Shown piece by piece: positions 1-64,000 of a stretch of 64,000 nucleotides of DNA. The notes below the pieces were generated by a model. It did not search any database, was not told the DNA's origin, and saw only the letters and a list, made by a program, of their open reading frames with translations. The position numbers and the translations under genes were made by a program. Location of the stretch: the NCBI GenBank assembly GCA_015178975.1, contig WHVD01000037.1:558001-622000 (forward strand). The letters are read 5' to 3'. Source of the DNA: Hysterangium stoloniferum. Taxonomy: Eukaryota > Basidiomycota > Agaricomycetes > Hysterangiales > Hysterangiaceae. How positions within the stretch are numbered: position 1 is the stretch's first letter; every line of letters begins with the position of its first letter.

Positions 1-1224
1 TCCCAGGTTTATAGCGAGTTGGAACGGAGCCTCCACGCTGTGCAGAGAGGCTCAGGCCGTCTTCCTCCTGCGATTGCCCTGGAGGCGAAAGAGGGGCGGC
101 GTGTTGGAAGCCACCCTGTCGGGGGCAATGCAGCGTTCGACATTTGGGAAGGCGTGTGGCTGAAGCGGGAAAAGGTCGCGCTGAAGACGATTCGGAGCAT
201 TGACGTCTCCCCCGACACCATAAATGTGAGCATTCCTAGTCACATCCAGTGCGGCTCCTGTATCGACGACGACGGCTTCCAGCGATTTACGCGTCAAGCC
301 GAGATCTGGAAGAAAATATGGGAACGGGACCAGGGGCACTATATCGTGCCGTTTTACGGGGTGGGCTATGATGATGGTCCCTATCCGTAAGCCATCTTCA
401 AAGACTCGCGGAGGCCTCCGTCGCGATTTATCAGCTCGATAGGTACATCGTCAGCCCGTGGATGAACAACGGGACTGTGAACGAATACCTGGCAAAGTAT
501 CCTCGCGTCAACAGGCGAGATATTGTATGGGCACGAGTTGCTTTATTGAATTGAATCTTATGTTTCTGCGACAGATCAAAGGCATCGCCGAGGGGCTGCG
601 CCTGCTCCATAATCTCCAGCCAAACGCAGTAGCACATGGGGATATCAGAGGGGTATGTCTTTTTATCCTCGCCAGCCATGCAATATCAACAACCAACGTC
701 GAAATACTTAGGCCAATATTATGATCAATGATATTGGACAGCCAATGCTAGCTGACTTTGGATTGTCAAAGGTGTGGGTTCCACGTTAGAGTTTGCTAGG
801 TTGCCACTCATTCGTATACGCCAGATTCTGGAAGACGTGACAGGCGTTCCGTTTACGCAGAGCAAAGGCGTCTCTGAATCATTCAGGTGGTTCGCACCAG
901 AAATGTGCCAGTCGCCTGGGATTATATCTACCCACACGGACGTGTTCGCATTCGCGATGACTATTATTGAGGTATCATAGCTTATTTGGGACGTCACGAC
1001 CGTTTTCTTACCGACACGCTGCGATTTAGATCTATACGGGATCGCCTCCGTATGACCATATCAGAATGCCTACCGAAGTCCTGATAAAGATGCCGGGCGG
1101 TGAAAGACCCAAGAGACCATCGGGCAGCGCCTTCAGTGATAATATGTGGAAGGTGACGACCGCGTGTTGGGCGCACAAATTAGAAGAAAGGCCGAAAATC
1201 GACTGGGTCCTTGAAAACATTTGA
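1..1224 (+). CDS. Protein kinase of the Agaricomycete-expanded tyrosine-kinase-like type, 5' truncated
   Basis: The gene is cut by the left window edge; the reading frame is open from base 1. Exons read in order give the N-lobe (GVWLKREKVALKTI, with the ATP-anchoring Lys of the VALK motif), the hinge region with SPWMNNGTVNEYL, the catalytic loop HGDIRGAN, the Mg-binding DFG in LADFGLSK, the RWFAPEM (APE) motif, and the C-lobe ending CWAHKLEERPKIDWVLENI before TGA at 1222-1224. At least four introns (for example 378-440 and 529-575) with GT-AG ends keep the frame. The HRD arginine is Gly and the catalytic-loop Lys is Arg, as is usual for this lineage-specific family; Asp and Asn remain, so activity is plausible. 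The substrate is unknown. Similar kinases in mushrooms are often clustered, but no second copy is visible here. Confidence 0.8.
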
Positions 1225-3155
1225 ATGTGCCATATACCACGACAATGTAATTCACCTCGTTGGAAATTGAATATTTAATACTCCTCGAGCGAGCGAGTGA
1301 GTTAGAAATGACAGCCTTGGAACATACCTCGTACTCGCTTTAATAGAGAAGTGTTTAACCTGGAAACTCTCTCGTAGGTAAAAATGCTGGCCTTGTGAAG
1401 GCGATTGACTGCTTATTGTGCTGGAAGTGACTGCTGCATTGGACCGGATCACCGTCACGATCGCTCCATCGCCACCCTTGAACAACTGGAGTCACACTCG
1501 CTCATTCTAAACGATTTTTTTGGGAAACAATCATATGCATCATGTGACAACAGTGCTACACAGAGTATATATCCAAAATTTCGTCGGTGTTGAGCGGGTG
1601 TAGCTCAAGTTGTGATCTGGTCCAATATGATATGCCCGGTTCTCGGTGTCAATCCCAGTATACAATTGATTCCCATGAATGATGCACTTTTCGGTGCCAT
1701 GGGCTGAGCTGGAATCACGCCGGGAGTAATGCGGTTCGCCGACGCTACGGGCAGGCCTGGAGACATGCCCGGAGACGGAGGCGAGACACCTCCATAACCA
1801 CCACCCCTGCTCAAACGAAGGCTCTCGTTCTCTGCCTTTCGGCCTTTTCAGGGAACACGAAACAAACAATGAAGTTTAGGTCATCCAAGCATGTAGTTAC
1901 AGTTGACTATAGGGCACAGCTCCTCACAGACTACAAAACTGACTTTATAATTGATCGTGATGGATATTTGATCGGAACCAGGAATTGCAGCACCAGTCGA
2001 TCGATCAATTGATCCCGCGGGGTTGCATAATTGCCATCAGTTATTGGTGGTGCTGCTCGGTTTTTGCCTTGCTGAATCTACTTAGAAAAAAAATGGGAAT
2101 ATCAAGATTTTGCGCGCTCGACGTCACTGCAACCGCTTGTCTCGAGCATGAGTCCGTTGAGTTACTTTGGAGTTCAACGGCCCAGTTCGTCCGAAAAAAT
2201 GTTTTGCTCTCTTTTATTGCGTAGTGGGCCCTGCGGAGACATTTTCCTATCCAAGCTCTACCTGTTGAAACAACAGCAAGTAAACTTGTAGTGCCCTTAC
2301 ACTTGATAATAGTGGTATAACTGCGCTATTTGCTCTTTATGGAACCCATCGAGGGTTTAAAACTAGGTGCCATAATCATCTATCCAGTATTTTCGTATCT
2401 CCCCGCAGAACAATAAATGAATTGGGGCGAAACCCTCTCCCTCAGATTTTGCGACTCAGCCCATCGGTCTTTTGCTAATGTTTTATGAATGCTAATATTT
2501 TAAGTCCGTTTCTATGGTTAGAAAACAATTTCGTTGATGTACTAGTAGAACTGCACTGAGGAAACCCCGGAGCGAATGGAACCACGTGGAAATTGAGCAT
2601 TATCATGCACGTCTTCACATCATTCATTCCGTTTGTTAAAGTATCCAAATGTGAGTTGGCTGAAAGCACGACCATCAACCGGAAAATACCTGCATGTCAG
2701 GTCTGGCAACCCGGACCCCAAGAGCTCATTACATTTAACTCTTATCTAGTCTCAAGGACGTGTCGTTTAATTTTTGAAACAGCATCACAGCATGGTGTTG
2801 AGACTTGTTAGTTCGGTCAAATACGCCACCAAGGTTAGTGTATTGAAATCATCCACCCAAAATGTGCAACGAGTGGTTTTTCTTGCGGTAGAGTTGGGAC
2901 GGTGGGACAGACATTCTGCTTATCGTTCTATATCTATCTGCCGATTAATTTCTGTGATACTGATCACTATCTGCCAACGTAAAATAGATGCATTATTGAG
3001 AGAATGTGCTTGATAGTTCCGGGAATCTGGATCTCATTGATCGATTCGAACTGACCCTTACACCCACTTGCTCTAGCTGCTACAGTGTAAGAGTGTGAAC
3101 ATTTCTCTCTAAACAGTTTGGTCTGACCTATCTATAGCATAAATCCCGTACGACA
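1225..3155. other. Gene-poor stretch
   Basis: I find no supportable gene in these 1.9 kb. The longest frames lack splice-linked continuations and family motifs. A Gly/Pro-rich frame on the minus strand around 1605-1814 is the only one with biased composition. The stretch holds the 3' flank of the kinase and the promoter of the next gene. Confidence 0.5.
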
Positions 3156-4655
3156 ATGCCGTCCATTGTTTTGCCACGCCCTATGTTACTCCGTGATATC
3201 CTTAGTGTATACGTACTTCTCACTGCTTTCCGGGTCGCTCCACGATTGAAAATTGGAAAACATGCGAAGTAAGCCAAAGATTCTCCCCAGCCACAGAACA
3301 CACTGGATCATGTCCCCCCTAGTTTCACAAAGAATTTACAAACCCTATACGACCATCTCCTCTCAACCGAGACTCTTAAGCAAACCTGCTTTGGAGTTGC
3401 GCTTCCCAGAGTGTATGCAGCCCTGAAACGGAGATATCCAGGCTCTCCAGTCCCCGTGGTCCTATCGGCACCGTTATTCTATCTATTGCGGCCGTCGTTA
3501 CGGAAAACGGTTGCTGTTTATGTTGCAACGGTCGCTGCGGTCAATTTCAGACGAGAATCAAAGCAACGACGCATGTTGCCTCCTACGTGGACTCTACTGG
3601 TAGCCGCGAACTCCTGGCTTCTGTGGGCGTTCTTGTTTGAACGACATCTTTTCCCCAAAGGGTATGGTGACTTGATCATACGGGTGCGTAACAGATGCCA
3701 TACAGCCAAATGTCATTGCTATAAAGCACCTAGCACTCGGGCTACGGTTCTAATGAATCCGCCGACCAACTCCTTAAATACCTGGCGCAAAGCAAATTCG
3801 AAGTCTTTCCTCCTGGCATTCTCTCGACCACACAATCAGATCACACCGTAAGCTCTAATATTCACCACGAGCATACTCGTGCCGTCTGTGCTCGTCTCCA
3901 TCCTACGACATCAAGCTGTTTGGAGACTTACATAAACGCCTGGATCATTCAGTTTCCCCAGGTATTCCGCTGGGTCGGTCTTTTCAGCGGGCTTTCTTTG
4001 CTGTTTCAGAGAGAGAAAGTGATGAAGAGGTACTTTATTTTAATTCAAGGTTTCATGACGAGGACAAATTTTACCAACTACCATGTGAACCAGTCCTAAA
4101 GCAGCTATTGCGAATTGGGCTATTTCATCCGTGAGGGGTACGGCTTTCGTAGTCGGTTAGCGGCACATGGAATTTAGAACACATCGCTGTCATTCTCACC
4201 CCATATCGCAACTTCTTTTTATTCAGGTGCAATCAACACATCTTGGGGACTAACATGCCTCCTGCAACGAATTTTGAGACCTGGACAACTTCCCCGTCTT
4301 CGGTAGTAACTTTTCCAAATGCTAATTCAACAGGTGCTGAGCTTTACATAGCTGGATCATAAACGGGGTATTGGGCAATCTATGGGTTATTGTTCTACCT
4401 CAGAGGAGGCGGGCAGACTTTGCCCTTTATGCCACCCGACTTGCCATCGTGTGCTATTGGGAGTATTATGATAAATCTTCACCCAGGTATTTCTGATTCC
4501 TTCCGTATATGAATGCGTATTCACTGCTCAATAGGTTCGGAGAGTTAGTTTTACTGGTTATCTCATGGTTGAGTTTGGTCCGTGATAGACAAGGAGGTAA
4601 AGGGGCTCTTGGGTTAGCAGGTACCATCATGGACTATTTAGATAGCAATGTTTAA
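3156..4655 (+). CDS. TMEM135-like multi-pass membrane protein
   Basis: Several exons splice into a hydrophobic protein. The core exon (about 3300-3685) reads TCFGVALPRVYAALKRRYP, then a membrane-rich part with WLLWAFLFERHLFPKGYGD. The next exon carries the Cys/His segment CARLHPTTSSCLETY, and later exons read GAINTSWGLTCLLQRILRP and SWIINGVLGNLWVIVLPQRR, then FALYATRLAIVCYWEYY, ending LDSNV before TAA at 4653-4655. The FPxGYG motif, the cysteine-rich segment and the FALYATRL segment recall fungal members of the TMEM135 / Tim17-related family, thought to act in peroxisome or mitochondrial membranes. The ATG at 3156 is a guess, because the link between the first exon and the one at about 3300 is unclear. 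It converges on the minus-strand gene, with a 104-bp gap. Confidence 0.55.
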
Positions 4656-4759
4656 AGGAGAACACTCATCTATTTCCCTTGTTCTTCTTAACCTAGGAGG
4701 CATAATGAGTGACACGTCTGAATCGTCGTGTAACAGATTTGACTAAAAATAGTTCAAGC

Positions 4760-5939
4760 TCATTCGTCGTTACACACGTCTAAGTTAAAATAAGCTCCCA
4801 ATCGTGGCGGAACTAAAGGATTGCGGTTCAAAAGCCATCCATTCAACATCTGAAATAAACTGTGACGTATATAGCCACGTATAGACACAAACGGAGTTAA
4901 CACTTACTAGTCCAGGTTGGGTTGACAGTGGCAACATGATGTGTGCGCTGCGGCAGTTGCCTCTTCAAACGTCATTCCCGCGTACCATCCGTTGTATTGA
5001 CCAATAGTCACTTTTTACGAAGAAATTATTAATCCAAAACTAGTGCACAAGAGCAAAAACACACATAGTATGTTTCCTTTATTTTCCGAAAGGGTATTTG
5101 CCAGGAATTGGGTGCCGCGGTGGATATTGAAGTCGGGATTTTTGCAATCACCATCGGGGGCACCGTCACACTATTTATTATCCATTGAATGATTGTTGGC
5201 CGAGGGGTAGGGACCGACCTTGTCTTGGGAAATTTGCATGATTCCCTGTTCACCTCCTTCCCCTTGCGAGTCAGCCTGGCATCCAGACTCTTGCATGGCA
5301 AAGGACGCAACCAAAATCGAAGGCACTGAACAAAGTTTTTCTTCACTAATTTATCCAGGCCGGCCAAGGCCAGACACCTTACCTCTGAACTGCGCTGCGT
5401 ATTTCTCGATAATATCGAGGTACTGATCGCACGCGTCGAACTGACTGTTACCCTGCGCAAGTGCAGAACTCAAGTCGGCAGTGATGATGTCTTCGACCGT
5501 GGCGAAGGATGGCGTCCACCCCGTGGAATTAATACCACAGGTCAGCCAGCCTATAGCGCCGTTGGGTCCAGAACGGGGAGTAATTACATCTGAGACGCGC
5601 TATATATACAGATTGCAGAAACCAGCAGCGATTGAAAGCGAACCTTTCGCCCCAATGTCTCCACATGCTGACTGGGCCCGTATAGTACCAGGTTCTCCCT
5701 GAGAGGGGCTTGGAAGGAGGGGGGATTGATCTCCAGGGCTTCCGGGTGTGGAAGGGACGGTGAAGACTGGAACCGGCGGGACTAGAACGCATTGTCTGGG
5801 TCGGCTGCCCCGCTTATGAAACAAATGGCGCAGAGGGACTGTATCTCGGCCAAACAACTTGAGAGCATCAGTACAGACACAGGAGAAAAGCAGAGCGAAC
5901 ACGACGCGACGAAAATAATGAGTAGCCATGGTCAAGTCA
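4760..5939 (-). CDS. Secreted GH23 lysozyme-like / lytic transglycosylase-fold protein
   Basis: The start at 5939 gives a signal peptide (RRVVFALLFSCVCTDA) followed by a Pro/Ser-rich linker. After an intron the catalytic module begins with PNGAIGWLTCGINSTGW. The next exon carries SILVASFAMQESGC, with the conserved ES pair expected for the general-acid Glu of the goose-lysozyme/SLT fold, and EQGIMQISQDKC. Later exons read PDFNIHRGTQFLANTL, VTIGQYNGWYAGMT and FQMLNGWLLNRNPLVPP. The stop is at 4760-4762. Five or so short introns keep the frame throughout. This architecture is known from Agaricomycetes; it should cut bacterial peptidoglycan or related beta-1,4-linked polymers outside the cell, in defence or nutrition. 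Activity is inferred from the motifs only. Confidence 0.8.
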
Positions 5940-6328
5940 AGCCCCACGTCCTTGCACAGATACGGGCAAGGCCCGCTGAGCTCGGTGAGTGGAGCGACGC
6001 GTACAATGAGGACAACACGCGTTTACGTGCTTAGGTAATCCAATTTCAGTGCCCAATCAACTCTGTGGAAATTTCAGAGAAAATTATTAGAACTCGATTC
6101 AAAATACAGTATAAGTACTAGCCTTGATGTATGGCAACAAAGGGTTAAGCCAAACTCAAAAGAACAATAGGGTGGCAAATTGCCAGTGTGGCACCTTGTG
6201 CATGCTCGCACAGCCCTGTATTCTAACACAAATATATATATAATATCCAATGCAACATAAAATTCGAACAAATAAGGAAGATGGAGCCCTAGTGTCACTG
6301 TACTAGAATTCCGATAGATTTTGAACAA
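5940..6328. other. Intergenic promoter region of the GH23 gene
   Basis: These bases separate the GH23 start codon (5939) from the stop codon of the minus-strand coiled-coil gene (6329). A TATATATATAA run lies near 6233-6243. I see no open frame with support. Confidence 0.4.
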
Positions 6329-7411
6329 TTAAGATACAACCCCGATGTCATCGTGCACTGAAGCGTGGTTTTCTGTGTCCGGTGTATTGGCCGCCTCGAC
6401 GGCTTGTTTCGCAAGCCTGTCCATGCGCCGGAAGGCGGCTAGTAGGGAATCGAATACCATGACCTTGTCGAGCTCCGCGCGGGCTTCTCGCAGCAGTGCT
6501 TCTGCGTCCTTCCTGCCGTCCCGACATACGACCGGGTCTTCCGCCGCCCCACGCTGCGCAGGCGCCGTGCATGTCTGGGCAGGCTGGTCCCTATATACAA
6601 GTCGCCGCTTCACGGGAGGCTCTGCGGTCTGGACATTTTCATCCCGCCGCCGCTTGCGGCAGGCGGGGTCGGTGCAATCGGAGAGGGGGGCGCCGCTACC
6701 GTTCTTCGAGTCGGGAAGGCACGCCGTGGGGGTGTGCGCGCGTTCTGCTGCCCGGGGGACACCACCACCACCACCACCACCGACGGCCCGCACGGGGGCG
6801 TCTCTCAGAGTCTGTGCGAGCGCGTCTTGCTCCACCTTGAGGGTCGCGTTGCGGCTCCGCGCGGCGCTCAGCCCGTGCGTGAGCCTGCGGTTCTCGGCGC
6901 GCGCTGCAGCCAGATCCCGCTGCGCCTTTGTGGGGATATCGTGATGTGGGGTCAGCCTGGCAGGCGGCACGCGCAGGGACGCCGCGACACACCTGGTCTC
7001 GCGCATCCAGCACAACAGCGAACACGCTCTTCAGGTCTTCGAGGGCCTTCCACGTGTCCTTGCGCTCCCCGGGGACGATCTGGCAGAGCATCTTTTCGTC
7101 GACCACTTTGACGACCAGGTCACCTGCGGAGCTGCGGTTGAACCGCGTTCCATTTAAGCTCAAGGCGTGGCCCACACTGCTGTGATGTTCGTAAATGATG
7201 AAGGCCTTCCTGGATTCGCCAGGGACGTTGGTGAAGATAACTTCCTGGCTGCTCTCGAGAGTTTTAGTAGACCGCGACAGCTTTGACCCTGTGGATTCCA
7301 AACACACATATGTCTATCTGGCCCACCAAACGTCACCATGAAATCATGTCGCGAAGCACTTCCAGGGAATCTGTCCACGAAAACAGTATTCGGGAAAACT
7401 TGAGTAGCCAT
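6329..7411 (-). CDS. Unknown coiled-coil protein with poly-glycine tract, GC-rich
   Basis: Three exons fit: the start at 7411 (MATQVFPNTVFVDRFPG), a short 38-nt intron, then a globular-looking part with RKAFIIYEHHSSVGHALSL and TWKALEDLKSVFAVVLDARD, then a 52-nt intron (6957-7008 or nearby) and a long last exon. The last exon starts with a heptad-like segment (AAARAENRRLTHGLSAARSR), continues with seven or more glycines encoded by a CAC/GGT run at about 6762-6781, a basic stretch CRKRRRDENV, and a second amphipathic segment before the stop at 6329. I do not recognise the family. The last exon is much richer in G+C than its neighbours, and its antisense strand is open only because of that bias. 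Function is not assignable; the basic patch would suit nuclear localisation. Confidence 0.55.
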
Positions 7412-7924
7412 GATAATCGGACAAAGAGTTGAGGTGGCGGATCTATTTTTATGTAATTGTTATTCAATCCCATTCAATCTGTATTTATTCTTCGGATTTT
7501 TTTTTTGTTTGCGGTAATGTGACAACACATAGGCAGGGAGGTTGCAGATTCTGATGTATTACATTTTATCTGGAAAAACAGAACGTTGAACATGGGTGTA
7601 AGGATAGTAGGTGTCGGGAGATATTTCGGAACATCGTTTGAAAAAAAGATGACAGCAAGAAGCGAGTCAGGCACTAGAATGCATTGAGAGCAGATTAATA
7701 CTTGGAATTTAACAATTAAGTCGAAAGCAGTTTTCAAAGATGAAGAATACAGAGACAGAATGCATGTGTAATGTTATGTGCACGGAGAACTAATGGCATT
7801 CGGGTCCGGGCTCTTCGGTCCACGGCGGGACAATCGAGTCCTGACTCATTAGCCGCTGGCGAGCAGAATCGGGGCGTGGTCTGGGACGAGAGTGTGAGTG
7901 TAATTTTGATACTTGTGAGCGAAT

Positions 7925-9506
7925 CTACCTAGGTGGAGGCCTTGGCCATCCCCACACTTCGCGAATCCAACGCTGCATCATGGTCGGCCTCAAATCGGTA
8001 TGGATTTTCAGCCATTCATGCTCTAGCATCACGCTGGGTGTCGGTCGATCTTGTGCCGAAACGGTCAAGCTGTGATCCTGTTAATACCCGCTCGTGATTA
8101 CCGGTGTGAGCCTGACCTGATTCGGATAAAGTCTTTCACTTCATCGCTCCATATCACTGAACCTTCGTCTTGTAATTGTGGAATCTTGTCATAGAAAAAC
8201 CATTATCGTCTTGCAGGATACAAAGAACATACACGACGCACCTCACCCCGAACAATAAATGACATCAACTCGATGGGATTATCCAAGTCATCTGGGTACG
8301 GAAAGCGGCCCATCGCGAGTTCTAAAAGTGTTAATCCTGACGACCATACGTCGGAACGAATCGTGTAAGTTTGCCCCTGAATCCTTTCGGGCTATCAAAC
8401 GGTTAGATAAGTAAACAGTACTACTCCGTCGCAAGGACGTACCGCCATGTAATACCCGGTGCCGGTAAAGGTACCAGCTACGGAATCCACCAATTCTCCA
8501 GAAACACCAAAATCACACAACTTTACAACCCCTTTCGCGGAAAGAAGGACGTTTGATGGCTTGATATCTCGGTGTACAATCCGCCTGGTGTGAAGATATG
8601 CCAGCCCTCTAAATATCTATGACAACAATGGTAAGTTGCGAGATTATTCGGAGGGGGGTACGAGATACGCACTCCGTCTGCCAGCCTTGAGAGAACCTTT
8701 TCACCGATCCTTCTACCAGCATCCTTCATCTTCTTCGCTATCGCATCGAGGCTGCCTCCTTCGCAAACTTCCATAAGCACATTAACCTCACTGGATGATG
8801 GTGTGATATATGCTCCATGAAAAACAATGATGTTGGGGTGTGTTGCGGACATGAATGAAAGTTCTCGGATGAGCTGCACAGGAGGGGTAGTGCGGGTTGG
8901 GATTGTTTTCCGGGCCATGATCATATTCCTCCGCTTCTCTCTGACCTTGTACACTGCGCCACCAGCACCTTCGCCAAGTCGACTGATGTCCTCGAAATCA
9001 TCATCTGTCCAATCGGCGCCGCTGAAACCGTGAGGGACTGTCCTATCGTCATCCTTGCCCGAATCAGGGGTTCTGTCTTGTAGTTGAGAACCCTCGATGC
9101 CCATGCACAACCGGTGGATATCACTGCGTAGCCTGTCTTCGCTGGATTGATCATGCGTAACGTCACAGGGCACTGGAGGGCGAACAGTGACCATATTTTC
9201 ATTCTCATTCTGATCTGCAGATGGCTCAAGGCCGTTTGTTGTTGAGACGTTAATAAGAGGGACAATTGAGTCCTGGGGGTCGAGGGGTGGCATGGAGCGG
9301 CCATTTGTAGCGGGGATTGCGATGCTGATCTTGGGTGTTCTCGGTCTTGGTGATGCGGAGGGTATATCTAAACGAATGGAGGTTCTGGAACGCATGTTAA
9401 GAGGTTCGGTTGAAGGTAGGTCTGCTGAAGTTGATTGAGGAGAGGGAGGTGGACGGGCGCCCACAGGCCGCGTGGGACGTGTACGAGCATCGCTGTGCGA
9501 GGCCAT
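7925..9506 (-). CDS. MKK1: MAP kinase kinase, Mkk1/Mkk2 (cell wall integrity) type
   Basis: The start at 9506 opens a long Pro/Ser-rich N-terminus of about 165 residues, followed by the kinase domain: glycine loop [13 protein letters not shown], the ATP Lys in [18 protein letters not shown], catalytic loop [30 protein letters not shown] (activation segment with the Ser and Thr expected to be phosphorylated by a MAPKKK) and TGYYMAPERI. The last exon, [14 protein letters not shown], ends in TAG at 7925-7927. Introns lie near 8614-8668 and 8346-8440, with more near 8250-8180 and 8070-8110. The DFGVSGE and [10 protein letters not shown] signatures match the fungal MAPKK that activates the Slt2/Mpk1 MAP kinase in the cell wall integrity cascade. 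Sub-assignment to Mkk1/2 rests on the GEGAGG loop and SLDAI motif. Confidence 0.85.
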
Positions 9507-11098
9507 GGGGGGGAAAATTAGTCAGAATTATCCAGTAATCCGCAACGTCGAAAGGATGAGATCGACCGAGGGTGAAGGCGAACGACAAGCAAGTTGAGAT
9601 GCCAATTACGCAGCGCTGCGAAATATTCCCCAGCGTCTTGCCGAAAGCCAATGGACCCCGGAATTGCTCCCGCGTACCAACCGCACCTTGAATTCCGCAC
9701 GTTTTTCTCTCCGAAGGAATGGTTGTGAAAAATGTGGTTGAATCAGAAAGAAAGTCATGCTACATCGCCGAGTATATGAGCTGCAATGTATATAACTATA
9801 TATTTTTATCAAGTTAAGCAGGCGGCATTGGACGGTATCACCCCCGAACAGTTATGAGATCAGCAGGTTTATGTATATTGGCTAACAGCTTTGAATATGC
9901 GTACCCCTGGACATGTGGATCCGATAGGCACCCGTTTTGCATTCTGTCTTCTTCATAGAAGGTCTCGCGAGTCCGGTGCCTCCGGTGCTCGATACAATTT
10001 ACGTAGTGGTGTCGAAGAGCATCCTCATATACTTGTACTACAAACAAAGAATGGGATTGGTGGGGTACGCATGGACCCGATATGGGTAACCGAATATTGA
10101 TGAGAGAACTCATGACATTACGTTAAGAAATCAGTTCAGCATCACATTACGCTAAGAAATCAGTTCAGCATGATGTTACGTTCAAATACCATGAAATTAC
10201 GCTAGAAATCAGTTCAAGCGGGATTCTTTAAAAACAAATATATCTCTTGTTCCTCGTTTTTGGTACTAGTACAGGCCTGGTTTATTGTCCCTAGGTATTC
10301 ACATTCAAGGCGAAAGCTTTGAACTGAACTCGGGGTGATAACCATTCGATGATTTGGCACCACCCGATTCGTCCAAATCTCCGGCGCGCGTGAAAAAGTA
10401 TTATTTATATCTCATTCCAGTGGCAGAATCTTTAGCCACCGACCGCGCCATTGACCCGGGAATATATTGATGTTCGGCCCCAGCGGCAGCTGAACCTACT
10501 AACACAAATCATTTTTTCTAAGGCTCCCTGAAAATCGGTCCGTACTCTGTCTAACAATAAATTTAGTTTTATGGTGGTACGCCGCCGAACTTGTTGATAC
10601 AGCATTGTATCTTATAAAAATTCACTACATGGCGGCTGCCGGTGCGATCCGAGAATCTCCCAAAGAAGATCCCCCAATTTTCGGCGCACGAACCTCCTGG
10701 ACATCATGACATTCTACAGCTTTAGAAGACGGTGATGCAAACATTTTATTGATATATCTTATGCAACACTGCAGGGACGTGTTACACTGGGGAGTCACGC
10801 ATGGTTGTAAACGGGAATTCGGGCGCTCCCAAAACGATTACAGATTCGTGCATGCCCTTCGCCAATCAAGTATATTTAGGCTGACACTTCGGCTTATTTT
10901 TCTTTCAACTTCACTGCTAGTGATGTGGCTTAATAGTAAGCGATCATTTTCCTCGAGATCTTTTATCAACAAAATTAGGTTTCTGGGTCATTTCTCGACA
11001 AAACTTGGACCTACAAAGACAACATTTTCATTTTCTCACAGCGGTGACACTGGTTCGCTGTCATGTCTCTCTGAACGTCAACCACGACGCTGCTCCGA
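9507..11098. other. Gene-poor stretch with a short tandem repeat
   Basis: This 1.6-kb interval holds the promoter of the MAPKK gene and the 5' side of the next plus-strand gene. I see no exon chain with support on either strand. Its only clear internal structure is the 29-bp repeat described separately. Confidence 0.5.
10111..10218 (+). repeat. 29-bp imperfect tandem repeat, four copies
   Basis: Units start at 10111, 10140, 10169 (about 20 bp, degenerate) and 10190. The common core is ATTACGCTAAGAAATCAG followed by TTCAG. The first two units differ at only three positions. It lies in an intergenic region with no gene on either side within 600 bp. Confidence 0.85.
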
Positions 11099-11995
11099 AT
11101 GCATGCTTGGACAGAGAAGGAGCATTTCTTTTCTTCGAATCAAGATGTATCCACTGAATGGCCACACGATTCTTCGAACAATCCATCCCAAAGCTGCTCC
11201 TCAGTAGACCCGAACCGTTCTAGTCCAACCTCTACAGCCACTCAAATCTCGAAAGAAATATCCTCGTCTCCTACCAAGAAAAATGCATCTCTCAGAATTA
11301 GTCCAGCCAACACTCCGGCTCAAGCTCCCCACTCCCCCAGCAAGGGTGATCGATTCGCTCCCCAGTCTTTGCGTCTCGATACATCGGGTGTAAACCCTTG
11401 TAACGTTGTTGGGAAAGTTTTGCAACGAACTGTTCGCTCCCCTCGACACCCGATGATTACTCTTCATTTTAGCGATTCCACAGTATTCCAGATTCATGTC
11501 GAGGGATACAATCCTCGTCCATCCTTCCGAGGTGTCCCAAAGGTGAGCAGCATGTTGCGTAGCTCATGGAGAATGTACATACCTCTCTTGCTGTCCCAGG
11601 AGTTAGAAACGGACTCCTCATTCCAAGATCTGTTGTCCGCGTGCGGGAACGGCGAATCCTGTTTGGGTCTGGCCATAGCCGATTGTAGGTTCGTGCGACT
11701 TACCGACAAGGCATTTGAGAAGAAGAAACGTGACGATAAGTGGGATCAGAGCCATCGTGGGCTTGTACGTCATTTCGACCTCCGACATGTCCTTGGTTTT
11801 AACCATCGTACTTAGGCTTTTAAGTTTGAGGGCCGTGCGGGGTGGCATTGTGTTTGGGCGACAATCGTCGAGCACGACGATGATTCTCAAAAGGAGATCT
11901 TCAGAAGCTATGAGGATGTCTACCTTCAACCACTGTCGGCCCCCTCTTCCCCAAATAAAACCCGACCTTCTGCTCGTCCCAAGCGGCGTGCGTGA
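11099..11995 (+). CDS. Conserved-looking protein of unknown function
   Basis: Three exons with clean GT-AG introns (11543-11599 and 11765-11815) keep one frame from ATG 11099 to TGA 11993-11995. The N-terminal 80 residues are Ser/Pro-rich and probably disordered. After that comes a compact region with NVVGKVLQRTVRSPRHPMIT, then SFQDLLSACGNGESCLGLAI and DCRFVRLTDKAFEKKKRDD, then KFEGRAGWHCVWATIVEHDD. The tail is basic (RPSARPKRRA). Splice-supported frame continuity suggests a real gene, but I do not recognise the family. An in-frame TGA at 11072-11074 limits how far the first exon can extend, so the start could lie in an undetected upstream exon. Confidence 0.6.
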
Positions 11996-14179
11996 AGATG
12001 ACAGTGTAGCAGTAATAATTCGGCGAAGCTATTCTGGCGACAAGTAATCATTTGAATCACAGAATCGGAGGGCCGCAGCACGTTTTGTATAAGGATATTT
12101 GTAGCACACACCTGGTCGTTTTGCACAGTTTTGTAATTTATTTGCCACCGCGACAATTTCACAGCCATTCACCCCACAATGTGAAGTGTAATATTACGCC
12201 TGTATTCAGCTCCGTAGAATACCGGGACACAAGCAGCCAGAGCGGGGTGAGTGCAAGTGCATTAAGGGGATTCATTTACCCTGGATATATATATTATGGT
12301 TAGAAAACCTCCATTTTAGAAGTAGGGGCTTAGTCAGATCTGGACTAAACTTGTGTCACTCCTCCTACTCCTCTATGAACATCATGTCTCGTTTTTGGAC
12401 CCAACAGCAAATCCCCCTCGACCTTTTAAATGGGTTTACAGATACCTTGGGAGCAGTGAACTTGGTGACAGAGTCGCGTTCACAAAAGGGCCTCATGAAT
12501 TTTAAGATACATTTTTCATAAGGCCCACAATCCTCCCAACTTGGTCTTGGTAGTATTTTCTTTTCATGTCTAAGACTAATTCTTCTTGCCAGGTGCGCTG
12601 TGGCAGACGAGTTGGAAGGAATCACAACAATTAATGATAATGACACGTCTGAGGTTTAAGGCGGACATCTGCTTGCATATCCAATCATTGCCGACCGTCA
12701 GGGTCAGGGTGATATGGTATGCAGCGTCACATCTCAGTTTGGCAGTTCGGGATGTAACTTGTAAAAAAAAAACGAAAGAAAGAAAAAGGCAGCTGGAGCT
12801 TTGTACCTTCTCGAGGTCAGACAGCACCGGAGCGTGGGTGGTGGGTGATCGAGTCTGGGCACTCCAAGGTCCGCGATCCATGTGAACAATGTCGACATTC
12901 TGGGCGTCCCTGTGAGCAAGAAGATCTTTCTGTAATCAATGACAGGCCTGCCTCGAGGCCGGCTGGCCTTCGCTTCGTCCTCGGAGTATTTTTCCCAACC
13001 TTCTACATCTCGGTGTCGTCCGTCATTCTTGAATTATCGCCTCGGTGAATATAGGGCCTCTCTTTCTTTAGTCTCATGCGTACCTACGTGCTTCTTAGTG
13101 GTGGGACGGCGACCCTCAAATGGTCTTATCGTCTGTGGCGCTTTGGACGTCCCGTTCGTCTGGTTGCATACAGACCGCAGACGCGGGGTTTGGTGCCATC
13201 GCCATGAAGATCTAAGGTCTGGGGCTTATTTTCTTAGCTGTCAACCCCATTTGTCCACGAGGTCAACCGGTTGACGTACACTGTAATTTTCCTCACCGGC
13301 CCTACTCACTCCGATGCCCTGATTCAATTTTGTAGAGATGCTACCATGAACATAGGAATGTCATAGATATATCTTTAACCAATAGCATGATTCCTGGGAA
13401 TAGAAGCGCCACAATGGCCGGGACGGACACGAGGCCATTTTAACCTGATCCACCATGAAATTCACTCCGCTAGCCATCACCTCATTTACAATCACAAAGA
13501 GGTTTTGTCATATGCAAGAGATCTCCTTTCCACTTCGGCATTTTAATACCTGATCAACATGCTGCTGGGTGATTCGCGTGAGTGGTGACTTTTTAATTCT
13601 CGAGGAGGATCTGAGTTCCGCGCTCAGGAGGTGCGCCATGAATGGGACTCCACCCCCGTTCAAGTGCCATTTAATCCTGTCGCTGAATTGTCGGCATTGA
13701 CGCCACTAATTACTGTGATTGCCAGGTGAGAATGCGATCTCTTTCGATTCCAGATCGATCGTGGAGACACGAGCTGTGGAAGGCGTCAGAACTCCGGTTC
13801 CCCCTGCGGCCGGAATGGCAAGATAACAGTCCGGTTTATCGATCTTGTTTTGTGGTTCAGGGGGGGTACCATATTCCACTGATATGTTCAGGGTCGTGTA
13901 GTTTGTGTTTTTCTCCCTGGAATGTGGCTGAGTTCCACGATTATGAGAAATTCAATTTTAAAGCCCGTATCAGACTCTCGACAGGGATCTTCAAAGGGGT
14001 CTTAGAGGGATCACGACTGGTTTATAGACTACATAGTTTTTACATTTTGTATTCTTTGAGTTGAGCGTGACCAACGCCTCGAGGCGAAGACTTGAGCCGC
14101 CAGCTCAAAAGGAGACAGGATACTTCGGCTACAGCCGGATTCTCGATCAACTTAGCTTGACCTTGACGCGACTCCAAGA
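11996..14179. other. Gene-poor stretch
   Basis: No exon chain can be supported in 2.2 kb. One frame near 12870-12920 contains CEQCRHSGRPCE, reminiscent of Cys-rich DNA-binding motifs, but it has no continuation. The region ends at the NAA50-like start codon. Confidence 0.5.
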
Positions 14180-14854
14180 ATGACGCGTTCGGATGTTTCT
14201 TTTGCAAGGTAAATACACCTTGAATTCATCCTTTCCGTATATATTGTTGTGTCTCAATGAGTATTAACGCGAATACAGCGTGACTGCCGCTAACAGCGGC
14301 ACAGTTAGGAAACTAAATAGCGTTCTCTTCCCGATCCGTTACTCTGAGAAGTTCTACAAAGACATCGTCGCGCCAGAGCTTGAAAACTTCTGCAAGTTAG
14401 GTGAGACTTCAGTTACATACTCAGTCATGCAAGCATCTTATCCGCTTCTCGAGTGTATTTCAATGACATCCCGGTAGGAACCATCTGCTGCCGGATAGAC
14501 AAGGGTGACCACGAGGGGGAAGGGAAGCTCTACCTAATGACTATGGGTATCCTAGCGGTGACTTTCGTCATGGCGTGTATGTCTGCTGTCGCTCACGTTT
14601 GCCATTAGCCATATCGCTCCCGCCAGCTGGGAACAAAAGCCCTTGAGGAGATTTTGGCAGCGGCGACATCGCACAAAAAACCACAAATCACATGCGTGAG
14701 GCTCCATGTGCAGGAAAACAACGAAGATGCACGACGTTTCTACGAACGACATGGATTTACAGCCGTAGGAAAGGAACCGGAGTATTATAAGAAAATCGAA
14801 CCCCACGGCGCTTGGATATTAGAAAAGAAGATGGAGCAGAAGCCCACTAGCTAA
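14180..14854 (+). CDS. NAA50: N-alpha-acetyltransferase 50 (NAA50/San/Nat5)-like GNAT protein
   Basis: Four exons (14180-14208, 14279-14400, 14454-14557, 14609-14854) splice in frame. The product reads like NAA50 along its whole length: NSVLFPIRYSEKFYKDIV for the substrate-lining N-terminus, VYFNDIPVGTICCRID for beta strand 2, LYLMTMGILAPYRSRQLGT for beta 4 and the acetyl-CoA loop, then LHVQENNEDARRFYERHGF and YYKKIEPHGAWILEKK. NAA50 acetylates N-termini starting with Met in the NatE complex and has roles in sister-chromatid cohesion. The acetyl-CoA loop is expected as R-x-x-G-x-G, but here reads R-S-R-Q-L-G, so one conserved Gly is Gln. The protein may therefore bind cofactor weakly, as is known for yeast Naa50. 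The length of about 165 residues is normal. Confidence 0.88.
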
Positions 14855-15155
14855 CGAGTGCGGATTACCCGGAGTTAAAAGGTCTGTGAGAACGTCCGAT
14901 GATACTTATCTTCTAGGTTTAATACTTTCGTGTTCATAGGACGTAATCTCTTCGTAATAATAATGTACACACATCGATCTGTTCTGATTCTGAAAGCGTT
15001 TTGAGAGAATCCAAGCGCCATATCACTCGTAGCACACTTAATAAGAGGCAGCTCCGTAAGATGTTACAACTACACTATGCGTCCGTGAGACCGCATTGTT
15101 TCTGTGTCTGTCCATCAAATGCCTTTGTAAAAGTAGTCACTATAACTTTCGAGGG

Positions 15156-15815
15156 TTAACGCACCTGGTGGCGCTTGAGCGCATCCTTTCTTGTAAAAGT
15201 TCTCGTGCAGCTTGCGCAAGCGAATGGTCTGGCACCAGTATGTGAATCACTGTAGAGGGTATCTCAGGCCGACAATCGGGATATGATTTCAACAACTTAC
15301 CGATGTCTTTTCAAGTCATGAGAACGGTCGAATGACAAGGCACATTGGTCGCACTGATATGGGCGAGAGGGGGACGAAGGATATACTACGCTGGATGGGC
15401 GAGGAGAAACTGGCGTCGCCGGCATTGCAGGATATATATCCGAATAATTGGAAATGGGTTGGGGAGTTCCATAATGAGGGCGGGAGACGTGGTAAGAGGA
15501 ATTGGAGGGGCAATATTGGGAGGATTCTTGGGGGCGAGGATGCGGAGAGAATGCACCGCTCCTATCATAGATATTCGACGAGTACGACGAGTGTGCTAGA
15601 TTTCCACCGGTACTGTTTCCATTGTAGTGTAAGGGAGGGTGGTACGAAGGGGGAAATGCAGGCGTAGAAGAGCGTCCGAAAGCGGGAAGCGGCGTATAGC
15701 CGTAAGCAGAACCTCCGGCACCGGGGTTCAAAGAGTTTGAGGTGTTGGATGTGTGGTAACGATCATTCGTCGAGGAATTATACGCGGAAGAAGAGTTGAG
15801 AGGCTGATGGGACAT
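15156..15815 (-). CDS. Two-finger C2H2 zinc finger protein
   Basis: The first exon from the start at 15815 encodes about 145 residues rich in Ser, Tyr, Asn and Pro (likely disordered), then the first finger (YQCDQCALSFDRSHDLKRHR). An intron follows, and the second exon supplies the linker and a second finger (FACASCTRTFTRKDALKRHQ). Both fingers have canonical C-x2-C-x12-H-x3-5-H spacing. The linker SHTGARPF matches the TGEKP-type linker, so DNA binding is likely. The stop shown (15156-15158) assumes the frame reads straight on after the second finger; a further intron with the GTGCGT donor could extend the C-terminus. Fungal homologues are typically pathway-specific regulators; targets are unknown. 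Confidence 0.75.
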
Positions 15816-17055
15816 GGTGTCTGTCTGAGAGGCTAGACTGGATCTGGACGGGGAGATTGCAGCTGGGCGTACATAGTTTTTATACAGAAATTACGCATAA
15901 GTCAGGGACATAGGAATGGAACGCCAGAACATAGAAGCAGAACCAATTTTTGGGTTAAACCATTAAGAAGGACCCTTCACAAGAATATTTGCTTATTATT
16001 TACCACAGAGAAGCAAATAGAGAGATTCCAATACGAGGCGGCATCCTTTGAGTTATCGGCTGTCGGCGCAAAGAGCCTGAAGACCTTGAGGCGTGAAGTG
16101 AAGGGGACGAACAACCGGGACTTGTCTATCAGGGGAGCAACTCAGAATGATAAGAGCATAACATAGAGAAGCACAGTCAGTCGCGCGCATAGAACCTGCG
16201 AGGTCCGTCCGAGTCCGTATCTGTCTTCATCTGGGCGTTTCATGTGAATAATTGCCTAGTCGGTTAAGAATAGATGCCACTTTCAGGAAGTAGAAATGAG
16301 GCACCCTAGTAAATTTTTTCACAAGTCACCATTAGCGTGATATGCTCGTAGAATGTAAGAGACCCAAGATTACTCGCTCCTTTGATTGCTGGTGATTTCT
16401 CGTTATGATATCGTTGTGGTGAAAATTCAGGGAGGACTTGTCCAACAATGTTTTCCATCGTAAGCATCTACGTTTAAACAGGTACCCGGACCACTGCCTT
16501 GTTTAATGGATGCGTTCATGCTTCCCAAATCTGCGACACGATGGATATTCTGTAAATTTTAGCAGGAGAGTCTTCATACAATTTTAAGGATGCTGGTTAG
16601 AGTTTTGAAGATGGCATCCTTTGAGAGCTGTTGCCTAAGAGTCTAACAAAGAACCTCGAACGCGGCCACCTACTGCAGGCTCAGCTCCAAGTAGGAATAA
16701 TAGATACAGAAATAGCTCTCGATAATCGGCAAAAGCCTATCTGGATCCACATTGTCCCGGAATGGGATGATTAGCATAACATAATATGCGTTGTTAACGT
16801 TTCTTCGATGCCAACGGTCCCTACATATGTTGAACAGAATCAAATATAATGATGGAATAAAGTGTAATTCTGCCCGTTTACCACTGCTCATAATATTTCT
16901 CTCAGATGGCAGTTTGCTCATGAAGGAATTTCCTAAAATTTAGTCCGACCAACACTAATCGCTTGAAAGTTTGCCACATTACCTAAGCAAGGGGAATAGT
17001 AGCTGGTTATACTATACTCTACAGTTTTCTCATTTGATTGCCTTTCCCCCTTGAT
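15816..17055. other. Intergenic stretch without visible genes
   Basis: These 1.2 kb separate the divergent C2H2 gene and DNA ligase gene. I see no exon chain or structured repeat. It presumably carries both promoters. Confidence 0.5.
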
Positions 17056-20000
17056 ATGGCTCCTAAGCGGTCGTATTCGGCATCTAGTCCAGGTAAACCT
17101 TCCCCCAAGAAGCAAAAGTTAACGTCGGGTCAAACGACGCTGCATAATTTTCTCGTTGCCGGATCTAGGTCATCCACAGCAGGAGCCTCCGAAGAGTTTG
17201 GCGCGTCGTCTGATTCTAACGCGCAAGATAGAAAGTTGGCTGAGCAATTAGCGCATCAGGATGGTCTCGATATAGAAACCATAAAGCGTATGGAAGCCTC
17301 ATGGACAAAGAGACTCGCCGGTAATCGTGATGGTAATGCCGAGCTGGAGATGGCTCGTGGGGTTGGTACCAGCCTTTCAACACCACAAACCTCTGGCGAA
17401 CATTCCACAGATGGCATCAAAATGAAAACGAGTCTAACTCCATCTGACACCGAAGGCCAAGCTTGTCCAGTGGGGCATCCTTCGTCGGCCAGTCAAACAA
17501 CACTCCCCTCCTCGAGTATTTTTAAGGAAACCCCGAAAAGCAAGTTGTCCATTGAGTCGTCGACCTCGCTTAACTTGGTGTCTCATGAATATCCCGATCT
17601 CACTGTGGACCCACTTATCTTTAAAATTGATGCTCATCCTCAGTGGTCACCAGCATCATATTCGTTTCTTTCACATGTTCTCTCAACATTATCACATACA
17701 AGGTCACGAATTCTCATACTCAACACATTAACGAACTATTTCCGCTTCGTAATTCAGCATCACCCGCCATCTCTTCTCCCATCTCTTTATCTTCTGTCAA
17801 ACTCCATATCACCTTCATATCATTCTGTAGAGCTCGGACTAGGGTCATCTATAATCACTAAGTCACTTCAACAAGTATCGGGTCTGTCAGCCGCTGCCTT
17901 GAGCAAGCTTTACAAGTCTCATGGCGATCCAGGCGATGTTGCTGTCGCTGCAAAGTCGTCTGTTCGGACTTTAATACCTCATGCACCGCTGACTACCATT
18001 GGTGTGTACGAATCTCTACTTAAGATTGCTCATACGCAGGGTCAAGGTGCGGCGAAAGTCAAACAATCCCATGTGGAGAAATTATTACTTTCTGCCAAGG
18101 GAGAGGAATCACGATATCTTGTCCGCACTCTTTGCCAAAATCTTAGAGTAGGGGCTGTCCGGTAAAAATATTTAAACGTACTCACTTTGGTCTTGAGCTT
18201 ATATAGTATTTGAATTTGTAGTGCTACGATATTATCAGCGTTGTCAAGAGCGATGGTTTTTTCGGAACCGCAGCAACGACCTTCCTCGCTATATGCCTCA
18301 CCTGACCTCTTGCAAAATGCTTTGCCAGCGAATACTGTGAAAGGAGGAAAGTCTGCACGGGACCCTACTCGCGAACAAGTAACTGAGATGTTCCATCAAG
18401 CTGAAGGGATCGTAAAGCATGCATTCGTCATTCATCCAAATTTAAATGACATTTCTGCTGCACTTCTCCAAGTGGGCCTAGATGGGCTACTGGAGCAGGT
18501 GCCGTTGACAGTAGGTTTGTTACATTCCTCAAGTTGTCATCTACAGGATTCTTATCCAATTTACTCATGAGGGATACCACTTTATCCCACCTTGGGCTCA
18601 CCATTACGATCTTTGGACGATGTATACGAACGTCTCGGTGATTTGCCTTTTACTGCTGAATTAAAATACGATGGGCAACGAGCACAAGTTCACGCAGCAA
18701 CAGATGATAACGGTGATATGATGGTGAAGATATTTTCCCGGCATCTTGAAGATATGACTGATAAGGTTTGGGGTTTGCGTGGTCACTCGCTCGATAGGCT
18801 ATTAATGCTTCGACCCATAGTATCCTGATACTGTAGCTCTCTGCAGATTGTTATTATTGCAAATGCCATGCTCTCAGTCTGCTCCAAAATCACCTTCCTT
18901 TATAATGGATGCCGAAATTGTTGCGGTGGACATTGAAACCGGAGAGTTGAAGTCATTTCAAGATCTTTCACAGCGAGCACGAAAGGATGTCCTCCTTCAA
19001 AACGTCAAGGTTGCCGTGGGACTATTTGGATACGATCTTATGTATCTGAACGAAAAGGTAGTAATTTTTTGGTGTATATCGATATGTTTATTGGACCGAT
19101 TTGATGAGTCAAATAGTCATTAATCAAGTTACCATTTCGCGAGCGACGAGAGCTTCTGAGAAGCAATTTTCAGCCACTCATCCCGAGCGACGTCACAATT
19201 TCGAGATTCTCCCATGTCGACAATCGTGACAGCGAGGCGGGACGGGCAGCCATAGAAGATTTTTGGAAAAAGGCGATGGCGGGCCGCTCAGAGGGATTGA
19301 TGATCAAGGCAAGAAATTCAGATATGGCTGACACCACTCCAGAGTTTAACCCAGGTGTGCCAATTAGTTGCTCGATAATAGCGGGTTGAGTGAAGATGTA
19401 CCCCTCGTGACAAATGGAAATTCGAGACGAAAGCCGCTTCCAGCAACTTATGAGCCTGGCAAGTTCTTTGATTCTCAACCTACTTTTGTTTAAAACTAGC
19501 CGTTTAATATAGATAAACGTACTCTGGCATGGTTAAAACTCAAAAAGGATTATGTGACTGGGATAGGCGATAGCCTAGATCTTGTGCCAATAGGTAGTGT
19601 ATAAGTACATTTCACAGGAATTTGTCATTTTCGCTAACAACTTGATAGGTGCATGGCATGGAAATGGCCGCAAAGCGAAATGGTGGAGTCCTATTTTACT
19701 CGCTGTATGGGATAGCAAGAACGGCGTGTTTGTAGCCGTTTGTAAATGCATGTCAGGTTGGGGCTTTTCATTAAATGCTTGGCGGATTTCCCTTCTAATC
19801 TGACATTTCCTGCACTATCTTAGGATTTTCAGATGCATTCTATAAGGTAAAGCGGACTATTTCATAGTCCACATTCTTGACAAAGTGAAATATGTTAGGC
19901 TTTGAATGAAAGGTACGCCGAACAATCGGATGTTTGTGCAACTACATCTTTGTGGAATTGTGATCCTGGTGGTATGTGCATTGTATTGAGTATCAGGGTT

Positions 20001-20419
20001 AAAACACAGATTTAACTTCAAGGTAAGGTTATAGACCATCTGTGTATTTCAAACCAGTAGAGGTCTGGGAAATACGTGGCGCAGAGTTAGTCTTATTTTT
20101 TTTTTTTGGTCTTTATGTTCAATATTTTACTTCATGCAGTATCACGCTGAGTCCTATATCAGTAGCAGCCTGCGGACTGATCCCAGGGGGGAGGGGCCTT
20201 AGTCTTCGATTCCCACGATTTATCAAAGCCAGAGAGGATAAATCATTAGAACAAGCGTCTACCTCCGACTTTTTGGCGGATATGTGGCGAACTCAAGAAA
20301 GTAGGGGGAGGCATGCTATTCAGAAAGGTGTTGATGATGGTGATTTAGTAGATGTGGAATGGGAGTCGGATATCGCTGGGGAAGAACTGGACTATGAAGA
20401 GGGATCGGAGGAAATCTAA
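17056..20419 (+). CDS. CDC9: ATP-dependent DNA ligase I (Cdc9/LIG1)
   Basis: The gene seals nicks during lagging-strand replication and excision repair. The N-terminus starts MAPKRSYS and has a PCNA-interacting-type motif QTTLHNFL near residue 35. The DNA-binding domain ends with [13 protein letters not shown]. The nucleotidyltransferase carries the adenylated Lys in [12 protein letters not shown] (motif I), [11 protein letters not shown] (motif III region), SEGLMIK (motif IV) and [10 protein letters not shown] (motif V). The OB-fold exons follow, with [24 protein letters not shown] and [14 protein letters not shown] (motif VI region). The acidic tail stops at 20417-20419. About eleven short introns are present; two consecutive ones (19309-19367 and 19459-19512) start with GC instead of GT. 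The intron that begins at the GTTTG donor near 18515 restores the [12 protein letters not shown] segment. Confidence 0.95.
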
Positions 20420-20875
20420 ATCATGAACAGACACCGCAAATATGATGGTTGTACGTGAGACTGTATCTATAGCTGTGTCATATGCGTTAACTATGTAAAT
20501 ACAATCGATTGTTGTTAGGAGTATATTGTTATTTTTATAAATAAAATATGTTTTTGTCAATATGATCCTATCGCCTGTCTGAAGTTCATACTTTGGGTAT
20601 CTAGAGGAGTATCCATCATCCGTCAACATGGCACCCTTTCAAAGTCCGCCGGCAACGCTACGGCACCGGATCCTGGGAGCATCAAAGGGACGCCCTGAGT
20701 TCCCGCGCACTCATTGTCTGCTTTCTTCCCTTCTCAACTTGCCCACTTCAGGCTTTTACGGTGCATTGACTGCCCGACAAAAATTTCATTCTCACTTTCT
20801 GTTCTTTAACGTGACTAGTCTTTTCCTTTCCTATAACCAGCTTTTGAACAAGCAACGCTAAACTCAATAACCGAT
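20420..20875. other. Intergenic region between LIG1 and the small membrane protein gene
   Basis: The first part is AT-rich and probably holds the LIG1 terminator. An open frame at 20628-20861 has an ATG and 77 codons, but no motif or splice link to the downstream gene. Confidence 0.4.
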
Positions 20876-21504
20876 ATGGGAGCTTTCCTTTGGCATGAAT
20901 GGGCTCACTTTGTGACTATTACATCGAGTGTTTGTACGTTACGTTACTTCAATCGTACACTTCTTATTGTCTGAACCCATGAGATAGACACTATATGGGC
21001 GGGATTTTGGGGTTTGGTATATCGCAAATTCTTCTGGGACTTCGTCAATGGTACTTTGCGTAACCCAGGAGGCCTCCAGTATGCTTGCAGTCTGCCTTTT
21101 TAGCTTATCTATTGAGAATTGTCCCCTCTAGGCCAGCAAACAGCGATAAAATCTTCGTCCACATCATTGTTCTTCTCCCTATTATCCAAATACTAGCAAT
21201 GATCACCGGTTTTATAATTTTAGCCCTTGAGCTCCCTTTACCAGCGCTCAAGACTACGAGTATATATCGTAGTTGGGCTATTCGGATCGTGCTTTTGGGA
21301 CTACAAACGTTCTTAACGATACTGTTCTATCAGGTATTGTTACTTCCCTAACGTTTCATTGTGCAACCATTAATTCGGTTTTTTAAGGGGACAAATGCTG
21401 CACTATATTCATTCATCGCCTTGATTGGCTATACCATGGCTCAGCTACGTGATGAAATAATGCCTGTAGCTAAGGACCACAAAGGCCGGGGAGGGAAAGC
21501 TTGA
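20876..21504 (+). CDS. Small four-helix membrane protein of basidiomycete DUF7727-like family
   Basis: Four exons splice in frame: MGAFLWHEWAHFVTITSSV, then TIWAGFWGLVYRKFFWDFVN with the GTLRNPGGLQ end, then the central exon with two hydrophobic helices (IIVLLPIIQILAMITGFIIL and IRIVLLGLQTFLTILFYQ), then GTNAALYSFIALIGYTMAQL and a charged tail ending DHKGRGGKA before TGA at 21502-21504. The pattern of HE(W/F) at the N-terminus, RKFFWDFV and the KD(H/N)xGRGG tail matches a family common in Agaricomycetes; I believe it is DUF7727, but the number is from memory. Molecular function is not known. The introns at about 20933-20992, 21080-21132 and 21334-21388 are all canonical. Confidence 0.75.
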
Positions 21505-21847
21505 GTGGAGTGCTCTCGAAAGCCTGGCGCGTTGGGACAGGAAGCCCCGAGTTGTGTTTAGACGGACCTGGTTGTCCTTAACAGACTCATTTCTAACAAT
21601 TTTTCTTTTGCACTGCGATTCCTTTCTTTTGCAAATTTCGTTTTCCAATTCTCTGCAGTTGCATCGTTTGTTTGTGGGCATTCATGAGATTATAATACTT
21701 AAAGTGGACAGGAGTTTTTGGGACAAAGGCTGCATCCCTTTGTGAACAGTTATTATCGTGTGATTGTGCTGGTTACATCAAGGTTTCCTATTGTCTGAGC
21801 TGCTCATTGTTAAAGACTAGCGGCTAACCTTCGGCGATACCCGAACC

Positions 21848-23183
21848 ATGCTCTCTCAGATCATCTTGAAAGTACCTGTAGCATTCGATGAAGCACTGAC
21901 ATCGGAAGACCTCTTGTTATTCCATTCAGACGTCAATAAACATGAAGAATCCAATGTTCAGGTTAATGATGCCGCTTCGCATTATATTGTTAATGACTCA
22001 GTGTTCCTCTACAGTTCGAACTGAGGTTATGTCCTGCGTTACAAAAGAAGCCACAATCACATTCTGCTGTGATCTCTCAAGGTCATATTGACCCCTTTGC
22101 ACCACCGTATAATCCCAAGCTTTTGGTTGGGGAGCTTGATGTTGAAGGCGAAGACTACATCGTCTTGGTATGGACAGGCTCAGATATTGAAGAATACTTT
22201 TCATAACATCTAATATTTTCAATAGCTAAACAAGTATTCTGTCGTCCGAGGACACTTTCTTCTTGTTACGAAAGGTAACGAGAGCTGGCAACATCGGTTC
22301 TTTTGATACTTTACGCCTTCGACAGAATATCAGTCACAAAATTCACCTCTGTTACCCCCAGACTTGTTGGTACGACTTGACTACCCTTCTGCTCTCTCTC
22401 TTATACTTATATGCAGCCTGTTTTAGCAAGCATATTTATTACTTGTTGCATCATATCAAGCTGGCAAAAATCACATGGCTTTCTATAATTGTGTGGCAAA
22501 TGTCACCTCAACGCCGTTACCCACAACTAATCAATAGGTTATAGGCGGAGAACTCAGTGGAGCTAGTCAACCTCACAAACACTTGCAATTCATACCGGTT
22601 GATAACGAGGGACCCCCGATAGAGAGACTCATCAAATCACAAATCGTAGAAGCTACGGGTAATTTATTTTTTTATCTATCATATATTTCAGAAAGTACCA
22701 ATAATTTCACTAGATGAGCCCTTCACCATTAGCAGTCTGCCGTATTCACATGGTGTCTTCCGTCTGCCGACCTCACTTAGATCGTCTTCATCTGAAGCAA
22801 TTATGAAGCAACTATCCGAGGCCTTTTTAGCTTTACTTGATCTTGTCCTAGTGGCCATGAGGCATAACCCTACCCAAAAACCAGGCCCGCCTTCCTATAA
22901 TGTTCTTTTAACGCTTGATCATATGCATGTCATTCCACGATCCAAAGAAAAACATATTCTAAGCAAGACCGGAGAAGTAAATCTTTTAATCACATCTGAA
23001 ATATTGTCTCTGATCTTATGACGGCTATTCGAACAGGTTGTAAACATCAATGCTCTTGCTTACGCAGGAATGCTCCTTACAAAGAGTGATATTGAGCTAC
23101 AAGCAGTGAAGGACGAGGGTGTAATGAAGATCCTGAGCGAGGTCGGCATAAAAAAACACGATGAGGAGGTAGATCTAGACTAG
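21848..23183 (+). CDS. APA2: ATP adenylyltransferase / Ap4A phosphorylase
   Basis: Exons give MLSQIILKVPVAFDEALTS, then GHIDPFAPPYNPKLLVGEL, then LLNKYSVVRGHFLLVTKE, QSQNSPLLPPDLLQAYLLL, and the active-site exon with GELSGASQPHKHLQFIPV. HKHLQ supplies the nucleophilic His of the HIT/GalT-type fold (H-x-H-x-Q). The C-terminal exons read NVLLTLDHMHVIPRSKE and INALAYAGMLLTKSD, and the acidic end stops at 23181-23183. The enzyme cleaves Ap4A with phosphate to ATP and ADP and so controls dinucleoside polyphosphate levels in the cytosol. Splice sites were chosen to keep the conserved segments in frame; the acceptor before VPIISLDEP is ambiguous by a few bases. Confidence 0.9.
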
Positions 23184-23319
23184 GCAGCGTTAGATGTGCA
23201 TGTATAGCTATTAATCAATAAAGTGTAGCATCGCTTGTGATGTAGGACGTGTCAACTAGTGGCATTGCGTTGATTACCAAGTTTAAAAGTCCGTCCAAGC
23301 TCTTTCACTGCTGATCATA

Positions 23320-25381
23320 ATGAAGGCAACCCCTAGGCCTCCGCCAACTAGACCGCATATTGGTGTGAATGCCTCTTCTCATATCTCCTCATATTCTGGA
23401 GCAGATTGGGGCGAAGATGATGTCTGGGATTCGGCATCCGATTCTGAGTCTCCCAGCATTGCGTCCGGTGCACGCTCGTCTTCTGCTGTTGCTGTCCCCC
23501 GACGATCAAATGCTACTAGATCGAATTCTACACTCGCTTTTTCTTATACCCATCTGACTGCTCCCAGCCCATCATCTTATCCGCCGAGGGAAGAGTTGGC
23601 GGCAAAGGCACTATCACCCCAACAGTCGGAAGAGAAGGCTGGCTGGACCATCGTGAGGACTCAGCAAGAATTTCAGGAAAATAAACATTCATCTACAGAC
23701 GGATCTCATGAGAACAGGGAGGCTGAAAAGAAACCCGATGGAGGTGATATTGATGTAGAAGGTGACATGATCCTAGGTGAACTGGAGCAGGATAATGAAT
23801 CCAAACGATTACGATGTGGAAAGGAAGCGATAAAAGGAGACGCGACGGAGCTTGTAAAGGGTTCGTTTATGGGATAATTCCTTTGGTCATTGCTAAGATC
23901 CCTCAAAGATCCAATGTATTTATTGAGGATAGACTACCAGAAGAAGGCCTCCAAACTCCCCAGTCCTTCAAGGGATACGGAACCTTCTAAGTCAGTATCT
24001 CTGCACCGAGAACGCTCCATACGTACAAATCGACGGCGGAAATTTGAAGAGTGCTTATTGGCGCAAGACGTTAGTATAGGTGGGATATCCCATTTCATAT
24101 AATGTTTCCTCGCATGCTGAACGTATCTTGACCGCAGCTGAACTCAGAAAAATGGCGTGGTCGGGTGTGCCAGATGATCTAAGACCGATAGTCTGGCAAT
24201 TACTTCTTGTTAGTGCCCACTTCCAAACTAGTTAATTACCTGTGTATTTAATGCTTTCAGGGCTACCTCCCGCTTCCGAGCCCGTCTCGTATTTCGACCT
24301 TGCATCGGAAACGCCAAGAATATGAATCACTTGTTCAAGCAGCTTTTGTTCGTGGGCGGGACGGGCTCGATCAACAAATTTGGCATCAAATTGAAATTGA
24401 TGTTCCTCGAACGCGGCCAGGTGTGCGACTGTGGATGGAAGGTGGGACCCAGCGAGTGAATTATTTTTATCTGTCATGCTATGATCATCATGTGGACTCA
24501 ATCCCAATTCGACAAACTGTTTGTAGAGCTTAGAGCGAATACTGTACGTCTGGGCCATTCGCCATCCAGCCAGCGGATATGTCCAAGGTATTAATGACCT
24601 GGTCACGCCGTTTTTCCAGATTTTTCTGTCTGCTTACATCGGTCTGTTGCCATTGTGTCATTGTGGTTCATGAATTAAAATTTTCATCAGAATCCGATCC
24701 CGAGCAGTTCGATCCTGGTCTTCTTCCGGTTGATATCATAAATGCCATTGAGGCAGATTCGTTCTGGTGTCTTTCTAGACTTCTAGATGGCATTCAAGAT
24801 AATTATATAGCGTCACAGCCGGGCATACAGAGGAGTGTCAGACGAATGGCCGAATTGGTGGCCCGAATAGATGGTAGTTTTTACAAGTAAAGAATAATGG
24901 AAAATGGATGAATCTAACCATCGTTTAGCACCGCTATATACCCATTTGGAGACCCAAAATGTGGAATTCATGCAGTTTGCCTTCAGATGGATGAATTGCT
25001 TATTGATGCGGGAAATTAGTGTTCGCAACACCATTCGGATGTGGGATACATATCTGGTCAGCTTGTGTTATGTTGTACCTTTGTCAGGAACTGATATTGG
25101 AATAGGCTGAAGGACCTGACGCATTCTCTCAGTTTCATCTCTATGTCTGTTCAGCATTCCTGGTAAAATGGAGCGAAAAACTGCGGGACATGGATTTCCA
25201 GGTAGGAAAAGTTTATGTCATTTAATCATGGATTAATAATAGGCAATAGGGTATTATCATGTTCCTGCAGTCACTTCCTACTCAAGGGTGGACTGATCAT
25301 GATGTAGAATTGTTGCTAAGCGAAGCATTTCTCCTTAATTCTGTATGGCATCATGCACAAAGCCATTTCAATGGCAAATAG
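23320..25381 (+). CDS. GYP1: Rab GTPase-activating protein, Gyp1/TBC1D22 type
   Basis: The first exon (23320 to about 23860) encodes a Ser/Pro-rich N-terminus starting MKATPRPPPTRPHIG. The TBC domain follows over several exons: MAWSGVPDDLRPIVWQLLL, HQIEIDVPRTRPG (the IxxDxxR Arg finger), RHPASGYVQGINDLVTPFF (the YxQ Gln finger), EADSFWCLSRLLDGIQDNY, MQFAFRWMNCLLMREISVR and QFHLYVCSAFLVKWSEKL. It ends with HHAQSHFNGK before TAG at 25379-25381. Both catalytic fingers are present, so it should accelerate GTP hydrolysis by Ypt1/Rab1- or Rab33-class GTPases at the Golgi. Assignment to the Gyp1/TBC1D22 group rests on the GIQDNY and FRWMN segments. Introns are short throughout. Confidence 0.92.
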
Positions 25382-25522
25382 AGAGGAACCTGTGTGCTGT
25401 ATTCATATCGCAGACATAGGGTACGTCGAATCTAAACTTTGGCGCAGTTAAGGATAAGGTGGTGGAGAATACGAAAAGAAATATCACCCGCGTCATATCT
25501 CGTAGACAAACAAGCAATGCCA

Positions 25523-27457
25523 TCACTCCTCCCGTATAACTGTGGGCCATTTTGCGGCATCAGCTTCGGTGGCTAGCCGCAGTCGATAGATTGTGGCGTC
25601 TTCTCCTTCTCCGGGGACACGGAATGTGATATCCTTTTTTTCCACTGTTATGGCGAAGCCTGGATGTAGACTAAAATTCTGAAGAAGATGTTGGATAAAT
25701 TAATGTAAAACAATGATGTCACACAAACAAGAATTATATGACCGGTGCTCGAATTTCTCATGAGGAGCCGCATCTTTCCCGTATCATTTTGCTTCTTTAA
25801 CTTCAGTAAGCCTTGGTATGCAATGAATAATTTGACTCTACACCAGGAATGACCAAAACTCACCTATACCGACTTTAATATACTTCTTCTTATCATCAAC
25901 CAAAGCGAACTTATTCGCACTACATTTTGTCTCGTAAACTGTTGATTCGCTTTCTTCGCCCGGCCCATTAATGTCGTATGGATTAGCGGTAGAGACCTCA
26001 AGCGGCACGTCTGTGCCTTCGGCGGTATCGGATGGATCTGCAGCTAAGGTCGGGGGCTCCGTCTTCTGAGGCGTACTCCGAGAGCTGGCAAATGTAAAAC
26101 CGACTGGATTACCAATACTGCCGTTGCCAGTCGTCCCAAAAGGACTGGTGCTACCAGAGGACTTCCCTGTCCCGAATCCGAATCCGGACGTCGAAGGTGA
26201 TTGTGGGGTTGGAATAATAGCGCCTGGCTTGGCGGAGACAGAAGGTGAGTCATCGGAAGTGGTAGCTAACTTTGAGGTGGTTGAGAATGGGGAGATCCCT
26301 GGAGTGGTGGAAAGTGTCGCTGAAGTGGCCGATGTGGACTCTTCCGCTGTGACTGTTTTATTATCGCTGGGAGTACTTGGTGCAGCCGTAGAGTTCCCAA
26401 AAACGAAGGGCGTGTTGGCCGACCGATCTTGTCCAAATGAAAATGTTAAAGGCTTATCGGATGCAGATGCAGACACTGTGGGGGTCGGTTTAAAGCCGCC
26501 AGATGAAGCAGTCGTAGTTTTCGGGCCAAAGCTAAACGAGGAGTTATTAGACCCTGTCGTCGTTGGCTTAAAACCACCAGATGAAACTGCCTCAGAGACT
26601 GTAGCAGGCTTATATCCAAAGCTAAACGAGGCAGGAGGGGTCGGCATTGAGGGAACTGCCTTGGAAGTGGATGTCGAGGGTGAAAGAGTGGAGGGTTCAT
26701 TCTTCTGAAGTTTGTTAACTGGCATACTCGCTTCAAACTCCTTCTGGGCTGACTCCCGAAAGGATTTATATTTTTCAAAAAATTCACCGATGTCAGTGAA
26801 TGCGTTAGCTTCAACCGCATTTGTAACGGAGTGGAGGAATGACTTATTAATGCCATGAAGGGCAAGGTAATATTTATGGGCACTTTTGCCTGTATCAGAC
26901 TCCGAGATCTGGGTATCGGCGCTGGTACTGCGCGAAATGAAGCTAGAACTCGAGGTATTTAGAGAGGCTGTTGCTTTGGACTGGGAAAAGCTGAAAGGAT
27001 CAGAACTCGATGGTTGTATCCCTGCGGTTGAAGGCTGGTGGCTTGTAGGGCTTGAAGCCGCAAAGCCGCCGAAGCCGCCGAATCGCGAGACCGGTTGTGT
27101 AGACTAAGAAATAGAGATATAGTGTTACTCCCTGCAAAAAAAGCTGTAATGATACTCACAGTGCCGGGAGTAGGGTCAGGCGAAGCAGATGTAGATGTGG
27201 TGGTTACGCTGGTACGCTTAGGAAGGCCACGTATTCTTAAAAGACCATTTTATAAGTACCGTTGTCAGTGTGAAGTCTTGAATAACTAACTTCCTCTCTG
27301 AGAGAGCTGAAGGATCCGCCTTCTTAAAACCAGAACCACTTTCCTACACAAGAAAGATTAAAGAAATAAAAGCGCGTGTAGGACTGTGTCAACAAACCTC
27401 ATCATTCTCGTCATCTTGCGCGTCTTTGGTCAGTTGCGATTCCGCTGGACGTTTCAT
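25523..27457 (-). CDS. NUP2: Nucleoporin Nup2/Nup50 with FG repeats and RanBP1 domain
   Basis: The start at 27457 gives MKRPAESQLTKDAQDDEND, matching the NUP50 N-terminal motif that binds importin alpha. Further exons read IRGLPKRTSVTTTS and RFGGFGGFAASS. The large exon (25862 to about 27105) has a helical stretch (HKYYLALHGINKSFLHSV) and scattered FG repeats such as SFSFGYKP, FSFGPKT and LTFSFGQD. Exons after an intron at 25860 form the RanBP1-type domain: ALVDDKKKYIKVGIG, LLKLKKQNDTGKMRLLMRN, then LHPGFAITVEKKDITFRV and the stop at 25523-25525. The protein is a mobile nuclear-basket nucleoporin that helps release cargo from importin alpha through RanGTP. It is tail-to-tail with the Rab-GAP gene, separated by 141 bp. 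Confidence 0.92.
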
Positions 27458-27863
27458 AATTTCTAGCAAGGAGCCTACCCTCGTACAAAGAAAGCTAAGG
27501 CCAATGTGGCGGACTTGTAACGCGAGGCATCAATATAGTGCGGAGTGTGAATCGATGAAGGGACCGAAGATTCACTAAACGACTCGGGCGTTTTCCAACT
27601 GCATATATTACACGAGAAATACAAAATCTACTCAGAAATGATACCTTTATGGCTTCAAATCTTCCGAAACATGATTTGTATAATTTTAAGCTAGTTGATT
27701 TAACGTTTACATGACAATGACTAGTCACAACAGTAGAATTCAGGAAAAAATGAAACGAGGTCATCAATCGATCAAGGTCATTTGTCTCTAACGTTCAGAA
27801 CCGTTCAGAGACGTGACGACGCACTTGACTCGCCAAAGTGCATCCAACTTGTCTAGCTATAGT

Positions 27864-29141
27864 TTACGTGTATAAGCGACTCATCAGCTCTATAACGCAA
27901 CAACAAACCAGCGAAGAAAAACCAGGTTCTCTTATAACCTCTCCAACAAGCCGTTCCAGCTGGTTTACTGGCATAGCATACATATCTGTTACGGCAGTTA
28001 AACTGTGAATAATTCCTGATGAGGTCGCTGTATTTTCTTGAGATGTGCGTCCAGCAGAAGCCTTTGCAGAAAGTAACGGTTCCGAATACAAATGATTAGG
28101 AATTTCCTTGCAACTTTCCTGTAATAACGTGGTCGGATTATTCTCGGATATTCGATTGAAGTCATACGAAGTAGTGCGAGTGAGTTCTGAAAGCGTGAAT
28201 CCCAAAGAGTTTTGATCATCCTGGGCTTTGCGAAATTCTCGATCGGCCAAAATATTAGCAAATGAGCCAGAGAAGCTTATTTCTGGAGCAGAGTTATTGG
28301 CTGATGTCGGTACTGAATTGTGAGGATTAAGAAATGGTAAAATAGTCGTCTCAGCTACTGAAGACAGTGGATTAACACGGGCAACTAGACCATCCGAATA
28401 TGGAATTGAGTTTGATACAGCAAAGCTCCCAGTAGATGGCAAAGAATTTAGCATTGGTTGGACATACGGCTGTACGGATACCCCCTGGCTCCTGGTGTCT
28501 GAATCGGGCTTAGAGGTGGAAGCAAGGGGGGCACTTGCTCTGCACGGACAAAATTGGCGAATACTGTCTATAAAACGACTGGTTACGTTCAGATCTGAAA
28601 AGCTGATCTGGAATCGGCGATATTTCTGATGACGTTAGAATATCACGCATGATCAGTAATTCACGCCTACGGGAAGCGAGCCTTCCGGAATGGTGCGTGG
28701 GTGTTGGTAACGGAACCCGACAACGGAATCACGGTATACTACTTTGAGAGGCATCTGACCGTGACTCTTGGAAGTTCGAAGTGATATACTCGACAAAGGG
28801 GCAAACGAGAGCAAATCCAGATTTTCCTAATTCGCAACAACAAATCAACCATTAAGACGAAACTAACAAATCAGAGAAAATACCTCTTAACTTACAAGTA
28901 TTACGCGTTCTTGTGCTAACAACTGGGACGTTTGTGAATTGGGAGTCCAGATAATAGTTAAGTTAGCAAAACGAAAGGTCCCTTTTGTATGATCTTTTTC
29001 CAGACAGAGCTGCAGTTCGGGGTGAGAGAAATGCTGCCACTCGGAATCACTTGCACTGGGGGTAACAGTAGTACGCTCTGGATTGTCATGCGGATAGCAA
29101 CGGGAATACTTGAGAAGGCCGTAATGAACCTGAAGGGACAT
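27864..29141 (-). CDS. REC114: Probable Rec114-like meiotic recombination protein
   Basis: Three exons (28896-29141, 28671-28826, 27864-28625) join with canonical introns of 69 and 45 nt, both in phase 0. The first begins MSLQVHYGLLKYSRCY and has SEWQHFSHPELQLCLEK; the second has PLSSISLRTSKSHGQM and VVYRDSVVGFRYQHP; the third begins KYRRFQISFSDLNVTSRF with IDSIRQFCPC. This order of a YG-L-K-Y strand, a W-x-x-F-x-x-P segment and a RRFQI-x-F strand followed by a helix fits the PH-like N-terminal domain of Rec114. The middle is disordered, and the C-terminus has an amphipathic helix (QLERLVGEVIREPGF) where Rec114 dimerises and binds Mei4. Rec114 supports Spo11 double-strand breaks. The assignment rests on weak, pattern-level similarity. 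Confidence 0.55.
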
Positions 29142-29285
29142 AAATAGACCAGTATTTGCAAGACCGAGAACAGCGTTGGTGAAGCAAGTTGCTAGATGGC
29201 AGGCGCCCGTGTCAACTTACTATAAATACTCTGTCATTTACCTTCAAATCGCTCTTATCTGGGAATAACCCAATTCTTGGTGCCT
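29142..29285. promoter_or_regulatory. Short divergent promoter, Rec114-like and nucleoside hydrolase
   Basis: The two start codons, 29141 on the minus strand and 29286 on the plus strand, are separated by 144 bp. Any core promoter elements of both genes must lie here or inside the transcribed regions. No clear TATA box is visible. Confidence 0.5.
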
Positions 29286-31007
29286 ATGGCTCGTATACCC
29301 GTTATAAGTGCATGTTAACACCTATTACCCTGGATCCAATTGCTTACGAGGTACAAAGTTGATACTGACCCAGGCGTCGATGACGCCCTGGCCATGTGAG
29401 GATATTTATGCGCAGAATGCGTTAATTGATTAGCCTTTTACTGATTAATTCTCCCTTGTGCTTACTCGGTTTTGCAGTCTACTTGCTCTAGCCTCGCCAG
29501 AATTAGAGATCAAAGCGATAACAATCAACTTTGGTCAGTAAATTGTTACAATTTATTAGCTCATAACAAGACAAGAGTTTTTTGTAGGCAACACCGATGT
29601 TGAAAGCGCCTAGTTGGTCGCACATTTACTTTCTTTTGTGTCCGAGACTAAAGAGAACTAAGTATTAATGTATTGAAGATCTGGCAGGTGCTGGAGCAGC
29701 ATTTCGAGAAGCATCCGGAAGAGAAATATCGCTTTCCGGTTTTCACTGAGGGCTATAAGAGTGAAATGCCATTTCTTGCAGTGGGTAACACTGCCCCATT
29801 AAGTGGGGAACCAATGTTTGCGGAATATTTTCATGGCAGGTGTGGAGTATGGTTGCTGGCTCATTTAATTTTCGTGAGAAAGTCTCCTTTATTTTTCAGG
29901 GATGGACTGGCAGATATATCGATACGACATCCCGAACTCTCGATACCAAACGATTATAAGTCTCCATTTCTTCGTCTGACAGACAGACATGCGGTGGATT
30001 TGTCGTTGGATATCTTGCGATCGGTCCCCGCGCGGGCTCTCACTTATATTGCCTTAGGTCCCTTAACAAACCTCGCACAAATGATGCGGAAAGACTCGCT
30101 TTGTATCCGAGAAAGGATTGGCCAGGTTGTCGCCATGGGTGGAGCTCTTGAAGCCCCAGGAAATGTGACAGCAGTCGCCGAATGTATGTGTGCCTACTCC
30201 CCTTTCTCTTTGTTATTATTTAATATACTCATCCTACTTCCACTTAGTTAACTTTTATGCAGATCCATTCGCTGTTCAGGAGTTATTACAACCCAAAGAT
30301 CCCATGTGTGCTCTGCCTCTAGATCGATTTATTATGATACCTCTGGACATAACTGACAAACACACTTTTCCATTTCCTGATTATAAATCAGTTGTTGACT
30401 CGACATTTTCCACCACTGCCTCCCCATCCATACCTGGGAGCAAACCACCACTTGTACATTTTACTAGCTCGGTTTTAGAAAGAACGGCAGAGGTCAGCAT
30501 AGGCCTTTTATCATATCAATCCGCAATATCTACCATTTTGTAGGTGATGCGTGGCTTCGGGGTGGATGCTATACAACTTCACGATCCTATGGCTATGTGG
30601 TGTGCGATATGTAACCCCCCTTCACCCGAATCAACTTCCAATGTCCCAAACATGGGTGAAGGGTGGAAAACACGCAAAAGAACATTCGATATTGAAAGGT
30701 GAAGATATCTGGCCGTTCGCAAATTAATTCTCATCTGTTGCCCGCCAGATTCGGTGAGCATACTCGAGGAATGCTCGTTGTGGACCGGCGGGAGGATGAA
30801 AGCAACTATCAGCCTGGCGAAAATCGAGTAGAAGCGCATGCGAATAGCAATAGTGGCACGCCAACCCTAGTCAACTCGGAACAACAGATGAAGGAGGCAC
30901 TTTTCAGGAAAGTGGGTGGCGTAAACGTTGTAACTGAAAGTCCTGGCCCCCACCACCTTGTTAAGCTTATGTGTGAAAGAATCTGGGCAGCTCCGAAGGC
31001 AATTTAA
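29286..31007 (+). CDS. Inosine-uridine preferring nucleoside hydrolase
   Basis: Exons give MARIPVIIDTDPGVDDALA, with the Asp cluster that binds Ca2+ and activates water, then LLALASPELEIKAITINFG and NTDVESA. The next exons carry LEQHFEKHPEEKYRFPVF and PLSGEPMFAEYFHGRDGL, then LTYIALGPLTNLAQMM, MGGALEAPGNVTAVAEFN, and LHDPMAMWCAI near the C-terminus. All the signature regions of the IUNH family are present. The enzyme splits ribonucleosides into base and ribose for salvage. The first intron uses the donor GTGCAT so that VIIDTD is kept. The last exon adds a lineage-specific tail and stops at 31005-31007. At about 400 residues it is somewhat longer than bacterial members, as is usual in fungi. 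Confidence 0.92.
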
Positions 31008-31289
31008 ACCTATTTCATTAATATAACAGTCATAAAAACACATCATAGATATAGATATGTAGTTGGAGTCGTTCCCTAAATGTTACATTGCCGGAATCTG
31101 CCGGTCTTTCGTAGACGCGCATTCTAATAAGCTCGTCTCATCATCAGTAGTTCTCCTTAACTTCTCCTCAGGCTTGGGACAGATATACGCCTCTTATCGT
31201 CCCCAATAACTTACAAGACCCAACTCCGGCCTGCTAGCCCAGACGCCTCTCTTTCTCTTCAATTACGTCAATTATCAAGTTTTATAGAC

Positions 31290-34263
31290 ATGGAAACTGC
31301 TAATGGCACCGTTTTGGCGACTTCAAATCCTTCGACCGTTGAAAGGCTTCAAATAATCAATGATGAGAAACAGTTCACGTTCGTTATATTTCTTTCACAA
31401 TATGCCTTCCTGTTTTCATGGCTGCATAGACAAGAATTGACAAGTCAACTACAACGTTGGGGGCTGAGGGATGCAGGGTTTGACTACAACGTCGTCGCGG
31501 TTTTCGGATCTCAGTCGACAGGCAAAAGTGCGGCTTCAGTGACTAACTAATATCCCCTCTATGACCAACATTATATGGCAGGTACATTGCTAAACCGGCT
31601 TTTCGGGACTACATTCGATGTTATGAATGAAACGCAGCGACAGCAAACCACGAAAGGTAGGGAAGCGTCCATTTTTTATATTCATTCATTTTAGAAGCAT
31701 GTACAGGGATATGGATGTGTCGAGGACAAGGCATGAACGTAATGGTTATGGATGTAGAAGGCACAGACGGCCGTGAGCGTGGAGAGGATCAGGTGTGTCT
31801 CAGATTCACCATGGCAAGTAATTAATGCTGAAGCTTTCCCTGCAGGATTTCGAACGCAAATCCGCCTTATTCTCATTAGCCTCGTCGGAAGTGCTACTGA
31901 TTAACTTATGGGAACATCAAGTCGGATTATACCAGGGTGCTAATATGGGTTTACTCAAGACTGTTTTTGAAGTGAATCTGGGATTATTTGGGAAGCGCAG
32001 TCAGGACGGGTGTGTCTGATTTCATCGAATCGATACTATTTCTTCGGTTGTACTAATTGGCATCAGAGCGAACGGGCGTACGATGTTACTCTTTGTGATT
32101 CGGGATCATATTGGAGTGACTCCCCTCGCCAATCTTTCGCAGACATTGGAGGCCGATCTCCAGAAGATTTGGGACAGTCTATCGAAACCAGCGGAGCTGC
32201 ATGACAGAAAGCTAGAAGACTATTTTGATCTGTCATTTACAGCTTTGCCGCATAAGATTCTTGCAGCAAAAGAATTCGAGGCGGAAGTGGTTGAACTACG
32301 GAAGCGGTTTACTGACAAGTCTAGAGATGACTTTCTTTTCAAGCCAGCATATCATAAGCGAATTCCCGCGGACGGTGTCGCTATGTACATGGAGGGAATT
32401 TGGGTAAGCTACGTACCACTGGCGTATGACAGCGAATGAACCACGTTTATTAGGAACAAGTGCAAACAAACAAGGATTTGGACCTACCCACGCAACAGGA
32501 ACTATTAGCACAATTCCGATGCGATGAGATAGCCAATATTGCGTTGGAACATTTTTCTATCCAGGCACGTAGTCAAAAGCGGCCAATTGAAGCTGGCAAA
32601 GTTGTCGAGGGCTTGGGTGGAATGATGCGTAGCTGGAAAGACGAAGCTCTTGGTTCGAGGTGTCATCTATTCGGATATATGCCATTCTCACTGTCATACT
32701 TTAGCTCAGTACGATCGGGATGCTTCCCGCTACCATAAAGGGGTATACCGAAGAAAACGAACAGACCTCTTGGCACAACTTAATTCCGTCTTGTCGCCGT
32801 TATTCTTAGGACAGTTGAAAAACCTACACAAGGACGTTCTGGCAACATTCAAGCAGGACTTAATAAATAAGTTACGAGGAGAGGGGTATAGCTTTGGTGA
32901 TGTTGTGTCAAAAGCACGTCAACGTCTTACGCAAAGGTTCCAAGAAGGTGCAGAAGAGGCTAGAAAAGTGAAGGAGGATGATGAGAGCGACGAAGAATGG
33001 AATTGGCACGAGGAAGAGGAGCTCCTCAACATCGAAGTAGCAGCAATTGCCAGCCAGATGCGTTTAGATGAAACCAAGAAAATGGTTAATCAGATCGAGG
33101 TTCGTGATGAGACTAGGTTTTGCATGTTATATCAATTAAATCGTTTATTTGGGCCATCTAGCGCAACTTCAAAAAGGCTATATCAGACCCTGTGGAGCTA
33201 CATCTCAATCAGGCCACGTCTGACATGTGGGACAGGATTCTAACTGTGTTCCGGAGCACACTAGACAAGGCTGAATCCAGCTATTTGTCAAAGGCGCAAA
33301 GTTTCGATTGTACTGACGAAGAAAACACCATGGCGTTGTCAACCCTCAGACGAAGGGCATGGCAGGCCTTAAGGGCTAAAGTGGACGAACAAACAGCCGA
33401 TGCGATATTAATAGGGAAGCTCCGAGCACACTTTGAGGAGCGATTCCGATACGACGAGACTGGAATACCCCGTGTGTGGAAGCCAGATGATGATATCGAC
33501 GGTGGTTTCCGTAGAGCCAGAGATGAGGTGATCAGAATACTCAGGTGCCCATCAAGGTCGATTAATAATTTTTTTAATTCCAGACGCTCGAGCTAGTACC
33601 TCTGTATGCTTCAATCGCGCCCAGGGATACTTCATTAACATTCACACTTCCTTCTGAGCCGACATCGTCGGCGCCAGACGAGGAGTTTGACTTTGACTCT
33701 TCACTGCAGATCTTGGCACCGACAAAGGCTGTGGAGATCACGACACGGTTTCGTCGCGATGCTGACGCCTTCTATGTGGAGGCCAAGCGGAGCATGGTAT
33801 CCAGTGTTGCACAGATTCCACTATGGATGTATGGTGTCTTGGTCGTGTTAGGATGGAATGAAGCCATGACGGTATTGTTCAACCCATTATACTTTGTTGT
33901 TTTGATCGGAGCGTTGGGTGCCGCGTGAGTCTTTCTATTCCGCCCGGCGGCTGTGGCGTTACTGTTTCTGGAGCTCGGGATGCCGGGATGACGTTGACGC
34001 CGAGACTGATGATGTCTTTACAGATGGATCATCGTGCAGCTGAATCTTGTCGGCCCACTGCTGCAGGTTAGTCGGACTGTTGGGAACGAGGTGCGTTGCG
34101 AGCTTGCATGACGGCCTGATGCTGAGCGATCGAACAGATTCAACGACAAGCTACCACCCGACTACGGGAGCATTTTACACAAGCGCAGCTCGCTGAGCCA
34201 GTGGGTGCTCGAAAGGTTCAGGATACGGAGTCAGAGGAAGAGATGGAGATGAAAGTTTTGTAG
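31290..34263 (+). CDS. SEY1: Sey1/RHD3/atlastin-class dynamin-like GTPase of the ER
   Basis: The product fuses ER tubules homotypically. The first exon is [15 protein letters not shown]. After it, [18 protein letters not shown] leads to the P-loop [12 protein letters not shown], which is split by an intron at the Ser codon. The switch region follows (QTTKGIWMCR), then [18 protein letters not shown] with the DxxG motif, the [17 protein letters not shown] segment, and the [15 protein letters not shown]4 region (RD). The helical stalk includes [17 protein letters not shown] and [14 protein letters not shown] acidic stretches. Two close membrane helices ([17 protein letters not shown] and [18 protein letters not shown]) form the hairpin, then a charged cytosolic tail ends at TAG 34261-34263. 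Order and length are typical for Sey1. Confidence 0.95.
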
Positions 34264-34479
34264 AGACATCATAAAATAATCTGTATCGTATAATAAGAGC
34301 AACAAAGGTCCTGAGCTCTCTACGGGTGACCTTGTTTTTGTCGTTTGCTTATATTAGAAATATTATTAATAGACATGAAGCTCACGTGGATTGATCCCAT
34401 TGTGCGCACGTGGCAAAGACGGAGTTCGCCGTGGTCACCTTGTTCTTTCTCTTCCTGCTATAATCCTGTCTTTTCCAAG

Positions 34480-37472
34480 ATGCCTTCCGTTCAGCAAGAC
34501 ACTGAAGGTGACGCCGGAGGCCTCGTCCCTCTCGATACCACTCCCATGCGACGCTGTCCTCTTGCCCCCATCCGCATCGACACTTACCGTTCTGAGATTG
34601 CACTTTCTACCTATCCTAGATCATATTCTGACGACGACGAACGTCCTTCTATTTATCAACGTAGAAAACTTTCAGTTCCAATATCCCTGTAAGTCTATCC
34701 TAGAATAATTCTAAACCATCATCTTACCTATTCTTGCTTTTATAGCTCCATCACACGGCCTCCACATGCTCGTCGTCGATCCCGACACTCCCCCATGGTG
34801 TCAGCGTCATTAACTCCAAATCGTCAATACAATGGCTCCCAACGAAGAACATCCTTACCAGCATTACACTTCCATGAAACCAATGTGACTACGCTGCATC
34901 TCGATACCCGCAAGCATGGCAGTAGTATACCAGAAGACCTCTACCGCGCTATCCAGACTTTCAGTTTCGGAGACCCCCCATCACATGTTTCGCATTCTGT
35001 TGCCGATGGCGAGAGCAGCGGCGAGGATGAACGCTTGCGAGACGTGCGTGCAACAAAACGTCGAGCGACTGATGAAACTCGCCGCGCCTCCCTGACGACG
35101 AATGCTGAAACACCTGTTGCTACCCGTCCACCATCCTCTATATCAACTTCATCCGCCGAAAGCATTTCGGTGTATGAAGTTCAAATGGATGGTCGGACAG
35201 AATCGCATTGGGACGAGATTGATAGTCCATCTTGGCCTCGACCCCCTTCGAACACCGATGACACGAGTGTTCACAGCGAACCCCGCCTTCCGCCTCACAA
35301 TACAGCAGCTGTGGCCAGGCGACGCTCCCGTTCTGCTGATGATCTAGGTGTATGTGACGAGTGGATGGGCGATACGACCCCGACCCCGACACAAACTTGC
35401 TTCCCAACTGCCCCGCCGCTACTCCCTTGGTCAGACAATAGCCATTCTATGGATCCTTATCCGAAGAGCAGCCAAGCGTTGGACGGCTTTGATTTGGCCT
35501 ATATTACAGGTATCCATTCTTCGCCTGGTGATATCATCACTCCCCGAGCTATGCAGGACCCGCTTCCTCACAATGCTGACTTTGTCAAGCATACTACAAG
35601 TGCCCCCTCTGATAGTACCCCGCCCTCACAACCTTTCGCCAGTGGTATTTTCAACAAATGGCGTAAAGTGAAACCGCCACCCAGTCGGCCAGAGGATGAC
35701 TCCTTCTTTATACAGAATGTATATAATGAAGGTAATAGTTGGACGTTCCGTCGAGAAAGCCGACCAGAGATTATTCCTGTAAAAGGCAAGGAAGGCAGTG
35801 CTGTAAGAGTTGCAGAGGAGCCTGAAGGCTGGTGGTGTGAGTCGATCGGAAGATTCACTGTGTACAAAACATGGACACCCAGTCGCACAGTACCAGCACC
35901 CCCCGGTAAGATTTAATTCTGTTGGACCCCCTCCAAGTGATAATAACATATGTCACAGTTTTGTCCGGTGCAACACCATACTTCAATCGTCTACAGATAT
36001 GTCAGTACTCTGACCCTGCTAATGGCGGTAATGAGTTAGGTGGACCTCCTGTGGTCGTTCATCGGCACTCGCAGGTCCAAGGCTTCAGTATATATCGTTG
36101 TCATAGCGTCCATTTAAGACAGCCTACTATGGATCCAGTCGATTCGATTCTTCTCGCTTCCAAAGCAGTCTTGCGGCAGTATACGAGGACGCAGAGTACT
36201 CGTGCATTAAAGACTCATGGATTGATTGACGATGGAGAGAAGCGAACGGCATCACTGTCCCATCGACCGCCTCCGTCGGAGCGATCATCTAAGCATGATG
36301 TGACGGATGCAGTCGTGATTGGAGGTGTCGGTAGGTCGCGTGGCTCCCATACTGAAGCCCCAGTTGCCCGGCGTAACGTTTCACGACCCACAACTGCTTC
36401 AACAACAACAACAACAACGCATCCACCGTCTCTTACGGAATTATCCAAAACATTGAGTTATACGTCCGTGGTATCTAGCACGGAGTTATTAATGGATCCT
36501 CCTTCACCTCGGTCAACACGAGTGAGCACAACAAGCCACGCAGAGGCTTTTGCTATGATTGGTGACACCAGCAACATTCCATCTCTCTCCGGCCCTTTGC
36601 ACTCGTCTTCTGCTACCCATAACCAACAACGGCGTCCGTTCGGGTGGCTCAAAGCATTCTCTGGTAAACAAGGCTCCGGTAATCAGAAGGATACATCTCC
36701 GGTAACTGAAGAGGAGGGCGACTTTGTTGCGCCATGGCTCAGGGTTGCGCCTCGAGCAGAACGTGCAGAAGCTGAGCGCCAGGTCAAACAAGTGTCTCAC
36801 TCCTTCGAATGTGTTGGGTTAATTCCGCCCCACGAGAAGAGGTCAAGTAAATCTCGTTCTCGCAATTCCACAAATACAGAGGAATGTGCGGCCCTGCGTC
36901 AAGTACCAGATAACTGCGTCTGTATGATCCTTCCTCTTTGGCCAGAACCGGCTGTGGTATCCACTGTTTCACGTTCCCGAAGCACTCGACGATCTAGCAG
37001 TAGCACTCGAGCTGCTTCTGGCGGCGTCCGCCAAACAAGGCCCAACCCAACAGTTCCATTGGAGGCGCGTAGATTCTTACTAGTCTGGTATGTACCTCTG
37101 GACACCAAAAATCAAAAACGCCGTCGGCCCGGTACAGCAGACGAACCTCGTCATGCTAATTACAATCAAGGATTTTGTGCATATGCGCAGCTGCTCACCT
37201 ACGAAGATCTCCGTTCGTCTAATATCCGTCTTCCAGAGAAAGGCCTCTGCGTAAATGACGTTAATCCCGAAATGCCCGGCGCAATGACGATGGATGTTCC
37301 TGAGGGTAAGCAGATGATGGCGGTTGTCACCCTAAAGAGTGGAGTAATCATGGTCCACGATGGTTTGGCGGCATTTAGCTTCGTCGGCCAGGATTCGATC
37401 ACTGAAATGGGCAAGGCCATCGCTGAGATGATTTGGACTGGTTGTATGACCCTCATGACATTCATGTCTTGA
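34480..37472 (+). CDS. Large Ser/Thr-rich basidiomycete protein of unknown function
   Basis: Exons about 34480-34691, 34746-35905 and 35959-37472 share one frame through GT-AG introns. The first two thirds are low-complexity, rich in Ser, Pro, Arg and Thr, with a run of Thr from ACA repeats at about 36403-36418. Folded-looking segments are EEPEGWWCESIGRFTVYKTW near residue 440, RRFLLVWYVPLDTKNQKRR, and a C-terminal part with MTMDVPEGKQMMAVVTLKSG and VIMVHDGLAAFSFVGQDS. The start is uncertain: ATG at 34480 (MPSVQQDTEG) and ATG at 34375 are both in frame. I do not recognise a named domain. The dense Ser/Arg-Ser sites would suit a phosphorylated scaffold, but that is inference. Confidence 0.65.
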
Positions 37473-37745
37473 GACACGACGCAATAAAAGAACATACCCT
37501 TCACTGCACTTATTTCCGAGTCTTACCCCATAGTTTCGTTTCAGTATCCTATGCAACCGAATTTTCGATTTCAATTCCCCTTTTGGTCTTTCATCACACT
37601 GTATTATCTGACGAGATTCACAATAAAGAAGCACTGTAGATTATTCTTAGATCTCTGATGAATCTTGGTGATCTGTATTTCAACTTCCGCTATACTGTGA
37701 CATCCACCTTCCTCTAGTTTAGTTTACCTTCAGAATCTGTTAACG

Positions 37746-39027
37746 ATGAGCTGGTCTGGGTAGGTGAAGATTATTCGGTCTCCATTATCATTCTCCTAAC
37801 AGTACTTTAGTTTTAAAAAGACCGTGAGCAGGAGCACAACCACGGTTCGTCGCAGGGGTTGGATCGAATCATTTAGGACCTGAAGTGACAATGAACGTTC
37901 CAGTTAATGCAAAAGACCGGTCAGGTCGAGCGCACTGTAGACAGAGAATTCGCCGATGAAGAAGCAAAATTCAAGGTGTACGTTTATGGTCATGATTTCT
38001 AGCCCACCCCATGCTGAACCTTCTATTAGCTTTGAGAAGGAGGCCAATTTACTACAAAAAGACAGTAAAGCGTTCATTGATGCCCTGAGAGGTGCGTTAT
38101 ATATATCAGGCCGTTTGTACTGTGCTGACGACCCGACAGCAATGGCGGGTGCACAAAGTCGCCTAGCTGACACCATCGATACTTTCTACGGGTCGGCCGA
38201 CCGTTCATCTGACGGTGCTATGGCTGCTAATGCCTACAAACGCTCAGTCGACGAACTTGAAGCCATCGTCACACGAGAAATTGTTTGTGGCTTGATAGTT
38301 CAATATCGTAGGGCTTCGCGTCTAACTATAACATTCTCGTAGGATGGACCCTATCGAACTACGATACAGGAGCCTGTCGGAAAAATGTGCGCATATTTTC
38401 CAATCATAAACGATTCAATTTCGAAGCGAAACAAGAAGGTACGAATTCACATCAATCAATGCTGATATTTTGTCTCTTCATGGCGCAACCCACAGCTCCT
38501 AGACTATGATGCGGCAAGGAGTAAGCTACGGAAAGTAGCCGAAAAGCCGGGTGAAGACGCTACAAAGCTGCCGAAGGTATGAACTTATTTCACCTGGTCT
38601 CGACAAAATGACTACACACTACCTCTTCTACTAGACTCAACAGGAACACGATGACGCCAAGGGAATCTTTGAAACACTCAATGAACAAATACTTGCAGAA
38701 CTGCCACAATTACTGGAACTTCGCATTCCTTACTTCGATCCAAGTTTTGAAGCAATGATACGCATGCAGATCAAGTTCGCAGAGGAAGGTTATGAAAAGC
38801 TAGGCGGTGTACAAAGGTTGGTCATAGTTTTCCAATCTCTCAAGGACATCATTTAACGCCTTTTCGTAAGATATTTTCCGGATGGTGTTCGGGAAGATTA
38901 CGCCGCGGGCCAACTTGATGCACAGGTGAGGTTTAAAACTCGATTCCTCGTCTCAGAGTCTCATTGTTTTCAGGTTGAGAACGCTTTACAAGAGATGAAA
39001 GAGTTATCCATCTGCGGCGCGAGCTGA
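37746..39027 (+). CDS. RVS161: BAR-domain protein Rvs161/Hob3
   Basis: The first exon is only 14 nt of coding sequence (MSWSG across the splice), followed by KKTVSRSTTTV and VERTVDREFADEEAKFK, the amphipathic N-terminus that inserts in membranes. Later exons make the BAR coiled-coil: LEKEANLLQKDSKAFIDALR, the ALYISGRLYCADD region, TIDTFYGSADRSSDG, YKRSVDELEAI, then LDYDAARSKLRKVAEKPGED, LNEQILAELPQLLELRIPYF and IRMQIKFAEEGYEKLGGVQR. It stops at 39025-39027, without an SH3 domain, which is the Rvs161/Hob3 rather than the Rvs167 arrangement. It shapes and severs endocytic necks together with Rvs167. Six or so short introns are present. Confidence 0.93.
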
Positions 39028-39307
39028 TTGCAAGGTTTTCTATACCATGTTGCCACGCGGACGCTACACTGTATTGTATTTATGTTTTCCATTGTACATG
39101 CCATTGGCATGGTATATTAGCGTGTAGTAAACCGTGATGGAACGGATCTTATTCCGATTATGGAGACAAGATAAAATCATTTCATTCTTTATACCATTTT
39201 AAGTGTACGAAAGCTTGAGTCTGCGACACAGTAATTGTTTAGTTGATGTGTTTCCTTGCATTTTAAGTTGCTTCCAAGTCCGACTCTACAACGCTCAACT
39301 ATTGAGA

Positions 39308-40856
39308 ATGGAAACATACTTGTTTGAATTGCCCACGACTGGCGATATATCTTTTGCTGAGATCTTTGAAGATGCCTCACGCAAGTATACGACACATATT
39401 TCAGCCGCTACCTCAGCGAGGGCCAGTTTGAAAACGGCACTCAAGGAAAGCAAGCGTACAGATGGCGAGAAAGACTATTTGAAGATCGTCAAGGTAAGGA
39501 CTCAAGGGTATTACAGTAAGAGTTTTGTATACATTTTCTAATTACATTGCAGATATTGGACGACTATCTACCGTATCTTTATGCCGCCATAAATACTGCA
39601 GAAAGCGGCAAAATTATATTCAATGCTGAAACTCAAACTCCTGGTTAGTTCTGGCTATCATTATTATTTATGTGAGGTTCATTAGGCATGATTCAAGTCT
39701 TCAGCTGGAGAACAACCCTTTCATCAAATATATTCCAGTCATCCCCTCGAATACCAGTCAGAGGGTTGGCTGCGGAGCTGTCCTTCTCGTTGCTCACGTA
39801 TGCGTTCGCCTTGTCCAACCTTGCTCGTTCGACGGTCATCTCCTTAGGTGACTACGAACATGAACGTCACATATCTGATGCCGACCGTCAGTCCAAGGAT
39901 GCAAAGCTTAATTTTGCTGTCAATCTACTGCAACGTGCCAGCAGCGTATACCTACACGTCGCTGACGTTGTGCTACCACAATGCAATATGGCCAACGTAG
40001 AAGCCTCCAAACGAGTTCCTGACATGAACAAGGACGTAGTTACTGCGTTATCTCAGTAAGTTTATAGCTTGCGGTGCCTGAGTTGTGCTGAAAGTGTCAT
40101 CTTTCAATAGTTTAGCACTTGCAGATGCCCAGAAACTTGCCATCCGTAAACTAATGACCAAGGCTGCATATGATTCTGTAGTGTCTCCAGGCCCACCTCT
40201 CCCTAAGTCGCATCCATCTCCAGGGCTAATCGCGAAGCTGTATATTCACATTGCGTCTGAATACTCGTCAGCTCGGAGTCTGGCCAAGACACATGGTGAC
40301 GGCGTATCCTCAGATCTCCGCAAGTACCTCGCAAATGAAATCGCTCTGTCATTGGCTCTTGTCCACAAGTGGCTGGGGGTAGAGGCAGGAGAATCTGGAT
40401 CTGGATCGCGAGCAGGGGCTGCCGTTGGATTCCTTAAATGGGCCAAATCCGACTTGGATGGACTTGCTGGTCTGGGGAAAAACGTATCTCTTGGCAAAAC
40501 TACCGAGAATAGCAGGACGAAGAAGTCGAGGATCGTATTTGAATCGGAATCTGTTGCATCGTTTTTGAAACATTATCAGAATTTGAATAACTCAGTCAGT
40601 ACGATCTGCTTTGTGACGCTATGCCGTTGACGAATGGTACCCGTAGGTCCATTTCCAGCAAGTGCCACCAACTAGCGAACTGCAATCGTCGATCCCTACA
40701 GGGAAGTCGGCTATAACTTCTAAGTCTTTCGAGTCACCACGCCCTGCGTTTGGCCCTGGCTCTCTTGCACACCCAACTGAACAGTTCGATGGTGACTCAC
40801 GACCCGAATCTAATGCGGATACCTCTTCGTATGCTCGAGCCGGATCGTACTTTTAA
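39308..40856 (+). CDS. palC: PalC/Rim23, BRO1-domain protein of the alkaline pH response
   Basis: The start METYLFELPTTGDISFAEIF matches the PalC-type BRO1 N-terminus. Exons continue with YLKIVKILDDYLPYLYAAIN, FSWRTTLSSNIFQSSPRIPV, LSFSLLTYAFALSNLARSTV, NLLQRASSVYLHVADVVLP, LADAQKLAIRKLMTKAAYD, IAKLYIHIASEYSSARSLAK and FLKWAKSDLDGLAGLGK. The last exon (about 40648-40856) begins VHFQQVPPTSELQSSIPTG, the characteristic PalC C-terminal motif, and stops at 40854-40856. PalC links the plasma-membrane pH sensor complex to ESCRT-III (Snf7/Vps32) so that PalA and PalB can process PacC. The BRO1 domain lacks a following V-domain, as expected for PalC and not for Alix/Bro1. Confidence 0.88.
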
Positions 40857-40957
40857 TTTGGTATCTTTGTATCTGTATTTCCTGTACCAACGGTCTGATT
40901 TCTACACTGTATTTTCTTATGGTATGTTGATGGAATGAACTATTTACCATCTCGACA

Positions 40958-41957
40958 TCAGTATGCCGGTAGACCCCATTTCTCTGGCTTGAACTCTTCT
41001 AAAGATGTCAAGATCTCATGTGCGCCAAGGTTTCTCCCTTCGTTGAGAGCAGTTAAGCTTGTATCAGGAACCCAAACAACTGCCGAGGATGAGTATGGCG
41101 CTTATATGTAGGAATGGAATATTCTGTACCTTGCATGCCAGCTCTAACCCCAGCTTGTACGCCAGGTATCTTTTCAAGGCATCGTTAATTAATGCGTTGA
41201 ATAGTCCAAGTGAGAAGTTACGATATACCGCATCTTCAAAAACCAGACCCTTCCTTCTTTCAGCACGAGCGAGCTCGTCAGCTAATGCCCCATAATCCCC
41301 TGTACCTACGCGACGACCAAGGCGTTCTGCTGCAAGGAGAAAAACATCAGGGTTAGGTTTCCCTCGCGTTACATCGTCGGCACAGATAATATTATCCTTG
41401 AAAGGCCCGATAAGCTCCGGCAAGTGTGAGGTCTTTAATATTAGACTCCTCCGTAGGCTTCCAGTTGCAATAGCGATCGGAATAGAATGTTTATGAAGAT
41501 GGGAGATAAGTTTGAGCGCCCCGGGCAATGGTGAAACAGACGGCCATAGCATATCTTGCTTTACTCTACGTTCCTTGATGTAATCTTCTATCGTCAATTC
41601 TATGCCAGGAAAATGTGCAAGTAGGTATTCTGAAGCCGCTCTTTCGGCTGACAGGCAATAAACATAAGCACGACTAATCGTCGCGGTGTCTAGACACACG
41701 AACGCTTTCCCATGAGTCCAGCTTTGATTTCGATAGTCATTTCCTTTCCATAAGGCGCCAATATTTCATTCGTTATATCGGTGTATACCCTTGCAATGAA
41801 GAGCATATCAGATGTCTAGTAATCGGTTTTGTGTCATGCATACCTCTCCGAGTCTCTGTCAAATACTCGATCGTCGTCCAATAAAACGCGATAATAATGA
41901 CTCAACGTACATCAAGAGACCATCTAAATCAAAAACGACATATTCCACTGGTTCCAT
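40958..41957 (-). CDS. HAD-superfamily phosphatase, pseudouridine-5'-phosphatase (HDHD1) type
   Basis: The start at 41957 gives MEPVEYVVFDLDGLLMDSER, with the nucleophile and acid Asp of HAD motif I (DLDG). A short exon supplies DSERVYTDITNEILAPYG. Next are GLMGK, MPGALKL-like LPGALKLISHLHKHSIPIAI, the motif II residues in IATGSLRRS, motif III Lys in RGKPNPDVFLLAAERL, and motif IV Asp in GLVFEDAIPGVQAGVRAGMQ, which spans two introns. The tail WVPDTSLTALNEG ends EKWGLPAY at 40958-40960. Motif order and the C1 cap position match the GS1/HDHD1 group, which acts on sugar-phosphate-type substrates such as pseudouridine 5'-phosphate. An insertion of about 15 residues (RRVGTGDYGALADELARAE) separates motifs III and IV. 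Confidence 0.88.
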
Positions 41958-42042
41958 ATGCGTTGCAGAGTAAGAATGCAGGGTAGAAAGCGAGATGTAT
42001 TAGCGCTTATGAGTGAATAATCAGCTGCAGTTGTTGACTATC
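41958..42042. promoter_or_regulatory. 85-bp divergent promoter, HAD phosphatase and glutaredoxin
   Basis: Only 85 bp separate the two start codons (41957 minus, 42043 plus). Transcription starts and UTRs of both genes must be packed into this interval or overlap each other. No TATA box is evident. Confidence 0.55.
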
Positions 42043-42760
42043 ATGCAGCACCAACCTTTCGCTTCATACAATACAAGGGTCGTCCCTTTCTACCGCAAGA
42101 AACGCACCATTGCTGCTCTGTTGACGAGCGTTCTTGTTCTTTTCTACCTCTTCCACTCTTCTTCGCCACGTCTCTCATCTCATGTCATTGTGGACGAGCT
42201 TAATGGGCTGCTTTACATGGTGTCCCACACAGAACATATTTTACCTCACGATCTTGATACCAGCGCACCCATAGCACACTCGGTGTGGACCCCGAAGGAG
42301 AAGTCAAACTCAAAGCTCTGGGAGGAGCGTATGGCGACCTTGAGTGAAACACCGATCATAGTGTTTAGTAAAACGTACTGCGCGTTAGTCATTATATTTT
42401 TCTTGTATCATGTAGATCTTGAACGTGATGCAAGCTATTCTCGCGCTGCGAAGGAACTACTCGATCGATACGATTTAAAACCTGCTCCAAAAATAGTTGA
42501 AGTGGATTTGCGAAGTCAGGTTTCTTCAAATATGCTATCACTCTCATATTCACTTTGCAATAGGTGACGGTGGGGTGGTTAAACAGCTCCTGATACGTCT
42601 TACTGATCGTGGCACGTTTCCAAACATCATTTTACATGGAAAGTCTTTAGGAGGTTATGACGACTTGCAACAGTTGCATGAAAGTGGGGCTCTTGAAAAG
42701 GAATTTTTGAAGGCTGGTATACAAGTTACGGGTGAGGATATAAGACATAGTCCTAGCTAA
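42043..42760 (+). CDS. Membrane-anchored glutaredoxin, Grx6/Grx7 type
   Basis: The N-terminus has a basic stretch (FYRKKR) and one hydrophobic helix (TIAALLTSVLVLFYLFHSS), so it is probably a type II membrane protein of the early secretory pathway. The glutaredoxin fold follows: TPIIVFSKTYC, the active site C-A-Y-S formed across an intron, KELLDRYDLKPAPKIVEVDL, then LLIRLTDRGTFPNIILHGK with the conserved TFPN cis-Pro motif, and SLGGYDDLQQLHESGAL with the GG-x-x-D glutathione-binding motif. Introns run about 42382-42437 and 42519-42565. The active site normally reads CPYS in this family; here the second residue is Ala. Only one Cys is present, so the protein is monothiol-like. Grx6/7 proteins keep thiols reduced or bind Fe-S in the ER and Golgi. 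Confidence 0.87.
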
Positions 42761-42919
42761 TTACAGCTTGTACAGTAATTTCGGAAATATTCATCAGATA
42801 CTGACCAGACACAAATTGTCACACATGTTACGTGGTGTAGTTGCTTAATGAGGACGCGTCTTTGAACCGTGCCTTAATCACCGCCTTTTCTTCAGGAAAC
42901 ACAATTTATACTCGTTACC

Positions 42920-44699
42920 ATGTCCTCCTCAGTTCCTATAGAACGCGAAATACCATTGATACAGCGTGGCTTTGTTGACAATTGCTTCGAAGAAGGGCAG
43001 TACGAGTATGGAATCGATGCTCTAGATAAGCTGCGTGGTCCGAACTATAAACCTCCGCAGTATGTTTTTGTGCCGTTTTCAGTTCATGACTTATCACAAA
43101 ACTACCATTGTTTGTAGATTACACGTTCGTACCCTTGTGTATATAGCACTATACCCTTTACCTCCCAAGCCGTCGAACAATGTTGAACGCATCGAGATGT
43201 TCCTTTCTCCCCGTAAAATTCAAGCGCAGCGCCATAGAGATGATATGTGGCCGAAACCAACCTCGCGACCGCTCGCGATCAGCCTCCTTCGAGCCTTTAT
43301 TGATACAAACTCTCCTGAATGTCTCATGAGAGCACTGCCTTTCCACACATATACTGATAGCGATGGCGTGAAAGATGTCAATCCTTTTACTGAAGCCGAT
43401 CTCAAGGAAAATCATGAGGACAACTCGCCCCTCAAAAACGAGCTCGCTGGCATGCAATCACGAAAAGACTGCTGGGAGATGCTTAAAGTTGGGTTTATCA
43501 AGAGAAAGCAACAGGATCATCGTTCGCGTATGGATAATACAGCGATAAAGGATGATTCCGAGGAGTTGCCTGACCCTACTGTAGGACCGTATGCCTGGCC
43601 GTTATTGGAATGGATGATTCATGTGTTTGAGAAGAACCAGTGTATGAAGAAAGCAGTGGGACAACGTGCGCGTTATCTCATATTCGACTTTCTCTCTCTT
43701 GCTACAATATTAATACGCGTGTTTAGCCTCCTTCTCACCATTACTACTGATGCAAATCCCTCCGCCAAGGTCTAAAAAAGGACCACGCTGGGAGGTTGAT
43801 GTCCCTGTGCAAGTAGCGATGGCGTGTCTTGCACCTGATTCTTCGGAACTGTTGACTCACGGGATATCCTTGGAAAAACGACAGGAACTTGGGAGCCGTC
43901 TTGTAGCACTGGTCAGCACCACTAGTCATTTTGGGCAGTGCTCGTAGCCTGATATTATGATATTATAAATTTTGGTCAGCTTGTTAATCTCACTTTGACG
44001 ATGCCTCCTCTACTGTCCCCATCGCATCTGATGCGCACTTTGACTCTGAAATTACTAGATCTACCCTTCAAGTCACTTCTGTCTATGCTTGTCAGCATTC
44101 CCTCAGATCACATGCAATTCAAAATATCACTCTTGGAGAGCTGCCTTGCTTCTGGCGTGGGAGGCTCCACTGAAGCCATAAACACAACCAAAGCCGGTAC
44201 CGTCGCTCCAAGAGCTAAACCGAAACCGTCAGCGAAGCGTGTCAATGCTACTGTGACAGCCGAGCCTGTGGTCCCTCCACCCAATGCAGCGAAAGGACAG
44301 CCAAAAGAAACATACGCCGTCCCATCACAAGACAGGCTCGTACATCTGCTTTCTGCGCCGCTTCCTCCCCTGCCAAAAGCAGACTCGAGAGAACTGTCTC
44401 CAGTTAAAACTGCCTTGGTGAAATTCCATTTGATTTCCACGTTGTACAATCTCCGCATTGCGGGTCGTCTTGCAATTGCTGATTGGGATCCAGTCGTTCG
44501 GAGTGGGACGATGCAGATCGCGGTGGTCAATGGTATTACTGGCAACTTGGAAAAACAGGATGATCCGGATTATGATATGATTGAAGTTTATCGAGCGAAT
44601 GCACTGGAAGTTGTCAAAGTATGGATGGCAGACTCGGATGGGGGAAAATCCATGAGATGTCCGATGCAATACTCCCTTGATGTGTCCAAGACAATTTGA
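42920..44699 (+). CDS. Agaricomycete-type protein of unknown function
   Basis: Four exons join in frame: MSSSVPIEREIPLIQRGFVD with YEYGIDALDKLRGPNYKPP, then a long exon with LHVRTLVYIALYPLPPKP and the segment SLLRAFIDTNSPECLMRALP, then SSFSPLLLMQIPPPRSKKGP and WEVDVPVQVAMACLAPDSSE, then LVNLTLTMPPLLSPSHLMRT, ending SLDVSKTI at 44697-44699. The introns are canonical (43064-43118, 43639 to about 43726, 43913-43980). The C-terminal half alternates hydrophobic helices with an Ala/Pro/Lys-rich linker (about residues 380-450). The overall look is alpha-helical, and the segment QFKISLLESCLASG may be part of a repeat fold. I do not recognise the family and assign no function. Confidence 0.6.
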
Positions 44700-44970
44700 C
44701 TACGACAGATCTACAGCCAAACGTGACATTCTTGTAGTCCGGGTACAGAAAGTTTCTTGTGTATCAAAAGTTCATGTATGGTGATATTGCAAATAATATG
44801 ATATCCACATATAAAGTACAATAATATAGATAGTCCATGGTGTAGTGATGAGTCCAGGGATGTCAACTTACTAGATGGCATGGGGAATTGCGTAGAGGTA
44901 AATGCAGATATAAGCAATAAATACGAAAACGATGACCGCGATATGCAATCTAAGACCAAGTTCAGAGAGT

Positions 44971-47720
<2,750 letters not shown>

Positions 47721-48129
47721 TCCTTAAAGTTAGATGTGGTGGTAGATATGAGTATGATTTAATTAGATAAAGAGTGCTGGCCACGGGGTTGCTATGGGGG
47801 GTTCGTGTCTGTGAGATTGGACCTCATTAGAACGACTCGGGAACGACTCGGCAGCACGCTTATTGGCTTTAAAGAAACAATGATTCTCAGAATATACATA
47901 CTGGATCAAAATCAAAATATTGAATATTGTAATTTCATTTTGCATTATTAAGCGTAAGTCTCAACCGTGAGAACGACTCGGATTATTCCGCTGGTGTCGC
48001 CATCCAGTCGGGCTGCTGTACATTATTCGCATAGATTCTCACGAACCTTTCTAGATTGCATCCTTGAAAGTCGGTCTCACTGAGAATTTTATTTCCACCC
48101 AGAGTTTCGCTTTCGCTTTTCGCCTCAAC
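47721..48129. promoter_or_regulatory. Divergent promoter region, GCN5 and RACK1
   Basis: 409 bp lie between the GCN5 start (47720, minus) and the RACK1 start (48130, plus). The sequence GAACGACTCGG occurs three times in near-identical form (47831, 47842 and 47971), which may be a binding site. The last 60 bp before RACK1 are pyrimidine-rich, as is common for ribosome-associated genes. Confidence 0.4.
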
Positions 48130-49416
48130 ATGTCCGAGTCTCTCCGTTTCATTGGTTCACTTCAAGGCCACAAAGGATGGGTCACTGCGATTGCCACTTC
48201 ATCTGAAAACCCAGATATGATTCTTACTGCCTCGAGAGGTATATCTGCATACCTACCATTACAGAAATATATCTAACGTATAGTCCCCAGATAAGACAAT
48301 CATCGTATGGCAGTTGACCCGCGCAGAGGAGACCTATGGATATCCCAAACGCATTCTCCACGGTCACAACCACTTTGTCTCTGACATTGTCATCTCCTCC
48401 GATGGCCAGTTCGCCCTCTCCTCCTCCTGGGACCACACACTCCGTCTCTGGGATCTCAACTCTGGCCTGACTACCCGTCGTTTCGTCGGACATACTTCTG
48501 ATGTCCTCAGTGTCAGCTTTAGCGCCGACAACAGGCAGATCGTCAGCGGCAGCAGGGATCGTACTATCAAACTTTGGAACACTCTTGGGGAGTGCAAGTT
48601 CGACATTAAAGAGGATGGTCATTCTGAGTGGTAAGTGTATTTCATAATTTAGCCACACGAAAAATACAACTAAACCTCATGCAGGGTATCGTGTGTCCGC
48701 TTCAGCCCAAATGCCATGAACCCCGTCATCGTGTCCTGCGGATGGGACAAGGTCGTCAAGGTTGGTACTAAACTTCGCTTCAACCCTCCCCACCGCTTTA
48801 CGCGGGATGATGTTACAACAATTCTATTTGCTACTTCAGAGGGTCTTCCCAATGAGATTAGAATTTATTCACCAAGATCTCTGACTTCCTTTGATTAACA
48901 CCCAAACTAAATACCGATAACTGACGCATACACTTTTCAGGTCTGGGAGCTCACCAAGTGCAAACTGCGCACTAACCACTATGGCCACACCGGCTACATA
49001 AATACCGTCTCTGTTTCCCCTGATGGCTCATTGGCTGCCTCAGGTGGCAAAGATGGTATCACCATGTTGTGGGACTTGAACGACGGCAAACACCTTTACT
49101 CGTTAGAGGCCGGTGATGTCGTCAACGCCCTTGTCTTCAGCCCTAACCGATACTGGTTGTGTGCTGCCACTGCTAGCTGCGTCAAGATTTTCGACCTTGA
49201 GAGCAAGTAAGTGGCAGGATTTTTAATATTAAACGTATTTATCTAATGTTCTCGCTCAGGTCCATTGTGGATGAACTTAAACCCGACTTTGTGGAGACAA
49301 GCAAGAACGCCCGTGAGCCCGAGTGCATATCGTTGGCGTGGTCTGCGGATGGTCAGACCTTGTTTGCTGGATTCACAGATGACCAAGTCCGTGTCTGGTC
49401 TGTCGTTAATGCGTAA
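48130..49416 (+). CDS. CPC2: RACK1/Cpc2/Asc1, ribosome-associated WD40 protein
   Basis: The seven-blade WD40 propeller is read across six exons: [160 protein letters not shown] and the last blade [16 protein letters not shown], stopping at 49414-49416. RACK1 sits on the head of the 40S subunit, acts in translational control and is a scaffold for kinases and G-protein signalling in fungi. Introns are about 50 nt, except the one at 48761-48940, which is 180 nt and carries a snoRNA. RACK1 is divergent from GCN5 and converges on RPL12. Confidence 0.96.
48803..48888 (+). ncRNA. snR24: Intronic box C/D snoRNA, U24/snR24 type
   Basis: The 180-nt RACK1 intron (48761-48940) contains a C box ATGATGT at 48807-48813, the guide TATTTGCTACTTCAG at about 48824-48838 (start of the D' region), an internal C' box AATGAGA at 48851-48857, the second guide TTCACCAAGATCT ahead of D box CTGA at 48881-48884. 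The two guides are complementary to AGUAGCAAAUA and AGAUCUUGGUG of large-subunit rRNA. By the D-box-plus-five rule the second one points to the C of AGAUC. Both guide segments are the conserved ones of U24 as I know them, and in yeast the same snoRNA lies in the intron of the RACK1 gene ASC1. It directs 2'-O-methylation of LSU rRNA and should be released by debranching and trimming of the lariat. Exact ends are estimated. Confidence 0.88.
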
Positions 49417-49625
49417 ATTACCTTGTTTACGAATCAACTAAAATTGGCATCGCTGCCGTCTTTTCTACTCGTGCTGAGTTTTGATGCAAGAGTGACACTT
49501 TGGGTGAACGTAAGATAGTCTCTTTCCAAGATGTCCTCTAGGACTGTCTTGTATGTTCTTCTGCGACATTGGTCACAATGCAAGGTAATGAAAATGTATA
49601 GTAAAAGCAATGCAAATCATGTAAT

Positions 49626-50307
49626 TTACTCTTCTGGAATCTCAATTTCCCCAGAGTTGATACCGTCAATGATATCATGTGGGGCCTGACCGTCAATCGT
49701 GCAGCCAATACTCTGGGCAGTACCTAACATCTCCTTCGCAACACCGGCCAGACTCTTCGCAAGCGACTTGTTTTGCATTATCCGCGAAATGTTGACGATC
49801 TCGTCCAAAGTAATGTTGCCGTTATGCTTGATGTTTTTCTCCTTCTTGCGGTCCCGTGGCGGTTCTGGGAAGATCAAGTTATTAAACAATAAACTACCCA
49901 TTGTAGTCCATAATACTGCTACCCACCCTTCAAAGCACGGATGATAAGAGAACTGGCGGACGGGACGACGGAGACTTGTGCTTGACGATTTTGGATCGTA
50001 AGCTGGACGGTAACACGGAGACCCTTCCAGTCGCCGGTAGCTTTGGCAATGTCTTCTCCGACCTTCTTCGGTGACTAGTATTGATAATGATAATACTGAT
50101 CAATACACATAATTTGACGATAGCGTTGACGGGACGCACCAAACCCAAAGGACCGATTTTGGGGGCAAGAGCAGCTGAAGCTCCAACTTCACCACCTGTG
50201 GCACGCAGGTAGATGATTTTGATTTCATTCGGGTCCTGGAGAGTAAACAATGTGTCAGGCAATGTTTTATGAAATTTTGTTCGCTGACTTACGAGTTTTG
50301 GGGCCAT
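49626..50307 (-). CDS. RPL12: 60S ribosomal protein uL11 (RPL12)
   Basis: Exon 1 encodes only MAPKL from 50307. The next exons read [30 protein letters not shown], then [39 protein letters not shown] and the C-terminal RNA-binding domain [40 protein letters not shown], ending EIEIPEE at 49626-49628. The protein binds the GTPase-associated centre of the 25S rRNA together with the P stalk. Three introns of about 50-65 nt are canonical. It is tail-to-tail with RACK1 (210-bp gap), so two translation genes sit side by side next to the transposon-rich region. Confidence 0.96.
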
Positions 50308-50486
50308 TTTGAAGAGGAGGAGGAAATGAGTGAAGGAGAAATTCGAGTTTCGCTAATAGCCGAGTGCTGTATAGTTGCGTCCGGTATATTGGCGGTCTCA
50401 GCGGATAAACGATATGTGATGCCGCGTCTAATTAGCTCCAACGGTGTAATTCTACTATACTGCGAATAATCCCATATATATTCAAC

Positions 50487-50545
50487 TCTGAGAAATAAAC
50501 TGCGCACAGAGAAATAAACTACGCACAGAGAAATAAGCTGCACAC
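50487..50545 (+). repeat. 19-bp tandem repeat, three copies, upstream of RPL12
   Basis: Units of CAGAGAAATAAACTGCGCA recur three times with one or two changes each. The array is 180-240 bp upstream of the RPL12 start codon, so a promoter role is possible. It could also be simple sequence drift at the edge of the repeat-rich region. Confidence 0.75.
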
Positions 50546-50798
50546 ATGTCATGTACCTCTGTGTACCTCACTTTTCATCACCAACAAACCTGGTTTGCCA
50601 TTGGCTTGTGTATATCTGACATTGTGAGCTCATCATCATCCTCAGCAGGAATGACAACTTCTTGATCATATTTTCTTTATGACATTTCTCAAATTAATCA
50701 TAAATATTCTACATAAGAAAATATAGTAAATCTATTTTTCCACCCTTATTCTTCATTGCTGTTCTCTATCACCTCATGGTTCAAAGGTGTCTACCCTT

Positions 50799-51534
50799 TG
50801 TTATGACCGTGTCACAGCCATTCGGCCCTGAGGTTATCGCCACCTATCAACGATTCAAGTTATCACTCAAGTCACCACATTGGAAACCATCGCCCCCAAT
50901 GCTGACATATGCTTTTGCAGTGATCAAACTCCATTTACGCCCACGTCAAAATATACTCGTACTATCTGGTTAAACTTTTGATATGTCCCTTTTATTATGA
51001 TGATCCATTCTATCCTATGTTTCACATATGCCTATATATACTTGTAACCCTCAAACTATTTCCTTTTCCCGTAATTACGCTCTCGGTTATCTCTTCGGCC
51101 TCTGAACTAATCATAAACTTCCCGTTCCTAGTCAAGCTTATTGTCAATACCCTGTTCTGCTCTTCTCCTAGTTAGTATTTTCTAGATGCCTGATACTTGT
51201 ATATGAACCCGCTGTAGTTGTAGTTACTAGGCAATCAGAATATTGACTCAGAATACCCTCTTACGCCTCTAGCAGTCTTGTACTAAGAATCCCCTCATCC
51301 ACCTTCGCGTGCGCTTGTCCATTCTCGGTCACTGACCCTTGGCCCGACACTCGACTTAACCATCGGTCCTGATCGGTATCTCGCCGAAAGGAACTCCTTA
51401 GGATTAGTCTTCGCCCACCCGAAATTTAAGGACACTCAACGGACATTTGCGAGGGCGCAGCACATAAGCTGAAGCCAAGTCCTTCCGATCAGTCCCTGTC
51501 AGCCAACCGACATCAGTCAGTTCAGTTCTTAACA
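50799..51534 (-). mobile_element. Solo LTR, family A, with CCCTT target-site duplication
   Basis: In minus orientation it starts TGTTAAGAACTG and ends GGTCATAACA (TG...CA), 736 bp. The 5-bp duplications CCCTT lie exactly at 50794-50798 and 51535-51539. It is homologous over its length to the copies at 54821-55542 and 57435-58155. No internal domain is attached, so it arose by LTR-LTR recombination of a Ty3/gypsy-like element. Confidence 0.9.
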
Positions 51535-51539
51535 CCCTT

Positions 51540-52500
51540 CATGTGAGGCTCATTTTTACCTGTCATGCTCTCCCATTGGCACATTCCATTCTCCAGTAAA
51601 GTCACCAGATGCTATGTTAGGATTTGTATATGGTGTTAGGATCCCTGTCATTTTGGACTCCCACAAGCTGTTTTAGCCTTGTAACCTCCAGTGTCCCACT
51701 ATTGGTACCCCTGCTCATGGTAGCACCACCTGTGGCACCCCTGACACTTGTTTCTTTGTATATTAGTACCTTAGCTTTCCATTCTGTCTCCATTCCATTC
51801 ACTCTTCTATCACCATTCCACATATATGTATGGTATAGTTCTCCAGTTTGAATATCTACTTAAATTACCCTCCTCTTGCTTAAATCCTCTTTACTCTTCT
51901 TTTAACACTCTCAAAGACATTGTCAGTAAGCTGCAACTCTTACCCACACAACTTAGTATCGAGTGTTGCACAATCCCTGTGTGCCGGGAGTAGTTTGGCA
52001 CTCAACATCCAGCTGAGCATATGAAGGAATTGCATGCCTTTTGTTTTCCTATGATGTCCCTGTCAGTATAGTATTTGACAAATCACATTCATTCATACAT
52101 TTCTTTCCTTAATTCTTTCTGTTTTAATTCACTTCCTACTATATGATGTCTGGAGCCTTACCACAAGGGATGTTTGCATACTTAGGTATTAACCTGAGCA
52201 GCGAAATGAACCCTCCCCCCACAGAAGCAGGATGGAAACTGCCCAAGTGGAAATGACGTTAGCTCTGGTGATGAGGAAGGAGGAGTCATGACAGATGCTG
52301 TGCCAATTGTCATGAGATTGTTTGTCAACCCAGATGTGCTATGATGGGCCAGGAACATATCTTCACCAGCCGAGGAGCCCTGAGGCAGCAAGAAGGTCCC
52401 AATTTCTGAGATTATACCTGGGTTCAAGGCCAACCCTCTAGAAATCCATAAGTGCATTCATCCTTTACCTCACAGATGGGCAGCTGGTCAACATTGTGTT
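51540..52500. other. Degenerate repeat-like sequence
   Basis: No gene is visible in this AT-rich stretch. Pieces such as GGTGTTAGGATCCCTG near 51633 recall LTR starts. I treat it as decayed transposon sequence. Confidence 0.35.
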
Positions 52501-52515
52501 CACATGTGGACTGTG

Positions 52516-52649
52516 CAGACAGTCCAACAGCATTGTAGAATGCATGCTGCATAGCACAGACAGTTCTGTGGCATTGTGGAATGCATGCCACATATCACAG
52601 ACTGTTCAATGGCATTGTGGAATACATGCTATACAATACAGACAGTTGG
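52516..52649 (+). repeat. 41-bp tandem repeat, 3.3 copies
   Basis: Exact 41-bp spacing: units start at 52516, 52557, 52598 and (partial) 52639, each beginning CAGAC(A/T)GT and containing GCATTGTGGAATGCATG. It lies inside the gag-like relic. Because 41 is not a multiple of 3, each unit rotates the reading frame. Confidence 0.85.
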
Positions 52650-52849
52650 GGATTCTGCAGTGCAATTATTTCCCAGATCCACTGCATTTCATTCAGCTTT
52701 GCAGCCAGTGTTTCCCCCCCTCCCCCACATCACAGTCTCAAGGACACACAGCCCAGATGGGGGAGACATACTGCCAGCACCATCTACTGATCCTGCTGTG
52801 TCTATGCGATCACCATGCTCACACTTCCCCTTTATTTCGGCAATTCCTT

Positions 52850-53640
52850 GCAAGGTAGAAGTAGCCTTTAAGAACCTACACTACATCCCTTATATCTCCC
52901 TCACCACTGAGGCATGGTGAAAAGCAGAGAAGGGTGCTGAGGAGTTCACCATTTCACCATCCAGTGGCATCATTGCTAGAGGGCTGGATTGTGAGAACAA
53001 GAAAGGCATCAGCATAATTGACTGGTTGGTGGCCACAGCAGCAGCAGCAGTTGACTGCACTAGAGCCCATGGTGGTATCCTTAGAGCCAATGCATTAGCG
53101 GCACACCATGCCATTGTGATGTTGATTGCCAAGTCACATGGCTGGGAAGTTGCCATGGACTATGATGTCCAACAACAGGAGGCAGCTGCTCACAACTTGT
53201 CTCATGACTTAGGCTGCTTAGATGTGGAGGCACTGATGATTATATTGACCCAAACAGCACTGCAGTGAGCAAAGGTGATTCACATCTCAGCCATACTGCC
53301 CAAGTGCTCATGGCCGACAGATTCCCCCCAAGCTGGATCACCATAGAAGAGACCACATACCGACAGAGATTCCTCACATTGTTTTTGATGTGGAGTCCAA
53401 GGTCATTTTGCCTGCTGACTGCAAGTCAAAGCATATGACAGCAGGAAAGAACCTTGCCTCAATTGCACAAGGAGCCAAGAATAAACATATCCTCACTGCC
53501 CCCAATAGCAAACAATTCTGCTTCAACTGGGCACTCAGATCACAGTGCAGATGGGGCAACAATTGTGCCAACACACATGTGTGTAGCATCTGCTTTGAGA
53601 AAAACCATGGAGCAGGAGCCTGCAGAAAACTCTGACCCAA
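52850..53640 (+). pseudogene. Gag-like relic of a retroelement
   Basis: Frames at 52855-53268 and 53390-53635 read like one protein interrupted by stops. The first includes LTTEAW, EFTISPSSGIIARGLDCEN, a run of Ala (ATAAAAVDCTRAHGG) and KSHGWEVAMDYDVQQQEAAA. The second ends with a Cys/His cluster FCFNWALRSQCRWGNNCAN and THVCSICFEKNHGAGACRK, a knuckle-like nucleic-acid-binding module seen at the end of gag-like proteins of basidiomycete retroelements. In-frame stops (for example TGA at 52918-52920 and 53266-53268) make it non-functional. The element it belonged to is not identifiable here, and no flanking LTR pair is assigned. Confidence 0.5.
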
Positions 53641-53929
53641 GGTGGGTGTCATGAATGTACAAGCTCAAATTCCAATAATATTCAATTTAATATTTCTTTG
53701 ACATTTATTTGACTTTCTGACTTGACTATTTTTTGACAATATCTTCGACAATCTCAAATATCTTCAACTTGTCTCAGTTTGATGTCATTGATGATTTCAC
53801 TTTGATATCATATTATCATCATAGGTAAATGATATATGTATAGTATGTAATAGTGCAGCTTATTAATCTATCAGTATTTAAATTACTGGACCTTTGCTTA
53901 TTTTATTGTTGAAGCTCTGTGTCACAACC

Positions 53930-54349
53930 ATCACAAGTCACATATTGTCACAAATATTCAAAGGTAACTTTTGACAACTCTTCGACGCATCGAATTTGAC
54001 TCGACAAACCCGAATATTATTCGACAACATTGAATCTCTTTCAACATGTCTCATTTCAATGTCATGTATAATTTCATTATTAGTTCATAACATAGTCATA
54101 ATGATATGAAGAAAAGCATAAAAGGGCTACAAAAGGAGCGAGGGAAGTCAGTTGAAATATCTGTAAATTAGTGATAATAGTAATCTATCTTGTCATAACT
54201 TCTTCGACAAATACTTCTGTGAGTTCTCGTGACTGGTAATAGCCTCTTACTTCATCGACAGGGCGAATATATACTTCGTTGAATGAGGCTTTCGAGTTCG
54301 ATTAGTAGAATATTATTCAACTTTATTGAAGAATAATCAATTCATGACA
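53930..54349 (+). mobile_element. Solo LTR, family B, with CTCTG target-site duplication
   Basis: 420 bp from TGTCACAACC to TTCATGACA, flanked on both sides by CTCTG (53925-53929 and 54350-54354). A second copy is at 56553-56978. A TATA-like stretch (AATATATACTTCG) and the segment GCATAAAAGGGC are shared by both copies and may be promoter elements. Confidence 0.9.
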
Positions 54350-54354
54350 CTCTG

Positions 54355-54820
54355 TAACACTATAGCATATATTGAGCTATCTGAGAAAAGCCCCTAAATA
54401 CATTACATCTTCCTTTGCCCAAGCTTATGAATTCCAGGACTACCATTTTTGACCTCATCATCCAACTCTTCGATTACATTTTGACTTTATTATGACTTCA
54501 ATGCAGTTTTCCAGCTGGCCTATTTATGGTCCAATAACAGGCCCGATGCAATTGATTGCAACAATCGCAATTTGATGACACATTTGTTTTCTTGCACACA
54601 AAATTTGTATTAAAACACATTGTGCAACTAAAAAACAAATTATTGAAAATTGAAGAAAATTCAACAAATTGAAAACTTATGAATTTTCTGATTTCGCTTC
54701 AAATTCCCATTGTGTATCAATTCCTTTGCAATTTGCCTTATCAATGGTTCTTCACAATCCACTAATCATTTTTTGGGAATTTGTTCTAAAAAATAACTAA
54801 TTAACTAATTTTAAGAAATC
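54355..54820. other. AT-rich decayed transposon sequence
   Basis: Low-complexity AT-rich sequence with runs of AAATTG-like words. No open frame with support. It separates two solo LTRs. Confidence 0.4.
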
Positions 54821-55542
54821 TGTTAAGAACTGAAAACTGACTAATGTCGGTGGCCGACAGGGACCGATCGGAAGGACTTGGCTTCAGCTTATGTGCTACG
54901 CCCTCGCAAATATCCGTAGGGTGTCCTTAAATTTCGGGCGGGCGAAGACTAATCCTAAAGAGCTCCTTTCAGCGTGATACTGATCGGAACCGAAGGACAA
55001 GTCGAGCGTCGGGCCAAGGGGTCGGGGCCGGGAGTGGGCGAGTGCATGTGGAGGTGGATGGGGGGATTCTTAGTAAGAGACTATTGCAGGCGTATGAGGG
55101 TATTCTGAGTCGATATTCTGATTGCCTAGTAACTACAACTACAATGGGTTCATATACAAATAACAGGCGTCTAGAAAATACTAATGGGGGAGAAGGGCGG
55201 AAAACGGTATTAACAATAAGCTTGACTAGGAACGGGAAGTTTATGATTAGTTCGGAGGCCGATGATAACCGAGAGCGGGATTACGATAAAAGGAAATAGT
55301 TCAAGGACTACAAATATAGATAGACATATGTGAAACATAAGATTGAACGGATCAACATAATAAAGGGGACGTATCAAAGTTTGACCAGACAATACGAGTT
55401 ACTTTGATGTGGGCGTAAACAGAGTTTGATCTTCGCGAAAACATACATCAGCTTCAGGGCCGATGGTTTCCGAGATGGTGACTTGAAAACGTTGATGTGG
55501 CGATAACCTCAGGACCGATAGGGTTGTGACACGGTCATAACA
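54821..55542 (+). mobile_element. Solo LTR, family A, with AAATC target-site duplication
   Basis: 722 bp from TGTTAAGAAC to GGTCATAACA, flanked by AAATC at 54816-54820 and 55543-55547. It is very similar to the copy at 57435-58155. It includes the block GGACTTGGCTTCAGCTTATG shared with family C. Confidence 0.92.
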
Positions 55543-55633
55543 AAATCCCAGAAATCAACTTACCAACTGCATCAATTGTGTATATCCCTATGTTCGAAAC
55601 CCAAGAATTCAGATTCAGATTTGAAATCATCAC

Positions 55634-56452
55634 TGCTACAACCGGAATACCCGCCAGACTCCAGGCACTAACTTATATGCACCTGCACCCTATACATACC
55701 AGTTATCAGTTTACCAGAATACCCACTAGACTCCGGATGTCAGACCTGTCCATGCTTGACCTTTGTCACTTCATGTATCAGTCACCGGAATACCCACCAG
55801 AACCCACACCTGTCTATTTCTGACCCTGTCCCACATACCAGTCACTGGACCCCACTCGGAAAACCTGACAGCTCTCTAACTGAGCCCCATTCCCATTATG
55901 GTTAAATGACCTATCACATTTCGGACTCCATTCCCCCCCCCGTTCCTGTTATGGTCTAATGACCTATCACATTTCAGACTCTGCTCCACTCCATTCTGTT
56001 CCTAACACCAAGTTTGGTGTTTACTTATCTCATTTCATGTTTACTAGTTTAGATTTCATTATTACTAGATTTGGTATGTTATACATTCCACAGTCTATAT
56101 AGTCTGACAGATGTTGTACATACAATCCAGTCAGAAAATCAGCTTAGATTCTCCCCAGTAATCTCAGTACATTCTCTGCTCTAATGTCCTCTTTGAAACA
56201 CACCACTCTTTACCTCATCGGAGCCCACGGGCTCTGACCTATCTATCACTCAACCTCCAACCTATCTATCTTGACCCCCAACTCATCTCTGCCCAACTAC
56301 CCCCGGACTCCCTGGGATTCCCATCTGCCCATCTGAAATTGGATGTCACAATCTCGCAAGGGTGCAGCCTATAAGCTGAAGCCAAGTCCTACCGGCTTTC
56401 CCATGGGTTTCTCTGGAAACCCTCCAATAAGCTCTGCACATGCATCTTAACA
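55634..56452 (-). mobile_element. Solo LTR, family C, with ATCAC target-site duplication
   Basis: 819 bp. Read on the minus strand it starts TGTTAAGATGCATG and ends GGTTGTAGCA; ATCAC flanks it at 55629-55633 and 56453-56457. It contains the palindrome GAGCCCGTGGGCTC and a short repeated phrase (GGTATTCCGGT). A partial plus-strand copy is at 59163. Confidence 0.88.
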
Positions 56453-56457
56453 ATCAC

Positions 56458-56552
56458 CTTCTATGTCAGACATTGATTGATTGGAAGACAAAGATAGACA
56501 ATGAAAACTTTTCAAACTCAACCTCATGGGCTCGGTCACAAAGAGGGGATAC
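56458..56552 (+). mobile_element. Internal end of a Ty3/gypsy element with polypurine tract
   Basis: The last bases before the LTR at 56553 read CACAAAGAGGGGATAC, a polypurine tract as used for plus-strand priming, immediately before the TG of the LTR. In one frame it gives QRGDTVT, a tail often seen at the end of pol in basidiomycete gypsy elements. The remainder of the element is missing. Confidence 0.6.
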
Positions 56553-56978
56553 TGTCACAACCATCACAAGTCACAACATTGTCACAAACATTCAAAGGTA
56601 ATATTCAACAACTCTTTGATTCGTTGAATTCGACTTGATAAATCCAAACATTATTTGACAACATTGAATCTCTTTCGACATCACAAATGAGTTTATTATT
56701 AAATCATAATATAGTCATAGTGATACGAAGAAAAGCATAAAAGGGCCACAAAAGGAGTGAGGGAAGTCAGTCAAAATATCTGTAAAATTAGTGTCATATT
56801 AATAATCAAAATCTAACTTGTTGTAACTTCTTCAACAACACTTCTGTGAGCTCTTGCAACTGGTAATAGCCTCTTACTTCATTGACAGGGTAAATATATA
56901 CATCGTTGAATGAGGCTTTCGAATTTGATCAATAGAATATTATTCGACTTTATTGAAGAATATTCAATTCATGACAAC
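56553..56978 (+). mobile_element. 3' LTR, family B
   Basis: TGTCACAACC to TTCATGACA, 426 bp, homologous to 53930-54349 with scattered differences. It lacks a matching duplication (GATAC left, ACTTA right), which fits a 3' LTR still attached to its polypurine tract and not a solo LTR. Confidence 0.82.
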
Positions 56979-56984
56979 TTAGTG

Positions 56985-57280
56985 TAAGGGAGTGAGACTC
57001 CCTACACTGTGATTTGGTAATAATTAGTTCTATTGTTGTCCACATCCTATTGTAGTCCACATCCTATTGTAGTCCACATCCTATTGTAGTCCACATCCTA
57101 TTGTAGTCCACATCCTATTGTAGTCCACATCCTATTGTAGTCCATATCCCATTGTTGCTCACATCCCATTGTTCTCCACTAGTATATATTATGTACATGT
57201 GGATTTCAATACAGTAGTGGTTTATTCCCCATCACTCATTCTAGTGTCTGTCTGCACCTACAGCAGATACCAGTCTTACA
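56985..57280 (+). mobile_element. Short solo-LTR-like element with inverted ends and minisatellite
   Basis: 296 bp begins TGTAAGGGAGTGAGAC and ends CAGTCTTACA, with 6-bp inverted ends TGTAAG/CTTACA. TTAG occurs on both sides (56981-56984 and 57281-57284). A TATATATTA box lies near 57184. The ends and size fit a solo LTR of a Ty1/copia-type element, but the 4-bp duplication leaves other element classes open. Confidence 0.6.
57031..57179 (+). repeat. 17-bp minisatellite, about nine copies
   Basis: The unit TATTGTAGTCCACATCC is repeated with exact 17-bp spacing from 57031. Five central copies are identical and the outer ones carry substitutions (TATTGTTGTCC at the start, CATTGTTGCTCACATCC near the end). 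It sits inside the 296-bp element. Confidence 0.95.
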
Positions 57281-57365
57281 TTAGATAGTCAATACATCAT
57301 CATGTTGTACCTAAATGGTTGATATTCTTCATATATAGAATGGTTAGAACTTCCACAACTCTTCA

Positions 57366-57434
57366 CACCTAGATGACATAATCATTTGGTCTAAGAACTT
57401 GGAGGAACACAAGTTAAATGTCACTGCAGGTGTG
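57366..57434 (+). pseudogene. Reverse transcriptase relic, part 1 (Ty3/gypsy)
   Basis: The frame reads HLDDIIIWSKNLEEHKLNV, the region of the YxDD catalytic box of gypsy reverse transcriptase (here with His for Tyr). The sequence upstream is decayed. The frame is interrupted at 57434 by the family A LTR and resumes at 58156 or a few bases beyond. Confidence 0.75.
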
Positions 57435-58155
57435 TGTTAAGAACTGGAAACTGACTAATGTCGGTGGCTGACGGGGACCGATTGGAAGGACTTGGCTTCA
57501 GCTTATGTGCTGCGCCCTCGCAAATATCCGTAGGTTGTCCTTAAATTTCGGACAGGCGAAGACTATATCCTAAGAAGGACCTTTCGGTGAGATACCGATC
57601 GGAACCGAAGGACAGGTCAAGTGTCGGGCCAAGGGATCGGGCCGAGAATGGGCGAGCGCATGCGAAGACGGAAGGGGGTTCTTCTAGTATGAGACTGCTA
57701 CAGACGTATGAGGGTATTCTGAGTCGATATTCTGATTGCCTAGTAACTACAATTACAGCGGGTTCATATACAAGTAACAGATGTCTGGAAAATACTAATG
57801 GGGAGAAGGGCGGAACACGGTATTAACAATAAGCTTGACTAGGAACGGGAAGTTTATGATTAGTTCAGAGGCCGATGATAACCGAGAGCAGGATTACGAT
57901 AAAAGGAAATGGTTCAAGGACTACAAATATAGATAGACATATGCGAAACATAAGATTGAACGGATCAACATAATAAAGGGGACGTATCAAAGTTTGACCA
58001 GACAATACGAGTTATTTTGACGTGGGCGTAAATGGAGTTTGATCTTCGCGAAACATTCGTCAGCTTCGGGGCCGATGGTTTCCGAGAGGATGACTTGAAA
58101 TGTTGACAAGTGGCGATAACCTCGGGGCCGATAGGGTTGCGACACGGTCGTAACA
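57435..58155 (+). mobile_element. Solo LTR, family A, inserted in a pol relic
   Basis: 721 bp from TGTTAAGAACTG to GGTCGTAACA. The flanks are GTGTG (57430-57434) and GTTTG (58156-58160), a target-site duplication with one difference. Removing one duplication and the LTR brings the two reverse transcriptase parts into the same frame, so this is a nested insertion. Confidence 0.93.
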
Positions 58156-58905
58156 GTTTGGAAGCACTTTGTACTGCCCAACTTTACTGTAACCCCAACA
58201 AGTCCCTACTATTCACAAGAGAAATATCCTTCCTTGGTCATCACATCTCAGCTACAGGGATATGTCCAGATGTGTGCAAGACAGAGTGCATTATCAATTG
58301 GCCTCAACCCACTGCCCCTACCAATGTTTGTGGATTCTTGGGGCTCACCCAATACATTTCAGCATTTCTCCCTGCCTTAGCAGAACACACCAGCATACTT
58401 ACCTCACTCACAACCAAAGAATGCAATCATCAATTCCCCAAATGGACTTTGGAACCTCAAACAGCCTTTGAGGCCATCAAACAGTTAGTCACAAGCACTG
58501 ATTGTCTTATGGTCATTGATTATGATGATCCCACCTGCAATATTTTCCTAACCACTGATGCTAGTGACAGATGTATAGGTGCTGTCCTTAGCTTTGGCAA
58601 GGATTGGGCTACTGCATGACCAGTTCCTTACAATTCTTACCAACTCAATCAAGCAGAGAAGAACTACCCAGTACATGAGAAGGAACTCCTAGCTATCATC
58701 AAGGCACTCAAAAAATGGTGTACCAGCCTGTTGGGGTACCATTTCAATGTCTACACTGATCACTGGACACTGGAATATTTTCAATCCCAGAAGGAAATGT
58801 CATGCCACCAAATGCATTAGTCCATGTACCTTGCAGATTTCAATTTCAATATTATTTATATCTGTGGTGAAGACAACACTGTGAAGAGTCGAGTAAATTA
58901 CCACT
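58156..58905 (+). pseudogene. Reverse transcriptase / RNase H relic, part 2 (Ty3/gypsy)
   Basis: The frame continues with LYCNPNKSLLFTREISFLGH (thumb region), INWPQPTAPTNVCGFLGLTQ (tether typical of gypsy), CNIFLTTDASDRCIGAVLSF (RNase H Asp), NYPVHEKELLAIIKALKKW (RNase H Glu) and FNVYTDHWTLEYF. Stops at 58618-58620 (TGA where Arg is usual) and near 58819 (TAG where Trp is usual) inactivate it. Frame ends around IYICGEDNTV. No protease or complete integrase is seen. The element is a chromovirus, judging from the chromodomain at 60085. Confidence 0.85.
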
Positions 58906-59162
58906 CAATGTGTAAGCAATATCAACTTGTAACAGTGTGATAATGATATTGACTTATTAGAGTAGTAGTAGTTAAATGATTAATACTCTAATACTCTAAT
59001 GATAGAAGTAAGATTGACCTTCAAGATGCAATTGGTGAGATGAATACTTAAGAAGGAAGATCGACCTCAAGGTGCAATCAGACTGATAGTAGTCAGAACT
59101 CAGATCAATTTAGAGGTACAATCAGGGAAATACTTGTAGAGTTGGAGAGAGAGTAAAAGTAG
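58906..59162. other. Non-coding sequence between pol relic and LTR fragment
   Basis: A short AT-rich stretch with the repeated words ACTCTAATACTCTAATG and AAGATCGACCTCAAGGTGCA, the latter in two imperfect copies (near 59017 and 59066). No frame is supported. Confidence 0.35.
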
Positions 59163-59735
59163 TGTTAGGATACACACACAGGGCAGGTCTCCGGAGAAAC
59201 CCGCAGGATATCCGGTAGGACTTGGCTTCAGCTTATAGGCTGCACCCTCGCTAGATCGTGTTGTCCAATTTCAAACAGGCAGACAGGAATCCCGGGGAGT
59301 CTGGGCAGGGTTCGTGGGTTGTAGGTTGTAAGTCGGAGGTCATGGGTCATGAGTCGAGATAGTTGAGAGAGATAGATGCGCTGGAGCCCGTGGGCTCCGA
59401 CTAGTGCAAGCGGTGTGAATCAAGCAAGGGTTTAGAGCAGAAAATGGATTAGATTACTGGGGGGAATCTAAGCTAATTTTCTGACTGGATTGTATATACA
59501 ACATCTGCCAGTTTATATAGACCGTGGAGTGAATGACATACCAAATCCAGTAATGATGAAATGAAACTAACAAAACATAAAATGGGAATAATAAACACCA
59601 AGTTTGGTGTTAGGAATGGGATGGAACGGAGTGGAGTCTGAATCGTGACAAAGCATAACCCATAATGGGAAATGGAGCAGGAGTGGAGTTCAAATCATGA
59701 CAGGTCATTTGACTAAAACGGGAACAGGGCTTAAT
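59163..59735 (+). mobile_element. Partial LTR, family C
   Basis: It starts TGTTAGGATACACAC and matches the reverse complement of 55634-56452 through the palindromic GAGCCCGTGGGCTC block, the ATTACTGGGGGGAATCTAAG block and CACCAAGTTTGGTGTTAGGA. Similarity fades near 59735, and no right-hand duplication is found, so it is truncated. Confidence 0.75.
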
Positions 59736-60010
59736 TAGCAAGCTTTGACTGTTTCAGTGTGAAGCTTTGCTTATGGTCAAAATATAAGAATGTTGATGCA
59801 GATGTTATTGAGACAGAACCCCAAACCAATACTTATGTAGTGCAGGTGGTGGTTGTTGGGGTTAAAAGTGTCTTGTGTTATTGTGACTATTATGGTTACA
59901 TGTATGTCACTGTTGTGGGTTTCCATGTTTCAATGGCCCTTATGAAGTCACCCATGCCTTCCCAGAAAAGTCTGTATACACATTATGACTACCCAACAAC
60001 CCCACCTCCT

Positions 60011-60294
60011 ACCCAGGATTCCACTCCAATCTACTCAAGCCTTTCATCCCCAACAATCCCTCTCTCTTCCCCAACCATGAACTTGTGCAGCCTGGCATCA
60101 TTGTCCTGGAAAATGGCACTGAGGAAACCCTCATCAACAAAATAGTTGACACACACCATCATGGCCAAGGGATCCAATACCTGGTATGCTGGGTGGGTTT
60201 CAGAAAGGACCATGATGAGTGGCTCCCCCACAAAGCCCTCAAAGACACTGAAGCCTTGGACAATTGGGAAACTGAAAATGGGTTTGAAATTTAA
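60011..60294 (+). pseudogene. Integrase C-terminus and chromodomain of a Ty3/gypsy chromovirus
   Basis: The frame starting near 60011 reads PGFHSNLLKPFIPNN (the end of the integrase), then GIIVLENGTEETLINKIVDT and a chromodomain GQGIQYLVCWVGFRKDHDEW with LPHKALKDTEALDNW, ending at 60292-60294. Chromodomains at this position target integration to heterochromatin. The first part of the integrase is absent or decayed (59736-60010 keeps only short frames). Confidence 0.8.
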
Positions 60295-60324
60295 ACACAA
60301 CAATTTTTTCAGAATGGGGAGGGG

Positions 60325-60662
60325 TGTAATCCTGACCATCTTACCACATGGACCTCATCACTGATCATGCTATCATTATCTCCCAATCACCCTCCCTTTG
60401 TTCCTTTGACTCAATTGAGATCTACAGTCTTACCTCTCCATCTTGATCCCCCCTTTTTTCTCTCCTAATTCTTGTTCCTTAAACCCCATCTGACACCACT
60501 CCATTGTTGACTGCAGGTATATTAGATTGACTACACTCCTTCAAAAGTAGAGAGAGTACATGCCCCTCAAAAATAGTGATCGCACATCTGTACATTGATT
60601 CTACCATCCACAACAAGAGACTTTTGTCTTGTCTGCTACTGACTGAGTGAGGCTGATACCAA
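60325..60662 (+). mobile_element. Candidate 3' LTR of the chromovirus
   Basis: The chromodomain frame ends at 60294 and is followed by the purine-rich AGAATGGGGAGGGG, then TGTAATCCTGACC at 60325. A plausible right end is GATACCAACA at about 60653-60662. There is no second copy in the window, so the limits are tentative. Confidence 0.35.
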
Positions 60663-60758
60663 CAGCCTTTCACCAAACCTAAAAACAGAAAGGCGATGGG
60701 ACCATCAAAGGAATTACAGCACAGTATTTCAATTGTTTTTTTGTGTTTTCCTCTCTAG

Positions 60759-60990
60759 TCTGACAACAAAAATGGTAATCTTTATGCACTCCACTACCTC
60801 AAAAAGCACATGGATACGACAGCGGCAGAGTTTAAGAAGGTTTTGATACCCTTGACAAGGACATATAAGAGGTATGTAAACCGTGTTTCAACCTTACAAA
60901 TTTTATCAAACTATTTCATTTTCCAGGAATACGATACGCTCACTAAGGAAACAAAGTCATTGCGCCAGCTAATCGATACATCGTGTAAGG
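60759..60990 (+). other. Possible exon pair of an unknown gene
   Basis: A frame after the acceptor CTCTCTAG (60751-60758) reads SDNKNGNLYALHYLKKHMDT and TAAEFKKVLIPLTRTYK up to a GTATGT donor at 60873. The next block after TTTTCCAG reads EYDTLTKETKSLRQLIDTSC. Both look like helical protein, but the phases of donor and acceptor do not agree, so I cannot join them. It may be a fragment of a host gene caught between transposons. Confidence 0.2.
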
Positions 60991-62289
60991 TCAGATATTT
61001 TTTTCCTTCATTTTTCATCTCAATCTCGCCTCATTCACTAAATGCCATTTTTGTCTAATAGATTTATTTGCAATTTTGTTTATTTCTCCATGGTATGTTG
61101 TTTTCGTGATCTATGGACTTTCAAATATTGATCCGGGCCGTCGAGAAGCTGAGCGGAATAGGACTTCTACGCAAAATATAATAACTTAGCTTCCTGGACG
61201 AAAATAGGGCAGAGCAGGAAATGGCGGGTATGCGGAGCTCAGATGGACATGGTAGGATGCAGAATATACAGAAAAAATATGTATTATAGCGGAAATAATA
61301 ATTAAATGGCAATTTAAAACATCTACAGTATGCAACAGACCTAGAGCCAGAAGCGCTCGGCATTTTGATTGATTTTGGATGCAGAATGTCGGCAGAAACC
61401 AGCGGATCTTCTGGAGGGCGGCCAACATCTGGGAATATCTGGAGATCAGCAGATTCCCACGGATGATCCCAGATTGTTCCAGAGCGGGTTTTCACTGGGG
61501 GGCCCGAACTTCTACCTTAGACCTCTTACATGTCAAATATACATTATTTGACATTTTTCTCCTTACTCGGGCCTTGCAGCATGGATCAACCCTTGAAATC
61601 AGTCTGTTGCCTTAAAGTACATGAATTGTACTTGCAGTAAATAAGTTTCCAGTGCGAAATGCTCCCTTATTCACCTTACTTACCTCAAATATGATTAACA
61701 GATCAAGTACCAAAGACATTTTCCTGATGTACGTTCCAACAAAAGCGGATATTTTGAGCGTATTGTGGAATGATAGGAAATTTCTCGCTGATGTCAACCG
61801 ATGGTTATTCTCCGTTATAGAGGTCGATAGCATAAAAGAACGAGGTTGTACGCCGGCAGTTGGAACATATAAACAATGCGAAGCCTGCGACGATAATGGA
61901 CTAACGGTTAACCCATTTGTGGTTCTCACAATGAATTTACTCTCGCATTATGAGTACACCATCATTGTTTCATCTCCACTTCACTCATTGTGTTCACATT
62001 GGCCTAAACCGTTGGGTTATATTTATATCTTACATATCGATATCTTCCGAAGCGCTGCCATTTGCCGATTACAGTGCAAGAGTTTCTATTCTTATGACAT
62101 GCACAAATTTTAACTAAAGTGATATATATTCGAGAAATAACTACGAAGAGCCATATTAAGCCAATTGTCACGGTACTTGATGAGGCGCGGCTTGTTGTAG
62201 ATATATCACATGGCTAGCACCAATGGCAACAACTCATATCTCATATAACAAGTCATATAAAGTAATCTACACACCGCTATTACGCCAGA
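60991..62289. other. Stretch without supported genes
   Basis: An open frame at 61652-62113 (153 codons) has no motif or splice context. The rest is AT-rich with a G/C-rich piece near 61380-61510. Nothing else is recognised. Confidence 0.4.
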
Positions 62290-63027
62290 CTACTGATTCA
62301 GCAGCCAGATCAGCTTGTGGTTCCGGGAGAAGAAATATCTACGGTCGACCTGCTGCCAGAAGGGATGTTCATTGATATACGTTTCAACCCGCTCCTCCAT
62401 TTGTTCCAACTTGTCCTCTATATTGTAACCTCTCCCCTCTCCGAAATCTCTGATAATCCGGTAGTGGCTGCGTACGTGCTTGTTGAGATCATCCTTTGTG
62501 GTGAAGACGCCAACCCATGCATACAAACACCCGTGAAGGGGACAAGAATATAATGCTGCTAGCATTATGTCCTGTCTCTGCGGTGAATTGATAACGGAGT
62601 TGCTATGGTCTTCATGTGGACACGTGAGCGCGACTTGAAAATCCTTGAAAGCATGCGCCCCAATCCAATGCCTAAGAAGCGAGTAATCATTGCTTAGACG
62701 CTGCTCACACAGCTTGCACTTGCCAGTCTCTGCATCGTCGGCCTTGATGAACTTGATAATGTGGTCAGTATTAATTATCTTCCCGATCGGCGTAGGAAAT
62801 ACAGCAGTCGCGGCGGCAGCCTTGAGAGAGGCGTTCACCCTGAAAGCACGGAGACACACGGCGGTGCGCTTCTTGGTCTGCTTTGGCTCATGGCCACTTT
62901 CAGGCCTGGTTAGGCGGGAGAATGAGGGGGATGGGGGCCGTGTAAGTGTGGACATATTCAGAGACACCGGCTCCCTGGTCATCTCCTTACACGAATTACA
63001 TTCCATGGCGCCGCACTTCGACACCAT
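62290..63027 (-). CDS. Intronless protein with irregular zinc-finger motifs
   Basis: A single 245-codon frame from ATG (63025-63027) to the stop at 62290. The N-terminus has CGAMECNSCKEM. The central part carries KCKLCEQRLSNDYSLLRHWI (C-x2-C-x12-H, with a following His) and YSCPLHGCLYAWVGVFTTKD with DLNKHVRSH (C-x4-C...H-x3-H type). The C-terminus has acidic helices (KLEQMEERVETYINEHPFW). It looks like a C2H2-type DNA- or RNA-binding protein of a family I do not recognise. The absence of introns contrasts with nearly every other gene in the window and could point to retroposition or a lineage-specific gene. It sits beside the transposon nest. Confidence 0.6.
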   Translation of the reverse strand: MVSKCGAMECNSCKEMTREPVSLNMSTLTRPPSPSFSRLTRPESGHEPKQTKKRTAVCLRAFRVNASLKAAAATAVFPTPIGKIINTDHIIKFIKADDAETGKCKLCEQRLSNDYSLLRHWIGAHAFKDFQVALTCPHEDHSNSVINSPQRQDIMLAALYSCPLHGCLYAWVGVFTTKDDLNKHVRSHYRIIRDFGEGRGYNIEDKLEQMEERVETYINEHPFWQQVDRRYFFSRNHKLIWLLNQ

Positions 63028-63061
63028 GGATGTGTTGTGTTCAATATTTTGAGTTTCGGGG

Positions 63062-63094
63062 AAGCTGGAGTAGAGATATGAGTTTTTGATAATA
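63062..63094 (+). repeat. Direct repeat, left copy
   Basis: 33 bp starting AAGCTGGAGTAGAGATATGA recur exactly at 63968-64000. The left copy is 35 bp upstream of the start codon of the zinc-finger gene. Bases on the 5' side of both copies differ, which sets the left limit of the repeat. Confidence 0.85.
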
Positions 63095-63358
63095 AAGTTG
63101 TTAGTCAGTGTATAATTATTTATGCAAACATGGCAATCTTACTACGGAAAACCCCCCCGGTGTGCGAAAACATTTCTTTCGAAGGACTTCTCGAGACGCC
63201 CCGAAGTGGTCAACGTAGGGACCACAACCTGAGATCTACCAATGTGGGGATCGTACATAAGGTCCTGGCGGGGTGTGCTGCATTCTCATCAATAAACATA
63301 ACTGATTGTAGAAAAATGAACTTACGTCGTTTGAAAGTTCGCAGACCTTCGCTGATGG

Positions 63359-63899
63359 TCAAAGTCTTCGTAATTTACAAATTCTAATTTGATTTAATTT
63401 AGTTTGTAAGGTTTTCACAGAAATTGAGTGTAATGAGCACGGAACAAACCTGATGGTGCCCGCGGATTTGAAAACATAGGCATCGCCGTGGAATAATGCC
63501 TTTCTGATCTCTGCGAGCATTGGCCAGAACTAAAGGTATGCCACGAGAGAAATATTTTAGGTTAACATGGGGTTTTGCCCGAAAGATTGCAATATTACCT
63601 ATTTCTATACTCAGACTCGTTCAAGTGGGGCGATGTCAATGGCCCGCTGTGATCGCCTGTGGACGTAGTGGGAAACGATGAGTCGTCCAAAACGGATGTC
63701 CCCACATGGGAATAATGGCTCCCCGATGTCCCCCCAAAAACAGCACGTTCCTCCTCCAATCTATGAATAAAGCATGATTGAGTATGCTTAAAATGTTTCA
63801 CAATTTCTGATATAAAACCTCGCACATGGGATTGTCTATATGCCACAGTCCACCCGAGTCTCCATTAGTACTTGAAGACCTAGCGCCACAATCACCCAT
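63359..63899 (-). CDS. Doubtful small gene
   Basis: A start at 63899 gives MGDCGARSSSTNGDSG and WHIDNPMC, then an intron (GTTTTATATCAG... to TTCATAG) and an exon with HYSHVGTSVLDDSSFPTTST. A further exon after CCTTTAG reads FWPMLAEIRKALFHGDAYVF. Splice signals are present, but no single phase choice links all three in one frame, so the model is weak. No family is recognised. It could be a decayed gene. Confidence 0.25.
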
Positions 63900-63967
63900 G
63901 CGATCAGTGATCCGATCTCAAATAAAGTGAAAGTCAAGTAGAAGATACATACTCCGCATCGATTTCA

Positions 63968-64000
63968 AAGCTGGAGTAGAGATATGAGTTTTTGATAATA
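63968..64000 (+). repeat. Direct repeat, right copy, cut by the window edge
   Basis: Identical over 33 bp to 63062-63094, 906 bp away. The match runs to the last base of the window, so the true length is unknown. Confidence 0.85.

Follow-up and report, generated by a model that had tools for sequence, protein, structure and literature searches.

RACK1 gene and the snoRNA in its third intron

The RACK1 gene of Hysterangium stoloniferum occupies positions 48130-49416 of the forward strand of the window, the whole 64-kb stretch of DNA that was analyzed. Splicing at the boundaries of exons 48130-48238, 48291-48630, 48685-48760, 48941-49206, and 49260-49416 gave an open RACK1 frame of 315 amino acids; the introns removed measure 52, 54, 180, and 53 nt. 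The third intron (48761-48940, forward strand) begins with GT, ends with CAG and, by exon lengths, lies in phase 0 after codon 175; none of the other three introns reaches a third of its length. The coordinates given in the earlier note, and its description of a single long intron, were both borne out. CTGAC at 48921-48925 (forward strand) is a likely branch-point motif, judged from the sequence, and starts 37 nt past the last base of the D box described below.

The identity of the host, also proposed earlier, agreed with protein comparisons. Residues 1-313 matched solved RACK1 chains (best 4d6v, Gib2; E 1.7e-181), and RACK1, Gib2, and Asc1 chains of the PDB covered nearly the entire protein, with 46 distinct sequences at E ≤ 1e-100. 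Of the 7988 candidates that were scored in the homologue search, 6586 reached E ≤ 0.001; among the matches listed (the best 120 of 6586), the closest named homologues came from Rhizoctonia (91 and 90% identity), Trametes (90%), and Stereum (89%). With most of exon 2 as query (150 of 312 candidates scored, 173 matches), RACK1 itself was recovered at 99% identity, the next best match reached 58% over part of the query, and no second RACK1 was present among the matches listed. The adjacent gene, on the reverse strand (49626-50307), had been named as RPL12 (uL11), and a Pfam Ribosomal_L11 (RNA-binding) domain was indeed found in ORF 49626-49901; ORF 49930-50307 was without Pfam match and is assigned to RPL12 by position only.

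Within the third intron lies a U24-type box C/D snoRNA (U24-1; 48802-48888, forward strand, the extent of an alignment covering positions 1-76 of 76 of the Rfam SNORD24 model). Its C..D span is 48807-48884, and the C and D boxes stand at the ends of a predicted RNA in the range of 70-100 nt, as expected for the U24/snR24 type. The C box AUGAUGU (48807-48813) departs from RUGAUGA at its last base, like the SNORD24 consensus. It is followed by the D′ guide UCUAUUUGCUACUU (48823-48836), a degenerate D′ box CAGA (48837-48840) whose register was set by the D+5 rule, a weak C′-like box AAUGAGA (48851-48857), the D guide UUCACCAAGAUCU (48868-48880) and, directly after it, the D box CUGA (48881-48884); all of these are on the forward strand. 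Boxes and guides occupied the positions expected by the model, and the boxes, guide order, and guide sequences that the earlier note had given proved right, with the reservation that C′ is weak and D′ degenerate. The C box begins 46 nt after the start of the intron and the D box finishes 56 nt ahead of its end; intronic snoRNAs of Neurospora mostly lie 41-60 nt from the 5′ splice site, according to PMC2780460. The terminal stem appears weak, with a non-standard pair flagged within the 4-pair model stem, and the minimum-energy fold of the 180-nt intron was without a terminal stem.

The covariance-model search suggested in the earlier note yielded the full-length SNORD24 (RF00069) match, albeit at 32.0 bits, under the gathering score of 41 that formal membership of the family demands (E 0.0096 in 3.2 kb and 0.19 in 64 kb). 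At gathering scores no Rfam family matched anywhere in the 64-kb window, and at a permissive threshold SNORD24 was the sole match with E ≤ 1 in the window among 4227 families. A whole-genome search with RF00069 gave no match at E ≤ 0.001, but was uninformative, as it scored 59 of 34,977 candidates and recovered 0 of 14 controls. The element resembles SNORD24 in its full-length alignment, boxes, and guide cores, and differs from the model in its score, its longer spacers, and the outer edges of its guides, which follow the LSU rRNA of H. stoloniferum itself.

LSU rRNA target and pairing of the guides

The LSU of H. stoloniferum was read from a decayed nuclear fragment, on contig C24, and from a contig, C477, without any C. 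As canonical reference we used a single LSU piece, L019 (IMGVR_UViG_3300029277_000005), whose words at the guide edges are the same in yeast and human. L019 is filed as a viral contig; the eukaryotic LSU piece is located near one end, joined to other sequence, and the contig is likely a chimera.

When up to two mismatches to the canonical target were allowed, the genome search returned a single site, AGATCTTGGTGAAAGTAGCAAATA on C24, inside a short LSU-like fragment of 67 nt that spans the U24 target (C24:1162196-1162262; L001 1466-1532). BLAST with the stretch around this fragment gave seven matches including itself. One was to C477, with 87% identity over 67 nt; on C33 and C212, two pairs of matches to the fragment's flanking sequence, separated by a single base, mark sites without the LSU fragment, and C33 had one additional flank match.

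The rDNA-like contig C477 (C477:1-11013) has 11,013 bases and not a single C (A 4782, T 3160, G 3071). The 53 C's of L019 aligned to C477 corresponded to A in 39 cases, T in 9, G in 1, and a gap in 4, and 191 of the 253 other aligned positions were identical. C477 is probably rDNA whose C's have been turned into A's by an artefact of the data or the assembly; users of this rDNA should be cautious. Among the 67 positions of the C24 fragment, 9 disagree with C477, and 7 of these are C vs. A; CpG decay could account for the other two, provided that one A in C477 represents a C. In both sequences GGTG is followed by AA and AAATA by GA, where canonical L019 has GT and TT, although in C477 the shared A's could mean A or C. 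The LSU target of H. stoloniferum departs from the canonical one in a usually conserved stretch (GGTGGTAGTAGCAAATATT changed to GGTGAAAGTAGCAAATAGA), which suggests that its rDNA is fast-evolving.

Lack of complementarity to the species' own LSU had been named beforehand as one possible refutation of the U24 assignment; pairing was observed for both guides. In the RACK1 copy the D guide formed 13 uninterrupted base pairs with AGAUCUUGGUGAA and the D′ guide 14 with AAGUAGCAAAUAGA of the C24 fragment; the complementarity claimed earlier was real, its extent being larger than the two 11-nt segments then quoted. In a second copy of the snoRNA, U24-2, described below, the longest pairings with this fragment were 14 and 14 bp. 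Against canonical L019 the D and D′ guides reached 11 and 11 bp, in both copies alike, and against C477, with A read as A or C, 13 and 15 bp in the RACK1 copy and 14 and 15 bp in U24-2. The D guide fits the LSU segment holding the equivalent of yeast C1437, and the D′ guide the adjacent segment with the equivalents of 1449 and 1450. The predicted 2′-O-methylation falls on the C of AGAUC, as the earlier note also had it, and on the A (or G) of GUAGC; these sites were placed by the D+5 rule.

The own LSU differs from the canonical sequence at the outer edge of both guides. Compared with the Rfam consensus guide and canonical LSU, four guide-target pairs (D guide positions 12 and 13, and the two outermost D′ pairs) were changed on both sides with pairing kept. 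With the yeast guide as reference, deduced from the primers in PMC4848094, D guide position 13 was double-sided (A-U to U-A) and position 12 changed only from U.G to U-A; this comparison covers the D guide, the edge of the yeast D′ guide being outside those primers. The yeast D guide reads ..ATCACC.. vs. GGUGGU in canonical LSU, whereas that of H. stoloniferum reads ..TTCACC.. vs. GGUGAA. Guide-target coevolution has already been described for Neurospora in PMC2780460, and the changes found here add a case for asking how guides keep pace with drifting rRNA. The window and the L004 region of C124 were also scanned for other C/D guides to the rDNA contig without C; several 12-nt matches on a reduced alphabet came up, a number judged to be within chance.

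A second U24 copy outside RACK1

Used as a DNA query, the snoRNA region matched one place besides itself, with 77% identity over query bases 18-103 of 116; more diverged copies may exist. This match, U24-2, is located on the reverse strand of contig C124 (C124:48227-48320; L004 4934-5024), outside RACK1; it carries both guides, covers the snoRNA and excludes its flanks. As SNORD24 it scored 29.9 bits, and its C′ box, UGAUGAG, is better than that of the RACK1 copy. Boxes and guides were identical between the copies at 39 of 39 positions (C box, D′ guide with D′, and D guide with D box), in contrast with 26 of 37 ungapped spacer positions, 10 gap columns having been set aside (Fisher p 1.5e-4, to be taken as indicative, as the element sets were picked after viewing the alignment). 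Two positions later recognized as part of the D′ guide, and identical in both copies, had been counted as spacer.

GTAAGC occurs 52 nt upstream of the C box of U24-2, and, counted from where its D box starts, four candidate 3′ splice sites follow at distances of 62 to 226 nt. No Pfam domain was found in three nearby ORFs that could point to a host protein, though a longer one may exist, and the host transcript is possibly non-coding. A large, low-complexity ORF of 1022 amino acids for a RING-finger protein (L004 748-3816, forward strand) lies on the opposite strand and converges on U24-2. Retroposition was considered as the origin of the copy, as a 7-nt direct repeat (TTGTTTC) flanks it, and was set aside since the repeat is too short to argue for it. 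The U24 pattern was absent from the sets of viral contigs and genome contigs scanned, and the altered LSU word from the viral contigs scanned.

Interpretation and comparison with other fungi

The RACK1 intron very probably encodes a dual-guide U24 box C/D snoRNA that would guide methylation of LSU rRNA. The boxes, the guides, their pairing with the own LSU, the host intron, and the conserved second copy are seen in the sequence; that the RNA is expressed, assembled into a snoRNP, and active in methylation is inferred. Once the intron has been spliced out and debranched, nucleases would trim it to the C/D core bound by snoRNP proteins. Methylation at the C of AGAUC, the equivalent of yeast C1437, would then be directed by the D guide; the D′ guide would place the methyltransferase on the A of GUAGC and perhaps on its G as well, the equivalents of yeast 1449/1450.

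That an ordinary intron should hold C/D-like and LSU-complementary words by accident is so improbable that we give it next to no weight, and the intronic element is more than chance. The Rfam score below the cut-off would fit such an accident, and single features did arise when the intron was dinucleotide-shuffled 20,000 times: 54 of the resulting sequences had some 11-mer complement of the 24-nt own target, 35 had ATGATG..CTGA spaced 50-100 nt, and 25 had an 8-mer complement beside CTGA. These counts refer to three features taken singly and not to their joint event, whereas in the intron the features co-occur in the right order and spacing, give the one Rfam match with E ≤ 1 across the 64-kb window, and include guides that fit LSU positions departing from the canonical sequence. 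The RACK1 copy might instead be a decaying relic, with the C124 copy as the working U24; this we regard as very unlikely. The better C′ box and 14-bp D guide (vs. 13) of U24-2, together with the weak C′ and weak terminal stem of the RACK1 copy, point in that direction. Against decay speak the 39 identical box and guide positions despite diverged spacers, the presence of the changed guide edges in both copies, a host intron whose exceptional length fits retention for its cargo, and the Rfam score of U24-2, which is lower and not higher.

Compatible with a methylation guide, U24 could additionally act in cis, competition between splicing and snoRNA processing tuning the level of RACK1 mRNA. This addition seems unlikely; what favors it is the general intron-host arrangement only, along with the drop of the putative intronic U24 of Fusarium once debranching is lost, as reported in PMC9606315.

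The RACK1-hosted arrangement has a close parallel in S. cerevisiae, where snR24 (U24) is intronic in ASC1 and guides 25S positions 1437, 1449, and 1450, as documented in PMC4848094; the yeast parallel drawn earlier was thereby confirmed. Host and dual guide are shared, and the stretches TTGCTACTTCAGA and TCACCAAGATCTCTGA are identical to the yeast primers of that source. PMC4848094 gives all three yeast sites as C, whereas counting along the LSU sequence used here puts A and G at the equivalents of the second and third; unlike yeast snR24, H. stoloniferum also has a second dual-guide copy. The snoRNA lies within an intron of the RACK1/ASC1 orthologue, the feature that defines the fungal RACK1-hosted U24 arrangement, and this host-guest pair is now placed in a basidiomycete besides yeast. 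On a comparison of yeast with this one basidiomycete genome, the arrangement appears conserved between ascomycetes and H. stoloniferum. In itself the RACK1-hosted U24 is a conventional representative of its class, raised slightly above routine by the duplicate and the compensatory guide changes.

In Neurospora crassa, CD50 (intergenic) and CD51 (intronic) were matched to U24 and U24b of S. pombe (PMC2780460). As in H. stoloniferum, there are two U24-related loci in one fungus, one of them intronic in Neurospora; each Neurospora locus is listed there with one guiding function, whereas both copies here carry both guides. For U24, that study puts forward two evolutionary routes; for a different snoRNA it discusses a double guide that was duplicated before its copies specialized. 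The two functions are divided between two loci in Neurospora, and a history of duplication followed by splitting requires a duplicated dual-guide U24. The copies described here, with their guide changes, offer a case for asking how a double-guide snoRNA becomes two single-guide ones. We tentatively suggest, at somewhat less than even chances, that both dual-guide U24 genes of H. stoloniferum have stayed functional, the first in RACK1 and the second in a different, possibly non-coding host, and that both tracked lineage-specific changes in an otherwise conserved LSU segment by compensation at the outer guide edges, in a duplicated state that would precede a Neurospora-type split.

A study of intron-poor fungi (PMC8476143) stresses the introns of RPL7 and NOG2, and a term search of its main text found no ASC1, RACK1, snR24, or U24. 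In PMC3511168, U24 is included in a table that traces C/D targets to the last eukaryotic common ancestor, and a putative intronic U24 is listed for Fusarium in PMC9606315. SNORD24.1 of Pleurotus ostreatus, listed in PMC5040776 with the host gene given as g3964, is likewise an intronic SNORD24 in a basidiomycete.
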